From: Pseudorhodoferax aquiterrae
GTDB taxonomy: Bacteria > Pseudomonadota > Gammaproteobacteria > Burkholderiales > Burkholderiaceae_C
Assembly (NCBI RefSeq): GCF_014652235.1
Contig: NZ_BMYK01000009.1
Span: 124,001-188,000 of the forward strand
DNA length: 64,000 nucleotides
Direction of reading: 5' to 3'
Part shown: positions 1 through 64,000 of the stretch, in pieces
Position numbering within the stretch: the first letter of the stretch is position 1
Layout of the letters: each line of letters starts with the position of its first letter
Program-made: the position numbers and the translations under genes
Notes under the pieces: model-generated
Databases searched by the model: none
The model's input: the letters and a program-made list of their open reading frames with translations, nothing else
Told to the model about the DNA's origin: nothing

Positions 1-1
1 G

Positions 2-1291
2 CACTTTGCGCTGGCCGACAACCTCAGCGTGCTCGACAACGTCATCCTGGGCACCGAGCCGCTGTGGCGCCCGCTGTCGCGGCGTGCCGCGGCGCGCGCG
101 CACCTGCTCGATGTGGCCCGGCGCTTCGGCCTGCCGGTGGACCCGGACGCGCGCGTGGGCGATCTGTCGGTCGGCGAACGCCAGCGCGTGGAGATCCTCA
201 AGGCCCTGTACCGCGGCGCGCGCATCCTGATCCTGGACGAGCCCACGGCCGTGCTGACACCGCAGGAGAGCGAGCAGCTGTTCGACACGCTGGCCGAGAT
301 GGTCGCCCAGGGCCTGGCCGTCATCTTCATCAGCCACAAGCTCGGCGAGGTGTTGCGCGTGTCGCACCGCGTGGCCGTGTTGCGCCACGGCAAGCGCGTG
401 GCCGAAGGCCGCACGGCCGACTGCGATCAGGCCCAGCTCGCGCGCTGGATGGTCGGCCACGCCGTGCAGCAGCGCGAACGCCAGCCCGCGCGGCAGGTCG
501 GCGCCGTGGTCTGCGAACTGGACCGCGTCAGCACCGCCGGCCACGGCAACGACCGCCTGCGCGACGTCTCGCTGACCCTGCGCGCGGGCGAGATCATGGC
601 GATCGCGGGCGTCTCCGGCAACGGCCAGGCCGCGCTGGCGGACCTGTTGACCGGCATGCGCCCGGCCAGCGGCGGCCGCGCCACGCTGCAGGGCCGGCCC
701 CTGCCCCGCACGCCGGGCGCGCTGGTGCAGCGCGGCGTGGCGCGCATCCCGGAGGACCGGCACGGCACGGGCGTGGTGGGCGACTTGGCACAGTGGGAGA
801 ACGCCGTCTCCGAACGGCTGCGCACGCCTGCCTTCTCGCGCGCGCTGGCCGGCCTGCGCTGGATCCGCCGGCGTGCCGCCACGGCGCAGGCCCGGCGCAT
901 CGTGGAGACCTTCGACGTGCGCGGCGGCGGCCTGCAGACCAGCGCCCGGTCGCTGTCCGGCGGCAACATGCAAAAGCTGATCCTCGGCCGGGCGCTGCTG
1001 CCGACGGCGGACGCGCAGACCGCGGTGCCCGCCCTCATCGTCGTGCACCAGCCGACCTGGGGCCTGGACATCGGCGCCGTGGCCTTCGTGCAGCAGCAGC
1101 TGATCGCCGCGCGCGATGCAGGCGCTGCGCTGCTGCTGATCTCCGACGACCTGGACGAGGTGCTCACACTGGGCGACCGCGTGGCCGTGATGCATGCCGG
1201 CCACCTGGGTCCGGCGCGGCCCGCGCAGGAATGGACGCGCGAAGCCATCGGCCTGGCCATGGCCGGCAGCGCAGAAAAGGAAGTTGCATGA
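2..1291 (+). CDS. ABC transporter ATP-binding protein, nucleoside/sugar type (5' end outside window)
   Basis: Energises import of a nucleoside or related solute through the two permeases that follow. The reading frame is open from base 2, so the N-terminus and the first Walker A lie outside the window. The visible part has the first domain's signature LSVGERQR and Walker B ILILDEPTAVLT, followed by a second ATPase domain. That domain's Walker A is degenerate (GVSGNGQ) and its signature is LSGGNMQK. The VVHQPTWGLD segment replaces the usual second Walker B. A degenerate second site is normal for fused two-domain ATPases of the YufO/RbsA type. The stop overlaps the next start (ATGA). A BMP-type binding protein is expected upstream but is not visible. 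Confidence 0.92.
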   Translation, partial: HFALADNLSVLDNVILGTEPLWRPLSRRAAARAHLLDVARRFGLPVDPDARVGDLSVGERQRVEILKALYRGARILILDEPTAVLTPQESEQLFDTLAEMVAQGLAVIFISHKLGEVLRVSHRVAVLRHGKRVAEGRTADCDQAQLARWMVGHAVQQRERQPARQVGAVVCELDRVSTAGHGNDRLRDVSLTLRAGEIMAIAGVSGNGQAALADLLTGMRPASGGRATLQGRPLPRTPGALVQRGVARIPEDRHGTGVVGDLAQWENAVSERLRTPAFSRALAGLRWIRRRAATAQARRIVETFDVRGGGLQTSARSLSGGNMQKLILGRALLPTADAQTAVPALIVVHQPTWGLDIGAVAFVQQQLIAARDAGAALLLISDDLDEVLTLGDRVAVMHAGHLGPARPAQEWTREAIGLAMAGSAEKEVA

Positions 1292-2346
1292 GGTTGGAAC
1301 GCCGCCACGCGGTTTCGCGTGGCGCCCTGCTGCTGGCGCCCCTGGGCGCCGTCGGCTTCACGCTGCTGGTCGCCGCGCTGCTGGTGCTGTGGGCCGGTGC
1401 GCCCGTGCTGCAGACCTACGGCCTGCTGCTGGCCGGCGGCTTCGGCTCGGTGTTCGCCTGGAGCGAGACGCTCACGCGCGCCATTCCGCTGGTCCTCACC
1501 GGCCTGGCCGCCACGGTGGCCTTCAAGGCCCGGCTGTTCAACATCGGCGCCGAGGGCCAGCTCTATGCCGGCGCCATCGCCGCCGTGGCCGTCGGCGGCC
1601 TGCACGGCGGCACGGGGCTGCAGTGGCCGGTCTGGGCGCTGTTCCCGCTCATGATGCTGGCGGCCGCGCTGGCCGGCGCCCTGCTGCTGCTGGGCCCGGC
1701 CCTCTTGAAGAACAAGCTCGGCGTGGACGAGGTCGTCACCACGCTGTTGTTCAACTTCATCATGCTGCTGGCCGTGGGCGCGCTGCTGGACGGCCCCATG
1801 AAGGACCCGCTGGCCATGGGCTGGCCGCAGAGCGTGGCGCTGCAACCGGACCTGGAGCTGGCCAAGCTCGTCGCGCAGACCCGCGTGCACACCGGCCTGC
1901 TGTGGGGCCTGGCGCTGGCCGTGATCGTCTGGGCCATCTTCCGCTTCACCGTGCTGGGCTTCGACATCCGCGCCCTGGGCGCCAGCCCCCGCGCCGCGGC
2001 CTTCGCGGGCGTGCCGGTCACGCGCACCGTGGTGCTCACCGCCCTGCTCTCGGGCGCGCTGGCCGGCCTGGCCGGCGCCATCGAGGTGGCGGGCCGCACC
2101 AGCTACGTGACGCTGGACATGTCGCCCAACTATGGCTACGCGGGCATCGTGATCGCCATGCTGGCCGGCCTGCACCCGCTGGGCGTGGTGGCCGCCGCCG
2201 TGTTCGTGGCCGGCGTGCTGGTCGGCGCCGACAGCATGAGCCGCGCCGTCGGCGTGCCGACCTACATCGCCGACGTGATCGTGGCCACCGCGCTGCTCGC
2301 GGTGCTGGTGGCCACGCTGCTGACCCAATACCGCGTGCGCAAATGA
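1288..2346 (+). CDS. ABC transporter permease, nucleoside type (first)
   Basis: Inner-membrane channel subunit of the same importer, 352 residues, about nine hydrophobic segments, of the branched-chain/ribose permease superfamily (BPD_transp_2). The FKARLFNIGAEGQLYAGA segment after the second or third helix is the typical cytoplasmic loop of YufP-like permeases. The ATG lies within the stop of the ATPase gene (ATGA), so translation is probably coupled. Its own stop overlaps the second permease in the same way. The substrate is inferred from family only; guanosine, other purine nucleosides or similar compounds are all possible. Confidence 0.92.
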   Translation: MRLERRHAVSRGALLLAPLGAVGFTLLVAALLVLWAGAPVLQTYGLLLAGGFGSVFAWSETLTRAIPLVLTGLAATVAFKARLFNIGAEGQLYAGAIAAVAVGGLHGGTGLQWPVWALFPLMMLAAALAGALLLLGPALLKNKLGVDEVVTTLLFNFIMLLAVGALLDGPMKDPLAMGWPQSVALQPDLELAKLVAQTRVHTGLLWGLALAVIVWAIFRFTVLGFDIRALGASPRAAAFAGVPVTRTVVLTALLSGALAGLAGAIEVAGRTSYVTLDMSPNYGYAGIVIAMLAGLHPLGVVAAAVFVAGVLVGADSMSRAVGVPTYIADVIVATALLAVLVATLLTQYRVRK

Positions 2347-3266
2347 GCGAGATCCTGGACATCCTGGGCAACGCGGCGTTTTGGGTCGCGGTGCTGCGCA
2401 TCGCCTCGCCGCTGATCCTCGGCACGCTGGGCGTGCTGCTGTGCGAACGCGCCGGCGTGCTGAACCTGGGCATCGAGGGCATCATGGTCGCGGGCGCCTT
2501 CGCGGGCTGGCTGGCCGTCTACGCGGGCTGGCCGCTCTGGATGGGCGTGGCCGTGGCCGCGCTGACCGGCATGGCCTTCGGCCTGCTGCACGCCTTCTTC
2601 ACGGTGGGGCTGGCGCTGTCGCAACACGTCTCGGGCCTGGGCATCACCATGCTGGCCACGGCGCTGTCGTACTACGGTTACCGCGTCAGCTTCCCCAAGG
2701 TCACGACGCCGCCCACGGTCACGCCCTTCGCGCCCATGGACTGGCTGCCCCTGCCCATCTTGAGCGCACAGACGCCACTGACCCTGCTGGCCCTGCTGCT
2801 GGTGCCTGCGATCGCCTACCTGCTGTACCGCACGCCGGCGGGCCTGGCGCTGCGCATGGTGGGCGAGAACCCACAGGCTGCCGAAGGCCAGGGCCTGTCG
2901 GTCGCGCGCACGCGCACGGCCGCCATCGTGGCCGGTTCGGCGCTGATGGGCATCGCGGGCAGCTTCCTCACGCTGTCGGCCTTCAACGCCTTCTTCTTCA
3001 ACATGGTCAACGGCCGCGGCTGGATCTGCGTGGCGCTGGTGGTGTTCGCCTCCTGGCGGCCCGGCAAGGCGCTGCTGGGCGCGCTGCTGTTCGCCTTCTT
3101 CGACGCGCTGCAGCTGCGCCTGCAGCAGTCGGGCGACGCGCTGCTGCCCTACCAGCTGTACCTCATGCTGCCCTACGTGTTGTCCATCGTCGCGCTCGTC
3201 GTGGTGGCGCGCAAGGCGGCCTATCCGCAGGCGCTCATGAAGCCGTACCGCAAGGGCGAACGCTAG
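2343..3266 (+). CDS. ABC transporter permease, nucleoside type (second)
   Basis: Second channel subunit of the importer, 307 residues, YufQ-like. The LCERAGVLNLGIEGIMVAG segment matches the equivalent loop in the first permease and is the family signature. Eight or nine hydrophobic helices can be traced. The start overlaps the preceding stop by four bases (ATGA). This is the last gene of the operon: the next gene starts 21 bases after the TAG with its own promoter-like sequence. Confidence 0.92.
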   Translation: MSEILDILGNAAFWVAVLRIASPLILGTLGVLLCERAGVLNLGIEGIMVAGAFAGWLAVYAGWPLWMGVAVAALTGMAFGLLHAFFTVGLALSQHVSGLGITMLATALSYYGYRVSFPKVTTPPTVTPFAPMDWLPLPILSAQTPLTLLALLLVPAIAYLLYRTPAGLALRMVGENPQAAEGQGLSVARTRTAAIVAGSALMGIAGSFLTLSAFNAFFFNMVNGRGWICVALVVFASWRPGKALLGALLFAFFDALQLRLQQSGDALLPYQLYLMLPYVLSIVALVVVARKAAYPQALMKPYRKGER

Positions 3267-3274
3267 CCTCCTGG

Positions 3275-3280
3275 GACAAT
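3275..3280 (+). promoter_or_regulatory. -10 element of predicted leaderless promoter, tapT
   Basis: GACAAT preceded by TGG (extended -10 pattern), then exactly seven bases (CGACGGC), then the ATG at 3288. No Shine-Dalgarno sequence is present. Transcription would start at or next to the A of the start codon. No convincing -35 is visible. Confidence 0.5.
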
Positions 3281-3287
3281 CGACGGC

Positions 3288-4022
3288 ATGCCCCATGCCG
3301 TCTCCCTGTTGCGCGCCGCCCGGCTCACGCACAGCGTCAAGCCCTTTCTCGCGCGCCGCGGCTCGCGCAGCCCGCGCTGCGCTGGCTGTCGCCTGTTGCC
3401 CAGCCATTGCATCTGCGGCCTGCGGCCGGTGGTGTCCACGGACGCCGGCATGTGCCTGCTGATGGCCGACATCGAACCGCTCAAGCCCAGCAACACGGGT
3501 TGGCTGATTGCCGACCTGGTGGCCGACACCTTCGCCTTCGCCTGGGCCCGCACCGCCGTCGATCCGGCCCTGCTCGCGCTGCTGGCCGACCCGCAGTGGC
3601 AGCCCTACGTGGTGTTTCCGGGCGAATACGCGGCGCCCGAACGCGTGGTGCACGCCGTGCAGCCGGCCCCGGCCGCATCAGGCAGGCGGCCGCTGTTCAT
3701 CCTGCTGGACGGCACCTGGTCCGAGGCACGCAAGATGTTCGGCAAGAGCCCCTACCTGGCCCACCTGCCCGTGCTGAGCCTGCAGCCCGACCGCGCCTCC
3801 GAGTACAAGCTGCGCCGCTCGCGCCGCAACGACCACTTCTGCACCAGCGAGGTGGCCGCCATGTGCCTGGCGCTGGCGGGCGAGGAACAAGCAGCCCAGG
3901 CGCTGGACGCCTGGCTGGACGTGTTCAGCTACCACTACCTGCAGGCCAGGAACCAGCAGAAGATCGACTGGGACAGCCCGGCACACCAGCGCCTGCGGGC
4001 GCTGGAAGCTTCAACCGTTTGA
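3288..4022 (+). CDS. tapT: DTW-domain tRNA uridine aminocarboxypropyltransferase (TapT/YfiP family)
   Basis: Predicted to transfer the 3-amino-3-carboxypropyl group of S-adenosylmethionine to a uridine in tRNA, giving acp3U. The 244-residue protein has a zinc-type cluster near the N-terminus (C31, C34, C41, C43 in CAGC...CIC). The family-defining DGTW motif is at 141-144, in LLDGTWSEARKMF. The start at 3288 is supported by the adjacent -10 element and the lack of any better upstream start. The stop overlaps by 12 bases the stop of the unknown gene on the other strand. TapT and TuaA/DTWD proteins are close relatives, so the exact tRNA position is not certain. Confidence 0.8.
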   Translation: MPHAVSLLRAARLTHSVKPFLARRGSRSPRCAGCRLLPSHCICGLRPVVSTDAGMCLLMADIEPLKPSNTGWLIADLVADTFAFAWARTAVDPALLALLADPQWQPYVVFPGEYAAPERVVHAVQPAPAASGRRPLFILLDGTWSEARKMFGKSPYLAHLPVLSLQPDRASEYKLRRSRRNDHFCTSEVAAMCLALAGEEQAAQALDAWLDVFSYHYLQARNQQKIDWDSPAHQRLRALEASTV

Positions 4023-4730
4023 CTGCAACAGGGCCTTGGCGGCCTCGATGCGCAGGGCCATGGGCACACCCTCGTCGTCCATGACCCGGCGCAGGAAGCC
4101 GATGGCGTCGCCGGCCGCCTCGGCGCGCGCCGCGGGCTGCGGCGCCGGTGCAGGCGCGGCGGCCGGGGCCTGCGTGCCCAGCTGACGCAAGGCCGCGTCG
4201 AACGCAGCCGGTTTCACGAGGGCGAGGCCGCGCAGCAGGCTGGCCTGGCCCTCCTCGTTGGGCGGGATGTCCAGCCAGGGCGTGTCGCCGAACACCGGTG
4301 CGAGGTCCGGCGCGACGAAGGCCGACCAGTTGCCGCTGCCGGCCTGCTCGGCCGGCACCAGGGCCGCGTGTTCCAGCGCCGGCGTGGGCAACAGGCGCAG
4401 GCGCCGCGCATCCACGTCGGGCAGGAAGCGGCGCCGCAGGCCCTCCAGGAAGGCGTGGCCCTGCGCGGCGGCCACCGGCTCGGCCAGCGCGAACCACAGC
4501 TGCATGGCGTCGTCGCCCGAGACCGCGATGGCCGGCGCCGGCAGCTCCAGCTCCGCCTGCACGCCCTGCCAGACGCGGGCCAGCACCTCCCATTCGGACG
4601 GACGCCGCAGTTCCATGACCAGGGCGCGCACCGTGCCGTCCGCCCCCAGCAGCCCGTCCGGCGGTGCGGCTGCGTCGGCGGCTGGGCGGGGCAGGTAGAG
4701 GCGGCGGAGTTCGGTGGCGAGCGTGTTCAT
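4011..4730 (-). CDS. hypothetical protein, 239 residues
   Basis: I do not recognise a family. The protein starts MNTLATELRRLYLP, has no signal peptide or membrane helix, and is rich in Ala, Leu and Pro. A proline/alanine linker (about residues 185-203) separates a compact N-terminal part from a short helical tail with IGFLRRVMDDEG. The conserved-looking segments VMELRRPSEW and WSAFVAPDLAPVFGDTPWLD suggest a cytosolic accessory protein. It is convergent with tapT, the stops overlapping by 12 bases, and follows the SMP-30 gene by only 13 bases on the same strand, so it may be the last gene of that operon. Confidence 0.75.
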   Translation of the reverse strand: MNTLATELRRLYLPRPAADAAAPPDGLLGADGTVRALVMELRRPSEWEVLARVWQGVQAELELPAPAIAVSGDDAMQLWFALAEPVAAAQGHAFLEGLRRRFLPDVDARRLRLLPTPALEHAALVPAEQAGSGNWSAFVAPDLAPVFGDTPWLDIPPNEEGQASLLRGLALVKPAAFDAALRQLGTQAPAAAPAPAPQPAARAEAAGDAIGFLRRVMDDEGVPMALRIEAAKALLQSNG

Positions 4731-4743
4731 GGCGGGCCGGAGC

Positions 4744-5667
4744 TTACGCGCTCCGGGCCCTCGCCAGCGGCAATCCCGGGACGTCCATCGCCGCACGCAG
4801 GATCTGGCCGTGGGTGGAATCCGTGATGTACAGCGTGCGCCGGTCCGGCCCGCCGAAGGCCAGGTTCGTGGTGGATGCACCGGCGGCGCCGCGCAACACC
4901 TGCACCGGCTCGGCACGGTGGTTGAGCACCCACACATAGCCCAGCCCGGGGTTGGCGACCAGCACCCTGCCCTCGCCGTCCACGGCCAGGCCGTCCGGGC
5001 CGCTGGGGCCGTAGGAGGTGAAGAACTGACTCACCTTGGCCACGCTGCCGTCGGGCAGCAGCGGCACACGCCAGACGCAGTTGCCGCGCGTGACGGCCAG
5101 GTACAGCAGCTTGCCGTCGGGCGAGAGCGCCACGCCGTTGGGGCTGGGCACGTTGGCCAGCAGCAGGTCCAGCTGGCCGTCCGGACGCAGCCGGTACAGC
5201 CGGCCGGTCGGGTCGTGCAGGCCGGTCTGGCCCTGGTCGGTGAAGTACAGGTTGCCGGCGGCGTCGAACACCAGGTCGTTGACGCCCTTGAAGCGTTCGG
5301 AGTTGCGCCGCTGCAGGTGGGGCGTCACCGCGCCCGTCGTCACGTCCACCCGCATCAGGCCGTTCTTGTAGTCGGTGACCAGCAGCGTGCGGGCATCGAG
5401 GAACTTCAGGCCATTGGGCTCGCCGTCGTACTCGGCCACGAGCGACCACTGGCCCGCGCTGTCGATGCGGAATACCCGGCCCCAGGGAATGTCGCTCACA
5501 TAGAGGTTGCCGGCCTCGTCGAACACCGGGCCTTCCAGGAAGGAATCGGTGACCGTGCCGCCGCGGTTCGCGTCGGCCCAGTCGCTGCGCTCGGCCCGGC
5601 GCAGCGCGGCCGGCATGGTGGTGAAGACGTCCAGGTCGCGGACCTGGGGTGCTTGCAGCAGGAACAT
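4744..5667 (-). CDS. SMP-30/gluconolactonase family lactonase
   Basis: Predicted metal-dependent beta-propeller hydrolase that opens a sugar or aldonic acid lactone, 307 residues. The metal and active-site landmarks are visible: LEGPVFDEAGNLYVSD near the N-terminus (Glu ligand), NDLVFDAAGNLYFTD, NGVALSPDGKLLYL (Asn ligand) and PDGLAVDGEGRVLVA (Asp ligand). The ATG at 5667 is chosen because it overlaps the stop of the upstream amidohydrolase gene (TGATG); the frame stays open further upstream without a homologous sequence. Its place at the end of an operon with two lactone-type amidohydrolases fits a lactone-opening step. Confidence 0.87.
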   Translation of the reverse strand: MFLLQAPQVRDLDVFTTMPAALRRAERSDWADANRGGTVTDSFLEGPVFDEAGNLYVSDIPWGRVFRIDSAGQWSLVAEYDGEPNGLKFLDARTLLVTDYKNGLMRVDVTTGAVTPHLQRRNSERFKGVNDLVFDAAGNLYFTDQGQTGLHDPTGRLYRLRPDGQLDLLLANVPSPNGVALSPDGKLLYLAVTRGNCVWRVPLLPDGSVAKVSQFFTSYGPSGPDGLAVDGEGRVLVANPGLGYVWVLNHRAEPVQVLRGAAGASTTNLAFGGPDRRTLYITDSTHGQILRAAMDVPGLPLARARSA

Positions 5668-6533
5668 CAGGAATCTCCAGGAAAACCGTAAAGCCGGGCC
5701 GGGTTGGCGACCAGGATGTCGTGCGCCACAGCGTCGGAGCCGCACCAGCCGTGCAGCACGTCCAGCAGGTCGGCATCGTTGATGCTGCAGGGCGCCTCGG
5801 TCGTGTGCGGCCAGTCGCTGCCCCAGAGCATGCGCTCGGGCGCGGCCTGCACGAAGGCGCGACCCAAGCATTGCACATCGTCATAGGCTGGTGCCCCGGC
5901 ACGCGAGCGCATGTAGACGCCGGACAGCTTGATCCAGGTACGGCCCGCGTCCAGCAGCCGGCGCAGCACGGCGAAGGCCGGGCTCGATGGCCCATCGGCC
6001 GGATCGATGCGGCCCAAGTGGTCGACGACCAGCGGCGTGGCCAGGCCGGCCAGCAGCGCCTGCATGGCGACGATCTGTTCCGGCTCGGCCAGGAGCTGGA
6101 TGTGCCAGCCCAGCCGCGCCGCCTTCTCCGACAGCGCCTGCAGCATCTGCGGTGTGGTCCGGCCCCAGGACTGGGGCGAGACGAAGTTCACGCGCAGGCC
6201 GCGCACGCCTGCCGCGGCCAGCCGGTCGAGCTCGGCGTCCTCCACGCCGGCGCCCACCACCGCCACCCCGCAGGCGGCGGCGCCGAGCTGCGCCAGCGCA
6301 TCCAACGTGCAGGCGTTGTCGGTGCCGTAGGTGGACGGTGTGACGACCACGCAGCGCTGCGTGCCCAGACGCTGCTGCAACAACCGGTAGGCGCCGACCT
6401 CGGCCCGTGGCGGCGTGCGCTGCCAATGCGGTGACGGCGCGAAGCGCGGATCGAAGATGTGCATGTGGCTGTCGCAGGCGCCGGCCGGCACGGCACGGCC
6501 GAGCCGGTTGCTGCCAGCCGAGTGCGGAACCAC
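5667..6533 (-). CDS. amidohydrolase (2-pyrone-4,6-dicarboxylate hydrolase / lactonase type), copy 1
   Basis: TIM-barrel metallohydrolase of the Amidohydro_2 family (288 residues), related to LigI-type pyrone dicarboxylate lactonases and to D-galactarolactone isomerase. Visible active-site elements are DSHMHIFD (H23, H25), VVDHLGRID with the barrel histidine, and LWGSDWPHT with the catalytic Asp. The start is GTG at 6533, four bases after the stop of the upstream Bug gene. It is paralogous to the protein at 11165-12070: both share a TPSTYGTDN segment and the GSDWPH motif. Lactone hydrolysis is family knowledge; the substrate is unknown. Confidence 0.87.
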   Translation of the reverse strand: MVPHSAGSNRLGRAVPAGACDSHMHIFDPRFAPSPHWQRTPPRAEVGAYRLLQQRLGTQRCVVVTPSTYGTDNACTLDALAQLGAAACGVAVVGAGVEDAELDRLAAAGVRGLRVNFVSPQSWGRTTPQMLQALSEKAARLGWHIQLLAEPEQIVAMQALLAGLATPLVVDHLGRIDPADGPSSPAFAVLRRLLDAGRTWIKLSGVYMRSRAGAPAYDDVQCLGRAFVQAAPERMLWGSDWPHTTEAPCSINDADLLDVLHGWCGSDAVAHDILVANPARLYGFPGDS

Positions 6534-6537
6534 CGGA

Positions 6538-7497
6538 TCAATCCAGCTTGATGCCGCCCTTCTTCACCACCTCGGCCCATTTCGCGTCTTCCTTCTTGAG
6601 GAAAGTGCCGAACTCGGCCGGCGTGGAGCCCACGGGCTGCGTGCCCATCTCGACGAAGCGCTGCTTGACCTCGTTCTCGGCCATGACCTCGACCACGGCC
6701 TTGTGGAGCGCAGCGACGGTGGCCGCCGGCACGCCCGCAGGCAGCAACAGGCCATGCCACTCGTAGGCCTCGTAGCCGGGCAGCACGGTCTCGGCCACGG
6801 TGGGCACATGGGGCAGGCGCTTGCTGCGCTCGGGTGAGGACACGGCCAATGCGCGCAGCTTGCCGGACTCCACCAGCGGCGAGGCCGCGGCCACGGTGGC
6901 GAACATGAAGTCCACCTGCCCGCCCGTCACGTCCACGATGGCCGGGCCACCGCTCTTGTAGCCCACGTGCACCATGTCCAGGTCCAGCCGCTGGCGCAGC
7001 AGTTCCGCGGCCAGGCGTTGCACCGTGCCGCTGCCGCCCGAAGCGTAGTTCAGCTTGCCGGGCTGGGCCTTGGCGCGGGCGACGAGATCCTTCACGTCCT
7101 TGATCGGCGAATCGCCTTTGACGATCAGCACGTTGGGTGCCAGCGCCACCAGCGTGAGCGGCTGCAGCGCATCGGCCGCATACGGCATCTTGGGGAACAG
7201 GTGCGGGTTGATGGAATACGGCGTCGCGTCGTAGAGCACCGTGGTGCCATCCGGCTTGGACTTGGCCACGTAGCTTTCGCCGATGGTGCCGCTGGCGCCC
7301 GCGCGGTTGTCCACGATCACGCTGGTGCCGAGCTTGGTGGCGAGGCGCTGGGCCAGCACGCGGGCCAGCGCATCGGCCGCGCCGCCGGGGGCGTAGGGCA
7401 CGACGATGGTGACGGTCTTGTCGGCGAACTGGGCGTGGGCGGCCAGGCTGGCGACCAGGGCACAGGCGGCGAAGAGGCTTCGGACGAGTTTTTTCAT
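6538..7497 (-). CDS. Bug-family (TctC) periplasmic solute-binding protein 1
   Basis: Periplasmic substrate-binding protein of the tripartite tricarboxylate transporter class (319 residues). A Sec signal peptide ends in AAHAQF. The two ligand-contact loops are recognisable: VVPYAPGGAAD and YASGGSGTVQRL, followed by HVGYKSGGPAIVDVTGG. The start has a good ribosome binding site (AAGGAGACCTCTTC-ATG). It is third from the end of the operon and follows the second Bug gene by 44 bases. No TctA or TctB membrane partner lies in the window, so it must work with a distant transporter or as a sensor. Confidence 0.92.
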   Translation of the reverse strand: MKKLVRSLFAACALVASLAAHAQFADKTVTIVVPYAPGGAADALARVLAQRLATKLGTSVIVDNRAGASGTIGESYVAKSKPDGTTVLYDATPYSINPHLFPKMPYAADALQPLTLVALAPNVLIVKGDSPIKDVKDLVARAKAQPGKLNYASGGSGTVQRLAAELLRQRLDLDMVHVGYKSGGPAIVDVTGGQVDFMFATVAAASPLVESGKLRALAVSSPERSKRLPHVPTVAETVLPGYEAYEWHGLLLPAGVPAATVAALHKAVVEVMAENEVKQRFVEMGTQPVGSTPAEFGTFLKKEDAKWAEVVKKGGIKLD

Positions 7498-7541
7498 GAA
7501 GAGGTCTCCTTGGGATGCGATGGTGTTCTGGTCGACGGCGT

Positions 7542-8534
7542 TCACTCGGCCTTGAGATCGAGGTCGCGGGCCAGCTGGGTGTTCTCGCGCACTTCGCGCT
7601 GCAGCTGGGCGGCGAACGGCGCGCCACAGTGGCCCTGGGCTTCCATGCCCATGCCGCGCAGCTTCTCGACGGTGGCAGGGGCGCGCGTGAAGTCCTGCGA
7701 CACGCGCTCCAGCGCCGCCAGCACGGCGGGCGGCGTGCCGGCCGGAGCCAGCAGGCCGTACCAGGCGTCGGCGCTGTAGCCCTTCACGCCGGCTTCCTCG
7801 AAGGTCGGCACGTTCGGCAGCAAGGGGGAGCGCTGCGGCGCGGCCACGGCCAGTGCGGTGAGCTTGCCCGATTGCACCTGCGGCAGCACCGAGCCCAGCG
7901 TCGCGAACGAGCTGTCCACCTGGCCGCCGATCAGGTCGGTCACGGCCTGTGCCGCACCCTTGTACGGGATGTGGTTCATGCTGGTGCCCGTGAGCCGCGT
8001 GAAGTGCGCGCTCGCGAAATGGCCCGAGCTGCCGCTGCCCGGCGTGGCATAGGTGCGCTTGCCGGGTTCGGCCTTGACCTGCTGCAAGAAGGCCGCCAGC
8101 GTCTTGACGGGCATGGCCGGCCCGACCGCCAGCACCGTGGGACTGACGGCCAGCGTGCACACCGGAGCGAAGGACTTCACCGCATCGAACTTCACGCGGC
8201 TGGCGTACAGCGCCGGGATCATGGTGTGGTTGGTCGCCCCGAGCAGCAAGGTGTAGCCGTCGGCCGGCGCGCTCGCGACGGCTTCCGCCGCCAGGATGGT
8301 GTTGGCGCCGGGCTTGTTGTCCACGATGACGGGCTGGCCGAGCTGGCGCGCTGCGTGGTCGGCAAAAGCGCGCGCGACCACGTCGGTCGGGCCGCCGGCC
8401 GAGAAGCCGACCACGATGCGCACCGGCTTGCCGGGCCAGGCGGCCGGGGCGGACTGGGCCGAGGCCAGTGCGGCGGCGGCCAGCAGCATGGCGCCTGTCC
8501 CCAGCCGCCAGAGAGTGCGGGCCTGCCGGCTCAT
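7542..8534 (-). CDS. Bug-family (TctC) periplasmic solute-binding protein 2
   Basis: 330-residue solute-binding protein. The signal peptide ends near ALASAQS, and the ligand loops are VVGFSAGGPTDVV, ATPGSGSSGHFAS and HIPYKGAAQAVTDLIGG. The ATG at 8534 overlaps the stop of the dehydrogenase gene (ATGA), which fixes the start. It clearly differs in sequence from the other three Bug proteins, so this is not a recent duplication. It carries an unusual Cys in the middle domain (PVCTLAVSPTVL). Confidence 0.92.
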   Translation of the reverse strand: MSRQARTLWRLGTGAMLLAAAALASAQSAPAAWPGKPVRIVVGFSAGGPTDVVARAFADHAARQLGQPVIVDNKPGANTILAAEAVASAPADGYTLLLGATNHTMIPALYASRVKFDAVKSFAPVCTLAVSPTVLAVGPAMPVKTLAAFLQQVKAEPGKRTYATPGSGSSGHFASAHFTRLTGTSMNHIPYKGAAQAVTDLIGGQVDSSFATLGSVLPQVQSGKLTALAVAAPQRSPLLPNVPTFEEAGVKGYSADAWYGLLAPAGTPPAVLAALERVSQDFTRAPATVEKLRGMGMEAQGHCGAPFAAQLQREVRENTQLARDLDLKAE

Positions 8535-9457
8535 GCTGCGACCGGATGCCTGGCCAGCACGGCCAGCAGGTTCTGCGCGGCCGCCACGCCCATGTTGACG
8601 TAGGCGTCGCTGGTCACGCCACCGATGTGCGGGCTCAGCAGGATGTTCTTCTCGCCCTGGAACGGGTGGCCCGCCACCATGGGCTCGACGGCGAAGCTGT
8701 CCAGGCCGGCGCTGGCGACCTGGCCCGAACGCACCGCCGCCAGCAGCGCATCCTCGTCGATGAGACCGCCGCGCGCGGTGTTCACCACGATCACGCCGCG
8801 CTTGCACTGCGCCAGCGTGTCGGCGTTGAGCAGCTTGCGGTTCTCCTCGGTCAGCGGGCAGTGCAGGGAGATGGCGTCGGACTCGCGCCAGATCGTCGCG
8901 AGGTCCACGCTCTGCACGTAGGCCGGCAGGTTCTTGGCGAACGGATCGAAGCCGATCACGCGCATGCCCAGGGCATCGGCCATGCGCGCGAAGCGCAGCC
9001 CGATGGCGCCCAGGCCCACCAGGCCGACCGTGCGGCCGCCCAGCTCCAGGCTCTTGTGAACAGCCTTATCCCAGTGGCCGGCGTGCATGCGGGCGTCCAG
9101 CGCCACGAGCGACTTCGCGCAGCCCAGCAGCAAGGCCAGCGCCTGCTCGGCGACTGCCGCAGCATTCGCACCCACCGCCGCGACGACCTCGATCCCGCGC
9201 GCCTTGGCCGCCACCTTGTCGATGGTGTCGGTGCCGCTGCCGTGCTTGGAGATGACCTTGAGCGAAGGCGCGGCATCCATGACGGCGGCGCCCACCTTGC
9301 CGTAGCGCACGATGATGGCGACCGGGTCGTGGGCGCGGCACAGCGCGACGAGGTCGTCCTCGGTCGGCGCCTTGCCGGCGTAGACGACTTCATGGCCGGC
9401 CAGCAAAGCCAGCGCCTGGGGCGCCAGGTCGGCGCCGGTCACGAGGACGGCGCTCAC
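8531..9457 (-). CDS. D-isomer-specific 2-hydroxyacid dehydrogenase
   Basis: NAD-dependent oxidoreductase acting on a D-2-hydroxy acid (308 residues). The nucleotide-binding fold is visible as VGLVGLGAIGLRFARMA. Catalytic residues sit in NTARGGLIDEDAL (Arg), the GLDSFAVEPM stretch (Glu) and LSPHIGGVTSD (His). The GTG start at 9457 overlaps the stop of the RraA-like gene (GTGA), and the N-terminal SAVLVTGADLAPQAL begins the domain directly. It resembles SerA/hydroxypyruvate reductase-like enzymes, but context in a lactone/aldolase operon argues for a catabolic hydroxy acid, not serine synthesis. Confidence 0.88.
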   Translation of the reverse strand: MSAVLVTGADLAPQALALLAGHEVVYAGKAPTEDDLVALCRAHDPVAIIVRYGKVGAAVMDAAPSLKVISKHGSGTDTIDKVAAKARGIEVVAAVGANAAAVAEQALALLLGCAKSLVALDARMHAGHWDKAVHKSLELGGRTVGLVGLGAIGLRFARMADALGMRVIGFDPFAKNLPAYVQSVDLATIWRESDAISLHCPLTEENRKLLNADTLAQCKRGVIVVNTARGGLIDEDALLAAVRSGQVASAGLDSFAVEPMVAGHPFQGEKNILLSPHIGGVTSDAYVNMGVAAAQNLLAVLARHPVAA

Positions 9458-10137
9458 AGCGTCTCCCCTTCCTTGAGCACGCCGGCCGAGCGCAGCGCGG
9501 CGGTCAGCCACTTGGCTGCCGTGTCGCCGCCCTGGATCGCCGCGATGCGCGCGGCCTCGTCCTTGACCTTCTTGGCCGCCAGCGGCAGCAGGCCGGCCAG
9601 CTTCTCGCGCTCGACCACCACCACGCCGTCGGCGTCGCCGATCACGAAGTCGCCCGGGTAGACCGTCACGCCGCCGACCGAGACCGGGTGGCCGATGCGG
9701 CCGCCCACGTTCTTGGTCGGACCGTTGGGGTTGGTGCCGACGCTGAAGACCGGGTAGTCCATCTCGTCGATCTCCAGGCTGTCGCGCGCGGCGCCGTCCA
9801 GCACCACGCCGGCGATGCCCAGCTTGCGACAGGCGTTCATCATGATGGTGCCCATCAGCGCGGAGCTCTGGTCGCCCTTGCCGTCCACGACCAGCACGTC
9901 GCCGGGCTGGGCCAGCGCGATGGCGGCGTGGATCATGAGGTTGTCGCCGGGACGCACTTCCACGGTCAGGGCCGTGCCGGCCAGCTTCATGCGCGGGTGC
10001 AGCGGACGGATGCGGCCGTGCAGCGCGCCGCGGCGGCCGGCCACGTCGGCGAAGATGGCGGGCTGGTATTGCGCGGCCTCGCGCACGAGGTCGGCGGGCA
10101 CACGGTCGAAGTGGCGGATGATGTCAGGAAGGGACAT
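9454..10137 (-). CDS. RraA-like aldolase/decarboxylase (HMG/CHA aldolase family)
   Basis: 227-residue protein of the RraA fold, a family that includes 4-hydroxy-4-methyl-2-oxoglutarate/4-carboxy-4-hydroxy-2-oxoadipate aldolases, which yield pyruvate. The substrate-binding Arg-Asp pair is present in VLDGAARDS, with VVDGKGDQSSALMG and GDADGVVVVER also typical. In the enzymes Arg binds the substrate carboxylate and Asp helps bind the metal, so catalysis is plausible. The start chosen (10137) begins MSLPDIIRHFDRVP; an upstream ATG at 10173 overlaps the preceding stop and would add 12 residues. The neighbouring LigI-like amidohydrolases make a lactone-to-aldol pathway plausible. Confidence 0.85.
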   Translation of the reverse strand: MSLPDIIRHFDRVPADLVREAAQYQPAIFADVAGRRGALHGRIRPLHPRMKLAGTALTVEVRPGDNLMIHAAIALAQPGDVLVVDGKGDQSSALMGTIMMNACRKLGIAGVVLDGAARDSLEIDEMDYPVFSVGTNPNGPTKNVGGRIGHPVSVGGVTVYPGDFVIGDADGVVVVEREKLAGLLPLAAKKVKDEAARIAAIQGGDTAAKWLTAALRSAGVLKEGETL

Positions 10138-10169
10138 GGCGTTCTTTCGGTCAGGGGTTGGAAAGGGAT

Positions 10170-11168
10170 TCATTCGGCCTTGATGCCGGCCTGCTGGACG
10201 ACCCGGCCCCACTTGGCCAGGTCGGACTTCTGCGTGTCGGCCAGTTGCTGGGGCGTGCCGCCGATCAGCGTGACGCCGAGCTTGTCGGCCATGGCCAGCA
10301 CTTCGGCGTCTTTCAGGATGTGGGCGATCTCGGCCTGCAGGCGCTGCACCACGGCCGCCGGCGTGCCGGCCGGCGCATAGACCGCCTGCCATTGCTCGAC
10401 GACGAAGTCCTTGAAGCCGGCCTGCTCCATGGTGGGCACGGCGGGCAGCGCCTTGAGCCGCGCCGCCGAGGTCACGGCCAGCGCCTTGAGCTTGCCGCCC
10501 TGCACGTGCGGCAGGGCCGCCGCCACGGGCGCGAACATGAAGTCGGCGTGGCCGGCCAGCACATCCTGGATGGCCGGCGTGTCGCCCTTGTAGGGCACGT
10601 GCGTCGTCTGCACGCCGGCCTGCAGGCGCAGCAGTTCGCCCTGCATCTGCAGGATGGTGCCGTTGCCGCCCGAGGCGAAGGTGAGCGCGCCGGGCCGCGC
10701 CTTGGCGTCGGCCACCAGATCGGCCACGCTGTTCCAGGGGCGGGCCGCGGCGGTCACCAGCAGGTGCGGGATGGTGCCCACCAGCGTCACCGGTGCGAAG
10801 GCGGCCACCGGGTCGTAGGGCATGCGCGGCATCAGGTGCGGCACGATGGCCTGCGGGCCGATGGAGGTGCCCAGCAGCGTGAAGCCGTCCGCCGGGGCGC
10901 GGGCGACGAAGGCCGAACCGATGGTGCCCGTCGCACCGGCCTTGTTCTCCACGATGACCGTGGCGCCCAGGGCCGGGCCCAGACGCACGGCGATGGCGCG
11001 GCCCAGGATGTCGGTGGTGCCGCCCGGCGGGTACGGCACGACCCAGGTGATGGGCTTGGCGGCGGGCCAGCCGCCCTGGGCCAGCACGGGCAGCGCCGGG
11101 AACAGCATGGGCGTGGCGAGCGCGCCCAGCAAGCTGCGGCGCGACAGGTGGGCGGGGGTCTTGGTCAT
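10170..11168 (-). CDS. Bug-family (TctC) periplasmic solute-binding protein 3
   Basis: 332-residue solute-binding protein. The N-terminus has twin arginines (LSRRSLLGALATPM), suggesting Tat export, with cleavage near VLAQGG. Ligand loops are VVPYPPGGTTDILG, FASGGNGTILQMQG and HVPYKGDTPAIQDVLAG. Both ends are coupled: the ATG overlaps the stop of the second amidohydrolase (ATGA), and its stop at 10170 overlaps a possible alternative ATG of the RraA-like gene. It probably binds a carboxylic acid related to the substrate of that amidohydrolase. Confidence 0.92.
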   Translation of the reverse strand: MTKTPAHLSRRSLLGALATPMLFPALPVLAQGGWPAAKPITWVVPYPPGGTTDILGRAIAVRLGPALGATVIVENKAGATGTIGSAFVARAPADGFTLLGTSIGPQAIVPHLMPRMPYDPVAAFAPVTLVGTIPHLLVTAAARPWNSVADLVADAKARPGALTFASGGNGTILQMQGELLRLQAGVQTTHVPYKGDTPAIQDVLAGHADFMFAPVAAALPHVQGGKLKALAVTSAARLKALPAVPTMEQAGFKDFVVEQWQAVYAPAGTPAAVVQRLQAEIAHILKDAEVLAMADKLGVTLIGGTPQQLADTQKSDLAKWGRVVQQAGIKAE

Positions 11169-12070
11169 GTGTCTTCTTCGGTGTGGGTGGGAAAGCCGTA
11201 CAGCGCAGCCGGGCTGTCGACCAGCACGCGGCGCAGCAGCGCGGCATCGCCGGTCCAGGCGGCCAGCGCCTCGATCTGCTGGGCGTCGTCGGGCATGGGC
11301 TGGTGGCCGGCCGAGGCCGAGGCATGGGGCCAGTCGCTGCCCCAGACCAGACGCTCGGGCGCCGCGCGCAGGTAGCCGCGGGCCAGGGCTGCGACGCCGG
11401 GCTCGTCGACCCGGCCGGTCGGGCTGACGATGTAGCCGCCCGACAGCTTGAGCCAGGTGCGGCCCGCTGCGAGCAGCCGCAGCACCAGCGCATGCGCCGG
11501 GTGCTGGCCGGCCATGGCCGGCGCGATGCGGCCGAAGTGGTCCAGCACCAGGCGCACGGGCAGCTTCAGCAGCCGCTCGCCCAGGCTGGCCAGCAGATCG
11601 GGCTGGGCCAGCAGCTGCAGATGCCAGCCCAGCGGCGCGATGCGCGCGGCCAGGGTTTCCAGCGCGCTCGCGTCGTGCACCACGCCCAGCGAAAGGTTCA
11701 GCCGCGCGCCGCGCACGCCGGCCGCATGCAGGGCCTGCAGCGTCGCGTCGCTGGCCTGCGCATCGACCACGGCCACGCCGCGGGCCGCCGCCCCGACCTC
11801 GGCCAGGGCCTGCAACAGCAGGCGGTTGTCGGTGCCGTAGGTCGAGGGGGTGACGAACACCACGCGCTCGGTGCCGGTGCGGCGCTGCAGCGCGCGGTAG
11901 TCGGCCACGCTGGCGTCCGACGGTGTCAGCCGCGCGCCGGGCACCGCCGGACAACGGGCGTCGTAAACGTGTACATGGCAGTCGCAGGCCGCGGGCGGCA
12001 CGGCCACGCGGGCACGGCCCTGCCCCGCCGAGAACGGCGCGACGGCCGTCTCTTCGTGCTGGATGGACAT
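11165..12070 (-). CDS. amidohydrolase (pyrone dicarboxylate hydrolase / galactarolactone isomerase type), copy 2
   Basis: 301-residue Amidohydro_2 metallohydrolase. The active-site set matches copy 1: CDCHVHVYD (H32, H34), LVLDHFGRI (barrel His) and VWGSDWPHA (Asp). The tail PDDAQQIEALAAWTGD resembles D-galactarolactone isomerases as much as pyrone hydrolases. Thus lactone hydrolysis or lactone isomerisation are both possible. It lies 32 bases after the stop of Bug gene 4 and overlaps Bug gene 3, making an amidohydrolase-Bug unit that occurs twice in the operon. Confidence 0.87.
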   Translation of the reverse strand: MSIQHEETAVAPFSAGQGRARVAVPPAACDCHVHVYDARCPAVPGARLTPSDASVADYRALQRRTGTERVVFVTPSTYGTDNRLLLQALAEVGAAARGVAVVDAQASDATLQALHAAGVRGARLNLSLGVVHDASALETLAARIAPLGWHLQLLAQPDLLASLGERLLKLPVRLVLDHFGRIAPAMAGQHPAHALVLRLLAAGRTWLKLSGGYIVSPTGRVDEPGVAALARGYLRAAPERLVWGSDWPHASASAGHQPMPDDAQQIEALAAWTGDAALLRRVLVDSPAALYGFPTHTEEDT

Positions 12071-12102
12071 CGCGCGCTCGGGCGGATGGCGGGCGGCGGC
12101 CT

Positions 12103-13107
12103 TCAGTCGACCTTGGCGCCGGATTCCTGGACCGTCTTGCCCCAGCGCACGATCTCGGTGCGGATCAGTGCCGCGAACTGCTCGGGCGTGCCGCCGCGTA
12201 CCTCGGCGCCCTGGGCCGCGAGCTTGGACTTGATCTCCGGGTCCTTGAGCGCCTGGTTGAAGGCGTTGTTGAGCTTGGCGACGACGTCCTTGGGCAGGCC
12301 GTCCGGCCCGGCCACGCCGAACCAGGTGACGGCCTCGAAGCCCTTGTAGCCCGACTCGGCCACGGTGGGCACGCCGGGCAGGTCATCCGTGCGCTGGGTC
12401 GAGGTGACGGCCAACGCGCGCATCTTGCCGTTCTTGATGTAGCCGATCAGCGTGGGCACGGACGAGACGTACATCTGGATCTGGCCGCCGATCAGGTCGG
12501 TCGATCCCTGGGCTGCGCCCTTGTAGGGCACGTGCGTGAACTTCACACCGGCGGCCTTTTGCAGCTGCTCGGCCGCCAGGTGCGCCACCGTGCCGTTGCC
12601 CGAGCTCGCGTAGTTCAGCGCGCCTGGATTGGCCTTGGCCGCCGCGATCACGTCGGCCAGGGTCTTGTAGGGCGAATCGGCGGCCACCACGACGACCAGC
12701 GGCGCCTGGGCCACGAGGCCGACGGCATCGAGGTCCTTCTCGGGCTTGTAGGGCAGCTTGGGGTACAGCGTCGGGTTGATGGCCAGGTTGCTGGTCTGGC
12801 CCAGCACCAGCGTGTAGCCGTCGGCCGGGGCCTTGGCGGCGGCGTCCACGCCCAGGTTGCCGCCCGAGCCGGGCTTGTTGTCGATGATGATGGACCAGCC
12901 CTGGGTGGTGGCGACCTTGTTGGCCACCTCGCGGGCGATCAGGTCGGTGCCGCCCCCGGCCGGGAACGGCACCACGAGACGGATGGGGCGCGTGGGCCAG
13001 GCGGCCTGCGCAGCAGCCATGGGGCTGGCGCAGGCGGTGGCCAGGGCGACGAAGGTGGAAGCGGCGAGCACGAGGCGGCGCGAGGCGCCTTGGCGGATGG
13101 CGGGCAT
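12103..13107 (-). CDS. Bug-family (TctC) periplasmic solute-binding protein 4, first gene of the operon
   Basis: 334-residue solute-binding protein. The signal region runs to PMAAAQAAWPTR and contains a Cys that could hint at a lipoprotein, though no clean lipobox follows. Ligand loops are VVPFPAGGGTDLIA, YASSGNGTVAHLA and HVPYKGAAQGSTDLIGG. The start has GGAG eight bases upstream. It opens the catabolic operon, 133 bases downstream of the LysR gene on the same strand. Confidence 0.92.
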   Translation of the reverse strand: MPAIRQGASRRLVLAASTFVALATACASPMAAAQAAWPTRPIRLVVPFPAGGGTDLIAREVANKVATTQGWSIIIDNKPGSGGNLGVDAAAKAPADGYTLVLGQTSNLAINPTLYPKLPYKPEKDLDAVGLVAQAPLVVVVAADSPYKTLADVIAAAKANPGALNYASSGNGTVAHLAAEQLQKAAGVKFTHVPYKGAAQGSTDLIGGQIQMYVSSVPTLIGYIKNGKMRALAVTSTQRTDDLPGVPTVAESGYKGFEAVTWFGVAGPDGLPKDVVAKLNNAFNQALKDPEIKSKLAAQGAEVRGGTPEQFAALIRTEIVRWGKTVQESGAKVD

Positions 13108-13201
13108 GGACTTGTCTCCGGTGGCCGAACTTGCAGGACGCAACCGCTGCATCCGGTGTTCGATGGCGGCAAGTATTGGCGGCCGATCCCTAATGGTCCA
13201 A

Positions 13202-13217
13202 TCGAAACTTTCTTCGA
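13202..13217. promoter_or_regulatory. dyad in the control region of the lactone/Bug operon
   Basis: TCGAA-ACTTTC-TTCGA: perfect five-base arms around a six-base centre, 16 bases in all, in an AT-richer stretch between the LysR gene and the first Bug gene. LysR-type regulators bind interrupted dyads of about this size, so it is a candidate operator. A TTGACA sequence nearby (minus strand, 13239-13244) has no matching -10. Confidence 0.35.
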
Positions 13218-13240
13218 ACTGATAAATCCTGCTTTTGGTG

Positions 13241-14140
13241 TCAAAGCCCGCCGTGCTGCGCGTGGCGCGCCAGCAAGGCGATGAGCCGCTGCGTGGCCGG
13301 GGACACGTAGCCGCTGTCGCGCCAGGTCGCGACCAGCCGGCGCCGCATGGTGGCGGCTGCAATCTCCACCTCGCGCAGCCCGGCGCCGGCGCGGCCGGCC
13401 TGCAGGTGCAGGCGCGAGATGAAGCTCAGCAGGCCGGTCTCGCCGATCAGCGTGGGCAGCATCAGCAGCATGGTGGACTCCACCTGCACCACGGGCCGCG
13501 GCAGGTTGTGCCGGTCGAAGGTCTGGTCCAGCCAGTCGCGCGTGGGTGCGCCCGGGGTCTGCAGCACCCAGCGCCAGGGTGCCAGGTCCTTGAGCGTGGG
13601 CCGTGGCTTGTCGAACAGCGGGTGGCCGGCATGCGCGGCGACGACGATGGTGTCCTCGGCCAGCAGCTGCGAGGCGAAGCCGGGCTCGCGCGGGCCCTCG
13701 GTGCCGACCATGAGGTCGATGTCGCCGGCGCGCAGCAGCGGCGCGAGCGCGTCCACCAGCGCGACATGGGTGCGCAGCGTGACATCGGGCGCCTCGGCGA
13801 TCAGGTCGCGCGCCACGGGCGGCAGCAGGAACTGCGCGGCCGTGGGCACGATGCCCAGCTTGACATGGCCGACCAGGCCGCGGCCGATGTCGCCGATCTC
13901 GCGCCGCGCGCTCTCCACGTCCAGCCGCGTGCGCTGGGCCCAGCGGCGCAGCGCGTGGCCGGCCGCCGTGAGCTTGATGCCACGGCCGGTCTTCTCGAAC
14001 AGAGCGGCGCCGCAGGCTTCCTCGAGCCGGCGCACGCAACTCGTCAGCGCGGGCTGCGTGCGGTGCAGCCGCTCGGACGCCCGGCCCATGTGCTCGAGCT
14101 CGGCGATGACTTCGAAGTACTGGAGGTCGCGCAGGTCCAA
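13241..14140 (-). CDS. LysR-family transcriptional regulator
   Basis: 299-residue DNA-binding regulator. An N-terminal winged helix-turn-helix (LQYFEVIAELEHMGRASERL, then the recognition helix LTSCVRRLEEACGAALFEKT) is followed by a periplasmic-binding-like effector domain. The start is TTG at 14140, supported by GGAG six bases upstream and by the family's usual N-terminus; no ATG or GTG fits. It is transcribed toward the operon it probably controls, and could also be cotranscribed with it. The natural inducer is presumably the operon's lactone or acid substrate (inference). Confidence 0.88.
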   Translation of the reverse strand: MDLRDLQYFEVIAELEHMGRASERLHRTQPALTSCVRRLEEACGAALFEKTGRGIKLTAAGHALRRWAQRTRLDVESARREIGDIGRGLVGHVKLGIVPTAAQFLLPPVARDLIAEAPDVTLRTHVALVDALAPLLRAGDIDLMVGTEGPREPGFASQLLAEDTIVVAAHAGHPLFDKPRPTLKDLAPWRWVLQTPGAPTRDWLDQTFDRHNLPRPVVQVESTMLLMLPTLIGETGLLSFISRLHLQAGRAGAGLREVEIAAATMRRRLVATWRDSGYVSPATQRLIALLARHAQHGGL

Positions 14141-14198
14141 AACGGTCTCCGGGGGCAGGCGGGATGGCGCCGCATCCTGCCACAGCGCCGGCGCAGGC

Positions 14199-15785
14199 CT
14201 ACAGCAGCTGCTCAGGCACGAAGGGCGACAGCAGCCAGGACTTCAGGCGCATCGAGAAGCTGGAATCGGGCTCGGTCGTCAACACCATCTCGCCCTCCAG
14301 ATCCTCGTCCACGGTCAGCCATTCGCAGCAGCGGCCGCTGGCCGCCAGGCGCACGCGGTAGGCGCTTTGCAGCTTGTCGATGTCGATCACGCGCAGCAGT
14401 TCGCGCGCGAGCTGCGGGCTCTGCACGATCACGCCCATCTCGGTGTTGATGCGGGCCGAGCGCGGGTCCAGGTTCATGGAGCCGATGAACAGGGTCTTGC
14501 GGTCGATCACCACGAGCTTGGCATGCAGGCGCGCCTGCGAGCTGCCGAACAGCATGGACTGGCGCTTGTTCTTCATGACCCGGCTGGAGCTGAGCTCGTA
14601 CAGGTCGATGCCCAGGCGCAGCATCTCGGGCCGGTACTGGCTGTAGCCGATGTGCACCGCGGGCTCGTCGGTGGAGGCCAGCGAATTGGTCAGGATCTGC
14701 AGCTTGAGCCCGCGCGCGGCCATCTCGCGCAGCCAGACCATGCCGGGCTTGCCCGGCACCAGGTAGGGCGAGGAGACGATCACCTCCTGCTGCGCCATGC
14801 GCATGGCGTCCAGCACGTTGTAGGTCACGCTGTTCATGAGCAGCATGCCCTTGGCCTCCATGACCTTGTTGGGCGTGTCGGCCAGCGCAATGGCCGTGCC
14901 CCAGATCAGGCCGACCTGGCCGGCGTCCAGGTCCTCGCGGATCGGGCCGTAACCCAGCACGTCGTTGGGCGGCAGCGCGTCCGGCAACTTCGTCATCGCG
15001 GCATTGGTGGCGATCTCGAACATGCTGCGCTGGGCTTCGGGCGAGTGCGGGCTCGCAGCCACCATCTGCAAGGGGTACACCGGGTCGCTGTTCCAGTAGC
15101 CGTCGAAGATCCTGGCCAGGTCGGTGACGACCGCGCCGACGACGAAGGCATCCAGGTCGATGAAGTTGTCCAGCGCGCCGCGCAGGTAGTACTCGTTGGC
15201 CACGTTGCGTCCGCCGATCACGGCCATCGCGCCGTCGGCCACCATGAGCTTGTTGTGCATGCGGTGGTTGACGCGGTTCCAGTCGAACGAGAGCACGAAG
15301 CGCGTGAGCTGCCCGGCCCCGCGCAGGCAGCAGAACGGGTTGAACAGCCGCAGCTCCACGTTGGGGTGGCTGGCCAGCGCGAGCAGCAGCTCGTCCTCGC
15401 CCGAGGTGTACCAGTCGTCCAGCAGCAGGCGCACGCGCACGCCGCGCGCGGCCGCGTCGCGCAGCGCACGCATGAGCAGGCGGCCGGTCTCGTCGTTGCG
15501 GATGTGGTAGTACTGCACGTCCAGCGTCTTCTGCGCGCGTTCGGCCAGCGTGAGCCGCGCGTCCAGCGAGTAACTGCCCAGCGGCATGAGCCGAAAGCCC
15601 GACAGTTCGGGCGAAGGAATGGAGCGCAGCGCGATGCGGCCCAGCACGGTGTCGCCGCTGGCGGCGATGGCCTGGCTGGCCGGCGCGTCACCGGGCCGCT
15701 TGGTCGGCAAGGCGGTGCAGCCGACCAGCCAGGCGGCGCACAGCCAGACCAGAAGGGAACGCCAGGGCAAGAAGCTTGGATTCAT
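14199..15785 (-). CDS. phospholipase D family lipoprotein, cardiolipin synthase ClsC-like
   Basis: 528-residue protein with two HxK(x)4D motifs: HRMHNKLMVADG (H177, K179) and ARLHAKLVVIDR, followed by GSMNLDPRSARINTEMG. It begins with a signal peptide and a lipobox (LVGC, C23), so it should be membrane-anchored outside the cytoplasm. Length and motif spacing match ClsC/YmdC enzymes, which make cardiolipin from phosphatidylglycerol and phosphatidylethanolamine. A ClsC partner (YmdB-like) is not seen. It is divergent from the peroxiredoxin gene over a 140-base region full of GC-rich hairpins. Confidence 0.87.
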   Translation of the reverse strand: MNPSFLPWRSLLVWLCAAWLVGCTALPTKRPGDAPASQAIAASGDTVLGRIALRSIPSPELSGFRLMPLGSYSLDARLTLAERAQKTLDVQYYHIRNDETGRLLMRALRDAAARGVRVRLLLDDWYTSGEDELLLALASHPNVELRLFNPFCCLRGAGQLTRFVLSFDWNRVNHRMHNKLMVADGAMAVIGGRNVANEYYLRGALDNFIDLDAFVVGAVVTDLARIFDGYWNSDPVYPLQMVAASPHSPEAQRSMFEIATNAAMTKLPDALPPNDVLGYGPIREDLDAGQVGLIWGTAIALADTPNKVMEAKGMLLMNSVTYNVLDAMRMAQQEVIVSSPYLVPGKPGMVWLREMAARGLKLQILTNSLASTDEPAVHIGYSQYRPEMLRLGIDLYELSSSRVMKNKRQSMLFGSSQARLHAKLVVIDRKTLFIGSMNLDPRSARINTEMGVIVQSPQLARELLRVIDIDKLQSAYRVRLAASGRCCEWLTVDEDLEGEMVLTTEPDSSFSMRLKSWLLSPFVPEQLL

Positions 15786-15847
15786 GGCAGCACGGGGGTT
15801 GCGGCGAAAACCGGGCGCATGCGGCGCCGCGCCCGGCGCCGTATCAT

Positions 15848-15869
15848 GCGCCGGCTCGCGTGCCGGCGC
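15848..15869 (+). promoter_or_regulatory. GC-rich stem-loop in the region between clsC-like and peroxiredoxin genes
   Basis: GCGCCGGC-TCGCGT-GCCGGCGC: perfect eight-base arms with a six-base loop. A TATCAT sequence (15842-15847) lies directly before it and could be a -10 for the peroxiredoxin gene, which would put this stem at the start of its leader. Confidence 0.4.
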
Positions 15870-15876
15870 TGCAGCT

Positions 15877-15911
15877 TGCAGATGCTGTGTGGCGCGCAAG
15901 CAGCATCTGCA
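15877..15911 (+). promoter_or_regulatory. perfect inverted repeat next to the peroxiredoxin ribosome binding site
   Basis: TGCAGATGCTG (15877-15887) and CAGCATCTGCA (15901-15911) are perfect 11-base arms around a 13-base loop. The right arm abuts the Shine-Dalgarno sequence ACGAGGAG (15911-15918) of the peroxiredoxin gene. It could be a regulator's operator or an mRNA hairpin that affects translation. Confidence 0.5.
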
Positions 15912-15925
15912 CGAGGAGTCTGCCC

Positions 15926-16465
15926 ATGCGCTTCGCCGTCTGCCTGGCCCTGGCCTGCACCGCCTCCACCGCCTTCGCTGCGCTGGACCTGGGCGAGAAG
16001 GCCCCCGATTTCACCGCGCAGGCCGCCTTGGGCGGCCAGGTCTTCCAGTACGCGCTGCACCAGGAACTGGCCAAGGGCCCCGTGGTGCTGTACTTCTTTC
16101 CGATGGCCTTCTCCGAGGGCTGCTCCATCGAGGCGCACAACTTCGCCGAGGCCATCCCCGAGTTCAAGGCGCTGGGCGCGAGCGTGATCGGTGTCTCGCG
16201 CGACGAGATCGACGTGCAGAAGCGCTTCTCGGTCTCGGCCTGCCGCGGCAAGTTTCCGGTCGCCGCGGACCCCGACCAATCCATCATGAAGTCCTACGAC
16301 GCGGTGCTGACGCTCAGGCCCGAGTACGCCAACCGCGTCTCCTACCTGATCACGCCGGACGGCAAGGTCGCCTACCAGTACACCAGCCTCAATTCGGACA
16401 AGCATGTGGAGAAGGTGCTGGGCGCGCTGCGGCAGTGGGCCGCCCAGCGCCCGCCGGCGCGGTGA
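15926..16465 (+). CDS. exported peroxiredoxin (AhpC/TSA, Bcp-like)
   Basis: Thiol peroxidase predicted to act in the periplasm: 179 residues with a clear Sec signal (MRFAVCLALACTASTAFA). The peroxidatic Cys is C66 in MAFSEGCSIEAHNF. The usual Bcp resolving Cys five residues later is replaced by His (H71). A second Cys (C106, in FSVSACRGKF) could act as the resolving residue of an atypical 2-Cys enzyme. The start follows ACGAGGAG by seven bases. It lies beside the methionine-oxidation locus, which fits a role in envelope oxidative stress. Confidence 0.85.
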   Translation: MRFAVCLALACTASTAFAALDLGEKAPDFTAQAALGGQVFQYALHQELAKGPVVLYFFPMAFSEGCSIEAHNFAEAIPEFKALGASVIGVSRDEIDVQKRFSVSACRGKFPVAADPDQSIMKSYDAVLTLRPEYANRVSYLITPDGKVAYQYTSLNSDKHVEKVLGALRQWAAQRPPAR

Positions 16466-16483
16466 GCCGGACGCGGCCACGCC

Positions 16484-18037
16484 CTACTCCAGCGCGAAGC
16501 GGAACACCGCGCCGGCGCCGGGACGCGGCTCCAGCCGGATGTCGCTGCCGTGCAGCAGCAGGATGCGCCGCACGATCATGAGCCCCAGGCCGCCGCCGCG
16601 CTCGCCGCTGCTGGCGAAGGCCGGCCGCGTGAACAGCACGGGCTGCAGCTCGCGCGGGATGCCGGGGCCGGTGTCGGCCACCTCGACCTGCACGCCGGCC
16701 TGGTCCCCACCCGCTCCGCGCAGCAGCCGCACGGCGATCTCGCCGCCCTCGGGCGTGTGGCGGATCGCGTTGTCCAGCAGGTTGGTCAGCACGCGCTCGA
16801 TCATGGCCAGGTCGGCGTGCACCACGGGCAGTCCCGGCGCGATGTCGGCCACCAGGCGCTGGCGGCGCGCCTCGGCGGCCAGCTCGAACTTCTGGAACAG
16901 GTCCTGCACCAGGTCGGCCAGCGCGAAGCGCTCTTTCTCGGGCTGCACCACGCCGTATTCCAGCCGCGCCAGCTCGAACAGTTCCTGCGCGAGCCGGCCG
17001 ACCTTGCGGCTCTGGCCCAGCGCGATGTCCAGGTAGCGGCCACGCGCCTCGGCATCGAGCAGGTCGGCCTTCATGCGCAGCGTTTCCAGGTAGCCGTGCA
17101 GCGAGGTCAGCGGCGTGCGCAGGTCGTGCGAGATGTTGGCGAACAGCTCGCGCCGCTGCTGGTCCTGGGCCGACAGCGTCTTCCACTGGGCGTGCACGCG
17201 CTGCGCCATGCGGGCGAAGGCCTGGCCCAGCAGGCCGATCTCATCGGCGCGGGCCGCCACCGCATCCAGCGCCGGCGTCTGGCCGAGGGCATCCACGCCG
17301 CCGCGCTCGGCCTCCTGCACGGCGGCGGTGAGCCGGCGCAACGGCCGCGTGATGACGTGGAACGCCACCAGCCCGGCCAGCAGGCCCAGCAGCGCCACCA
17401 GCGCGATCGCGCCCAGCGTGGTGCGCAGGGCCGAGCCGGCGGCCAGGCGGGCGCTGAGCGCGTCGCGGTCCTCGCCCGACAGCACCACGTAGACATAGCC
17501 GGCATCGCGCCCGTCCACCTGCAGCGGCGCGGCGCTGAAGACCTTGGCGGCCCCCGGGTTGCGCGGGTCTTCGCCCAGCACCGGCAGCGGCGCACCGCCC
17601 AGCAGGCGGCGCACCGGCGCCAGATCGACCCGGTCCAGTTTCAGGTGGCCCGGCGGGGCCGCCTGCCCGACGATGCGCCCGTCGCGGTCGAGCAGGTAGA
17701 CCTCCACGCTGGGGTTCACGGCCATCAGCATGTCGAACAGCCGGTGCACGGCGCCGGCATCCAGGCCATCGGGCCGCATCAGTTCGGTGTTGCCGGCGAT
17801 GTGCGCGGCCAGCCCCAGCGACAGCCGCTGCGTCAGCTCGCGTTCGTGCCGTTCGTTGGCGGCCATCTGCAGCCAGGCAGACACCGCCGAACAGGCCAGC
17901 AGCAACACGGCGAACACCAGCGACAGGCGGCGCGACAGCGTCCAGCCGGCCAGCGCAAACCGGTGCACCCTTCGGCCTGCGGCCTGTCCCGCCAAGCGGG
18001 AGCGAGCTGGCTTGGGGCGGCCCGGCGCGGCGCTCAC
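16484..18037 (-). CDS. sensor histidine kinase of the methionine-oxidation locus
   Basis: 517-residue membrane kinase. TM1 is about residues 35-56, followed by a periplasmic sensor of about 150 residues with no Cys, then TM2 (about 206-229), HAMP and HisKA with phospho-acceptor H304 (FANISHDLRTPL). The ATPase domain shows NLLDNAIRHTP, VADTGPGIP and GGGLGLMIVRR. The GTG start overlaps the response regulator stop (GTGA). Residues 4-23 (Arg/Ala-rich) are encoded by a GC-rich repeat also found in etfA, so they are probably a late addition. Its position opposite the b561/YedY genes recalls HprS, which controls msrPQ in E. coli. Confidence 0.9.
   Translation of the reverse strand: MSAAPGRPKPARSRLAGQAAGRRVHRFALAGWTLSRRLSLVFAVLLLACSAVSAWLQMAANERHERELTQRLSLGLAAHIAGNTELMRPDGLDAGAVHRLFDMLMAVNPSVEVYLLDRDGRIVGQAAPPGHLKLDRVDLAPVRRLLGGAPLPVLGEDPRNPGAAKVFSAAPLQVDGRDAGYVYVVLSGEDRDALSARLAAGSALRTTLGAIALVALLGLLAGLVAFHVITRPLRRLTAAVQEAERGGVDALGQTPALDAVAARADEIGLLGQAFARMAQRVHAQWKTLSAQDQQRRELFANISHDLRTPLTSLHGYLETLRMKADLLDAEARGRYLDIALGQSRKVGRLAQELFELARLEYGVVQPEKERFALADLVQDLFQKFELAAEARRQRLVADIAPGLPVVHADLAMIERVLTNLLDNAIRHTPEGGEIAVRLLRGAGGDQAGVQVEVADTGPGIPRELQPVLFTRPAFASSGERGGGLGLMIVRRILLLHGSDIRLEPRPGAGAVFRFALE
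17968..18026. repeat. GC-rich palindromic repeat, copy 1 (in histidine kinase N-terminus)
   Basis: Shares an ordered series of blocks with copy 2 at 31228-31286: CCTTCGGCC, GTCCC, CCAAG, GGGAGC, GGGGCGGCCC(G/A)GCG-like end. It contains short palindromes such as GGCCTGCGGCC. It lies inside the coding sequence of the kinase, antisense to the reading direction, and encodes residues 4-23. Only two copies are seen in this window. Confidence 0.6.
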
Positions 18038-18771
18038 GCGGCCTCCCCCGCATCGGCGTCGCCCGCGACCAGCCGGTAGCCGCGGCCCCAGACCGTGAGG
18101 ATGCGGCGCGGCTGCGCCGGGTCGGCCTCGATCTTGGTGCGCAGCCGGTTGATGTGGGTGTTGACGGTGTGCTCGTAGCCGTCGTGCTGGTAGCCCCAGA
18201 CCTTGTTGAGCAGCTCCAGCCGCGAGAACACGCGGCCCGGGTGCCGCGCAAAGAAGTGCAGCAGGTCGAACTCGCGCGGCGTCAGCTCGATGGGTCTGCC
18301 TTCGACCTGCACCTCGCGCGTGACCGGGTCCAGGCCGACGGCGCCGACCTCCAGCCGGCCCGACTCCACGCGCGCGCTGCGCGCCATGGCCTCGCTGCGC
18401 CGCAGCAGCGCACGCACGCGCGCCACCAGTTCCAGCACCGAGAAGGGCTTGGCCAGGTAGTCGTCCGCCCCCAGCTCCAGGCCCAGGATGCGGTGCACCT
18501 CGCTGGAGCGCGCGCTGGTGATGATGATGGGCGTGTAGCGGCCCACACCGTGCTCGGCGCGCGCGGCGCGGCAGATCTCCAGCCCGTCCACGCCCGGCAG
18601 CATGAGGTCCAGCACCAGCGCGTCCCAGCGCCCGGCCTGCAGCGCACGCAGGCCGGCATGGCCATCGGCCGCATGCGTGACGGCATAGCCCTCGTCGGCC
18701 AGGTGCATGCGCATCAGCTCGGCGATGTGGGCATCGTCCTCGACGATCAGTACGCGCTTGGGGGTGTCCAT
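18034..18771 (-). CDS. OmpR-family response regulator of the methionine-oxidation locus
   Basis: 245-residue two-domain regulator. The receiver has acidic pocket E11/D12/D13 and phosphorylation site D55 (ALVLDLMLPG), plus the conserved Lys in LAKPFSVLEL. The C-terminal winged helix carries LTPREFDLLHFFARHPG and HTVNTHINRLRTKIE. It is translated with the kinase (GTGA overlap). It is divergent from the cytochrome b561 gene over 99 bases, so it is the obvious candidate regulator of that operon. Confidence 0.92.
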   Translation of the reverse strand: MDTPKRVLIVEDDAHIAELMRMHLADEGYAVTHAADGHAGLRALQAGRWDALVLDLMLPGVDGLEICRAARAEHGVGRYTPIIITSARSSEVHRILGLELGADDYLAKPFSVLELVARVRALLRRSEAMARSARVESGRLEVGAVGLDPVTREVQVEGRPIELTPREFDLLHFFARHPGRVFSRLELLNKVWGYQHDGYEHTVNTHINRLRTKIEADPAQPRRILTVWGRGYRLVAGDADAGEAA

Positions 18772-18870
18772 GGGGCCTGGATTGTGGGACCAAGCGGCGC
18801 GGCGAGTTGTCACGATTAATTGAAGTTTCCGTGATGAAACGGCCAGCGCGTGCCGCCCACACTGCGCCCC

Positions 18871-19506
18871 ATGCCGAAACACCTGCACCCCACCGACGGA
18901 CCGGTCCACCCCGGCTGGCTGCGCGCCTGCCACTGGCTCAATGCGCTGGCGGTGCTGGTGCTGGTGGCCAGCGGCTGGCGCATCTACAACGCCGCGCCCG
19001 TCTTCCCGTTCGAGTTTCCCAAGGCACTGACGCTCGGCGGCTGGCTGGGCGGCGCGCTGCAATGGCACTTCGCGGCCATGTGGCTGCTGGCCGCCAACGG
19101 CCTCGTCTACCTGCTCCTGAACCTGGCCACCGGGCGCCTGGCGCGCAAGTTCTTCCCGCTGACGCCCGCCGGCATCTGGCGCGATCTGAAAGCGGCGTTG
19201 CGCGGCGCCCTGGCCCACGCCGACCCGCGCCACTACAACAGCGTGCAGCGCGCGGCCTACCTGTTCGTGTGGCTGGACACCGTGCTGCTGGTGCTGTCGG
19301 GCCTGGTGCTCTGGAAGTCGGTGCAGTTCGGCCTGCTGCGCGAGCTGCTGGGCGGCTACGAGTTCGCACGCCGCATCCACTTCGTCGCCATGGCGGGGCT
19401 GGCCGGCTTCGTCGCCGTGCACCTCGTGATGGTGGCCCTGGTGCCGCGCACGCTGCTGGCCATGCTGACCGGCCGCCACCACACCAACGCTCAGGAGGCC
19501 GCATGA
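18871..19506 (+). CDS. cytochrome b561-family membrane protein (YedZ1-like)
   Basis: 211-residue heme b protein of the inner membrane with four hydrophobic helices and candidate heme-ligating His residues: RACHWLNAL, LQWHFAAMW, RRIHFVAMAG and AVHLVMVAL. It probably passes quinol electrons to the periplasmic molybdoenzyme encoded next (stop/start overlap ATGA). The start at 18871 is chosen because it precedes the first conserved segment; an in-frame GTG at 18850 would add seven residues. A weak CACACT element lies seven bases before this ATG. It is related to the electron-transfer subunits paired with YedY1-type proteins, not to MsrQ by obvious sequence. Confidence 0.88.
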   Translation: MPKHLHPTDGPVHPGWLRACHWLNALAVLVLVASGWRIYNAAPVFPFEFPKALTLGGWLGGALQWHFAAMWLLAANGLVYLLLNLATGRLARKFFPLTPAGIWRDLKAALRGALAHADPRHYNSVQRAAYLFVWLDTVLLVLSGLVLWKSVQFGLLRELLGGYEFARRIHFVAMAGLAGFVAVHLVMVALVPRTLLAMLTGRHHTNAQEAA

Positions 19507-20294
19507 AGATCTTCCGCCGTCCCGCGCTGCCGGGCATCGGTGCCGAGGCCGCCTTGGCCGAGGCCCGCCGCCTGCTCGGCCGGCGCATCGAACAGCCGGC
19601 ACGCCGGGCCTTCCTGCAGCGCACGCTGACGCTGGGCGGCCTGTCCATGCTCACGGGCTGCAGCATCAGCGACAACGCGGGTGTGGAGGCTGCGCTGACC
19701 CGTGTCTCGCAATTCAACGACCGCGTGCAGGGCTGGATCTTCGACCCGAACCAGCTGGCGCCGACCTACCCGGAGTCCATGATCGCGCGGCCGTTTCCGT
19801 TCAACGCCTACTACGGCGAAGACGAGATCCGGCAGGTGGACGAAGCCAGCTGGCGGCTCGAAGTCACGGGCCTGGTGGCCGACAAGCGCCGCTGGACGCT
19901 GGCCGAGCTGCGTGCCATGCAGCAGACCGACCAGGTCACGCGCCACATCTGCGTGGAGGGCTGGAGCGCCATCGGCAAGTGGGGCGGCGTGCGTTTCTCC
20001 GACTTCCTGGCGCGCGTGGGCGCCGACACCAGCGCGAAGTTCATCGGTTTCAAGTGTGCCGACGACTACTTCACCAGCATCGACATGCCGACCGCGCTGC
20101 ACCCGCAGACGCTGCTGGCGCTGAGCTGGGACGGCGCGCCGCTGCCGCCGAAGTACGGCTTTCCGGTGAAGCTGCGCATGCCCACCAAGCTGGGCTACAA
20201 GAACCCCAAACACATCCAGGCGATCTTCGTGACCAACACGAATCCTGGCGGCTACTGGGAAGACCAGGGCTACAACTGGTTCGGAGGCAGCTGA
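19503..20294 (+). CDS. molybdopterin-dependent oxidoreductase, YedY/MsrP-like
   Basis: 263-residue periplasmic enzyme of the sulfite oxidase/YedY fold. The molybdenum-ligating Cys is C150 in RHICVEGWSAIGKWGG. The N-terminus has a twin-arginine motif (RRAFLQ, 34-39) followed by a hydrophobic stretch, matching Tat export with cofactor loaded; the LTGC that follows (C53) could make it a lipoprotein. The family reduces protein-bound methionine sulfoxide (MsrP, YedY1). Electrons should come from the b561 protein encoded immediately upstream. The MXKDX peptide and MsrA/MsrB downstream support this substrate. Confidence 0.88.
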   Translation: MKIFRRPALPGIGAEAALAEARRLLGRRIEQPARRAFLQRTLTLGGLSMLTGCSISDNAGVEAALTRVSQFNDRVQGWIFDPNQLAPTYPESMIARPFPFNAYYGEDEIRQVDEASWRLEVTGLVADKRRWTLAELRAMQQTDQVTRHICVEGWSAIGKWGGVRFSDFLARVGADTSAKFIGFKCADDYFTSIDMPTALHPQTLLALSWDGAPLPPKYGFPVKLRMPTKLGYKNPKHIQAIFVTNTNPGGYWEDQGYNWFGGS

Positions 20295-20384
20295 GGGCGA
20301 CCGCCCCAGGTGCTTGCGACACGCCAGGCCGCGTTCATGGCGAACCGGCCCCATTCCCCACCAACGACCCCAAGGGACTCTGCA

Positions 20385-20606
20385 ATGAACAAGCTCACCA
20401 CCACCGTGCTGGCCGCCTTCCTGGCGATCGGCTCCGTCTCGGCCATGGCCGCCGACGAGATGAAGAAGGACTCCATGGCCAAGGACAGCATGGCCAAGGA
20501 TGGGATGAAGAAGGATTCCATGGCCAAGGACGGCATGAAGAAGGACGGCATGGCCAAGGACGGCATGGCCAAGGACGGCATGAAGAAGGACGCGATGAAG
20601 CCCTGA
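20385..20606 (+). CDS. exported methionine-rich pentapeptide MXKDX-repeat peptide (MrpX-like)
   Basis: 73-residue precursor with a Sec signal (MNKLTTTVLAAFLAIGSVSA, cleavage near AMAA). The roughly 50-residue mature part is made of nine tandem pentapeptides MKKD(S/G/A) or MAKD(S/G) plus a short end, with 10 methionines, about one residue in five. There are no Cys or aromatic residues in the mature part. The ribosome binding site is AAGGGACTC. This is the MXKDX family; a similar Met-rich peptide (MrpX) in Azospira is oxidised by hypochlorite and repaired by YedY1. Here it follows a YedY-like gene by 90 bases. Confidence 0.85.
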   Translation: MNKLTTTVLAAFLAIGSVSAMAADEMKKDSMAKDSMAKDGMKKDSMAKDGMKKDGMAKDGMAKDGMKKDAMKP

Positions 20607-20682
20607 GGCTGGTGCCGCTGCCCCGGGCTGGCGCACCATGATGCGCCGCCACTTCCAGGACCGACCCATCGACGAGGACCGC

Positions 20683-21420
20683 ATGAAGACATCTGCCCCA
20701 CCCCGGGCCCCCGCCCTGCCGCGCCGGGGCGCGCTCACGGCCATGGCGCTGCTGCTGGGCGGCGGCGTGCTGGCCTACAAGGCCCTGCCCGCACTGGCCG
20801 CCGAGAGCGCGGTCGCCATCCCCCCGCCTGCCGACACCGGCGCGGCGCCCACCGCCACCGCCGAGACGGCGGTGCTGGCCGGCGGCTGCTTCTGGGGTGT
20901 GCAGGGCGTGTTCCAGCATGTCAAGGGCGTCACCAGCGCGGTCTCGGGCTACGCCGGTGGCGACGCGCGCACGGCCAACTACGGGGCCATCGGCTCGGGC
21001 CGCACCGGCCACGCCGAGGCCGTGCGCATCACCTACGACCCGCGGCAGATCGGCTTCGGCCAGCTGCTGCAGATCTACTTCTCGGTGGTGCACGACCCGA
21101 CCCAGCTGAACCGCCAGGGGCCGGACTTCGGCACGCAGTACCGCTCCACCGTGTTCGCGCAGAACGCCGAGCAGGCCCGCATCGCCAAGGCCTACATCGC
21201 CCAGCTCGACGCGGCCCGCAGCTTCGGCGCGCCCATCGCCACCACCATCGAGATGGACAAGCCCTTCTACGCGGCCGAGGCCTACCACCAGGACTACATG
21301 ACGCTGCACCCGAGCCAGCCCTACATCGCGATCCACGATCTGCCCAAACGCGAGAACCTCAAACGCGTCTTCCCTGCGCTGTACCGCGACAAGCCGGTGC
21401 TGGTTGGCACCGGCGCATGA
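20683..21420 (+). CDS. msrA: peptide-methionine (S)-S-oxide reductase MsrA, exported form
   Basis: Reduces the S-epimer of methionine sulfoxide. The 245-residue protein has the active-site GGCFWG (C69), TGHAEAVRI and the Tyr/His-rich YHQDYM region. Unlike the common cytosolic MsrA it carries about 60 extra N-terminal residues: [19 protein letters not shown] is a signal sequence with twin arginines one short of canonical, followed by a Pro/Ala linker. So it should work in the periplasm, or be membrane-tethered. The start at 20683 is preferred over an in-frame ATG at 20638. It is coupled to msrB (ATGA). Confidence 0.88.
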
Positions 21421-21935
21421 ACTGGAGAACCCTCTTGGACCACGCCCGCAGAACCCTGCTCCGCACCCTGGGCGGCAGCGCCGCGCTGGCCGTTGGCTGG
21501 CAGCTTACGCCCACTGCGCGCGCCGCAAAAACCTACGCCGTGACGCGTACCGACGCCGAGTGGAAGGCCCAGCTCACGCCCGCGCAGTACCAGGTCCTGC
21601 GCCAGGCCGGCACCGAGCGGCCCTTCTCCAGCCCGCTCAACCACGAGAAGCGTGCCGGCACCTTCGCCTGCGCGGGCTGCCAGCAGCCCCTGTTCTCCTC
21701 CACCACCAAGTTCGACAGCGGCACGGGCTGGCCCAGCTTCTGGCAGGCCCTGCCCGAGGCGGTGGAGAAGAAAAGCGACCGCAGCTGGGGCATGGTGCGC
21801 GACGAGACCCTGTGCGCGCGCTGCGGCGGCCACCTGGGCCATGTGTTCGACGACGGCCCCAAGCCGACCGGGCTGCGCTATTGCATGAACGGCCTGGCGC
21901 TGACCTTCACGCCAGGAGCCGCCCCTGCGGTTTGA
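21417..21935 (+). CDS. msrB: peptide-methionine (R)-S-oxide reductase MsrB, exported form
   Basis: Reduces the R-epimer of methionine sulfoxide. The 172-residue protein has the structural zinc Cys pairs CAGC (85, 88) and CARC (133, 136), GTGWPSFW, and catalytic C156 in LRYCMNG. The N-terminus has arginines followed by a hydrophobic stretch ending ARAAK, a plausible signal peptide for periplasmic delivery. The start overlaps the msrA stop (ATGA). Together MsrA, MsrB and the YedY-like enzyme would cover both sulfoxide epimers outside the cytoplasm. Confidence 0.9.
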
Positions 21936-21953
21936 CGACCGCGGCATGCACGC

Positions 21954-22667
21954 TCAGTACCACTCCACCGCCCCCAACAGCATGTAGCCCACGCCGTGCA
22001 CGGTCTTGATGATGCGCGGGCGCTGCGGGTCCAGCTCCAGGCGGCGGCGCAGCTTGGCGATGCGCACGTCGATGCTGCGCTCGGGCAGGTCCAGCTCCGG
22101 TGTGCCCGTGAGCTGCTCGCGGCCCAGGATCTGGTTGGGCTGGCGCAGCAGGGCCTGCAGCACCAGGTTCTCCGCCGTGCCCAGCAACTGCTCGCGGCCG
22201 TCGGGGCCGCGCAGCACACCGGCGGCGCAGTCCAGGTTCCAGCCGGCGAACCGGGCCTGGCGGCGCGGCTCCTGCGCCGCACCTGGCGCACTGCCGCGCC
22301 GGCGCAGGATGCTGCGCACGCGTGCCACCAGTTCGCGCGGCTCGAAGGGCTTGACCACGTAGTCGTCGCCGCCGCCCTCCAGTCCCATCACGCGGTCGGC
22401 CGTGTGGCCGCGCCCGGTCAGGATCAGCAGGCCGCAGTCGGGCCGGCGCGCGATCTCGTGCACCAGGTCCAGCCCGTCCATGTCGGGCAGGCCCAGGTCG
22501 ACGATGCACAGCGCCGGCCGGCCGGCGCGCAGGAAGCGCTGGGCCGAGGCGCCGTCGCGGAACACCTCGGCCCGAAAGCCGAAGCCCTCCAGCGCCAGCA
22601 GCACCACGCGCACGACCTCGGGGTCGTCCTCGACCAGCACCACCTGGGGGGCGTCCGTCTCAGACAC
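21954..22667 (-). CDS. OmpR-family response regulator (second two-component system)
   Basis: 237-residue regulator. The receiver has phosphorylation site D57 (LCIVDLGLPDMDG) and Lys in VVKPFEPREL. The winged-helix output domain has ERSIDVRIAKLRRRLE and the end IIKTVHGVGYML. The GTG start at 22667 lies inside the end of the kinase gene (8-base overlap), which fixes it. It is convergent with msrB across 18 bases. There is no direct sequence sign of its target; nearby candidates are the acyl-CoA operon upstream of the kinase and the Msr operon. Confidence 0.88.
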   Translation of the reverse strand: MSETDAPQVVLVEDDPEVVRVVLLALEGFGFRAEVFRDGASAQRFLRAGRPALCIVDLGLPDMDGLDLVHEIARRPDCGLLILTGRGHTADRVMGLEGGGDDYVVKPFEPRELVARVRSILRRRGSAPGAAQEPRRQARFAGWNLDCAAGVLRGPDGREQLLGTAENLVLQALLRQPNQILGREQLTGTPELDLPERSIDVRIAKLRRRLELDPQRPRIIKTVHGVGYMLLGAVEWY

Positions 22668-24606
22668 CGGGCAGTTCCTGCAGGAAGCGCGCCAGTTCGC
22701 GCTGGGTGAAGGGCTTGGGCAACAGCGGCCAGCCGGCGTCCTCGGCCGTGGCCGCGGCGGGGGCATAGCCGCTCATGAGCGCCACGCGCGGCACGCCGGC
22801 CGCGCGGGCCTGGCGGGCCACGGCGCGGCCGTCCACCTCGCCCGGCATCACCACGTCGGACAGCACCAGCGCGATGCCCTGGGCATGGCCCAGGATCTCC
22901 AGCGCCTCCGCACCGCTCTCGGCCTGCAGCACCGCGTAGCCCAGGTCCACCAGCGCGCGGCACACCACCTGGCGCACCTCGGCGTCGTCTTCCACGAGCA
23001 AGGCCAGGGCCTGCGCGGCGATGCGGCCAGGCGCTGCCTCGGCCGCCCGGGCGGGCGCGGCGGGCTGCCCGGCCAGCGGCAGCCACAGCGACACCGTGGT
23101 GCCCAGCCCCGGTCTGCTCGCCAGGTCGATGCCGCCGCCGGACTGGCGCACGAAGCCGTAGACCATGGCCAGGCCCAGGCCCGTGCCCGCGCCCGGCCGC
23201 TTGGTCGTGAAGAAGGGCTCGAAGACATGGGCGCGCGTGGCCGCGTCCATGCCGTGGCCGTCGTCGTGCAGGTCCACGCGCACATAGCGGCCGGGCGCGG
23301 CCTGCAGCTCGGCGGCACGGGCCGCGTCCAGCGTGGCCGCGGCCGCGCACAGGCGCACCCGGGTGGCGCGCGCGTCGCGGGCGTTCAGCACCAGGTTGAC
23401 CAGCGCGTCCTGCAGCCGGTGCGAGTCGACCCAGGCGTCGGGCGCGCCGTCGGCTTCGATGGCAATGGCCAGTTCGCGCGGCAAGGCGCTGCGCAGCAGG
23501 CGTGCCACGGCGTCGGCCAGCGCCGCCACGTCGGTCGCCTGCGCCTGCAGCGGCTGGCGCCGCGCGAAGCCCAGCAGTGAGCGGATCAGCCCGGTGCCGC
23601 GCCCGGCGGCGGCCAGCGTCGGTTCCAGGAACTCGGCCGCCGCCGCGCCGCCGATGCCGCGCTCGCGCATCGCGCCCAGGTTGCCGACGATCACGGTCAG
23701 CATGTTGTTGAAATCGTGCGCGATGCCGCTGGTCAGCTGGCCCAGCGCCTCCATCTTCTCGGTGTGCGCGAGCCGCTCCTGCGCGCGGCGCAGCTCCGAC
23801 ACGTCGAAGGTCAGCTCGAAGCAGCCGACCACCGTGCCGTCGGCCGCCTTCTCGGGAATCAGCGTGGTGCGGGCCGTGCGCACGCGGCCGTCGACGCAGC
23901 GCGCCTCGTATTCGAAGCTGACCGGCTCGCCGTCGAATGCCCGCGCGACGTTGGGCCGGATGCTGTCGTAGACGGCGTCGCCCAGGTACTGGCGCGCGCT
24001 GATGGCGTCCAGCCGCTGCGGGTCCAGGCCGAACCACTCGACATAGCCGCGGTTGATGTAGCGGTAGGCCTTGCGCGCGTCGAAGTAGGCGATCAGCGCG
24101 GGCAGCGAGTCGGTGATCAGCCGCATCTGCGCCTCGGACAGCCGCAGCTCGCTGGTGCGCTCGGCCACGCGGCGCTCCAGTTCGGCGGCGTGCTCGCGGA
24201 TCTGCCGCTCGGCCTGGCGCTGGGCCGTCACGTCCGAGTACAGCGTGATGAAACCCACACCAGGCACCGGCCTGCCGCTCACCTGCAGCACCTGGCCGTC
24301 GGGGCGCGTTCGCTCGAAGGCGTGGGCCTCGAAGCGCCGGGCCTGGGCCACGCGCTCGGCCACCTGGGCCTCGACATCGCCGGGGCCATAGTCGCCGCGC
24401 TCGGCGTTGTAGCGGATGAAGGACGCGAACGGCGCGCCCGCGTGCAGCATGGCCGGCGGAAAATCCAGCAGCCGCCCGAAGGCGGCGTTCCACGCCACCA
24501 GGCGCAGCTGCTCGTCCATCAGCGTGAAGCCCTGGTCGATCAGGTCCAGGGCGGCCTGCAGCGAGGCGTAGCGCTGCAGGCGTTCGGTGGCGTCGATGGT
24601 CGTCAT
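22660..24606 (-). CDS. PAS-PAS hybrid sensor histidine kinase with receiver domain
   Basis: 648-residue cytoplasmic kinase with no membrane helix. An N-terminal PAS of the PAS_7 type (about 15-125, [17 protein letters not shown]) is followed by a short coiled coil (130-158) and a second PAS (160-275). HisKA has H297 ([11 protein letters not shown]), followed by HATPase ([20 protein letters not shown]). A C-terminal receiver ([10 protein letters not shown]..., LSDVVMPG) ends the protein. The Asp of that receiver may serve as a phosphate sink or relay to the OmpR-type partner. The start at 24606 is the first residue of the conserved region. Confidence 0.9.
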
Positions 24607-24617
24607 GTAGGTCAAAA

Positions 24618-24623
24618 ATTCTA
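24618..24623 (-). promoter_or_regulatory. -10-like element before the hybrid kinase gene
   Basis: TAGAAT on the minus strand, 11 bases before the ATG at 24606, with no Shine-Dalgarno sequence between. Transcripts from it would have a leader of only a few bases. No clear -35. Confidence 0.35.
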
Positions 24624-24774
24624 GGCGCCCGACCGTTGGCCGGGGGCGGGGTGCAACAGCGCTGCGAACGGCGCAATCATTGGTCACATTCGCTGCCAGA
24701 GCCGGAAAAACTGCTGTTCCATCCTTCGTCCAGGCGCCGCTGCGACCACCGCACGGGCCACCTGGAGGAGACCG

Positions 24775-26418
24775 ATGGACCGACCCAACCCCTATGCCCA
24801 GGGCCTGGACAGAAACGCCGCGAACTTCGTGGCCCTGTCGCCGCTGAGCTTTCTCGAGCGCGCCGCCGCCGTCTATCCGCAGCGCCGCGCCATCGTCTAC
24901 GGCGAGCGCGTGCAGGACTGGCGCACGACCTATGCGCGCTGCCGCCGCCTGGCCAGCGCGCTGGCCGGCCTGGGCGTGCGCAGCGGCGACACGGTGGCCG
25001 TGATGCTGCCCAACGTGCCGGCCATGTTCGAGGCGCACTTCGGCGTGCCCATGGCCGGCGCGGTGCTCAACACGCTGAACACCCGGCTCGATGCCGAGGC
25101 CATCGCATTCCAGCTGCAGCACGGCGAGGCGCGCGTGCTGCTGACCGACCGCGAGTTCGCCAGCGTGGTCGGCCCGGCGCTGCAGCGGCTGGGCGGGCAG
25201 CGGCCGCTGGTGGTCGAGGTCGAGGACGACAGCGCACCTGGGGGCGCGCGGCTCGGCGAGATCGGCTACGAGCAGCTGCTGCAGCGCGGCGACCCGGACT
25301 TCGCCTGGCAGTTGCCGGCCGACGAGTGGGACGCGATCGCGCTGAACTACACCTCGGGCACCACCGGCAACCCCAAGGGCGTGGTCACGCACCACCGCGG
25401 CGCCTACCTGAACGCGGCCAACAACGTGATCGCCTGGAGCCTGCCGCACCACCCGGTGTACCTGTGGACGCTGCCGATGTTCCACTGCAACGGCTGGTGC
25501 TTCCCCTGGACCATGGCGCTGGTCGCCGGCACCAGCGTGTGCCTGCGCCGCGTGGACCCCGCCCTCATCTGGCCGCTGGTGCGGCGCGAGCGCGTGACCC
25601 ACATGTGCGGCGCACCCATCGTCTACAGCATGCTGATCAACGCGCCGGCCGAACTGCGCGCGGGGCTGGCGCAGCCGCTGCAGGGCCTGATCGCCGGTGC
25701 CGCGCCGCCGGCCGCGGTGATCGAGGGCTGCGAGGCCGCCGGCATCGCGCTGACCCATGTGTACGGCCTGACCGAGGTCTACGGCCCCGGCGCCGTCTGC
25801 GCCAAGCAGGAGGAATGGCTGGCGCTGCCAGCCGACGAGCAGGCGCGGCTCAACGGCCGCCAGGGCGTGGCCTACCCACTGCAGCAGGCCGTGGCGGTGC
25901 TGGACCCGCTGACGCTGCAGCCCGTGCCGGCCGACGGCGAGACCATGGGCGAGATCTTCTTCCGCGGCAACGTGGTCATGAAGGGCTACCTCAAGAACCC
26001 CGAGGCCACGGCCGAAGCCTTCGCGGGCGGCTGGTTCCACACCGGCGACCTGGCCGTGCTGCACCCCGACGGGTACGTGAAGATCAAGGACCGCAGCAAG
26101 GACATCATCATCAGCGGCGGCGAGAACATCAGCTCCATCGAGCTGGAGGACGTGCTGCACCGCCATCCCGCCGTGCTGCTGGCCGCCGTGGTGGCCCTGC
26201 CCGACGCCAAATGGGGCGAGGTGCCCTGCGCCTTCGTCGAACCCAAGCCCGGCGCGCAGCTGGACGAGGCCGTGCTGCTGGCCTTCTGCCGCGAACACCT
26301 CGCGCGCTTCAAGGTGCCCAAGCGCATCGTGCTCGGCGAGGTGCCCCGCACCTCCACCGGCAAGGTGCAGAAGTTCCTGCTGCGCGAGCGCATGCAGTCC
26401 GCCAGCGCCATCGAATGA
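24775..26418 (+). CDS. acyl-CoA synthetase, AMP-forming (DmdB-like)
   Basis: Activates a carboxylic acid to its CoA thioester with ATP. The 547-residue enzyme has the AMP-binding P-loop YTSGTTGNPKGVVTHH, HVYGLTEVYGPG, the WFHTGDLAVLHPDGY hinge motif and a C-terminal catalytic Lys in RTSTGKVQKFLL. The overall pattern is that of medium-chain/methylmercaptopropionate ligases. The start has a strong site (TGGAGGAGACCG-ATG). It heads an operon with an importer, an acyl-CoA dehydrogenase, a hydratase and both ETF subunits, so the acid is a catabolic substrate of short or medium length. Confidence 0.9.
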   Translation: MDRPNPYAQGLDRNAANFVALSPLSFLERAAAVYPQRRAIVYGERVQDWRTTYARCRRLASALAGLGVRSGDTVAVMLPNVPAMFEAHFGVPMAGAVLNTLNTRLDAEAIAFQLQHGEARVLLTDREFASVVGPALQRLGGQRPLVVEVEDDSAPGGARLGEIGYEQLLQRGDPDFAWQLPADEWDAIALNYTSGTTGNPKGVVTHHRGAYLNAANNVIAWSLPHHPVYLWTLPMFHCNGWCFPWTMALVAGTSVCLRRVDPALIWPLVRRERVTHMCGAPIVYSMLINAPAELRAGLAQPLQGLIAGAAPPAAVIEGCEAAGIALTHVYGLTEVYGPGAVCAKQEEWLALPADEQARLNGRQGVAYPLQQAVAVLDPLTLQPVPADGETMGEIFFRGNVVMKGYLKNPEATAEAFAGGWFHTGDLAVLHPDGYVKIKDRSKDIIISGGENISSIELEDVLHRHPAVLLAAVVALPDAKWGEVPCAFVEPKPGAQLDEAVLLAFCREHLARFKVPKRIVLGEVPRTSTGKVQKFLLRERMQSASAIE

Positions 26419-26435
26419 CCCCAGGAGACAAGAAC

Positions 26436-27803
26436 ATGCGCAACATCGACGTGCACCAGGTGGCCGACGCGGCCCGCTTCAACCGCTTCCACGCCAGGGT
26501 GCTGCTGTGGTGCCTGGCCATCATCATCATCGACGGCTACGACATCGCCGTGGCCGGCGCGGCCCTGCCGGCCATCATGCAGCAGATGGGCGTGACGGCC
26601 TCCACCGCCGGCTTCATGGCCAGCTCTGCGCTGTTCGGCATGATGTTCGGCGCGGTGTTCCTGGGCACGCTGTCCGACCGCATCGGCCGGCGCCCCACCA
26701 TCGCCATCTGCGTGTTCCTGTTCAGCGTGTTCACCGCGGCGGCGGGCTTCACGAGCGACCCCGTCACGTTCAGCGTCATGCGCTTCATCGCCGGCCTGGG
26801 CATCGGCGGCGTGATGCCCAACATCGTGGCGCAGATGACGGAGTACGCGCCCAGGAAGATCCGCAGCCTGCTGACCACCGCCATGTTCTCCGGCTACGCG
26901 CTGGGCGGCATCCTGGCCGCGGTGCTGGGCAAGCAGCTGATCGGCGAGTACGGCTGGCAGGCCGTGTTCATCGCGGCCGGCGCGCCGGTGGTGCTGCTGC
27001 CCTTCATCCTCAAGACCATGCCGGAGTCGCTGGCCTTCCTGAGTTCGCGCGCCGACAAGGCGCCGCTGCGCGAGGTGCTCAACCGCATGCAGCCCGGCCT
27101 GCACCTGACGGCAGACGACCGGCTCGTGGTGGCGCACAAGGACGTGGCCCAGGGCGCCTCCATGGCGCGGCTGTTCCAGGACGGCCGCGGCCTGAGCACG
27201 GTGATGTTCTGGATCGCCTTCTTCACCGGCCTGTTCATGATCTATGCGCTGTCCAGCTGGCTGACCAAGCTGATGGCCATGTCGGGCTACAGCCTGGGCT
27301 CGGCGCTGTCCTTCGTGATCGCGCTGAACCTGGGCGCCATGGTGGGCGCCATCGGCGGCGGCTGGCTGGCCGACCGCTTCCACATCAAGTGGGTGCTGGT
27401 GGGCATGTACGCGCTGGGCGGCGTGTTCCTGTACCTCATGACCTACAAGAGTTCGACCGAGGTGCTGTACTTCGTCATCGCGATGGTGGGCGCCTGCTCC
27501 ACCGGCGCGCAGATCGTGGCCTACGCCTACTGCGGCCAGTACTACCCGATGGCGATCCGCTCCACCGGCATCGGCATGGCGGCCGGCATCGGCCGGCTCG
27601 GCGCCATCGCCGCGCCGCTGCTGATCGGGCTCATCGTCGCGCTGAACCTACCGCTGGAGCAGAACTTCCTGGTCATCGGCGCCGCCGGCGTGATCGGTGC
27701 GCTGGCCCTGGCCTTCATCGACCACGGCCGCTCCGATTCGGTGGCCGCCCCCGCAACCGCGCCGCAGGCCGCACCGTCCATCGGTGCCGGCGTGCGCGCC
27801 TGA
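26436..27803 (+). CDS. MFS transporter, aromatic acid:H+ symporter (AAHS) type
   Basis: 455-residue, 12-helix importer predicted to bring the acid substrate into the cell. Diagnostic pieces are IIDGYDIAVAGAALPAI in helix 1 (the acidic residues required in AAHS proteins), LGTLSDRIGRRPT between helices 2 and 3, and the Tyr/Pro-rich CGQYYPMAIRSTGIGM segment. The start at 26436 has CCAGGAGACAAGAAC before it; an ATG at 26415 overlapping the ligase stop would add seven residues. The family carries benzoate, hydroxybenzoate and similar acids, so an aromatic or phenylalkanoic acid is the first guess. Confidence 0.9.
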   Translation: MRNIDVHQVADAARFNRFHARVLLWCLAIIIIDGYDIAVAGAALPAIMQQMGVTASTAGFMASSALFGMMFGAVFLGTLSDRIGRRPTIAICVFLFSVFTAAAGFTSDPVTFSVMRFIAGLGIGGVMPNIVAQMTEYAPRKIRSLLTTAMFSGYALGGILAAVLGKQLIGEYGWQAVFIAAGAPVVLLPFILKTMPESLAFLSSRADKAPLREVLNRMQPGLHLTADDRLVVAHKDVAQGASMARLFQDGRGLSTVMFWIAFFTGLFMIYALSSWLTKLMAMSGYSLGSALSFVIALNLGAMVGAIGGGWLADRFHIKWVLVGMYALGGVFLYLMTYKSSTEVLYFVIAMVGACSTGAQIVAYAYCGQYYPMAIRSTGIGMAAGIGRLGAIAAPLLIGLIVALNLPLEQNFLVIGAAGVIGALALAFIDHGRSDSVAAPATAPQAAPSIGAGVRA

Positions 27804-27820
27804 ACCCGAGGAACCGCACC

Positions 27821-29605
27821 ATGTCCACCTACACCGCGCCACTGCGCGACATGCTGTTCGCCATGCGCGAAGTCGGCGGCCTGGACGCCGTCTGCGCCCT
27901 GCCCGGCCACGAGGACACCACGCCCGACCTGGTCGAGGCCATCCTGGAGGAAGCCGCGCGCTACGCCGGCGACGTGCTGGACCCGCTGAACCGCCAGGGC
28001 GACACCCAGGGCGCGCGCTGGCAGGACGGCGCCGTGCGCGCGGCCGACGGCTTCGCCGCCGCCTACGCGAGCTTCTGCGACAACGGCTGGCACGGCATGC
28101 CGGCCGCCACGGCCTGGGGCGGCCAGGGCCTGCCCACGCTGGTCTCCACCGCCGTGCTGGAGATGTGGAAGTCCTCCAACATGGCCTTCAGCCTGTGCCA
28201 GATGCTGACGCTGGGCGCGGTCGAGGCCATCGCCCACCACGGCAGCCCCGAACTGCAGCGGCGCTTTCTGCCCCACATGGTGGCGGGCCGCTGGACCGGC
28301 ACCATGAACCTGACCGAGCCGCAGGCCGGCTCCGACCTGGCGGCACTGCGCAGCCGGGCCGTGCCCGAGGGTGACCACTACCGCGTGTTCGGCAGCAAGA
28401 TCTTCATCACCTGGGGCGAGCACGACATGGCCGAGAACATCGTGCACCTGGTGCTGGCCCGCCTGCCCGATGCGCCGCCCGGCGTGAAAGGCATCTCGCT
28501 GTTCCTGTGCCCCAAGTTCCTGGTCGAGGCCGACGGCACGCTGGGCGCGCGCAACGACCTGGCCTGCACGTCCATCGAGCACAAGCTGGGCATCCACGGC
28601 AGCCCCACGGCCTCGATGGGCTTCGGCGAGAAGGACGGCGCCATCGGCTACCTGGTCGGCGCGCCGCACCAGGGCCTGGCCTGCATGTTCACGATGATGA
28701 ACCACGCGCGGCTCAACGTCGGCCTGGAAGGCGTGGGCATCTCCGAGCGCGCCTGGCAGCATGCGCGCGCCTACGCGCTGGAGCGCGTGCAGGGCAAGAC
28801 GCTGCGCGCCGGCAGCGGCACCATCGCCGGCCACCCCGACGTGCGCCGCATGCTGATGGACATGAAGGCCCGCACCGAGGCCATGCGCGCCCTGGCCTAC
28901 TTCTGCGCGGGCCAGATGGACCGCGCTGCGCGCCATGCCGACGCGGGCGAGCGCACCTGCGCACGCACGCTCGTGGACCTGCTGATCCCCATCGTCAAGG
29001 GCTGGTGCACCGACAACGCGCTGCACATCGCCTCGGACGGCGTGCAGGTGCACGGCGGCATGGGCTATGTGGAGGAGACCGGCGCCGCGCAGTACCTGCG
29101 CGATGCCCGCATCACCACCATCTACGAGGGCACGACCGGCATCCAGGCCAACGACCTGGTCGGCCGCAAGCTGGCGCGCGACGGCGGCCAGGCCATGGCG
29201 GCACTGGTCGAACGCATGGACGCCGACGCGCGCCGGCTGGTGGAATCGCAGGACGCCGCGCTGACGCAGATCGGCCACGCCTTGCACAGCGCCACCGCCA
29301 CGCTGGAAGACGGCGTGCGCTGGATGCTGGAGAACCACCAGGCCCATCCGGCCCGCAGCGCGGCCGGTGCCGTGCCCTTCCTGCGCCTGGCCGGCACCGT
29401 GGTGGGCGGCTGGCTGTCGGCCCGCATGGCCGAGGCCGCCACCGCGCAACTGGCCGCGGGCAGCAGCGACAGCGCCTTCCTGCAGGCCAAGGTGGCCACG
29501 GCGCGCCACTTCGTCACGCACTGGCTGGTGCAGGCGCCGGCATTGCGCGACATGGTGGTGGCCGGCGCGGACAGCACGCTGGCGCTGGACGACGCCCAAC
29601 TCTGA
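27821..29605 (+). CDS. acyl-CoA dehydrogenase, long (DmdC/FadE-like) type
   Basis: FAD enzyme that introduces an alpha-beta double bond into the CoA ester. The 594-residue length and C-terminal extension place it with 3-methylmercaptopropionyl-CoA dehydrogenase-like proteins, not the 380-residue class. Seen: [17 protein letters not shown] (flavin loop), [18 protein letters not shown], and catalytic Glu in [14 protein letters not shown]. Electrons go to the ETF encoded two genes on. The DmdB/DmdC resemblance does not prove dimethylsulfoniopropionate use; such homologues also serve other acids. Confidence 0.9.
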
Positions 29606-29614
29606 GGAGCCGCC

Positions 29615-30085
29615 ATGAATGCCATGAACGGCCACGACATCGAGGACCTGCGCCCCGGCATGAGCGCCACCTTCTCCAAGACCATCACCGAGGCCGACAT
29701 CGTGCTGTTCGCCGGTGTCTCGGGCGACAACAACGCCGTGCACATCAACGAGGAGTTCGCGGCCGGCACGCCGTTCGGCGGGCGCATCGCGCACGGCTTC
29801 CTGACGGCCAGCGTGATCTCGGCCGCCGTGGCCAACCGCCTGCCCGGCCCAGGCACGGTGTACCTGGGGCAGCAGATGCGCTTTCTCGCGCCGGTGCGGC
29901 CGGGCGACACCGTGCACGCCTGCGTGAGCGTGGTGTCGGTGGACGTGCCGCGCGCACGGGCCGTGCTTTCCACGGTCTGCCGCGTCGGTGGCAAGGTCGT
30001 CATCGACGGCGAGGCCACGGTGATGACCAGCTCCATGGCCCGGCGCCAGGCCCGGCCCCCGCAAGCAGCCGCCGTGGCGGCCTGA
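29615..30085 (+). CDS. MaoC-family (R)-specific enoyl-CoA hydratase
   Basis: 156-residue hot-dog fold hydratase that would add water to the enoyl-CoA made by the dehydrogenase. The hydratase-2 motif is present: [18 protein letters not shown] with catalytic Asp and His, then [11 protein letters not shown]. The ribosome binding site is CTGAGGAGCCGCC, nine bases after the dehydrogenase stop. The Pro/Ala/Arg-rich tail ([14 protein letters not shown]) is unusual but harmless. PhaJ-like channelling to polyhydroxyalkanoate is an alternative role. Confidence 0.88.
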
Positions 30086-30102
30086 ACAGACAAGGAACAG
30101 AC

Positions 30103-30852
30103 ATGAAGGTTCTCGTGTGCGCCAAGCGCGTGGTCGACTACAACGTCAAGGTCCGCGTGAAGTCCGACGGCAGCGGTGTGGACATCGCCAACGTCAAGAT
30201 GAGCATGAACCCGTTCGACGAGATCGCCGTCGAAGAGGCCGTGCGTCTGAAGGAAAAGGGCGTGGTCACCGAGGTGATCGCCGTCTCCTGCGGCGTGCAG
30301 CAGTGCCAGGAGACCCTGCGCACCGCCATGGCCATCGGCGCCGACCGCGCCATCCTCGTGCAGACCGATGCCGAGCTGCAGCCCCTGGCCGTGGCCAAGC
30401 TGCTCAAGGCCCTGGTCGACAAGGAACAGCCCGGCCTGGTGATCCTGGGCAAGCAGGCCATCGACGACGACGCCAACCAGACCGGCCAGATGCTGGCGGC
30501 CCTGGCCGACCTGCCGCAGGCCACCTTCGCGAGCAAGGTCGAAGTCGCTGGTGACAAGGTCAAGGTCACGCGCGAGGTCGACGGCGGCCTGGAGACGCTG
30601 GAGCTGTCCACGCCCGCGGTCGTGACCACCGACCTGCGCCTGAACGAGCCGCGCTACGTGACGCTGCCCAACATCATGAAGGCCAAGAAGAAGCAGCTGG
30701 ACACCGTGACCCCGGCCGATCTGGGCGTGGACGTGGCCAGCAAGCTCAAGACGCTGAAGGTCAGCGAGCCGCCCAAGCGCTCGGCCGGCATCAAGGTGCC
30801 CGACGTGGCCACGCTGGTCGCCAAGCTCAAGACCGAAGCCAAGGTCATCTGA
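30103..30852 (+). CDS. etfB: electron transfer flavoprotein beta subunit
   Basis: 249-residue EtfB. Typical features are [20 protein letters not shown] at the start, the ADP/AMP-binding VIAVSCG region, [14 protein letters not shown] and the C-terminal recognition-loop helix. It forms a heterodimer with EtfA and passes electrons from the acyl-CoA dehydrogenase to ETF-quinone oxidoreductase (not in the window). The ribosome binding site is ACAAGGAACAGAC. It is clearly in operon with the catabolic genes, so it may be either dedicated or the cell's general ETF. Confidence 0.96.
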
Positions 30853-30866
30853 AGGAGAACAAGAAC

Positions 30867-31871
30867 ATGTCCATCCTCGTCATCGCAGAACACGACAACG
30901 CCTCCGTCAAGAGCGCGACCCTGAACACCGTGACCGCCGCGCTCGCCTGCGGCGGTGATGTCCATGTGCTGGTCGCCGGTGAGAACGCCGGCGAGGCCGC
31001 CAAGGCCGCCGCGCAGATCGCTGGCGTCGCCAAGGTGCTGCACGCCGACGGCGCCGGCTTGGGCCACGGCCTGGCCGAGAACGTGGCCGCCCAGGTGCTG
31101 GCCATCGCATCGAACTACAGCCACATCCTGTTCCCGGCCACGGCCAGCGGCAAGAACATCGCGCCGCGCGTGGCCGCCAAGCTGGACGTGTGCCAGATCA
31201 GCGACATCACCAAGGTGATTCCTTCCGCCCCTGGGCCTTCGGCCGTCCCCCAAGGGGAGCAGGCGAGCTCGGGAGCGGCCCAGCGTTCGCCTGGCCCCGA
31301 CACCTTCGAGCGCCCGATCTACGCCGGCAACGCGATCGCCACCGTGCAGAGCGGCGATGCGGTGAAGGTCATCACCGTGCGCGGCACAGGCTTCGACGCC
31401 GCCGCTGCCACGGGTGGCTCGGCCGCCGTGGAAAGCCTGGCAGCCGTGGCCGACAGCGGCAAGAGCAGCTTCGTGGGTGCCGAGCTGGCCAAGAGCGAGC
31501 GCCCCGAGCTGACCGCCGCCAAGATCATCGTCTCCGGCGGCCGTGCCCTCGGAAGCGCGGAGAAGTTCACCGAAGTCATGACCCCGCTGGCCGACAAGCT
31601 GGGCGCGGCCATCGGCGCAAGCCGCGCGGCGGTGGATGCAGGCTACGCCCCGAACGACCTGCAGGTCGGCCAGACCGGCAAGATCGTGGCGCCGCAGCTG
31701 TACATCGCGGCCGGCATCTCGGGTGCGATCCAGCACCTGGCCGGCATGAAGGACAGCAAGGTCATCGTGGCGATCAACAAGGACCCCGAGGCACCGATCT
31801 TCTCGGTGGCCGACTACGGCCTGGAGGCGGACCTGTTCCACGCCGTGCCGGGGCTCGTCGCCGCGCTGTAG
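30867..31871 (+). CDS. etfA: electron transfer flavoprotein alpha subunit with a 26-residue insertion
   Basis: 334 residues; family members are usually about 310. The FAD-binding C-terminal domain is complete ([35 protein letters not shown]). Between DITKVI (ending residue 118) and [12 protein letters not shown] (from 145) sits a Pro/Ser/Ala/Gly-rich stretch, residues 119-144. Homologues run almost directly from one to the other. The stretch is encoded by a GC-rich palindromic repeat in frame, so the protein is not broken. By position the insert lies in a connecting region of domain I. The ribosome binding site is TGAAGGAGAACAAGAAC. Confidence 0.94.
31228..31286. repeat. GC-rich palindromic repeat, copy 2 (inside etfA)
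   Basis: Contains CCTTCGGCC, GTCCCCCAAGGGGAGC (CCCC-AAG-GGG hairpin core), GCGAGCTCGGGAGCGGCCC and AGCG. These blocks occur in the same order in copy 1 at 17968-18026. The length is compatible with the reading frame (78 extra bases in etfA overall), so etfA stays open. Confidence 0.65.
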
Positions 31872-31874
31872 CCC

Positions 31875-33122
31875 TCACGCGGTGGCCGGCAGCACGCTGC
31901 GCCGGCCGCCCTGCTGCGCCGCCCAGAACAGCGGCAGCGCCAGCAGCGCCGCTCCCGCCAACACCACGAAGGCGGTGCCGAAACGCAGCTGCGGCCCGAC
32001 CACCCAGTTCGCCACGCCGGGGCTCAGCGCCGCGCCCACGCCTTGCAGCGCCATGACGAAGCCCAGCGCAGTGTTGAAGCGCCCGCTGCCCGCGCTGTAG
32101 CGCTGCACCAGCAGCGGCGTGGCCACGCCCATCGCGCCGGCCGCCAGGCCGTCCAGCACCTGCACGGGGATGTTGTTCCAGGCACTCGTGAACGCGTAGG
32201 CCAGCAGGCCGCGCAGCGGCAGCACGAGGATGGCGGCGTAGACGAACCAGGCGATGTCGAACCGCCGGCTGCGCGAGACCCACAGCGCCACCGGCACCAT
32301 GGTGGCCTGCGCCACCACGATGGCGATGCCCGTCCACAGCAGCGGTGCCGAATCCGCCACGGTGGCGGCCAGCCTCTGGTTCAGCATGGGCAGCATGGCG
32401 GCATTGCCCAGGTGGAACAGCGCGCAGGCCAGCGCGAACAGCAGCAGCGGCCGGTTGCGCAGCAGCGCGTTGACGCCGCCGGCATCGGGGTCGTCGGCCG
32501 CGCGCGGCGCCGCATCGGACGATTCGTCGCCCCGGGCTGCGGCGTGGTCGATGTCCGCCGCGCGGATGGCGCCCACGGACAGCAGCATGCCCGCGGCCAT
32601 GGCCGCCATGACGGCCAGGATCCAGGGCGCGCCGAACCAGTGCGCGGCCAGGCCCGCCGCCACGGCCGACAGCATGTTGCCGGCGTGGCTGAAGGCCTCG
32701 TTGCGGCCTATCTGGTGCTTGAAGCCGTCGGCCCGCGCCAGACCCAGCGTGAGCCCGGCCATGGTCGCACCCAGCACGGCCCCGGCGATGCCGGTGACGA
32801 CCTGCGAAGCGACCAGCAGCGACGGCGAGAGTGTGGTGAAGGCCAGCGCGCTGGCGAGCGTGACGGCCAGCGCCGCCACCAGCGTCATCGCGCGCTTGGC
32901 CTGGCTGTTGTCGACCCAGGCGCCGGCCAGCGGTGTCATGGCGACGGCGGCCAGGCCACCGGCCGTCATGGTGGCGCCGATCAGTTCCTGGCGCAGCCCG
33001 CTCTCCTGCAGGTAGGTGGCGAGGAACGGCCCCAGGCCGTCGCGCACATCGGCCATGAAGAAGGCCAGCCAGGTCAGGGCCAGCAGCGAGGTGCTGGACG
33101 CGCTGGAAGTCACGCCGTGCAT
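31875..33122 (-). CDS. MFS transporter, putative exporter
   Basis: 415-residue, 12-helix major facilitator protein. It starts FFMADVRDGLGPFLATYL, a pattern of a drug/metabolite efflux-like subgroup. The second half has a long hydrophilic central loop rich in Asp/Ala (about residues 190-215). The substrate cannot be read from the sequence. The ATG at 33122 lies inside the end of a 49-codon reading frame on the same strand (13-base overlap). Its stop is three bases from that of etfA on the other strand. Confidence 0.85.
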   Translation of the reverse strand: MHGVTSSASSTSLLALTWLAFFMADVRDGLGPFLATYLQESGLRQELIGATMTAGGLAAVAMTPLAGAWVDNSQAKRAMTLVAALAVTLASALAFTTLSPSLLVASQVVTGIAGAVLGATMAGLTLGLARADGFKHQIGRNEAFSHAGNMLSAVAAGLAAHWFGAPWILAVMAAMAAGMLLSVGAIRAADIDHAAARGDESSDAAPRAADDPDAGGVNALLRNRPLLLFALACALFHLGNAAMLPMLNQRLAATVADSAPLLWTGIAIVVAQATMVPVALWVSRSRRFDIAWFVYAAILVLPLRGLLAYAFTSAWNNIPVQVLDGLAAGAMGVATPLLVQRYSAGSGRFNTALGFVMALQGVGAALSPGVANWVVGPQLRFGTAFVVLAGAALLALPLFWAAQQGGRRSVLPATA

Positions 33123-33256
33123 GGCCGCGTCAGCCCTGCGCTGGTGATCAGCAAGCCCTGGACGCCGCCCCTGGGGCTGTGGACGGGGTGCTGGAAGCGG
33201 CCTTCGACGGACCAGATGTGGTCGTCGGCGGCATGGTGGGGTTGGGCACGGGGCAT
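33110..33256 (-). CDS. small protein with one copy of an exported-protein repeat (possible remnant)
   Basis: 48 residues, starting MPRAQPHHAADDHIWSVEG. The segment GRFQHPVHSPRGGVQGLLI aligns without gaps to the two repeats of the protein encoded next upstream: GRLQQWLVNPNGEVDGFLL and GRVARVLYSGRGDANGVLL, sharing G-R, P/G-x-G and G-x-L-L positions. It lacks a signal peptide and the FPPH segment that follows in those repeats. Thus it is a short homologue or the truncated remains of a longer gene. A weak GAGAA site precedes the ATG. It overlaps the MFS start by 13 bases. Confidence 0.45.
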   Translation of the reverse strand: MPRAQPHHAADDHIWSVEGRFQHPVHSPRGGVQGLLITSAGLTRPCTA

Positions 33257-33283
33257 GGTGTTCTCGGGGCGGATCGTGGGGCT

Positions 33284-34030
33284 TCACGAAGCAGGCGGCG
33301 CCGGCGGCAGCGGCTCGCGGGCCACGGGCGCGGGCGGCAGGGGGCCGCGCGGGCCGCCTTTGGGGCCGGGCCCGCCCGCGGGGCCGGCGAACAGCTCCTG
33401 CATGGACTCGGCCGTCGGCCCCATGGCCGTGGCCTCCAGCGCCATGCCCTGCGCGCTGCGGCTGCCCCAGCCGCGCGCGTTCAGCGGCATGCCGGGCTGC
33501 AGCCAGGCCATGAGCACCGCACCGACATGCGGTGGAAAGCGAACGATGCTGCCGCCGTCGAGCAGCACGCCGTTGGCGTCGCCCCGGCCGCTGTAGAGCA
33601 CGCGCGCCACGCGCCCGCTGGCGCTCATGGCCGTGAGTGCACCCGGCTCACGGGGCGTACGGGCACCCGGTGCGGGCGGCGTGTCTTCCAGGCTGCGGCC
33701 GCCGGCGGTGATGCGGGTGGCACGCAGCACCGGCAGGCCCGGCGCCCGCCAGCCGCTGACCTGCACGCTGTCGCCGGGCCTGGCGGCCTGCAGCAGCCCG
33801 GCCGAGAGATGGGGCGGGAACGCCACCTGCGTGCCGTCGGCCAGCAGGAAGCCGTCGACCTCGCCGTTGGGATTGACCAGCCACTGCTGCAGGCGGCCGG
33901 TGCTGGTGGGCGCGTTGGACTGGGCCGCAGCCCAGGGATGCACGACAGGCGGCTGGGGCGCCGGCTGGGCGAACGCTGTGGCGCCGATCAGCAGCGTGGC
34001 GAGGACGAGGGGACGGTGAAGCGGTCGCAT
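33284..34030 (-). CDS. exported protein with two beta-type repeats
   Basis: 248 residues with a Sec signal (LVLATLLIGATAFAQ). Two repeats of about 55 residues follow. Repeat 1 is GRLQQWLVNPNGEVDGFLL, then VAFPPHLSAGLLQAARPGD and VSGW. Repeat 2 is GRVARVLYSGRGDANGVLL, then VRFPPHVGAVLMAWLQPGM and ARGW. Each looks like a small OB-like beta unit. The C-terminus is a Pro/Gly-rich low-complexity tail. I do not know a function. The ribosome binding site is CCAGGAGTCTTGCC. Confidence 0.8.
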   Translation of the reverse strand: MRPLHRPLVLATLLIGATAFAQPAPQPPVVHPWAAAQSNAPTSTGRLQQWLVNPNGEVDGFLLADGTQVAFPPHLSAGLLQAARPGDSVQVSGWRAPGLPVLRATRITAGGRSLEDTPPAPGARTPREPGALTAMSASGRVARVLYSGRGDANGVLLDGGSIVRFPPHVGAVLMAWLQPGMPLNARGWGSRSAQGMALEATAMGPTAESMQELFAGPAGGPGPKGGPRGPLPPAPVAREPLPPAPPAS

Positions 34031-34062
34031 GGCAAGACTCCTGGTGGGGATGTCTTGTGCAT

Positions 34063-34078
34063 CTCAAGCCGCGTGCCA
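34063..34078 (-). promoter_or_regulatory. sigma-54-like -24/-12 sequence before the exported repeat protein
   Basis: On the minus strand TGGCAC-GCGGC-TTGAG: the -24 half is perfect, the spacing is right, and the -12 half has TTGA in place of TTGC. Transcription would start about 22 bases before the ATG at 34030, leaving room for the AGGAG site. An NtrC-type activator is encoded 1.4 kb away. The -12 mismatch is at an important base. Confidence 0.3.
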
Positions 34079-34149
34079 GCGCGTCCTTCCTTCAAAAACA
34101 AGGACTTGCGAATGCCCTGCCGGCCCGGCCTGGATGCCGGCGGGACAGG

Positions 34150-34172
34150 GCCTGTCCGCTTTGGGGACAGGC
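34150..34172 (-). terminator. stem-loop just after the anion permease gene
   Basis: GCCTGTCC-(7)-GGACAGGC: perfect eight-base arms, beginning three bases after the permease stop on the minus strand. There is no T-run, so it may stabilise the transcript end or be only a weak terminator. Confidence 0.4.
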
Positions 34173-34174
34173 TC

Positions 34175-35305
34175 TCAGCCCAGGCGCAGCAGCGCGGCCG
34201 ACGCCGCGCACACCAGCAGGAACGGGATGCTGATGCGGTGGAATTCGCGCAGACCGTCCGGCAGGCGCGCGAGCCGCAGCGCGATCAGGTTGGCGAGCGA
34301 GCCCAGCACGCAGCCGAAGCCGCCCACGCTCACGCCAGCAGCCAGGGCCGGCAGGTCGCGCACCGTGCCGTCCAGCAGGATGGTGGCGGGCACGTTGCTG
34401 ATGACCTGCGAGGCCAGGATGGCCGCCAGGTAGGCGCGCCAGCCCTCGGCGATGGGCCACTGCTGCAGCAGCGCGGCGACGGCCGGCAGCTCGGCCACCT
34501 GGCGCAGCACCACGAACATTAGCGCGATGGTGGCGAGCAGTGCCCAGTCCACGCCTTTGAGCACGCGCGGCGCGGCCAGCAGGAACACGCCGTAGACCAG
34601 GGCCAGGCCCGGCAGCAACCAATGCCGGTCCAGCGCCACGACGAAGGCCACGAACAGCACGGCCGCCATGGCCAGCAGGCGCGGTTGCACGGGCTGCGTC
34701 CCGGCGGCGGGCTTGAGCGCGATGGGCGTGCGCGGCACCAGCCACCAGGCCGCTGCGAACAGCCAGAACAGCATCACGGCCACGGTGGGGCCCATCATGC
34801 CCATGAAGCCCACGAAGCTCTCGCCCGAGCGGTGCCACAGGTACAGGTTCTGCGGGTTGCCGATGGGCGTGAGGGCCGAGCCCGCGTTCACCGCCAGCGC
34901 CTGCAGCACCACCAGCCGGGCCAGCGGCAGGTGCGCCTGCGTGGCCAGCACGCGCGTGAGCGGAACCAGCAGGAACAGGCTCACGTCGTTGGTGATCAGG
35001 GCCGACAGCAGCGCGGCCGCCGCCGTCAGCAGCAGCCCCAGGCCGCGCAAGGTGTGCACGCGCGCGAGCAAGCGCTGGGCCGTGGCCTGCAGCATGCCGC
35101 TGCGCTCCACGGCCTGGGTGACGGCGAGCAGCCCGGCCAGCGCGCCGATGGTCTGCCAGTCCACGAGCGCCAGCGTGGCCATGGGCGCACGCGGATGCCA
35201 CACGGCGAACATGGCGGCCAGGGCCAGCAGGATCCAGAGCAGCGTGTTGCCGGCCGGTGCATCGGCGGTGGTCGAGGGCGGGGAAGCGGAAGAAGCGTCG
35301 GACAT
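34175..35305 (-). CDS. anion permease (ArsB/NhaD/CitM superfamily)
   Basis: 376-residue inner-membrane transporter with about ten hydrophobic helices. Diagnostic sequences of the ion-transporter superfamily are ALITNDVSLFLLVPLTRV and SALTPIGNPQNLYLW in the first half and QVISNVPATILLDG in the second. The start at 35305 is preferred; an in-frame ATG at 35335 would add ten residues. Likely substrates are dicarboxylates, arsenite or other anions; none can be chosen from sequence. It lies 148 bases after an NtrC-type regulator on the same strand and may be its target. Confidence 0.85.
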   Translation of the reverse strand: MSDASSASPPSTTADAPAGNTLLWILLALAAMFAVWHPRAPMATLALVDWQTIGALAGLLAVTQAVERSGMLQATAQRLLARVHTLRGLGLLLTAAAALLSALITNDVSLFLLVPLTRVLATQAHLPLARLVVLQALAVNAGSALTPIGNPQNLYLWHRSGESFVGFMGMMGPTVAVMLFWLFAAAWWLVPRTPIALKPAAGTQPVQPRLLAMAAVLFVAFVVALDRHWLLPGLALVYGVFLLAAPRVLKGVDWALLATIALMFVVLRQVAELPAVAALLQQWPIAEGWRAYLAAILASQVISNVPATILLDGTVRDLPALAAGVSVGGFGCVLGSLANLIALRLARLPDGLREFHRISIPFLLVCAASAALLRLG

Positions 35306-35453
35306 GGTCAATGAAATGGGCGCATGGCAGTGCAAGCCCGGGATGATTCGATTTCCGTGCCAGCCGGCCGGCCTGGCAGATCAAGGACTTGGCGCAGGGC
35401 CGGTGGGCATGGTGGATGCATGGCGGACAGCCGTGTGTCTGCGAAACGGACGC

Positions 35454-36815
35454 TCATTCCAGGCCGTACTGCGCCATCTTGCGGTACAGCAGCTGCCGAT
35501 GGATGCCCAGCGCGCGCGCCGCCTCGGCCCGGTTGCCCTGGCTGCGCGCGAGCGCGTGGGCGATCAATTGGCGTTCCAGCCGCTCCACCGCCTCGGGCAG
35601 GCTGGCCTGCAGCCAGTCGGCCGGCAGCGCGGCGGCGTTCTCGGCCGCCACGGGCGCGGCGCCATCGAGCCCCAGGTCGGCGGCGTCGAGCACGCGGTGT
35701 CGCACCAGGGCCTGGCAGCGCTCCATGAGGTTGCGCAGTTCGCGCACGTTGCCGGGCCAGCGCTGGCGCACCAGGGCCTGGGCGGCGCAGGCCGACAAGG
35801 CCTTGGGCGCCCCGCCCTCCTGCCGCGCCGCGGCGCGGCGCAGGAAGTGCTCGGCCAGCGGAATGATGTCGGCCAGGCGCTCGCGCAGCGGCGGCAGCCG
35901 CACGGTCAGCACGTCGAGCCGGTAGAACAGGTCTTCGCGGAAGCTGCCCTCGCGCACGGCCTGGGCCAGGTCGCGGTGGGTGGCGGCGACCACGCGCACA
36001 TCCACCTTGTGCGTGCGGTGGCCGCCCAGCGGCGTGACCTCGCCCTCCTGCAGCACGCGCAGGATCTTGGCCTGCACGCCGGCGGCCATGTCGCCGATCT
36101 CGTCGAGCAGCAGCACGCCGCCGTCCGCCGCGCGGAAGCAGCCGGGCCGGTCGGACGTGGCGCCCGTGAAGGCGCCGCGCACGTGGCCGAACAGCTCGCT
36201 TTCGAGCAGTTCCTTGGGAATGGCGGCGCAATTGATGGCTACGAAGGGGCCGCCGGCCCGGTCCGAATGGCGGTGCAGCGCGCGCGCCACCATCTCCTTG
36301 CCGCTGCCGGTCTCGCCGAGCACCAGGACGGGCGCCGCGCTGGCGGCGGCCAGGCCGATGCGCTTGTGCACCTCGCGCATGGCCTCGCTGGGGCCGACGA
36401 GTTCGTCATCCTCGCTGTCCGGCGCGGTGGCGGGCACGGCTTGCAGCGCATCGGCGCTGCGCAGCGCGCGGGCCAGGACCTCGGCCACGTCCTGCCGCTT
36501 GATGGGCTTGGCCAGGTGGTCGAAGGCGCCCAGGCGCATGGCCTCGATGGTGTTGCCGCTGCTGGCGTAGGCCGTCAGCACGACGACCGGCGGCAGATGC
36601 GCAAGCCGCGCGCGCAGCGCGGCCAGCACCTGCAGCCCGTCCATGCCGGGCATGCGGTGGTCCAGGAACACGGCGGCGAAACGGCTGCGCGCGGCCAGCG
36701 CCAGCGCCTGCTCGCCGCCGGCGGCCTGGGCCGGCTCGTGGCCCAGGCCCTGCAATGTCTCGGCCAGGGTTTCGCGGAAGGCATCGTCGTCGTCGACGAT
36801 CAGCAGGCGTGCCAT
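35454..36815 (-). CDS. sigma-54-dependent response regulator (NtrC family)
   Basis: 453 residues. A receiver domain with D52 (AAVFLDHRMPGMDG) is followed by an AAA+ domain with Walker A VLGETGSGKE, the sigma-54 contact loop GAFTGA, and the arginine-finger region. The C-terminal Fis-type helix-turn-helix is NRAEAARALGIHRQLLYRKM. It activates sigma-54 promoters by ATP-driven remodelling. Its start overlaps the end of the kinase gene by 16 bases, so the pair is translated together. Confidence 0.92.
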   Translation of the reverse strand: MARLLIVDDDDAFRETLAETLQGLGHEPAQAAGGEQALALAARSRFAAVFLDHRMPGMDGLQVLAALRARLAHLPPVVVLTAYASSGNTIEAMRLGAFDHLAKPIKRQDVAEVLARALRSADALQAVPATAPDSEDDELVGPSEAMREVHKRIGLAAASAAPVLVLGETGSGKEMVARALHRHSDRAGGPFVAINCAAIPKELLESELFGHVRGAFTGATSDRPGCFRAADGGVLLLDEIGDMAAGVQAKILRVLQEGEVTPLGGHRTHKVDVRVVAATHRDLAQAVREGSFREDLFYRLDVLTVRLPPLRERLADIIPLAEHFLRRAAARQEGGAPKALSACAAQALVRQRWPGNVRELRNLMERCQALVRHRVLDAADLGLDGAAPVAAENAAALPADWLQASLPEAVERLERQLIAHALARSQGNRAEAARALGIHRQLLYRKMAQYGLE

Positions 36816-38254
36816 GGCATCTCCAATTCGAAGCGCGCACCGGGCGTGCGGGCCACATGGCGCAACTCGCCACCGTGGGCCAGCGCCACCTCGCGCGCCA
36901 GCGCCAGGCCCAGGCCGGTGCCATCGGCGCGGCCGGTGGCGAAGGGCTCGAACAGCTGGGGCAGCAGCGCCTCGGGCACGCCGGGGCCGGCGTCGTCCAC
37001 GGCGATCAGCAGCGTGCCGGCGGGCGTGCGCCGGGCCGAGAGCTGCACCGCGCTGCCGGCGGGTGCGTGGCGCAGCGCGTTGTCCAGCAGGTTGTCGACC
37101 GCGCGCGCCAGGTGCACGGGATCGAAGCGGGCCGCGCCCGGCGCAGTGCATTCCAGCACCAGCCGCACGCCACCTTGGGCCGCTTGGCGCTCCACGCCGG
37201 CCAGCCGCTCGGCCAGCCAGGGCTGCAGGTCCACGCACTGAGGCGCCAGCTGCACGGGCTGCACCAGCGCGATCAGGCTTTGCACCAGGCCGTCGAGCCG
37301 GTCGATCTGGCCGACGATGGCCTCTAGCGCCTCGCCGTGGCGCGCAGGCGCGGCGGCCAGCGCGTTCTCGGCCTTGAGCCGCATGGCGGCGATGGGGTTG
37401 CGGATCTCGTGCGCGATGCCACCCGTCATGCGGCCCAGCGCGGCCAGGCGCTGGTCGCGGCTGCGTTGCTGCGCGGCCTGCTGCAGCTGCGCGCGGGCCT
37501 GTTCGAAGCGGGCGCGGTAGCGGTTGAAGCTGTCGACGATGCGGTCCAGTTCCAGCACGCCGGTGCGCGCGAGTTCCGGCACATGCTCGCCGTCGGCCTG
37601 CACGAGCTGGGCTTCCAGCTGCGCCACATGGCGCATGCCGCGGCGCAGGATCAGGCCCAGCCAGACGGCCGAGACCAGCACCACGGCCAGCAGCACGGCC
37701 AGGCCCGTGTACAGGCTGCCGAGCGCGGCCAGCGCACCAGCGTGCGTGCGCGTCATGGTCCAGGCGGCCAGGTCCTGGGCCGGCGCGGCCAGCGGGCAGG
37801 CCGCGACGATCAGCGCCTCGCGGCTGCCGCGCAGCACGTCGGCCTGCGGCTGCTGGGTGCGGGCGGCGCGCTGCGCGAGTTCCACGATCAATGGCTGTTC
37901 TGCCTCGGGCACGTCGCGCTTGACACCGCTGCCCTCGTAGGTGGGATAGGCGTAGGCCAGCATGCCGCCCCGGGCCTGCCAGATGCCGCCCTCCACATGC
38001 GGCGCCTCGCGCAGCACGAGTTGCAGCAGCACCTGCAGCAGGTCCAGCTGTGGCGCGGCGGCCACCGGTGCCGGCACGGACTGCGCGTAGCGCGCGGCGA
38101 TGGCGCGGCAGGACTGCTCGGCCACGGCGCGCGCGGCCTCGACCTGGGCGCCGGCGCTGCTGCGGTACATCACCACCATGGCCACCGCGAGCGCGGCGCA
38201 CAGGACGGCAAGCAAGGCAGCGAAGAGGCTGAGCTGAAAACGCAGTGAGCGCAT
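36800..38254 (-). CDS. sensor histidine kinase, partner of the NtrC-type regulator
   Basis: 484-residue membrane kinase. TM1 is about 8-30 and TM2 about 180-203, enclosing a periplasmic sensor of about 150 residues. A HAMP-like linker follows, then HisKA with H282 (GGIAHEIRNPIAAM). ATPase motifs are NLLDNALRHAP, VDDAGPGVP and DGTGLGLALAR. The sensor's size suits binding of a small molecule such as a carboxylate. Downstream are the regulator and an anion permease, an arrangement like DctB-DctD with a transporter. Confidence 0.9.
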   Translation of the reverse strand: MRSLRFQLSLFAALLAVLCAALAVAMVVMYRSSAGAQVEAARAVAEQSCRAIAARYAQSVPAPVAAAPQLDLLQVLLQLVLREAPHVEGGIWQARGGMLAYAYPTYEGSGVKRDVPEAEQPLIVELAQRAARTQQPQADVLRGSREALIVAACPLAAPAQDLAAWTMTRTHAGALAALGSLYTGLAVLLAVVLVSAVWLGLILRRGMRHVAQLEAQLVQADGEHVPELARTGVLELDRIVDSFNRYRARFEQARAQLQQAAQQRSRDQRLAALGRMTGGIAHEIRNPIAAMRLKAENALAAAPARHGEALEAIVGQIDRLDGLVQSLIALVQPVQLAPQCVDLQPWLAERLAGVERQAAQGGVRLVLECTAPGAARFDPVHLARAVDNLLDNALRHAPAGSAVQLSARRTPAGTLLIAVDDAGPGVPEALLPQLFEPFATGRADGTGLGLALAREVALAHGGELRHVARTPGARFELEMPWHAC

Positions 38255-38400
38255 GGAGCGTGGACGACCGCGGCCATGCGCCGCGTGGGGGCGGATGATC
38301 GCATGCGGTACCTGCTGCTGCCGGTCGGCGCAGGGCCCGTCCTGCGGACGCCACGGTCTGGGCCCCACGACAATGCCGGACCGCCAACCGCCTTCCCGCC

Positions 38401-40677
38401 ATGGACAACCCGCTTTCACCCATCCTGCAGGCGCTGCACGACATGCCAAGTGCGTTCAGCGGCGTGCGGGGCAAGACCCGTCGAACCGCGGCACCCGGCT
38501 TCAGCGCCGAGGGCAGCCTGGCCCTGGACGCGCTCGCCGTGGAAGTGCGCAAGCTGGGGCCGCTCGCACAGCCGCTCGATGCCGCATCGGCCCAGGCCTT
38601 GCACGCAGCCTGCGCACCGGCACCGTACGGGCGGCGCGAGCGCACGCAGGTCGACAAGACCGTGCGCGACACCGGCCAGATCGACGCCCACGCCCTGACG
38701 CTGCACTGGCGCAAGGGCGCCCTGCCCCGGCTGCTGGCCGATGCAGCGAGCCGGCTCGGCCTGGGGCCTTTGCAGGCCCATGCGCACAAGCTGCTGGTCT
38801 ATGGCCCGGGACAGTTCTTCAAGCCCCACCAGGACACCGAGAAGCACCCCGGCATGGTGGCGACCCTGGTGCTGGTCTGGCCATCGGCCCACATCGGCGG
38901 CACGCTGCAGGTGCGCCATGGCGATGCGCAGGCGCAGTTCGCCTCGCAGCACCTGCAGGCCGGCGGCCTGCGCTGGTTCGCCTTCTATGCCGACTGCCGG
39001 CACGAGGTGCTGCCCGTCTCCGAAGGCTGGCGCGTGGTGCTGACGCTGGACCTGGTGCTGCAGCCCACTGCGCTGGACGCGGCACCGCCACAGGCGCGCG
39101 CGCCCGTGGTGGAAGCGTTGACGCGACTCTTCGCGCCATCGGCCGACACCCGGCCCTGGATGTTTCTGCTGGAGCACGAGTACACGGAGCATGGGCTGCG
39201 CTGGGGCCTGCTCAAGGGCGAGGACCGTTTGCACGTCCAGGCCTTGCGCGCCGCAGCGCAGGCGCTGGGGCTGCGCATGCACCTCGCACTCGCGGAGATC
39301 CACGAGAGCTGGACCGCGGTGCAGCGGCCCGGGCGGCGCGGGCGCGCCGAGGCACCGGAGGCGGACGAATTGATCGACGAGGGCATGGTGCTGGACTTCT
39401 GGGTCGACGCCGACGACCAGCCCCAGCGCGGCCGCACGCTCGCCGTGCCGCTGGACCGCGCCGAAGGCTTCGCCGACACCGGCGAGCGCTACCTCGTCGA
39501 CGAGGAGTACGAAGGCTACATGGGCAACTACGGCGAGACGCTGGACTTCTGGTACCGGCGCGCGGCCCTGGTGCTGCAGACGCCGGCAGCCGCAGAGGCC
39601 AGCCGCTTCGTCACCGACTTCGACGCGGCGTTGGCCGACGCACTGGCACTGGCCCGCCGCCCCGGCAGCGGCGTGGCGTTGGGCCGCCTGCTGGCCGCCG
39701 CCATGCCGGCGTTGCAGTCCGCCTGCCGCGCGCAGGGGCGTGCGCTGTTCCAGGCCTGCGCGGAGCTGGCCTGCGCCGTGCCCGCTGCAGCGCAGGCGCG
39801 CAGCCTGTGCGAGGGCTTCGCGTGGGCCGCCCTGCAGTCCGAGGATGCACCCGCCCTGGCCCGGCTGGAGGCCTGCCGTGGCACCGACTGGGTGCTTGCG
39901 CTGCTGCAGGAGGCCTGGGCGCCGGTACCGCGGGCGACCTGGTGGAGGCATTCGGATGCCGGATCGCCTGCCCCGACGTTCTGGCCGGCGCCCTTGCCCG
40001 CCTTCCTCGCTGCCTGTGACGCCGCGGGCACCACGCCGGCCCTGCGCGCAGCCATGGTCGCGCATGGGCTCGCGCTGCTGGTGCGCGCCGACGCCCCGGT
40101 CGGCAATGCCAGCCCGCGCGAGCGGCAGGGCCTGCTGGCCGCCAGACTGGCGGCGGTGTGCGAACTGGTGCAGGCCCTGCAACCCTGGACCCAAAGTGCC
40201 ACCAGCCTGCAGCTGCAGCTGCTTGGCCATGTCGCCAAACACCCCTCGCTCTACCCGCTGCGCGCGCTCACGGCGTTGTGGAAGTTGCTGCCGCGGGGCC
40301 GGGCGGCCGCGCCCGAGATCGACAGCCTGCGCGAAGCGGCGCGGCAGGCGCTCAAGCAGGCCCTGGGCCGCGCGGAGCCGGGCGCGGACGACCACAGCCT
40401 GGGCGCCTTCGAGATCGAATGGACCTGCCGTTGCGCCGATTGCAGCCCGGTGATCCGCTGGGCCGCCAGCGCGTCCGCCCAGCCCCTGGCGCTGGCCATG
40501 GCCGAGCAACGCCGGACCCATGTGCAACTAAGGCTGGAGGCCGCGGCCGCGCCCATCGCTGCCACGACACTGCGCGAAGGCTCGCCCTACAAGCTGGTGC
40601 TCAGCAAACCCAAGGACCTGCCGGCGCGGCGGGCCCGGCAACGGGCCACGTGGCAGCAGGCGCTGGCGGACCTGTAG
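38401..40677 (+). CDS. large 2-oxoglutarate/Fe(II)-dependent oxygenase with unknown C-terminal region
   Basis: 758 residues. Residues about 75-220 form a prolyl-hydroxylase-like double-stranded beta helix: FFKPHQDTEKHPGM gives iron ligands H143 and D145, CRHEVLPVSEGWRVVLT gives H201 and the 2-oxoglutarate-binding Arg (R211). The remaining 540 residues have no domain I recognise. They include an acidic segment with LVDEEYEGYMGNYGE and, about residue 676, a CRCADC cluster that might bind metal. Similar large oxygenases occur in fungi. No signal peptide is present. Its substrate, probably a protein, is unknown. Confidence 0.82.
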   Translation: MDNPLSPILQALHDMPSAFSGVRGKTRRTAAPGFSAEGSLALDALAVEVRKLGPLAQPLDAASAQALHAACAPAPYGRRERTQVDKTVRDTGQIDAHALTLHWRKGALPRLLADAASRLGLGPLQAHAHKLLVYGPGQFFKPHQDTEKHPGMVATLVLVWPSAHIGGTLQVRHGDAQAQFASQHLQAGGLRWFAFYADCRHEVLPVSEGWRVVLTLDLVLQPTALDAAPPQARAPVVEALTRLFAPSADTRPWMFLLEHEYTEHGLRWGLLKGEDRLHVQALRAAAQALGLRMHLALAEIHESWTAVQRPGRRGRAEAPEADELIDEGMVLDFWVDADDQPQRGRTLAVPLDRAEGFADTGERYLVDEEYEGYMGNYGETLDFWYRRAALVLQTPAAAEASRFVTDFDAALADALALARRPGSGVALGRLLAAAMPALQSACRAQGRALFQACAELACAVPAAAQARSLCEGFAWAALQSEDAPALARLEACRGTDWVLALLQEAWAPVPRATWWRHSDAGSPAPTFWPAPLPAFLAACDAAGTTPALRAAMVAHGLALLVRADAPVGNASPRERQGLLAARLAAVCELVQALQPWTQSATSLQLQLLGHVAKHPSLYPLRALTALWKLLPRGRAAAPEIDSLREAARQALKQALGRAEPGADDHSLGAFEIEWTCRCADCSPVIRWAASASAQPLALAMAEQRRTHVQLRLEAAAAPIAATTLREGSPYKLVLSKPKDLPARRARQRATWQQALADL

Positions 40678-40680
40678 GCC

Positions 40681-43600
40681 TTACTGGTTCAGCTGCGCCC
40701 AGGTCTTGTCCAGCCGCTTCACGCTGACCGGCTGCGGCGTGCGCAGCTCTTGGGCGAAGAAGCTCACGCGCAGTTCCTCCAGCAGCCAGCGCAGTTCCTG
40801 CATGCGGCTGTCGACCTGGCCCTTGCGCTCGGCCACCAGACGCCAATAGCGCTGCTCCTGGGGCCTCAGTTCCGCCAGGCGCGTGGCGTCGCGCGCGGGG
40901 TCGGCGCGCAGCTTGTCCAGCCGCAGCACCACGGCCTTGAGGTAGCGCGCGAAGTGCTGCAGCTGCGCCCAGGGCGTCGTGGCCAGGAAGTCCTTGGGCA
41001 CCAGGCGCTGCAGCTGCTGCTGCACGTCGGCGGCCACGTCGGCGTTGGGGCGCGCGTCCTTGAGCTTGCGCAGCGCGGCGGCGTACTCGACGAGGATGGC
41101 GCCGGACAGCCGCGCCACCTCGTTGGCGATCAGCGTCAGCCGGCCACGGCCCTCGTCGATGCGGCGCTTGAAGGCCTGGGCGTCGGTGGGCAAGGGATCC
41201 AGCAGGAAGGCGCGGTCCAGCGCCACGTCGATGATCTGCGTGCGCAGCATCTCCTGCGTGCCCAGCGGCATGTAGGCCACGGCCATCTTCTGCAGGTCGG
41301 GGATGTTCTTTTCCAGGTACTTGAGCGCGTCGCGGATCTGCAGCGCGAACAGCCGGCGCAGGCCGGCGCGGTGTTTTGCCGCCGCGACGTCGGGCTCGTC
41401 GAAGACCTCGATGCGCACGGCATCGCCATCGTCGACCAAGGCCGGGAAGCCGACCACGCTCTGGCCGCCCTTGCGGATCTCCAGCAGTTCGGGCAGCTCG
41501 CCGAAGTCCCACTGCGTGTGGCGCTGGTTGGCGGGCAGCGTGGGCGCCGCCGGCGCGGCGGGGGCGGCCTTCTGGGCCGGTGCGGCCTTGGCGGCGGCGG
41601 GGGCCGGCGCGGACGCTGCGGTGGTTTTCAGCGCGGCCAGGGCCTGGAAGGCGCCGCGCGCCTGCGTGCCGAGTTCGGCCTTGAGCGCACCCAGGTTGCG
41701 GCCCATGCCGCGCTGGCGGCCGTGCTCGTCCACCACCTGCAGGTTCATGAACAAATGCGGGCTCAGCATGTCGAGCTTGAAGTCGGCCTTCTTGACGTCC
41801 AGCCCGGTCTGGTCGCGCACGGCCTTGAGCAGCACGTCGACCAGGCCGCCCTGGCCGAACGGCAGCTCGGCCGCGAGGCGCGCGGCCGATTCGGGAAGCG
41901 GCACGAAGCGCGAGCGCGGGCGCTGCGGCAGGCTCTTGAGCAGGGCCTGGATCTTGTCCTTGAGCATGCCCGGCACCAGCCACTCGCAGCGCTCCTCGGC
42001 CACCTGGTTCAGCACGAACAGCGGCACGGTGACGGTGACCCCATCGCGCGGGTTGCCGGGCTCGTGCAGGTAATTGGCCGCGCAGTCCACGCCGCCCAGG
42101 CGCACCGTGCGCGGGAAGGTCTCGGTGGTGATGCCGGCGGCCTCGTGCCGCATGAGCTCCTCGCGCGTGAGCTGCAGCAGCTTGGGGTGTGTGCGCGAGG
42201 CGTCGCGCCACCAGGCCTCGAACAGGCGGCCACTGTGCACCTCGGCCGGGATCTGCGCGTCGTAGAAGGCGTAGATGAGCTCTTCGTCGACCAGCACGTC
42301 CTGCCGGCGCGACTTGTGCTCCAGCGCCTCGACCTGGGCGATGGTGCGCGCATTGGCGGCCGCGAACGGCAGCTTGGTCTCCCACTCGCCGGCCACCAGG
42401 CCCTGGCGGATGAAGATCTCGCGCGCACCGGCCGCGTCCACGCGGCTGTAGGGCACGCGGCGGTTGTTGTAGATGACCAGGCCATACAGCGTGGCGCGCT
42501 CCAGCGCCACGACCTCGGCGGCCTTCTTCTCCCAGTGCGGGTCCAGCAGCTGCTTCTTGAGGAGGTGGGCGCCGACCTCTTCCAGCCATTGGGGCTCGAT
42601 GTTGGCGATGCCGCGGCCGAACAGGCGCGTGGTCTCCACGAGTTCGGCCACGGCGATCCAGCGGCCCGGCTTCTTCTTGAGGTGGGCGCCCGGGTGGCGG
42701 TGGAACTTGATGCCGCGCGCGCCCAGGTAGAGGTCTTCGTCCTCGGGCTTGAAGCCGATGTTGCCGAGCAGGCCCGCGAGCATGGCCTTGTGCAGCTGCT
42801 CGTAGCTGGCGGGCTGGTCGTTGAGCTTCCAGCGGTGCTCGGTCACCACGGTCAGCAGCTGGCTGTGGATGTCGCGCCATTCGCGCACGCGGCGCATGCT
42901 GATGAAGTTCTGGCGCAGCAGCTGCTCGTACTGGCGGTTGCTGAGCTTGTGCACGGCCGCGCCATCCGGCCCCGCATGCCCGCCGCGCGCTTGCGCCAGC
43001 CAGTCCCACAGCCGCAGGTAGCCGCTGAACTCGCTCTTCTCGTCGTCGAACTTGGCGTGCTGCTGGTCGGCCTGGGTCTGCTGGTCCATGGGCCGGTCGC
43101 GCACGTCCTGCACCGACAGGGCCGAGGCGATGACCAGCACCTCGCTCAAGGCCTGGCGCTCGCGGCCGGCCAGGATGATGCGGCCCACGCGCGGGTCCAG
43201 CGGCAGCCGGGCCAGTTCGGCCCCGACGGGCGTCAGCACGTGGTTGTCGTCCACCGCGCCGAGTTCGTTGAGCAGCTGGTAGCCGTCGGTGATGGCGCGC
43301 TTCGATGGTGCTTCGACGAACGGGAAGTCTTCCACCTCGCCCAGGTGCAGCGACTTCATGCGCAGGATCACGCCGGCCAGCGAGCTGCGCAGGATCTCGG
43401 GGTCGGTGAAGCGCGGCCGGCCGTTGAAGTCGTCCTCGCCATAGAGCCGGATGCAGATGCCGTCGGCCACGCGGCCGCAGCGGCCGGCACGCTGGTTGGC
43501 GGCCGCCTGACTGATGGGCTCGACCAGCAACTGCTCGACCTTGCTGCGCAGGCTGTAGCGCTTGACGCGGGCCGTGCCCGCGTCGATCACGTAGCGGATG

Positions 43601-44520
43601 CCGGGCACGGTCAGCGAGGTCTCGGCCACGTTGGTGGCCAGCACGATGCGGCGCTTGCCGCGCAGCACGAAGATCTCGTCTTGCTCGGCCTGCGAGAGGC
43701 GCGCGAACAGCGGCAGCACCTGGGCGTCGCGCAGCACGGGCTGGTGCTGCAGGTGGCCGCGCAAATGATCCGCGGCCTCGCGGATCTCGCGCTCGCCGGG
43801 CAGGAAGATCAGGATGTCGCCGCCCTGGCGCGGGTCGCGCCACAACTCGTCCACGGCGTCGGCGATGGCCTCGTTCAAGCCATAGTCGCGCGATTCCTCG
43901 TAAGGCCGGTAACGCTGCTCCACCGGGAACATGCGGCCGGACACGTACAGCACGGGCGCCGGGCCCTGCTCGCTCTTGAAATGCTGGGCGAAGCGGTCCG
44001 CATCGATCGTGGCTGACGTGACAATCACCTTGAGGTCGGGCCGGCGCGGCAGGATCTGGCGCAGATAGCCGAGCAGGAAATCGATGTTGAGGCTGCGCTC
44101 GTGCGCCTCGTCGATGATCAGCGTGTCGTAGGCCCTGAGCAGCGGGTCGGTCTGCGTCTCGGCCAGCAGGATGCCGTCGGTCATGAGCTTGACCGAGGCG
44201 TTGCGCGAGAGCCGGTCCTGGAAGCGCACCTTGAAACCCACGACCTCGCCCAGCGGCGTCTTGAGCTCCTCGGCGATGCGCTTGGCCACCGAGCTGGCGG
44301 CGATGCGGCGCGGCTGGGTGTGGCCGATCAGCCGGCCCTGGCCCGCCGGTGCGTTGGCCTTGCCACGGCCCATGGCCAGCGCGATCTTGGGCAGCTGCGT
44401 GGTCTTGCCCGAGCCTGTTTCGCCGCAGACGATGACGACCTGGTGGGCCGCGATGGCGGCCTCGATCTCGGCGCGGCGGCTGGAGACGGGCAGGGATTCG
44501 GGGAACTGGATCTGGAGCAC
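40681..44520 (-). CDS. hrpA: ATP-dependent RNA helicase HrpA
   Basis: DEAH-box RNA helicase of about 1,280 residues, the normal length; E. coli HrpA helps rescue stalled ribosomes. Seen: Walker A VIVCGETGSGKTTQ, DEAH in IIDEAHERSLNIDFLLG, SAT motif VTSATIDADRFAQ, and QRAGRCGRVADGICIRLY. The DUF3418-type C-terminus is present. The GTG at 44520 (start VLQIQFPESLPVSS) is chosen because a GACAAT element lies six bases before it; an ATG at 44538 would add six residues and sit inside that promoter. The stop is three bases from that of the oxygenase. Confidence 0.93.
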   Translation of the reverse strand: MLQIQFPESLPVSSRRAEIEAAIAAHQVVIVCGETGSGKTTQLPKIALAMGRGKANAPAGQGRLIGHTQPRRIAASSVAKRIAEELKTPLGEVVGFKVRFQDRLSRNASVKLMTDGILLAETQTDPLLRAYDTLIIDEAHERSLNIDFLLGYLRQILPRRPDLKVIVTSATIDADRFAQHFKSEQGPAPVLYVSGRMFPVEQRYRPYEESRDYGLNEAIADAVDELWRDPRQGGDILIFLPGEREIREAADHLRGHLQHQPVLRDAQVLPLFARLSQAEQDEIFVLRGKRRIVLATNVAETSLTVPGIRYVIDAGTARVKRYSLRSKVEQLLVEPISQAAANQRAGRCGRVADGICIRLYGEDDFNGRPRFTDPEILRSSLAGVILRMKSLHLGEVEDFPFVEAPSKRAITDGYQLLNELGAVDDNHVLTPVGAELARLPLDPRVGRIILAGRERQALSEVLVIASALSVQDVRDRPMDQQTQADQQHAKFDDEKSEFSGYLRLWDWLAQARGGHAGPDGAAVHKLSNRQYEQLLRQNFISMRRVREWRDIHSQLLTVVTEHRWKLNDQPASYEQLHKAMLAGLLGNIGFKPEDEDLYLGARGIKFHRHPGAHLKKKPGRWIAVAELVETTRLFGRGIANIEPQWLEEVGAHLLKKQLLDPHWEKKAAEVVALERATLYGLVIYNNRRVPYSRVDAAGAREIFIRQGLVAGEWETKLPFAAANARTIAQVEALEHKSRRQDVLVDEELIYAFYDAQIPAEVHSGRLFEAWWRDASRTHPKLLQLTREELMRHEAAGITTETFPRTVRLGGVDCAANYLHEPGNPRDGVTVTVPLFVLNQVAEERCEWLVPGMLKDKIQALLKSLPQRPRSRFVPLPESAARLAAELPFGQGGLVDVLLKAVRDQTGLDVKKADFKLDMLSPHLFMNLQVVDEHGRQRGMGRNLGALKAELGTQARGAFQALAALKTTAASAPAPAAAKAAPAQKAAPAAPAAPTLPANQRHTQWDFGELPELLEIRKGGQSVVGFPALVDDGDAVRIEVFDEPDVAAAKHRAGLRRLFALQIRDALKYLEKNIPDLQKMAVAYMPLGTQEMLRTQIIDVALDRAFLLDPLPTDAQAFKRRIDEGRGRLTLIANEVARLSGAILVEYAAALRKLKDARPNADVAADVQQQLQRLVPKDFLATTPWAQLQHFARYLKAVVLRLDKLRADPARDATRLAELRPQEQRYWRLVAERKGQVDSRMQELRWLLEELRVSFFAQELRTPQPVSVKRLDKTWAQLNQ

Positions 44521-44526
44521 GCAGCG

Positions 44527-44532
44527 ATTGTC
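44527..44532 (-). promoter_or_regulatory. -10 element of predicted leaderless promoter, hrpA
   Basis: On the minus strand TGG-GACAAT, six bases (CGCTGC), then GTG at 44520. The same TGGGACAATCG string precedes tapT at 3272-3282. No Shine-Dalgarno sequence. Confidence 0.5.
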
Positions 44533-44537
44533 CCACA

Positions 44538-44569
44538 TTCACGTGCAGCACGAGTTCACGTGCTACACT
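44538..44569 (+). promoter_or_regulatory. control region of the vapBC operon
   Basis: Two direct copies of TTCACGTGC (44538-44546 and 44555-44563), each with the palindrome CACGTG, separated by 17 bases start to start. A GCACGAGTTCACGTGC half-dyad overlaps the second. TACACT (44564-44569) is a good -10. Ribbon-helix-helix antitoxins repress at such short repeated sites, so this is the likely VapB operator. Confidence 0.5.
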
Positions 44570-44593
44570 GGTTTTCGTCTCAAGGGGGAAGCC

Positions 44594-44836
44594 ATGACCA
44601 ACCTGACCATCGCGCTCGACGAAACCGTGATCCGCCAGGCCCGCATCCGCGCCATCCAGGAAGGCACCTCGGTCAGCGCCAAGGTGCGCGAGTTCCTGGC
44701 CGAATACGCGCAGGGGCAGAGCCGGCAGCAGGCGGCCGGCGAGGCCTTCCTGGCGGCTGCGCGCGCCAGCAACAGCCGGCTGGAAGGCGGCTGGAACCGC
44801 GAAGCCCTGTACGACCGCCCCTACCGCCAGGAATGA
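44594..44836 (+). CDS. VapB-type ribbon-helix-helix antitoxin
   Basis: 80-residue protein. The N-terminal TNLTIALDETVIRQARIRA is a ribbon-helix-helix DNA-binding unit like FitA/plasmid stability antitoxins. The flexible C-terminus (RLEGGWNREALYDRPYRQE) would wrap the toxin. A strong site (AAGGGGGAAGCC) precedes the ATG. The stop overlaps the toxin start (ATGA), the usual coupling. It should repress its own promoter. Confidence 0.85.
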   Translation: MTNLTIALDETVIRQARIRAIQEGTSVSAKVREFLAEYAQGQSRQQAAGEAFLAAARASNSRLEGGWNREALYDRPYRQE

Positions 44837-45249
44837 TCTGCTTCTTCGACACCAATGTGCTGGCGTACGGCTACGACGCCACCGACGCCACCAGGCGCGA
44901 GCAGGCGCTGGCCTGCTTGGAGCGCACGGTGCGCGAGGACACCGTGGTCATCAGCACCCAGGTGCTGCACGAGTTCTTTCACACGGTCACACGCAAGCTC
45001 AAGCCGCCGCTCAGCGCGCGTGAGGCAGTCGAACAGCTGCGCCACCTCTCGCAGTTCCAGGTGATGGGCGCGAGCGCGCAAAGTGCCCTGGCAGCCACCG
45101 CGCTGACGATCGATCACCGGCTGTCGTGGTGGGACGCCCTGATCCTGGAAGCCGCGTTGCGCGCTGGCGCCGAGCGCCTGTACAGCGAGGATGGCCAGCA
45201 TGGCCGCCGTTTCGGGTCGCTGGAAATCGTCAATCCCTTCCTCGCCTGA
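44833..45249 (+). CDS. VapC-type PIN-domain toxin
   Basis: 138-residue PIN-domain ribonuclease. The four acidic metal-binding residues are in place: D6 (MICFFDTNVLAYG), E47 (QVLHEFF), D101 (LSWWDALILEAA) and D120 (LYSEDGQHG). So the toxin looks intact. VapC toxins cut tRNA or rRNA in the cytoplasm; the target here is unknown. The pair sits between hrpA and argA without any sign of a mobile element. Confidence 0.87.
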   Translation: MICFFDTNVLAYGYDATDATRREQALACLERTVREDTVVISTQVLHEFFHTVTRKLKPPLSAREAVEQLRHLSQFQVMGASAQSALAATALTIDHRLSWWDALILEAALRAGAERLYSEDGQHGRRFGSLEIVNPFLA

Positions 45250-45273
45250 TCCGGCTACAGTCCGCCCCCAACC

Positions 45274-46623
45274 ATGTCCGCCGTCTTCAACTTCACCTTC
45301 GTCCCCTGGTTCCGCTCGGTCGCGCCCTACATCCACACCCACCGTGGCAAGACCTTCGTGGTCGGCATGGCCGGCGAAGCCATCGCCGCGGGCAAGCTCC
45401 AGTCCATCGCACAGGACCTGGCACTGATCCAGGCCATGGGCGTGCGCATCGTGCTCGTGCACGGCTTTCGGCCCCAGGTCAACGAGCAGCTGCGCGCCAA
45501 GGGCCACCAGGCCCGCTATTCCCATGGCATCCGCATCACGGACGAGGTGGCGCTGGACTGCGCCCAGGAGGCCGCCGGCCAGCTGCGCTACGAGATCGAG
45601 GCCGCATTCAGCCAGGGCCTGCCCAACACGCCCATGGCCGGCGCGACGGTGCGCGTGATCTCGGGCAACTTCATCACGGCGCGGCCGGTGGGCATCGTGG
45701 ACGGCGTGGACTTCCAGCATTCGGGCTCGATCCGCAAGGTCGACGTGGCCGGACTGCTGCGCACGCTGGACATGGGCGCGTTGGTGCTGCTCTCGCCGTT
45801 CGGCTTCTCGCCCACAGGCGAGGCGTTCAACCTGACCATGGAAGAGGTGGCGACCAGCGTGGCGACGGCGCTGCAGGCCGACAAGCTGATCTTCCTGACC
45901 GAGGTGCCGGGCATCCGCATGCAGCCGGGCGAGCCCGAGTCCGAGGACAACCCGATCGACACCGAACTGCCGCTGGCCGCGGCCGAGCAGTTGCTGGCTA
46001 CGCTGCCCACGCCGCAGCAGCCGACCGACACGGGCTTTTACCTGCAGCACTGCGTGAAGGCCTGCAAGGCCGGCGTGGAGCGCAGCCACATCCTGCCCTT
46101 CGCACTGGACGGCTCGCTGCTGCTGGAGATCTACGTGCACGATGGCATCGGCACCATGGTCATCGACGAGAAGCTGGAGAGCGTGCGCGAGGCCTCCAGC
46201 GACGACGTGGGCGGCATCCTGCAGCTCATCGAGCCCTTCGAGAAGGACGGCACGCTGGTCAAGCGCAGCCGCACCGAGATCGAGCGCGACGCGCACCTGT
46301 ACACGGTGATCGAGCACGACGGCGTGATCTTCGCCTGCGCGGCCTTGTACCCCTACCCCGAGGCCAAGACGGCCGAGATGGCCGCGCTCACGGTGTCGCC
46401 GCAGAGCCAGGGCCAGGGCGATGGCGAGAAGGTCTTGAAGCGCATCGAGCACCGCGCGCGCCAGGCGGGCCTGACCAGCATCTTCGTGCTGACCACGCGC
46501 ACCATGCACTGGTTCATCAAGCGCGGCTTCCAGCCGGTGGACCCGGACTGGCTGCCCGAGGCGCGCAAGCGCAAGTACAACTGGGACCGGCGCAGCCAGG
46601 TCCTGGTCAAGAAGCTCGGCTGA
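45274..46623 (+). CDS. argA: N-acetylglutamate synthase
   Basis: Catalyses the first step of arginine synthesis, acetyl-CoA plus glutamate to N-acetylglutamate. The 449-residue protein has the amino acid kinase domain (about 1-290: VHGFRPQVNEQL, ISGNFITARPVGIVDGVDF) and a C-terminal GNAT acetyltransferase domain (AALTVSPQSQGQGDGEKVL). This is the classical ArgA layout. A TACAGT element 14 bases before the ATG could be a -10. The stop is immediately followed by the stop of the HD-GYP gene on the other strand, within the palindrome GGCTGATCAGCC. Confidence 0.95.
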   Translation: MSAVFNFTFVPWFRSVAPYIHTHRGKTFVVGMAGEAIAAGKLQSIAQDLALIQAMGVRIVLVHGFRPQVNEQLRAKGHQARYSHGIRITDEVALDCAQEAAGQLRYEIEAAFSQGLPNTPMAGATVRVISGNFITARPVGIVDGVDFQHSGSIRKVDVAGLLRTLDMGALVLLSPFGFSPTGEAFNLTMEEVATSVATALQADKLIFLTEVPGIRMQPGEPESEDNPIDTELPLAAAEQLLATLPTPQQPTDTGFYLQHCVKACKAGVERSHILPFALDGSLLLEIYVHDGIGTMVIDEKLESVREASSDDVGGILQLIEPFEKDGTLVKRSRTEIERDAHLYTVIEHDGVIFACAALYPYPEAKTAEMAALTVSPQSQGQGDGEKVLKRIEHRARQAGLTSIFVLTTRTMHWFIKRGFQPVDPDWLPEARKRKYNWDRRSQVLVKKLG

Positions 46624-48261
46624 TCAGCCGGCCGCCGGCTCGGGCGCGGGGGCCGGCACCACGTCCATCTGGTCCGGGTCCAGGAAGCGCTCCGCGTAGC
46701 GCCGGTACACCGCCTGGTTCATGAACACGTCGAACAGGTCCGGGTCGATGTGGCCGTTCTTCTTGAAGCGCACCATGATCTCCAGCGCCTTGGAAACCTT
46801 CATGCCGGGCTTGTAGGGCCGGTCCACGGCCGTCAGCGCCTCGAAGATGTCGGCGATGCCCAGCATGCGCGCCTGCAGCGACATCTCGTGGCGCATCAGG
46901 CCCTTGGGGTAGCCGCGCCCGTCCATGCGCTCGTGGTGGCCGCCAGCGAACTCCGGCACGTTGCGCAGGTGCTTGGGCCAGGGCACCTGCTCCAGCATGC
47001 GGTTGGTCGCGACGATGTGGTAGTTGATGATGTCGCGCTCCTTCGCGGTCAGCGTGCCGCGCCGGATCGACAGGTTCTCCATCTCGTCGTCGGTGAAGAA
47101 GGGCAGATCCTGGCCCTCGGGGCCGGACCAGCGCCGCCGCTCGGACAGCGATTGCAGCCGCACCAGCGTGCCTTCGTTGAAGTACTCGGTGCCGCGGTTG
47201 AGCTTGCGGACGAATTCGCGCTCTTCGTCGAGCGCGGCCTGCTCCGTGGTGCAGGCTGCGGCGGCCTGGGCTTCGGCGACCGGGTCCACGCAGGGGCGCT
47301 GTGCCAGCTGCCGCTTGAGCGCCGCGATCTCCGCGTCGCGCCGCAGCACCTCGAAGCGCGTGTCGACCAGCGCGATGCGGTCGAACAGGGTCTGCAGCTT
47401 GGTCGCCTTGTCGACCACGTGCACGGGCGTGGAGATCTTGCCGCAGTCGTGCAGCAGGCCGGCGATCTTGAGCTCGTAGCGGTCGCGCTCGGTCATCTTG
47501 AAGCTGGCGAGCGGCCCGTCGTCGGTGGCGTCCACGGCGTCGGCCAGCATCATGGTCAGCTCGGGCACGCGGTTGCAGTGCCCGCCCGTGTATGGCGACT
47601 TGTCGTCGATCGCCATGTTGATCAGATGGATGAAGGACTCGAACAGTTCTTCCAGCTGGATGATGAGCTGCCGGTTCGACAGCGCGATCGCGGCCTGCGA
47701 GGCCAGCGACTCCACCAAGCGCTGGTCGGCTTCGGAGAAGGTGACCACCCGCCCCAGGTCCGGCTCCTGCGCATTGATGAGCTGCAGCACGCCGATGACC
47801 TCGCCGTCGTGGTTCTTCATGGGCACCGTCAGGAAGGACTGCGAGCGGTAGCCGGTGCGCTGGTCGAAGGCGCGCGTGCCCGAGAAGTCGAAGCCCTCCT
47901 CGGCATAGGCGTCGGCGATGTTGACGGTGCGGTCGTGGATGGCGGCGTAGGTGGCCACCATGCTGTCGTTGAAGCTGCCGTCGGCGTTGACGAGCTGCAG
48001 GAGCGGGAACTCGATGGGGCGGCCGGTGGTCCCGCCCAGGAAGATGTCCAGCGAGTTCGTGCGCATGATCTCGAAGCGCAGCGCGCTGCCGTCCTCCGTC
48101 ATGCGGTACAGCGTGCCGCCGTCGGCATGCGTGATGTTCTTGGCCGCGATCAGAATGCCTTCGAGCAGGGCATCCGTGTTGCGCTCCTTGGACAGGGCCG
48201 CGCCGATTGCATTGAGCTGGTCCAGCCGGGCCAGCAGATCCCCCACGAGGTCCATCGCCAT
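46624..48261 (-). CDS. GAF-HD-GYP putative cyclic-di-GMP phosphodiesterase with insertion
   Basis: 545 residues. A GAF sensor domain (about 15-195, VPMKNHDGEVIGVLQLIN) is followed by an HD-GYP domain: H228 (GGHCNRV), H271-D272 (LLHDCGK), H415 and GHHERMDGRGYP (441-452). About 110 residues (285-395) rich in charged and coiled-coil-like sequence interrupt the domain between the HD and GYP motifs. Metal ligands still appear complete. It is expected to hydrolyse cyclic di-GMP in response to a ligand of the GAF domain. An alternative start two codons in (MDLVGDLL) exists. Confidence 0.87.
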   Translation of the reverse strand: MAMDLVGDLLARLDQLNAIGAALSKERNTDALLEGILIAAKNITHADGGTLYRMTEDGSALRFEIMRTNSLDIFLGGTTGRPIEFPLLQLVNADGSFNDSMVATYAAIHDRTVNIADAYAEEGFDFSGTRAFDQRTGYRSQSFLTVPMKNHDGEVIGVLQLINAQEPDLGRVVTFSEADQRLVESLASQAAIALSNRQLIIQLEELFESFIHLINMAIDDKSPYTGGHCNRVPELTMMLADAVDATDDGPLASFKMTERDRYELKIAGLLHDCGKISTPVHVVDKATKLQTLFDRIALVDTRFEVLRRDAEIAALKRQLAQRPCVDPVAEAQAAAACTTEQAALDEEREFVRKLNRGTEYFNEGTLVRLQSLSERRRWSGPEGQDLPFFTDDEMENLSIRRGTLTAKERDIINYHIVATNRMLEQVPWPKHLRNVPEFAGGHHERMDGRGYPKGLMRHEMSLQARMLGIADIFEALTAVDRPYKPGMKVSKALEIMVRFKKNGHIDPDLFDVFMNQAVYRRYAERFLDPDQMDVVPAPAPEPAAG

Positions 48262-48537
48262 TGGTCTTCGTCCTTGTCCTGCGCTGCGCACTCCATACCG
48301 GCGACCGGCCGTCACGGAAAATGAAGCGTGCACCGCATGTACTGCGCACTGGTGCGTGATGCGATGTGCCATTATTTGTGCAGAACCAAGCCACAACGCA
48401 GCCGTGACCGCACTTTGGCGCGACTACCTCAACACAAGTGAGCATCAATCCGTCCATCATCGACCGCGGGTGGCGCCTGTGCGGCTGACCGCAATGCCAT
48501 TCGTCCAGCCCGCACTTCCGCCGGGCGCAGCCCTGCC
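48262..48537. other. 276-base divergent intergenic region, HD-GYP gene / aat
   Basis: The largest gap in the window. The middle (48340-48390) is AT-richer, with AATAAT on the minus strand (TTGTGG about 14-16 bases before), a possible promoter for the HD-GYP gene. No clear promoter or Shine-Dalgarno site for aat is visible. No RNA gene or repeat was recognised. Confidence 0.4.
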
Positions 48538-49302
48538 ATGAAACCGCGCCGTCCCACCCTGCCCTGGCTTGCGCCCGGCGAGGCGCTGCCGCCCGTCACC
48601 CAGGCCTGGGGGCCGGACGATCCCGCGCCCGGCCTGCTGGCCGCTGGCGGCAGCCTGGACGTGGACAGCCTGCGTGCCGCCTACGGCCGCGGTGTCTACC
48701 CCTGGTTCAGCGAGGGCCAACCCATCCTGTGGTGGAGCCCGGATCCGCGCATGGTGCTGCAGACCCCTGCCTTCCGGCTGCACCGCTCGCTGCGCAAGAC
48801 GCTGCAGCGCTTCATCGCCACGCCCGGCTGCGAGGTGCGCTTCGACAGCGCCTTCGGCGACGTGGTGCGCGCTTGCGCCGCCAGTCCGCGCGCAGGCCAG
48901 TCCGGCACCTGGATCGTGCCCGAGATGGTGCGTGCCTACGAGGATCTGCACGCCGCCGGCAGCGCCCACAGCGTGGAGACCTGGGTCGACGGTGCGCTGG
49001 TGGGCGGCCTGTACTGCGTGGGGCTGGGACGGGCGGTGTTCGGCGAATCCATGTTCGCGCGCGCCACCGACGCGTCCAAGATCGCGCTGGCGGCCCTCGT
49101 GGCCTGGTGCCGGGTGCACGGCGTGGCGCAGATCGACTGCCAGCAGAACACCCGCCACCTGGCCTCCCTGGGCGCGGCCGAAATGCCGCGCGCAGACTTC
49201 GTGTCGCGGCTGCGCCAGGACGCGCTGGAGCCCGATCCACCCTGGTGTTTCGACCCCGTATACTGGTCCGCACTGTTCACTCCAGTGTCCCGTACGGCGT
49301 GA
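48538..49302 (+). CDS. aat: leucyl/phenylalanyl-tRNA-protein transferase
   Basis: Adds Leu or Phe from aminoacyl-tRNA to proteins with N-terminal Arg or Lys, creating a degron read by ClpS. The 254-residue length is usual. Family motifs: [56 protein letters not shown] and [15 protein letters not shown]. The stop overlaps the GTG start of bpt (GTGA). clpA and clpS lie 3-6 kb downstream. Confidence 0.96.
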
Positions 49303-50045
49303 CCCACCTGAACGATCTCCCACTGCAGACGCTGCAGTTCTACGCGACCGCGCCCTATCCGTGCAGCTATCTGGCGGACCGGCAGGCCAGGTCGCAGGTG
49401 GCGACGCCGGGGCACCTGATCCAGAGCGACACCTACTCGGAGCTCGTGCAGAAGGGCTTCCGGCGCAGCGGCATGTTCACCTACCGACCGCATTGCGACG
49501 GCTGCCAGGCCTGCCTGCCGCTGCGCGTGCTGGTCGACCGCTTCCGTCCCGACCGCAGCCAGCGCCGTGCCCTGGCGCGCCACGCCGCGCTGCAGGTGCG
49601 CGTGCTCAAGCTGTGCTTCGTGCCCGAGCACTACCAGCTGTACCTGCGCTACCAGAACGGCCGCCATGCCGGCGGCGGCATGGACCACGACAGCATCGAC
49701 CAGTACACGCAGTTCCTGCTGCAAAGCCGCGTCAACTCGCGGCTGGTCGAATTCCACGCGCCGGGGGCGGACGGCGAGCCGCCGCGCCTGAAGATGGTGT
49801 CCATCCTGGACATCCTCAACGACGGCCTGTCGGCCGTGTACACCTTCTACGAACCCGAAGCCCATGCCAGCTACGGCACCTACAGCGTGCTGTGGCAGAT
49901 CGAGCAGGCCCGCAGCCTGGGCCTGGCGCATGTCTACCTGGGCTACTGGATCGGCCAAAGCGACAAGATGAACTACAAAGCCCGCTTCCAACCCCACCAA
50001 CTTCTGATCGATGGCCATTGGCAGGACGGCCCTGCCCAGCCATGA
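49299..50045 (+). CDS. bpt: aspartate/glutamate leucyltransferase Bpt (ATE-like)
   Basis: Transfers Leu to proteins with N-terminal Asp or Glu, the second branch of the bacterial N-degron pathway. The 248-residue protein has the N-terminal ATE domain with [18 protein letters not shown] (Cys cluster), the C-terminal domain [19 protein letters not shown] and the ending [18 protein letters not shown]. The GTG start is fixed by the overlap with aat. Its stop overlaps the IclR gene (ATGA), so the three genes are probably one transcript. Confidence 0.93.
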
Positions 50046-50836
50046 AGAAGAACGACCAACCAGCCGGCGGCACCCCTACGGTCCAGGTCATCGAGCGCAT
50101 CTTCGCGCTGATCGACGTGCTGGCCTCGCGCGAAGAGGCCATGTCGCTCAAGGAAATCAGCGAGAAGACCGGCCTGCACCCCTCGACCACGCACCGCATC
50201 CTCAACGATCTGGCCACGGGCCGCTTCGTCGACCGGCCGGAACCGGGCACCTACCGCCTGGGCATGCGCCTGCTGGAGCTGGGCAACATCGTCAAGAGCC
50301 GCCTGAGCGTGCGCGACGCGGCCCTGGCGCCCATGCGCGAGCTGCACCGTCTGATCCAGCAGCCCGTGAACCTGAGCCTGCGCCAGGGCGACGAGATCGT
50401 CTACATCGAGCGCGCGCTGTCCGAACGTTCGGGCATGCAGGTGGTGCGCGCCATCGGCGGCCGCGCCCCGCTGCACCTGACCTCGGTCGGCAAGCTGTTC
50501 CTGGCGGCCGATGACGCACAGCGCGTGCGCGCCTACGCCACGCGCACCGGCCTGGCCGGCCACACGCGCAACAGCCTCACGCAGCTGCCGCTGCTCGAGC
50601 GCGAACTGGCCAAGGCCCGCGTGACCGGCGTGGCACGCGACAACGAGGAACTGGAACTGGGGGTGCGCTGCATGGCGGCCGGCATCTACGACGACCAAGC
50701 CCGGCTCGTCGCGGGCCTGTCGATCTCCTCGCCAGCGGACCGGCTGGACGAGTCCTGGCTGCCCAAGCTGCAACAGACGGCCAACGAGATCTCGGCAGCG
50801 CTGGGCTACCGCGGCAACCAGAACGACGACCGCTGA
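50042..50836 (+). CDS. IclR-family transcriptional regulator
   Basis: 264-residue regulator. The N-terminal winged helix-turn-helix ([21 protein letters not shown]) is followed by the IclR effector domain ([49 protein letters not shown]). Such proteins usually control catabolic genes, yet it is translationally coupled to bpt and no catabolic gene adjoins it, so its target is elsewhere or local genes use it unusually. The stop lies inside a stem-loop shared with pbpG. Confidence 0.9.
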
Positions 50837-50867
50837 GCGGCCGCGCCCTGGCGCGCCCGGCTCAGCG
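50831..50867. terminator. stem-loop spanning both stops of convergent iclR-type gene and pbpG
   Basis: CGCTGAGC (50831-50838) and GCTCAGCG (50860-50867) are perfect arms, with a further GCGCC/GGCGC pairing inside. Each arm contains the stop codon of one gene. Candidate bidirectional terminator, though no T-run is present. Confidence 0.45.
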
Positions 50868-51947
50868 GCGCGTGGAGACCGGCACCAGCGCCGCCGCGCC
50901 GTGGCCGCCGGCGGTGATGGCGGCGGCCGTCGTGGACTCGACCCACTTGCGCACGCGCTCGGCATCGCCCAGGCGGCTCAGCTTGCCGGCCGAGTCCAGG
51001 AACACCATGATCAGCTTGCGACCCGCAATGCTGGCCTGCATGACCAAGCACTGGCCGGCTTCGTTGATGAAACCGGTCTTCTGCAGGCCGATGTCCCAGT
51101 CCGGATTCTTCACGAGTCGGTTGGTGGTGTTGAACTGCAGCGTGCGGCGGCCCACGTCCACGGCATAGCTCGGCGAGGTCGACAGCTCGCGGATCAGCGG
51201 CTCACGGTAGGCGGCGCCCACCAGAAGGGCCAGATCGTGCGCGCTGGACTGGTTGTTGGGCGACAGGCCGGTCGGTTCGACGTAGCGCGTGTCCTTCATG
51301 CCGAGCTGCTCGGCCTTGGCGTTCATGCGGCTCACGAAGGTGGCCATGCCGCCCGGAAAGGTGCGGCCCAGCGCGTGGGCGGCGCGGTTCTCGCTCGACA
51401 TCAGCGCCAGGTGCAGCAGTTCGCCGCGGGTCAGGCTCGCCCCGACGACCAGGCGCGAGCGGCTCCACTTTTCGGTGTCCACGTCATCCTGGGTGATGGT
51501 GAGCACCTCGTCCATGGGCAGCTGTGCCTCGTTGATGATCACGCCCGTCATGAGCTTGGTCAGCGAGGCGATCGGCAGCACGGCGTTCTCGTTCTTGCGC
51601 AGCAGGACTTCGTCGGTTTCCTGGTCGATGACAAGGGCCACGCTGGACTTCAGGTCCAGCGGATCGTCGGCGGCGTGCAGGCCGGCCAGCTGGCCGAACG
51701 AGGGCTTGATCGGAATGATCGCGGCGCGCGGTGTCTCGATGCGCTGGCGGCCCTGGACGCTGACCTTGACACGGCGCTTGGGCGTCACAGCGGCGGTCTT
51801 GCGCTCGGCGGCCTGGCGCTTCTCGGCCACCACCTTTTTCTTGCGCGGAGCGGCATCGGCCTGGGGCAAGGCCAGCATGAAAACACACGAGAACACGACG
51901 AGCGCCTGCATCCACCGATGCAAGCCGGAAATACGAAAAGAAGTCAT
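50862..51947 (-). CDS. pbpG: D-alanyl-D-alanine endopeptidase (penicillin-binding protein 7)
   Basis: Periplasmic serine peptidase that cuts D-Ala-meso-DAP crosslinks in peptidoglycan. 361 residues: an N-terminal signal/anchor (FSCVFMLALPQADA), a basic Lys/Arg-rich linker (35-75) that could bind the cell wall, and the S11 catalytic domain. Active-site motifs are ASLTK (S128, K131), SSEN and QKTGF. A C-terminal membrane-binding domain of DacA type is absent, which favours PbpG over a carboxypeptidase. It is convergent with the IclR gene. Confidence 0.92.
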   Translation of the reverse strand: MTSFRISGLHRWMQALVVFSCVFMLALPQADAAPRKKKVVAEKRQAAERKTAAVTPKRRVKVSVQGRQRIETPRAAIIPIKPSFGQLAGLHAADDPLDLKSSVALVIDQETDEVLLRKNENAVLPIASLTKLMTGVIINEAQLPMDEVLTITQDDVDTEKWSRSRLVVGASLTRGELLHLALMSSENRAAHALGRTFPGGMATFVSRMNAKAEQLGMKDTRYVEPTGLSPNNQSSAHDLALLVGAAYREPLIRELSTSPSYAVDVGRRTLQFNTTNRLVKNPDWDIGLQKTGFINEAGQCLVMQASIAGRKLIMVFLDSAGKLSRLGDAERVRKWVESTTAAAITAGGHGAAALVPVSTRR

Positions 51948-52070
51948 GCGCCCACCTACTGAAACCGCCGAGGATGCGGGAGTGTAGCCACTCCAAAAAG
52001 CTCACACAACATCAAAGACTTGCGCGGTCAAGTTAATGTGATGGACGGCGGGGCCGTTGCCTCGCGGCAA

Positions 52071-52099
52071 CAAAAAAGCCGACCCTTTCGGGTCGGCTT
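52071..52099 (-). terminator. rho-independent terminator of clpA
   Basis: On the minus strand AGCCGACCC-GAAA-GGGTCGGCT followed by a run of six T. The nine-base stem with a GAAA tetraloop lies 17 bases after the clpA stop. Textbook form; the clearest terminator in the window. Confidence 0.92.
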
Positions 52100-52115
52100 C
52101 TCGGGGCCTGGCGCC

Positions 52116-54455
<2,340 letters not shown>

Positions 54456-54524
54456 GAAGATTCCTTTGACACCATGCTGATAACGTGCGCTCTACTTGGG
54501 TGTGGGTGCGGGCTTTTCAACCCG

Positions 54525-54884
54525 TCATTCCACAGGCTCGCTGACGCATTGGAGCGGGTGACCCGCCTGACGAGCCGCCTCCAGGACCTGGTCGACCTTG
54601 GTGGCCGCCACGTCTTTCGAATACACGCCGCAGACTGCTTTCCCATCCAGGTGGATCTTGAGCATGATCTGCGTCGCCGTCTCCTTGTCCTTGCTGAAGA
54701 ATTCCTGGATGACCACGACCACGAATTCCATCGGGGTGTAGTCGTCGTTGAGCATCACGACCTGGTACATCTGCGGCGGCTTGACCTTCTGGGTGCGCCG
54801 CTCGAGCACGACCGATCCGCCGTCGTCCGGCGCCGAGGGCTTCACGCCCGGCTGCGCAGGTTTGGAGGGAATTTTGGTGGCCAT
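54525..54884 (-). CDS. clpS: ClpS adaptor of ClpAP, N-degron recognition
   Basis: 119 residues. The conserved core has [21 protein letters not shown] (binding pocket Asn-Asp-Asp), [18 protein letters not shown] and the helix ending QAGHPLQC. It binds proteins with N-terminal Leu, Phe, Trp or Tyr and delivers them to ClpA. The ATG at 54884 is chosen because TAGAAT lies exactly seven bases before it; an ATG at 54893 falls within that hexamer. It is encoded directly upstream of clpA. Confidence 0.95.
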
Positions 54885-54891
54885 GCGAACC

Positions 54892-54897
54892 ATTCTA
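54892..54897 (-). promoter_or_regulatory. -10 element of predicted leaderless promoter, clpS
   Basis: TAGAAT on the minus strand, then GGTTCGC, then ATG at 54884. Five of six bases match TATAAT. No Shine-Dalgarno sequence. Confidence 0.55.
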
Positions 54898-54961
54898 TCG
54901 GTCGCAAAACGGCCACGCTGGCAGAGGAATTCACGACCCGGCGGACGGGCGTGAAGGACGC

Positions 54962-55423
54962 TCAGACGGTCTCGGGGGCCTGGACGGCGACGACGACGGT
55001 CTGGCGCTGGCCGTCGCGTTCACGGGTGCGCAGCCACCAGACGGCGCCTTTGCGAATGGGCATCTCGCCGATCTGCGCCTGCAGCAGCTGGGCCACGGCC
55101 TGACCCAGCGTCGGCTGGTGGCCGACCACTACCACCACGCCCTTGCCATGCGGCCACTGCACGGCGTCCAGCAGGGCCTGGGCGGAGGCGTCCGGCGCGA
55201 TCTCGGGCCGCACCTTGTACTTGCGGCCCAGCGCGTCGGCGGTCTGCAGCGCGCGCTGCGCCGGGCTGCAGATGATGCGCGCACCATCGGGCAACTGGCG
55301 ATCCAGCCAGTTGGCGACGCGGCTGGCCTGCTTGTGGCCGCGCGGCGTCAGTTCGCGCGCCAGGTCGGTGCCGTCGGCGCTCTCGTCGTGCGCTTCGGCG
55401 TGGCGCCAGAAAATCAGGTCCAT
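54962..55423 (-). CDS. sixA: phosphohistidine phosphatase SixA
   Basis: 153-residue histidine phosphatase that removes phosphate from phosphohistidine proteins. The RHG-type motif is at the start ([15 protein letters not shown]), with [14 protein letters not shown] and the second catalytic His in [11 protein letters not shown]. The start overlaps the ppk stop (TGATG), so the two are coupled, as is common in this group. In E. coli SixA acts on phosphotransferase-system components; a link to polyphosphate is suggested here only by the gene order. Confidence 0.92.
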
Positions 55424-57522
55424 CACAGCCCCCTCGGGTAGGCGAAACGTTGGGCCAGGGCCAGTTGCGCGCTGTGGCGCAGGCCGTCCGGGCCGATGCA
55501 GTCCTCGGCGCGCGTGTAGCGGCCGTCCGGCCCCAGCGTCCAGGCGTCGCAGCCGTCGTGCAGGTAAGGCACCAGGCATTCGTCGATGACGCGCTGGCGC
55601 AGCGCCGGATCGCTCACCGGCCAGGCCAGCTCGATGCGGCGCAGCATGTTGCGGCTCATCCAGTCGGCGCTGGACAGGAACAGCTGTTCTTCCTCACCTT
55701 GGCGGAAATAGAACACCCGCGTGTGCTCCAGGAAGCGGCCGACCACCGAGCGCACGCGGATGTTGTCCGACACGCCCGGCAGCTGGGCCGGCAGGATGCA
55801 GGCGCCGCGCACGATGAGGTCGATCACCGCGCCCTGCTGGCCGGCCTTGAGCAGCGCGCGCACGAGTTGCTCGTCGGTCAGCGCATTGGTCTTGACGATG
55901 ATGCGGGCCGGCTGGCCCGCGGCGGCGGCCTCGCCCATGGCGGCCACGCGCTCCAGCATGGCCTTTTGCAGATGGAACGGCGCCACCAGCAGCTTGGCCA
56001 TGGGCGCCAGCCGGCTCTGTCCGGCGATGTGCACGAAGACCTGCTCCATGTCCTCGGTCAGCTTGCCATCGGCCGTGAAGTAGCTGAGATCCGTGTACAA
56101 CCGCGCCGTGCGCGGGTTGTAGTTGCCCGTGGACAAATGGCCGTAACGGCGCAGCTTGCGCCCCTCGCGCCGCGTGATCAGCAGCATCTTGGCGTGGGTC
56201 TTCAGGCCCACCACGCCGTACACCACCTGCGCGCCGATGCCTTCCAGCATCTCGGCCCAGTTGATGTTGGCCTCCTCGTCGAAGCGGGCCTTGAGCTCCA
56301 CGACGACCATGACCTCCTTGCCGCGGCGCACGGCCTCGCGCAGCAGGCCCATGAGCTCGGGATCGCTGCCGGTGCGGTAGATGGTCTGGCGGATGGCCAG
56401 CACGGCCGGGTCGTGCACGGCCTCGCGCAGCAGCGCCAGCACGGCGTCGAAGCTCTCGAAGGGCTGGTGCACGAGCACGTCGCCCTCACGCAGCCGCTCG
56501 AACAGCGAGCCGTCGACCGGGAACCCGAGCGGCCAGACCGGCTTGTGCTCCGGGAACATGAGCCGGCGCTCGTTGACCAGGTCGACCAGCTGGGTCAGCC
56601 GCGCCAGATTGACCGGGCCATGCACGCGGTACAGCGCCAGTTCGGGCAGCTTGAACTGCTGCAGCAGGAAATCGGCCAGGTGCACGTCGCAGCTGGCCGA
56701 GACCTCCAGCCGCACGGCTTGGCCGTAGTGCCGGTACTCCAGGCCCTGGCGCAGCGCGGTGCGCAGGTTGTTGACCTCCTCCTCGTCCACGGCCAGATCG
56801 GAATGCCGCGTCACGCGGAACTGCGAGAACTGGCCGACCTGGCGGCCCGGGAACAGCTCGGACAGGTGGGCGCGGATGACGCTGGACAGCAGCACCGCCA
56901 GCGTGCGACCGCCCGAGAGCTTGTCCGGCATGCGGATCACGCGCGGCAGCACGCGCGGCACTTTGACGATGGCGATGTCGTTCTCGCGGCCGAAGGCGTC
57001 GCGCCCGTTCAGCTGGACGATGAAGTTCAGCGACTTGTTGGCGACCAGCGGAAATGGATGGGCCGGATCCAGGCCCGTCGGCACGAGCAAGGGCCGCACC
57101 TCGCGCTCGAAGTACTGGTGCACCCAGGCGCGCTGGGCCGCATCGCGCTCGGAGTGGGACAGGATCTGGATCCGCTCGCGCGCAAAGGCCGGCATCAGCA
57201 CGTCGTTGAACAGCGCGTACTGGCGCGTCACGAGGTCATGGGCGGCCTCGGACAAGGCGCGGAACGAGGCCGGCGTGTACGCGCCGTCGCTGCCCCGGCC
57301 GCCAGCCGCCTCCAGGTGCGCGGCCGCGCGCACCTCGAAGAACTCGTCCAGGTTGGACGACACGATGCACAAGTAGCGCAGCCGCTCCAGCAGGGGCACG
57401 TCCTCCCGGCGCGCCCAGTCGAACACGCGTTCGTTGAAGGCCAGGATGCTGTGGTCGCGGTCGAGCAGGGCCAACGGGGCTGGGGCAGCTTCAGGCTTGC
57501 TCGAATCGGAGGAAGGAGGCAT
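55423..57522 (-). CDS. ppk1: polyphosphate kinase 1
   Basis: Makes inorganic polyphosphate from ATP. 699 residues, normal length. N and head domains contain SNLDEFFEVRAA and FPLVANKSLNFIVQL. Catalytic domains contain the phosphorylated His in VGLKTHAKMLLI, NYNPRTARLYTD, and the second His in VVGRFLEHTRVFYF. Membrane association is known for the family. A 97-base gap with a 29-base dyad separates it from dnaE upstream. Confidence 0.96.
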   Translation of the reverse strand: MPPSSDSSKPEAAPAPLALLDRDHSILAFNERVFDWARREDVPLLERLRYLCIVSSNLDEFFEVRAAAHLEAAGGRGSDGAYTPASFRALSEAAHDLVTRQYALFNDVLMPAFARERIQILSHSERDAAQRAWVHQYFEREVRPLLVPTGLDPAHPFPLVANKSLNFIVQLNGRDAFGRENDIAIVKVPRVLPRVIRMPDKLSGGRTLAVLLSSVIRAHLSELFPGRQVGQFSQFRVTRHSDLAVDEEEVNNLRTALRQGLEYRHYGQAVRLEVSASCDVHLADFLLQQFKLPELALYRVHGPVNLARLTQLVDLVNERRLMFPEHKPVWPLGFPVDGSLFERLREGDVLVHQPFESFDAVLALLREAVHDPAVLAIRQTIYRTGSDPELMGLLREAVRRGKEVMVVVELKARFDEEANINWAEMLEGIGAQVVYGVVGLKTHAKMLLITRREGRKLRRYGHLSTGNYNPRTARLYTDLSYFTADGKLTEDMEQVFVHIAGQSRLAPMAKLLVAPFHLQKAMLERVAAMGEAAAAGQPARIIVKTNALTDEQLVRALLKAGQQGAVIDLIVRGACILPAQLPGVSDNIRVRSVVGRFLEHTRVFYFRQGEEEQLFLSSADWMSRNMLRRIELAWPVSDPALRQRVIDECLVPYLHDGCDAWTLGPDGRYTRAEDCIGPDGLRHSAQLALAQRFAYPRGL

Positions 57523-57579
57523 GGCGCTCAGGCACTCAAAAAGGGCAGCGGATGGCGCCCGAGTGTCTGGTCTGTTCGT

Positions 57580-57608
57580 GACGGTTTGATGTCATTCATG
57601 AAACCGTC
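57580..57608. promoter_or_regulatory. 29-base inverted repeat between dnaE and ppk1
   Basis: GACGGTTTGATG and CATGAAACCGTC form 12-base arms with one mismatch around TCATT. It is 12 bases past the dnaE stop and 58 bases before the ppk1 start. It could be a terminator-like hairpin without a T-run or an operator for ppk1. It does not match an 11-base-spaced Pho box. Confidence 0.45.
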
Positions 57609-57619
57609 ATGGACATGCC

Positions 57620-60600
57620 TCATTCGTAAACGACGGCGGCCTGGCCCTCGTGCGCCTGGGCCCGCAGGCCGGCCAGGGCTGCGTCGGTCGGGAAGCAGCG
57701 CCTGTCCTCCAGCCGCACCACGTCCTCGGCCACGAAGCCCGGGAACAGCATGGACAGGCGCAGCGGCAGGCCGCGTTGCAGCTCGCCATGCTCGGACACC
57801 TCGGTCCGGGCCGGGTAGTCCTGCAGCAGCTGCCCGATGGCCGGCGGCTTGTGGCCATTCGTGCGATCGACCCGGATGCGCAGGAACTTGCCGAAGCGGC
57901 AGCGCGCGCCGGCTAGGTCCCAGATCTGCTGCACCGTCATCTGCAGGCCGCCGCTGAAGCGGTCCGGCATGAGCTTGCCCATGACCACGATGAGCTCGTC
58001 GTCCTTGAGCTGGTCCTTGTGCTGGTTGATGAGCGCTTCGTCGGCCCGCGCTTCGATCACGCCCGACTTGTCGTCCAGCTTGAACAGCGCGAGCTTGCCG
58101 CGCTGGCCGTTGATCACGCGCAGATCGGTCACGATGCCCGCGAACAGCTGCGGCTCGCGCGTGTCGATGAGGTCGCCCAGGCCGCGCTTGACGAACTGGC
58201 GCACCTCGCGCGCGACCTCGTCGAACAGGTGGCCCGAGAGGTAAAAGCCGATGGCCGTCTTCTCGTAGACCAGCTGCTCCTTGATGCCCCAGGGCGTGGC
58301 CTCGACCAGCTCGGGCTCCTGCGTGCTGGACGCGTGCGAATCCACCATGTCGAACAGGCCGTGCTGGTTGGCATTGGCCGCGCTCACGTTGGCGAACGCG
58401 AAGGCCTGGTCGATCGACGCCACCAGCGCGGCGCGGTTGCGCTGCAGGCTGTCGAAGGCGCCGGCCTTGATCAGCGCCTCCAGCGTGCGCTTGTTCAATC
58501 GGGTGCGGTCCACGCGCAGGCAGAAGTCGTACAGGCTCGTGAACGCACCGCCCTCCTCGCGCGCCGCGACGATGGCTTCGATGGCCTGCTGGCCCGTGCC
58601 CTTGATGGCGCCCAGGCCGTAGCGGATGACCTTGTCGGTGACGGGCTCGAAGCGGTACCGCCCGCGGTTGACGTCCGGAAACTCGAAGGTGAGGCCCATC
58701 TTGAGCGCGTCTTCGTACAACACCTTGAGCTTGTCGGTGTCGTCCATTTCCACGGTCATGTTGGCGCAGAAGAACTCGGCCGTGTAGTGCACCTTGAGCC
58801 AGCCCGTGTGGTAGGCCAGCAGCGAGTAGGCAGCCGCGTGCGACTTGTTGAAGCCGTAGCCCGCGAACTTCTCCATCAGGTCGAAGACCTCGTCGGCCTT
58901 GTCCTGCGAGATGCCGTTCTTGGCCGCACCCTTGCGGAAGATCTCGCGGTGCTCGGCCATCTCCTCGGCCTTCTTCTTGCCCATGGCCCGGCGCAGCATG
59001 TCTGCGCCGCCCAGCGAGTAGCCGCCCAGGATCTGCGCGGTCTGCATGACCTGCTCCTGGTAGACCATGATGCCGTAGGTCTCGCTGAGCATCTCGGCCA
59101 CCATGGGGTGCGGGTACTCGACCTCCTCGCGGCCGTGCTTGCGGTTCACGAAGCTGGGGATCAGGTCCATCGGGCCCGGCCGGTACAAGGCGTTCAGCGC
59201 GATCAGGTCTTCCAGCCGCGTGGGCTTGGCGTCGCGCAGCATGCCCTGCATGCCGCGCGATTCGAACTGGAACACGGCCTCGGTCTTGCCCTCCTGGAAC
59301 AGCCGGTAGGTCGGCTTGTCGTCCAGCGGGATGTTGGCGTAGTCGAAGTTCTCCTGGCCTTTGTGGCGTTTGACGATGAACTCGCGCGCGATCTCCAGGA
59401 TGGTCAGCGTGGCCAAGCCCAAGAAGTCGAACTTCACGAGGCCGATGGCCTCCACGTCGTCCTTGTCGTACTGGCTCACGGCCGACTCGCTGCCGGGCTG
59501 CTGGTAGAGCGGGCAGAAGTCCGTGAGCTTGCCCGGCGCGATCAGCACGCCGCCGGCGTGCATGCCGATGTTGCGCGTCATGCCCTCCAGCGCCTGCGCC
59601 ATCTCGATGAGGTTCTTCACGTCCTCCTCGTTGCGCACGCGCTCGTACAGCTGGGGCTCGAGCTCCAGCGCGTAGTTGTTCTTGTCGCCCTCCTTCTTGG
59701 GCTCGGGCGGATAGGCCAGCGTGTAGGACATGCCCGGCTTGGCCGGCACCAGCTTGGAGATGCCGTCGCAGAAGGTGTAGCTCATGTCCATCACCCGGCC
59801 CACGTCGCGGATGGCGGCCTTGGCCGCCATGGTTCCGAAGGTGGCGATCTGGCTCACCGCCTCCTTGCCGTACTTCTGCTTCACGTAGTCGATCACGCGG
59901 TCGCGGTTGCTCTGGCAGAAGTCGATGTCGAAGTCGGGCATGGACACCCGCTCCGGATTCAGGAAGCGCTCGAACAGCAGCTTGTAGTGGAGCGGGTCCA
60001 GGTCGGTGATCTTCAGCGCATAGGCCACGAGCGAGCCTGCGCCCGAGCCCCGGCCCGGGCCCACCGGGCAGCCATTGAGCTTGGCCCAGTTGATGAAGTC
60101 GCCCACGATCAGGAAGTAGCCCGGGAACCCCATCTTGAGGATGGTGTTGATCTCGAACTCCAGCCGCTCCACGTAGCGCGGCCGCTCGGCATCGCGCTTG
60201 GCCGGGTCCTTGTACAGATGGGCCAGGCGCTCTTCCAGGCCTTCGTGCGAGACGTGGCGGAAGTACTCTTCCACCGTCATCTGCTTGCCGTCGACCAGCG
60301 GAATCGGGAAGTTCGGCAGCTGCGGCTTGCCCAGCACCAGCGTCAGGTTGCAGCGCTTGGCGATCTCCACCGTGTTGGCCAGCGCCGTGGGCACATCGGC
60401 GAACAGCGCCTGCATCTGGGCCGCGCTCTTGAAGTACTGCTCGCGCGTGAAACGGCGAACGCGGCGCTGGTTGGCGAGGATCTCGCCCTCGGCGATGCAC
60501 ACGCGCGCCTCGTGGGCTTCGTAGTCCTCCTCGCCCATGAACTGCACGGGATGGGTCGCCACCACGGGCAGGTTCAGGCGCCCGGCCAGCGTGACCGCCG

Positions 60601-61141
60601 CCACCACATGGGCCTCGTCGTCGGCGCGGCCGGCGCGCTGGATCTCGATGTAGAACCGGTGCGGGAAGATCCCTGCCAGCTGCAAGGCCAATGCCCCCGC
60701 GCGCGAGGCGTCGCCCTGCACCAGGGCCTGGCCCACGGGCCCGGCCTGGGCGCCAGACAGGCAGATCAGACCGGCGTTGAGTTCCTGCAGCCAGGCCAGC
60801 TTGGCCACAGCCTGGGTACGGACCACGTTCTGCGTCCAGGCCCGTGCCAGCAGCTCGCACAGGTTCAGGTAGCCCTGTCGGTCCTGCACCAGCAGCAGCA
60901 CGCGCGAAGTGGCGGCCGGGTCCTGGCCCATGCCCTCGATCTGCACCTCGGCGCCGATCACGGGCTTGACGCCCTTGCCGCGCGCGGCCTTGTAGAACTT
61001 GATGCCGCCGAACAGGTTGTTCAGGTCGGTGATGGCCAGTGCGGGCTGGCCGTCGGCCGCGGCCTTGGGGACCAGCTCGTCGATGCGGTTGGTGCCGTCG
61101 ACGACGGAGAATTCGGTGTGGATGCGCAGATGAACGAACAT
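57620..61141 (-). CDS. dnaE: DNA polymerase III alpha subunit
   Basis: Replicative polymerase, 1,173 residues. An N-terminal PHP domain (VHLRIHTEFSVVDG) is followed by the polymerase core with catalytic aspartates in MPDFDIDFCQSNRDRV, then PVGPGRGSGAGSLVAYAL, GFNKSHAAAYSLLAYHTGWL and a C-terminal OB-fold (GIVTDLRVINGQRGKLALF). Full-length and of the DnaE1 type. The start is fixed by the family's N-terminus MFVHLRIHTEFS and by a -10 element seven bases before it. Confidence 0.97.
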   Translation of the reverse strand: MFVHLRIHTEFSVVDGTNRIDELVPKAAADGQPALAITDLNNLFGGIKFYKAARGKGVKPVIGAEVQIEGMGQDPAATSRVLLLVQDRQGYLNLCELLARAWTQNVVRTQAVAKLAWLQELNAGLICLSGAQAGPVGQALVQGDASRAGALALQLAGIFPHRFYIEIQRAGRADDEAHVVAAVTLAGRLNLPVVATHPVQFMGEEDYEAHEARVCIAEGEILANQRRVRRFTREQYFKSAAQMQALFADVPTALANTVEIAKRCNLTLVLGKPQLPNFPIPLVDGKQMTVEEYFRHVSHEGLEERLAHLYKDPAKRDAERPRYVERLEFEINTILKMGFPGYFLIVGDFINWAKLNGCPVGPGRGSGAGSLVAYALKITDLDPLHYKLLFERFLNPERVSMPDFDIDFCQSNRDRVIDYVKQKYGKEAVSQIATFGTMAAKAAIRDVGRVMDMSYTFCDGISKLVPAKPGMSYTLAYPPEPKKEGDKNNYALELEPQLYERVRNEEDVKNLIEMAQALEGMTRNIGMHAGGVLIAPGKLTDFCPLYQQPGSESAVSQYDKDDVEAIGLVKFDFLGLATLTILEIAREFIVKRHKGQENFDYANIPLDDKPTYRLFQEGKTEAVFQFESRGMQGMLRDAKPTRLEDLIALNALYRPGPMDLIPSFVNRKHGREEVEYPHPMVAEMLSETYGIMVYQEQVMQTAQILGGYSLGGADMLRRAMGKKKAEEMAEHREIFRKGAAKNGISQDKADEVFDLMEKFAGYGFNKSHAAAYSLLAYHTGWLKVHYTAEFFCANMTVEMDDTDKLKVLYEDALKMGLTFEFPDVNRGRYRFEPVTDKVIRYGLGAIKGTGQQAIEAIVAAREEGGAFTSLYDFCLRVDRTRLNKRTLEALIKAGAFDSLQRNRAALVASIDQAFAFANVSAANANQHGLFDMVDSHASSTQEPELVEATPWGIKEQLVYEKTAIGFYLSGHLFDEVAREVRQFVKRGLGDLIDTREPQLFAGIVTDLRVINGQRGKLALFKLDDKSGVIEARADEALINQHKDQLKDDELIVVMGKLMPDRFSGGLQMTVQQIWDLAGARCRFGKFLRIRVDRTNGHKPPAIGQLLQDYPARTEVSEHGELQRGLPLRLSMLFPGFVAEDVVRLEDRRCFPTDAALAGLRAQAHEGQAAVVYE

Positions 61142-61148
61142 CGACCGG

Positions 61149-61154
61149 ATTCTA
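61149..61154 (-). promoter_or_regulatory. -10 element of predicted leaderless promoter, dnaE
   Basis: TAGAAT on the minus strand, then CCGGTCG, then ATG at 61141. Same hexamer and spacing as clpS. No good -35 and no ribosome binding site. Confidence 0.55.
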
Positions 61155-61231
61155 GGAGGCTGTCGGGCTTGGGCATGGCCCCGCGCCGCTTCCTGAGACC
61201 GCCAGGCAAGGCGTGGGCGAGGCCGTGTGGT

Positions 61232-61975
61232 TCAGCCGGCGTCTTCCAGGTTCTCGTGGTGGGCGATCGCGCCGCGCTTCCAGTAGGCGGCCGCGCGGAT
61301 CGCTTTGCGGTCGTGGCCCTTTTCGTCCACGAGGATGCGGCGGGCGGCGGCCGCCACGCCCGCCTCGGCCGCGCACCAGGCGTAGCCATGGCCCGCGGGC
61401 AGGTCGATCGCGCGCACGGCATCGAGCAAGGCGTCTTCGCTGTCGACCCACTGCAGATCCAGCGCGGCGGCACTGGCCAGCGCCTGCCGATCGGCGGCCG
61501 CCACATGCAGGCGCACGATCGCGCGGCAGCCGGCGGGCAGTTCCTCCAGGCGCCGGGCCACGGCCGGCAAAGCGGTCTCGTCGCCCACCAGCAGATACCA
61601 GTCGAAGTCCAGCGGCACGACGAAGGAGCCGCGCGGGCCGGCCACGGTCAGCGCATCGCCGGCCTGCGCCTGGCGCGCCCAGTCGGCGGCCGGACCGTCG
61701 CCGTGCAGTGCGAAGTCGATCGTCAGTTCGCGCGCTGCGTTGTCGTAGCGGCGCGGCGTGTAGTCGCGCGCCACGGCGCCCTCAGGCGTGGGGAAGAAGA
61801 CCTTGACGTGGTCGTCGTAGGAGGCGCTCATGAAATCGGCCAGCGCCTCGCCCTGGAACACCACGCGCCGCATCTGCGGGCTCAGGGTCTCGACGCGGGC
61901 GACCCGCAGTTCCCGGCGCTTGATTTCGTGGCGCACACGTTGGACCTGGCGCGGTGCATTGACTGGAGCTTCCAT
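61232..61975 (-). CDS. siderophore-interacting protein / NAD(P)H-dependent ferric-chelate reductase
   Basis: 247-residue flavoprotein of the ViuB/YqjH family, which reduces ferric siderophore complexes in the cytoplasm. The FAD-binding motif RDYTPRRYD is present, followed by GPRGSFVVP and LLVGDETALPAVARRLEELP for NAD(P)H. The C-terminal IRAAAYWKRG is typical. It is divergent from a MarR gene across 34 bases with dyads, so it is likely repressed by that protein. Confidence 0.9.
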   Translation of the reverse strand: MEAPVNAPRQVQRVRHEIKRRELRVARVETLSPQMRRVVFQGEALADFMSASYDDHVKVFFPTPEGAVARDYTPRRYDNAARELTIDFALHGDGPAADWARQAQAGDALTVAGPRGSFVVPLDFDWYLLVGDETALPAVARRLEELPAGCRAIVRLHVAAADRQALASAAALDLQWVDSEDALLDAVRAIDLPAGHGYAWCAAEAGVAAAARRILVDEKGHDRKAIRAAAYWKRGAIAHHENLEDAG

Positions 61976-61987
61976 TGCTTGTTACTG

Positions 61988-62011
61988 ATGGTTGATAATG
62001 TCCTCAATCAT
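61988..62011. promoter_or_regulatory. MarR-type operator 1
   Basis: ATGGTTGA-TAATGTCC-TCAATCAT: eight-base arms with one mismatch. It covers GATAAT (61994-61999), the probable -10 of the marR gene, and lies between the divergent marR and siderophore-interaction genes. A second, related dyad begins 31-34 bases further on. Confidence 0.5.
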
Positions 62012-62480
62012 GCGCGAATCAGTTGATAAAGTCAACCGTCACAGCCGGCAAGACCCTGCCGACGACGAGGTTCTCGAGCGGGTGCACCAGGTCATGCACC
62101 AGTTCCGCTCGCGGCTGTTCCAGGCCCTGCGCCAGGGGCAGCACGAACTCACGCACATGGAAAGCAAGGTCCTGGGCTTCTTCGCCCGCCGGCCCGGCGC
62201 CACGCAGAGCGACCTCGTGCAGCACACGGGCCGCGACAAGGCCCAGCTCGCCCGGCTCATCAAGGGCCTGCGCGAACGTGGCCTGCTGCAGGGCGAGGCC
62301 GACGCGGCCGACCGGCGCAACGTGCGGCTGCAGCCCACGGCCGAGGGCCTGGCCATCCAGCGCGCTCTGCGCGAGCAGGCCGACGCACTGGAAAAGCGGG
62401 CGGTGGAGGGACTGTCGGAAGACGAGAAGGCCCGGCTGATCGCGCTGCTGCAACGCGTGCAGGACAACCTGGACCGCTGA
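62010..62480 (+). CDS. MarR-family transcriptional regulator
   Basis: 156-residue winged-helix regulator. The DNA-binding part is visible as MESKVLGFFARRPGATQSDL, QHTGRDKAQLARLIKGLRERG and the wing ADAADRRNVRLQPT. The ATG at 62010 is chosen because the earlier ATG at 61998 overlaps the probable -10 GATAAT. Two dyads, one over the promoter and one within the first codons, suggest autorepression and control of the divergent ferric reductase gene. Its ligand is unknown. Confidence 0.88.
   Translation: MRESVDKVNRHSRQDPADDEVLERVHQVMHQFRSRLFQALRQGQHELTHMESKVLGFFARRPGATQSDLVQHTGRDKAQLARLIKGLRERGLLQGEADAADRRNVRLQPTAEGLAIQRALREQADALEKRAVEGLSEDEKARLIALLQRVQDNLDR
62022..62036. promoter_or_regulatory. 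MarR-type operator 2
   Basis: GTTGA-TAAAG-TCAAC, perfect five-base arms, inside the first codons of the marR gene. Its GTTGA half is 31 bases (about three helical turns) from the GTTGA of operator 1. Confidence 0.4.
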
Positions 62481-62481
62481 T

Positions 62482-63171
62482 TCAGTCGCGCAGCACGTGC
62501 AGCACCTCGGAGCGGAACTCCCGGGCGTACAGCACCAGCACCACGGCGGCCGTGGCCACGGCGAAGGCCAGCGAGGAGAAGAACCAGGCCGTGGCCGCGA
62601 ACGACATGTAGTAGGCGCGCACGCCGCCGTTGAAGGTCTCGGCCGCCATGCCCAGCATCTTGCCGGCGCGGTCGGCGAAGTGCTTGCGGTCGAACTTGCC
62701 GGCCGAGAAGTCGGCCGGGTCGGGCATGGAGCCGATCACGAGCGCGGCGAAGGTGTACTGCCGCATCGACCAGGTGAAGCGGAAGAAGGCGTAGACGAAG
62801 ATGCCGGTCAGCAGCATGACCTTGAGGTCGAACACCAGCACCGAGGTGCGCACCGCGAACGGGATCTCGCGCACGAACTCCGAGGCCTTGTCGGTCGCGC
62901 CCAGCAGCGCCAGCAGGCCGCCGATGATGATGATGGTGGTCGATGCGAAGAACGAGGGGCTGCTGGACAGGCCCTGCACGATGATGCCGTCCAGCACGCG
63001 CGGGTCGCGCGCCGTGGCCTGCTCCATCCAGTAGCGACGGTAGCGGTTGGTGGTCTGCAGCAGCGTGGCCTGCTGGGTGCTGCCCGAGAACCGCGCATAG
63101 CCCAGCCACAGGCCGAAGAACCACAGCAGGGCGAGCCAGTCGTACCAGGGCAGAAACTTCAGTGCGGCCAT
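62482..63171 (-). CDS. DUF599-family membrane protein
   Basis: 229 residues with four or five hydrophobic helices: WLALLWFFGLWLGYARF, STTIIIIGGLLALLGA, VFDLKVMLLTGIFVYAFF, AFAVATAAVVLVLYA. The RYRRYWMEQATARDPRVLDG loop and FNGGVRAYYMSFA are DUF599 hallmarks. Function is unknown. The start shares a 21-base divergent region with trhO; TATCCT lies six bases before this ATG. Confidence 0.85.
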   Translation of the reverse strand: MAALKFLPWYDWLALLWFFGLWLGYARFSGSTQQATLLQTTNRYRRYWMEQATARDPRVLDGIIVQGLSSSPSFFASTTIIIIGGLLALLGATDKASEFVREIPFAVRTSVLVFDLKVMLLTGIFVYAFFRFTWSMRQYTFAALVIGSMPDPADFSAGKFDRKHFADRAGKMLGMAAETFNGGVRAYYMSFAATAWFFSSLAFAVATAAVVLVLYAREFRSEVLHVLRD

Positions 63172-63177
63172 CGGCCT

Positions 63178-63185
63178 AGGATAAT
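63178..63185. promoter_or_regulatory. overlapping divergent -10 elements, DUF599 gene and trhO
   Basis: Plus strand GATAAT (63180-63185), seven bases (CGCGCCC), then GTG at 63193. Minus strand TATCCT (63183-63178), six bases (AGGCCG), then ATG at 63171. The two hexamers share four base pairs. Only 21 bases separate the two start codons, so both mRNAs are predicted leaderless. Confidence 0.5.
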
Positions 63186-63192
63186 CGCGCCC

Positions 63193-63951
63193 GTGCCTGC
63201 GATCCTGAACATCTCCGCCTACAAATTCGTTCCCCTGCCCGATGCTGCCGAACTGCGCGAGCGGCTGCTGGCCTGTGCCACCGCGCGCGGCCTGAAGGGC
63301 ACCGTGCTGCTGGCCGAGGAAGGCATCAACCTGTTCGTGGCCGGCCCTGAGGCCGACGTGCGCGCCTTCGTGGCGCTGCTGCATGCGGACGCGCGCTTCG
63401 CCGACATCGCACCCAAGGAAAGCTGGTCCGAGGCCCAGCCCTTTCGCAAGATGCTGGTCAAGGTCAAGCGCGAGATCATCCGCATGGACCAGCCGCAGAT
63501 CCGCCCCGACTTCAGCGCCGATGGCGGCCGCGCGCCGGCCGTGCCGGCCACCACCGTGCGCCGCTGGCTCGATGCGGGCCACGACGACGAGGGCCGCCCG
63601 GTCGTCACGCTGGACACGCGCAACGCCTTCGAGGTGGACTGCGGCGCGTTCGAGAACGCGATCGACTGGCGCATCGCCAAGTTCAGCGAGTTCCCGGCCG
63701 CGCTGGCCGCGCACCAGGCCGAGCTCGAAGGCAAGACCGTGGTGAGCTACTGCACGGGCGGCATCCGCTGCGAGAAGGCCGCCATGCTCATGCGCGCCGC
63801 AGGCCTCAAGCACGTCTACCAGCTTGAAGGCGGCATCCTCAAGTACTTCGAAGAGACCGACGGCAAGCATTACCGCGGCGCTTGCTTCGTCTTCGACGAG
63901 CGGCGCGCCGTGGACAGCGCGCTGCAGGCCAAGCCCTCGGCCGCCGCCTGA
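63193..63951 (+). CDS. trhO: tRNA uridine(34) hydroxylase TrhO (rhodanese-like)
   Basis: Oxygen-dependent enzyme that makes 5-hydroxyuridine at the wobble position of some tRNAs. 252 residues: an N-terminal acylphosphatase-like region (LLAEEGINLFVAGP) followed by the rhodanese domain with catalytic Cys in VVSYCTGGIRCEKA and the C-terminal QLEGGILKYFEE. The GTG start at 63193 begins at the conserved N-terminus (AILNISAYKFVPL) and is supported by the -10 seven bases before. The stop overlaps the next start (TGATG). Confidence 0.92.
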   Translation: MPAILNISAYKFVPLPDAAELRERLLACATARGLKGTVLLAEEGINLFVAGPEADVRAFVALLHADARFADIAPKESWSEAQPFRKMLVKVKREIIRMDQPQIRPDFSADGGRAPAVPATTVRRWLDAGHDDEGRPVVTLDTRNAFEVDCGAFENAIDWRIAKFSEFPAALAAHQAELEGKTVVSYCTGGIRCEKAAMLMRAAGLKHVYQLEGGILKYFEETDGKHYRGACFVFDERRAVDSALQAKPSAAA

Positions 63952-64000
63952 TGTGGCGCTGCCTGGTCATCGAGGACGAGCCCGAACACGCCCGCTACGT
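63951..64000 (+). CDS. response regulator receiver protein (cut by window end)
   Basis: Only 16 codons are visible: MWRCLVIEDEPEHARY. The (L/I)VIEDEP pattern is the acidic pocket at the start of a receiver domain, often LytTR-type. The ATG overlaps the trhO stop (TGATG), suggesting coupled translation. The output domain cannot be seen. Confidence 0.6.
   Translation, partial: MWRCLVIEDEPEHARY

Follow-up and report, generated by a model that had tools for sequence, protein, structure and literature searches.

An OrhK/OrhR-type locus with exported MsrA and MsrB, probably an envelope methionine-oxidation regulon

Gene content of the locus

The window analysed here is a 64,000-nucleotide stretch of a Pseudorhodoferax aquiterrae contig. 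Gene calls and family matches place within it a kinase/regulator pair that diverges from genes for a b561 cytochrome, an MsrP-like enzyme and a Met-rich peptide, with msrA and msrB behind them. The features, in window coordinates, are as follows.

16484 to 18037, minus strand: sensor histidine kinase, OrhK-type, with HAMP, HisKA and HATPase_c domains (Pfam); start codon uncertain
18034 to 18771, minus strand: response regulator, OmpR family, OrhR-type, with Response_reg and Trans_reg_C domains (Pfam); overlaps the kinase start
18809 to 18834, plus strand: predicted operator GTCACGATTAATTGAAGTTTCCGTGA, with TCACG-N15-CGTGA at 18810-18834; from family conservation
18835 to 18863, plus strand: predicted promoter, from the conserved -10-like spacing behind the operator
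18871 to 19506, plus strand: membrane cytochrome b561 (PF01292, 90.8 bits)
19503 to 20294, plus strand: MsrP-like molybdopterin enzyme, predicted Tat lipoprotein (PF00174, 115.6 bits); overlaps the b561 gene
20385 to 20606, plus strand: secreted MXKDX peptide of 73 aa, rich in Met (TIGR02953; score 73.5 bits, cut-off 41)
20683 to 21420, plus strand: exported MsrA whose only cysteine is the catalytic one (TIGR00401, 164.6 against 108.1 bits; PF01625)
21417 to 21935, plus strand: exported MsrB (TIGR00357, 172.7 against 113.05 bits; PF01641); overlaps the MsrA gene

All the genes named in a first-pass annotation of this DNA were thus recovered by gene calls and Pfam or NCBIfam matches, and its reading of a periplasmic methionine-oxidation locus beside a two-component system (TCS), with two Msr enzymes added, is supported. 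It had proposed conservation of the MXKDX gene with the YedY-like and Msr genes as a check; the whole set does recur in other genomes, and is therefore not a chance assembly. The view that the combination is unusual is not supported. Exported msrA and msrB in islands that include yedYZ/mrpX function were noted in 2015 in the perchlorate islands of P. militaris MP and D. hydrogenophilus LT-1, whose account, as excerpted, differs in describing no OrhKR operator (PMC4623255).

The genes from b561 through msrB appear to form one operon and would be co-transcribed. A scan of 16400-22100 for terminators gave none on the plus strand and one match on the minus strand, and the stem-loop between the MXKDX and msrA genes is not unusually stable (fold z-score -0.20).

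The core of the locus has the layout of a published system

Judged by gene content and order, the core (TCS, b561, MsrP-like enzyme and Met-rich peptide) has the published OrhK/OrhR-c3566-c3567-c3568 layout of UPEC, in which a histidine kinase/OmpR pair lies by an operon for b561-like and MsrP-like proteins and a Met-rich peptide, with reported evidence from EMSA, knock-outs and co-transcription (PMC8550376, in excerpt). The first-pass annotation had instead seen a joining of the Azospira and HprSR designs; this does not hold, and the regulator scores 156.3 bits against the HprR cut-off of 353. The UPEC operon, as described in that excerpt, lacks msrA and msrB and is co-transcribed with the hemolysin operon, whereas here exported MsrA and MsrB are encoded in addition. 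The core layout recurs in enterics, Pseudomonas and Burkholderiales, with the same gene order in E. coli copies. Because UPEC OrhKR reportedly responds to H2O2, the inducing signal need not be chlorine.

The MsrP-like protein reaches 80.6 bits against the MsrP model, under its cut-off of 207, so it is a relative of MsrP rather than MsrP itself; its nearest solved relative by sequence is YedY (1xdq, E 4e-13). Since the protein is only distantly related to MsrP, the assignment of its subfamily to methionine sulfoxide reduction rests on work in other species. C150, already marked as the predicted molybdenum ligand, is invariant in a nine-row alignment, and 98 of 100 relatives (the distinct MsrP-like sequences among 103 loci) share its motif RHICVEGW. 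The earlier description of a Tat-exported YedY/MsrP-like enzyme holds for the twin-arginine signal (R34 R35) but needs amending beyond the MsrP score: the signal ends in a lipobox (C53), so the protein is a predicted lipoprotein. Signal and lipobox were found by motif in 96 of the 100 relatives and by eye in the other four.

Of 80 related loci, 76 have a b561 gene ahead of the MsrP-like gene, and the remaining four begin no more than 160 bp from the latter. PF01292 is the sole Pfam match of the cytochrome at E 0.001, and we take it as the predicted quinol-fed electron donor. An MXKDX-like ORF is present in 77/80 loci; the window's mature peptide would comprise about 51 aa with 10 Met, given the cleavage site that we assumed.

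A conserved candidate operator with fixed promoter spacing

Where a divergent regulator adjoins the locus, the predicted operator is present in 29 of 30 cases, the window included. Each half-site in the window is one base off the published OrhR operator TCACA-N15-TGTGA, and the UPEC and window sites have the common form TCAC[A/G]-N15-[T/C]GTGA (PMC8550376, in excerpt); the E. coli chromosomal copy carries the published form exactly. With up to three mismatches allowed, the window operator is the sole site in the 7.1-Mb genome. When the spacer in the pattern was shortened by one base, the genome yielded 28 matches (2 with the pattern reversed as a control), none of them the true site.

TGAAAC, immediately after the operator, occupies the -35 position, and a -10-like hexamer, CACACT, lies at 18858-18863, matching TATAAT at 3/6 positions. 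Among 74 distinct downstream stretches, 73 have such a hexamer at precisely 23 bp from the operator, and the next best offset reaches 29/74; the stretches derive from 76 sites that passed a filter for an AT-rich centre and a TT..AA core, so the set is not unbiased. A hand count for the UPEC-like copy puts its -10 at a distance of 22 bp instead of 23. The transcript is predicted to start at or beside the b561 ATG and would be leaderless. A plain sigma-70 scan of 16400-22100 gave no promoter, which agrees with an activator-dependent promoter, yet proves nothing.

Regulator and operator also travel together. Among 300 genomes of the order, the window's own included, the operator is present in 7 and the regulator in 10, and all 7 fall within the 10 (P 3e-12 on the assumption of independent genomes, which ignores their shared ancestry and does not hold); three of the ten regulator-bearing genomes lack a good site. 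We also chose 24 genomes, 12 with a site at b561 but no adjacent TCS, 10 without a site and 2 with an adjacent TCS. Here a site with no more than two mismatches occurs in 14 of the 15 with the regulator and 0/9 without it, and in the fifteenth, inspection by eye showed a site of greater divergence next to the regulator gene. A few individual loci are exceptions. L092, from a Pseudomonas with the regulator, has a b561 gene without an upstream site, while the TCS locus of that genome (L185) has a diverged site, seen by eye, between the regulator gene and msrB. L080 has one degenerate half-site, again by eye; L210, whose stretch lacks any msr gene, retains one half-site next to its TCS; L211 has a degenerate site; and L076 has neither a response regulator nor a site upstream of b561. 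In a 55-row regulator tree, a supported branch parts the window and 52 rows from two paralogues of the window's own genome.

The same regulator and operator precede msrB(-dipZ)-msrA

MsrA and MsrB are encoded by separate genes that score 140.3 and 120.1 bits against a fusion model with a cut-off of 522, which excludes an MsrAB fusion of the Neisseria/Haemophilus kind. Each leader has an RR and, by eye, resembles a Tat signal; the NCBIfam TAT model matched no window protein at E 0.001 and matched a Pseudomonas MsrB. MsrB has two CxxC pairs and the catalytic Cys, with no further Cys, and exactly five Cys occur in 25 of 26 aligned segments, the extra sixth lying in the leader. Among 48 aligned MsrA segments, 39 have one Cys and nine have two; in eight of these nine the extra Cys is N-terminal to the catalytic domain or past a stop, and in L089 it lies inside the domain. 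MsrA and MsrB lack resolving cysteines and would have to draw thiol electrons from another source, perhaps DipZ. The window's genome encodes a DipZ homologue (54% identical) at another place, where neither the operator nor an adjacent msr gene is present.

Exported msrB(-dipZ)-msrA genes are headed by this regulator and operator in Pseudomonas, in Bordetella genomosp. 13 and in certain further Burkholderiales, which makes it most likely that the two Msr enzymes are members of an OrhR-type regulon. For 8 of 13 genomes with the TCS in trans (7 Pseudomonas, 1 Bordetella) we fetched the TCS locus; all eight have the regulator divergent from msrB, followed by msrA; dipZ lies between the two in 6/8, and the operator was found by pattern in seven and by eye in the eighth. 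Within 4.5 kb downstream, and with contig-end loci set apart, MsrA, MsrB and/or DipZ are encoded in cis in 23 of 27 TCS-linked loci with downstream room and in 6 of 18 loci with neither TCS nor site; 25 of 26 loci that have the site without an adjacent TCS carry neither Msr nor DipZ genes in cis. What is already known is the OrhKR-type core; what is added here are the two Msr enzymes and the shared, precisely spaced control site. A search by title and abstract start of open-licence PubMed Central papers found none joining OrhR to msrB-dipZ-msrA.

A model for the regulon and its alternatives

The sensor region of the kinase is predicted to be a periplasmic PDC/PAS-like domain between two transmembrane helices. 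Across 50 aligned kinases, all distinct, M105 is conserved in 50, C49 in 47 and M87 in 44. This conservation may be structural. An AlphaFold model of residues 32-238 (mean pLDDT 74.5) gave weak matches only in the PDB, for example to the sensor domains of DctB, CusS and WalK, which are not decisive. In HprS, two periplasmic Met are reported to sense and a transmembrane Cys to matter in signalling (review PMC10151825, in excerpt). HprSR is reported to respond better to HOCl, and UPEC OrhKR to H2O2.

Given the observed gene identities, the conserved site and spacing, the co-occurrence of regulator and site, and the Msr genes behind the same site elsewhere, we consider it probable that the locus is an OrhK/OrhR-type envelope methionine-oxidation regulon in one apparent operon. 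By analogy with HprS, the kinase would sense oxidation beyond the inner membrane, most likely through periplasmic M105 and M87, and membrane C49 would relay the signal, as reported there. The phosphorylated regulator would then bind the 26-bp operator and activate the promoter whose -10 lies 23 bp on. A sacrificial Met-rich peptide would soak up oxidant, the lipid-anchored molybdoenzyme would draw quinol-pool electrons via b561, and the exported one-cysteine MsrA and MsrB would handle the S and R sulfoxides with thiol electrons, perhaps via DipZ; the peptide may itself be a substrate of the Msr enzymes.

A wider model, which we offer tentatively as plausible yet short of probable, is that one TCS regulon runs a complete, regenerable envelope Met redox buffer. 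The peptide would be restored by two independent electron supplies: b561 would pass quinol electrons to the lipid-anchored molybdoenzyme, and DipZ would pass electrons from cytoplasmic thiols to the one-cysteine MsrA and MsrB. The b561/MsrP-like/peptide and msrB-dipZ-msrA modules would be interchangeable, joined by the 26-bp operator with its fixed 23-bp promoter spacing, and fused into one operon in some lineages. As a whole, the analysis links OrhKR, MrpX/YedY, exported MsrA/MsrB and DipZ, which had been described separately, to one regulator by a readable DNA site, so the regulon becomes predictable in many genomes and the sensor signal testable by a simple reporter. It also offers a testable case of a Met-rich peptide recycled by more than one enzyme.

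A strong contender, only a little less than probable, is that the two Msr enzymes serve envelope proteins generally, or are passengers, and that the MsrP-like enzyme alone recycles the peptide. Many relatives have b561-MsrP-like-MXKDX without msrA or msrB in cis, and in L211 and L213 the TCS adjoins msrB-dipZ-msrA, the fetched stretch having no MXKDX gene. However, the same operator stands before both modules, and msrA/msrB follow MXKDX in varied orders (A-B, B-A, A alone), as if recruited repeatedly.

It is improbable that this is mainly a copper or metal-stress operon, in which the kinase would sense periplasmic copper, the peptide bind Cu(I) and the Msr enzymes mend copper-driven oxidation. 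The modelled sensor's weak resemblance to CusS is shared with other sensor domains, and the operon lacks a Cus-type efflux gene. One relative, L021, adjoins copC/copD and TlpA/DsbA genes, but has neither TCS nor operator. E. coli MsrPQ has been linked to copper stress (PMC9302797), but UPEC OrhKR is reported as H2O2-responsive, and the window regulator scores 170.8 bits against a heavy-metal regulator cut-off of 279.2.

Identity with the HprSR-MsrPQ system of E. coli is very unlikely. Both are TCS-controlled systems for periplasmic MetO repair in which an OmpR-type TCS adjoins an MsrP-type enzyme, and the sensors have comparable periplasmic Met and membrane Cys features; the E. coli system is not known to have a Met-rich peptide. 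MsrQ is of a ferric-reductase-like family, whereas the window's cytochrome matches PF01292 and no other Pfam family, so an MsrQ-type partner is missing. The identity is rejected on family cut-offs, regulator and enzyme falling below those for HprR and MsrP.

The least credible reading is ECF-sigma control (SigF/BcrS, ECF16) as in Azospira and Brucella: ECF16-like promoters precede the same effector genes in 16/35 loci without the site (14/32 with repeats removed), but a tGTAACc-N16-CGAA-type promoter occurs in 0/64 loci with the operator, the window included, and, with none upstream, is rejected here. These counts leave out 4 of 103 loci with no usable b561 upstream stretch and enter three genomes twice (L025/L084, L028/L096, L031/L141). 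Searched with one ECF query, 12.5 kb of the window and the surroundings of TCS loci gave no gene match at E<=1e-6, a weak result because the query found none near ECF-promoter loci either.

The effectors nevertheless have parallels under ECF control. The Azospira SigF/NrsF-MrpX-YedY1/YedZ1 locus likewise pairs a Met-rich peptide with an MsrP-like enzyme in a periplasmic methionine cycle, under an ECF sigma rather than a TCS, and its account (Melnyk 2015), as excerpted in citing papers, mentions no Msr enzymes. Brucella BcrS/AbcS-bcrXQP, which is HOCl inducible, also has a Met-rich peptide with an MsrP/Q-like pair but uses an ECF16 sigma/anti-sigma and a GTAAC-type promoter (PMC8315932). Bradyrhizobium EcfF/OsrA differs in its ECF16 regulator and scattered genes, yet likewise places Msr genes, one of them predicted periplasmic, and a DsbD-like thiol supply under one stress regulator (PMC3420878).

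Locus organization and the sensor kinase

All of the genes named for this locus (16484-21935) in the first-pass annotation were confirmed at the coordinates assigned there, in a host genome of 7.1 Mb. The histidine kinase and response regulator (RR) genes lie on the minus strand, opposed to the genes for a b561 cytochrome, an MsrP-like enzyme, an MXKDX Met-rich peptide, MsrA, and MsrB on the plus strand, with short gene overlaps between b561 and MsrP-like and between MsrA and MsrB. The locus is an OrhKR-type system, named after the uropathogenic E. coli OrhK/OrhR pair, with both classical Msr enzymes added. Among the fetched loci, Pseudorhodoferax sp. Leaf265 is the closest named relative by both regulator and enzyme. 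The locus, its predicted operator, and two flanking features are as follows:

15926-16465 (+), periplasmic peroxiredoxin of the AhpC/TSA type, its gene convergent to that of the kinase
16484-21935, two-component system (TCS) and apparent oxidation-defence operon
18809-18834, predicted RR site, TCACG-N15-CGTGA
21954-24675 (-), separate second signalling pair that converges on msrB and comprises an OmpR-type regulator with a PAS-containing hybrid kinase

The position of the peroxiredoxin is retained in a genome of the same genus (G069; locus L023, 99%) and in Leaf265 (L063, 97%).

Across 50 kinases, the residue M105 was identical in all 50, C49 in 47, and M87 in 44, and C49 falls within the predicted first transmembrane helix. 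In E. coli HprS, two periplasmic methionines sense and a transmembrane cysteine signals, according to a review (PMC10151825). For the conserved M105, M87, and C49, this likeness is no more than suggestive.

A predicted common operator for two modules

Direct reading of the gap between the RR and b561 genes in seven TCS-linked loci revealed a common site with minor changes. In the E. coli chromosomal copy, the half-sites are identical, letter for letter, to those of OrhR in its published description (PMC8550376). In 73 of 74 distinct sequences, a -10-like hexamer follows the site at a distance of exactly 23 bp; the spacing is 22 bp in the E. coli chromosomal copy.

Relatives were sampled by an alignment-led contig scan of at least 596 stretches, retaining the best 80 loci of at least 585 relatives, and the sample is therefore biased towards close relatives. 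Within these 80 plus the window, 30 loci, the window included, have an adjacent divergent regulator, and a pattern search found the site in 29 of them. It also found the site in 26 of 47 loci that lack an adjacent regulator, 24 of the 26 being from Pseudomonas. The regulator is encoded elsewhere in all 11 searched Pseudomonas genomes with an unlinked site, as well as in Bordetella genomosp. 13, and ten of these 12 genomes carry a second site. Eight in-trans TCS loci were fetched, from seven of the 12 genomes and from the genome of L092, a further related locus. In all eight, the RR gene is divergent from msrB, which is followed by msrA, with dipZ in between in six.

Among 300 Burkholderiales genomes, the site was found at no more than one mismatch in seven (our own counted), and a reversed control pattern gave no match. 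All seven fall among the ten that bear the regulator, and in each the site is upstream of either b561-MsrP-like-MXKDX or msrB/msrA genes. Of the three regulator-bearing genomes without a site at this threshold, one has a half-site and another a degenerate site before msrB-dipZ-msrA. The apparent novelty lies in the site common to both modules, which links the Msr/DipZ module of Burkholderiales and Pseudomonas to this one regulator. When the divergent neighbour (b561, msrB, msrA, other, or outgroup) was mapped onto a regulator tree whose bootstrap was not settled, six changes were counted, versus 16.0 for shuffled labels.

Upstream of 4996 in L210, the TCS retains only the left operator half-site, and the fetched stretch has no msr or MsrP-like gene. 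Upstream of 5397 in L076 (Achromobacter pulmonis LMG 26696), neither regulator nor operator was found, and an apparent kinase-gene end sits directly 5' of b561.

Some loci may be controlled in another way. Promoters of the ECF16 type (consensus tGTAACc-N16-CGAA, as quoted in PMC3420878) were present in 16 of 35 loci without the site (14 of 32 when repeated genomes are removed) and in none of 64 with it. It would thus appear that these effector genes have come under the control of two unrelated stress regulators.

Distribution of the core and Msr genes

An MXKDX-like ORF is present in 77 of the best 80 loci from at least 585 relatives, the exceptions being L092, L105, and L140. For 27 adjacent-regulator loci with downstream room, the following genes were MsrA (nine), MsrB-MsrA (five), MsrA-MsrB (four, the window among them), DipZ (four), DipZ-MsrA (one), or none of these (four). 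The complete set with both MsrA and MsrB therefore occurs in nine of 27, eight of which are assigned to Comamonadaceae and Alcaligenaceae; further complete sets occur in G069 and in two Burkholderiales genomes (L214 and L216). In G069, DipZ (L023, 4938-6191) is inserted between MXKDX and MsrA, where the window has a gap of only 76 bp.

The MsrP-like protein was detected at E<=1e-45 in 15 of 150 genomes of the host's family, own counted. Rahnella and E. coli plasmids carry the core without Msr genes. Of 5426 E. coli genomes, 352 hold DNA similar to the E. coli RR-b561-MsrP-like-peptide stretch, 348 of these with a match that spans at least 80% of the query; at least one weak match is torR.

Enzymes and thiol supply

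The MsrP-like enzyme is a predicted Tat lipoprotein, with the motif in 96 of 100 distinct sequences and the remaining four recognized by eye. Asp follows the lipobox Cys in three sequences matched by motif, among them those from the Rahnella and K. variicola plasmids, and also in the E. coli plasmid copy; other copies have Ser, Asn, or another residue.

The window MsrA has one cysteine and MsrB five, four of these in CxxC pairs. With the cysteine roles typical of these families, both enzymes would need an outside thiol donor. The natural candidate, judging from gene neighbourhood, would be DipZ, because it adjoins msrA/msrB in relatives and has a homologue in the window's genome, on another contig and without msr neighbours. 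Its DsbD-like transmembrane region scores just under the Pfam cut-off, and its thioredoxin-like domains score over theirs.

Individual copies of the module

The mobilizable 6.4 kb K. variicola plasmid p7_KVTMDU (L020) lists an IS3 transposase, b561, MsrP-like, and MXKDX in an incomplete source gene table. On P. fungorum pBIL (L021), the module adjoins copC/copD, TlpA, and DsbA genes, neighbours hinting at a copper link, and the stretch has no TCS. The chromosomal b561 copy of E. coli AVS0366 (L221, 845-1443) is annotated as frameshifted. In Bordetella genomosp. 2 (L078), the operator and MXKDX stretch is doubled (1549-3406 and 6386-8243, ~4.8 kb apart), reflecting either a tandem duplication or an assembly error.
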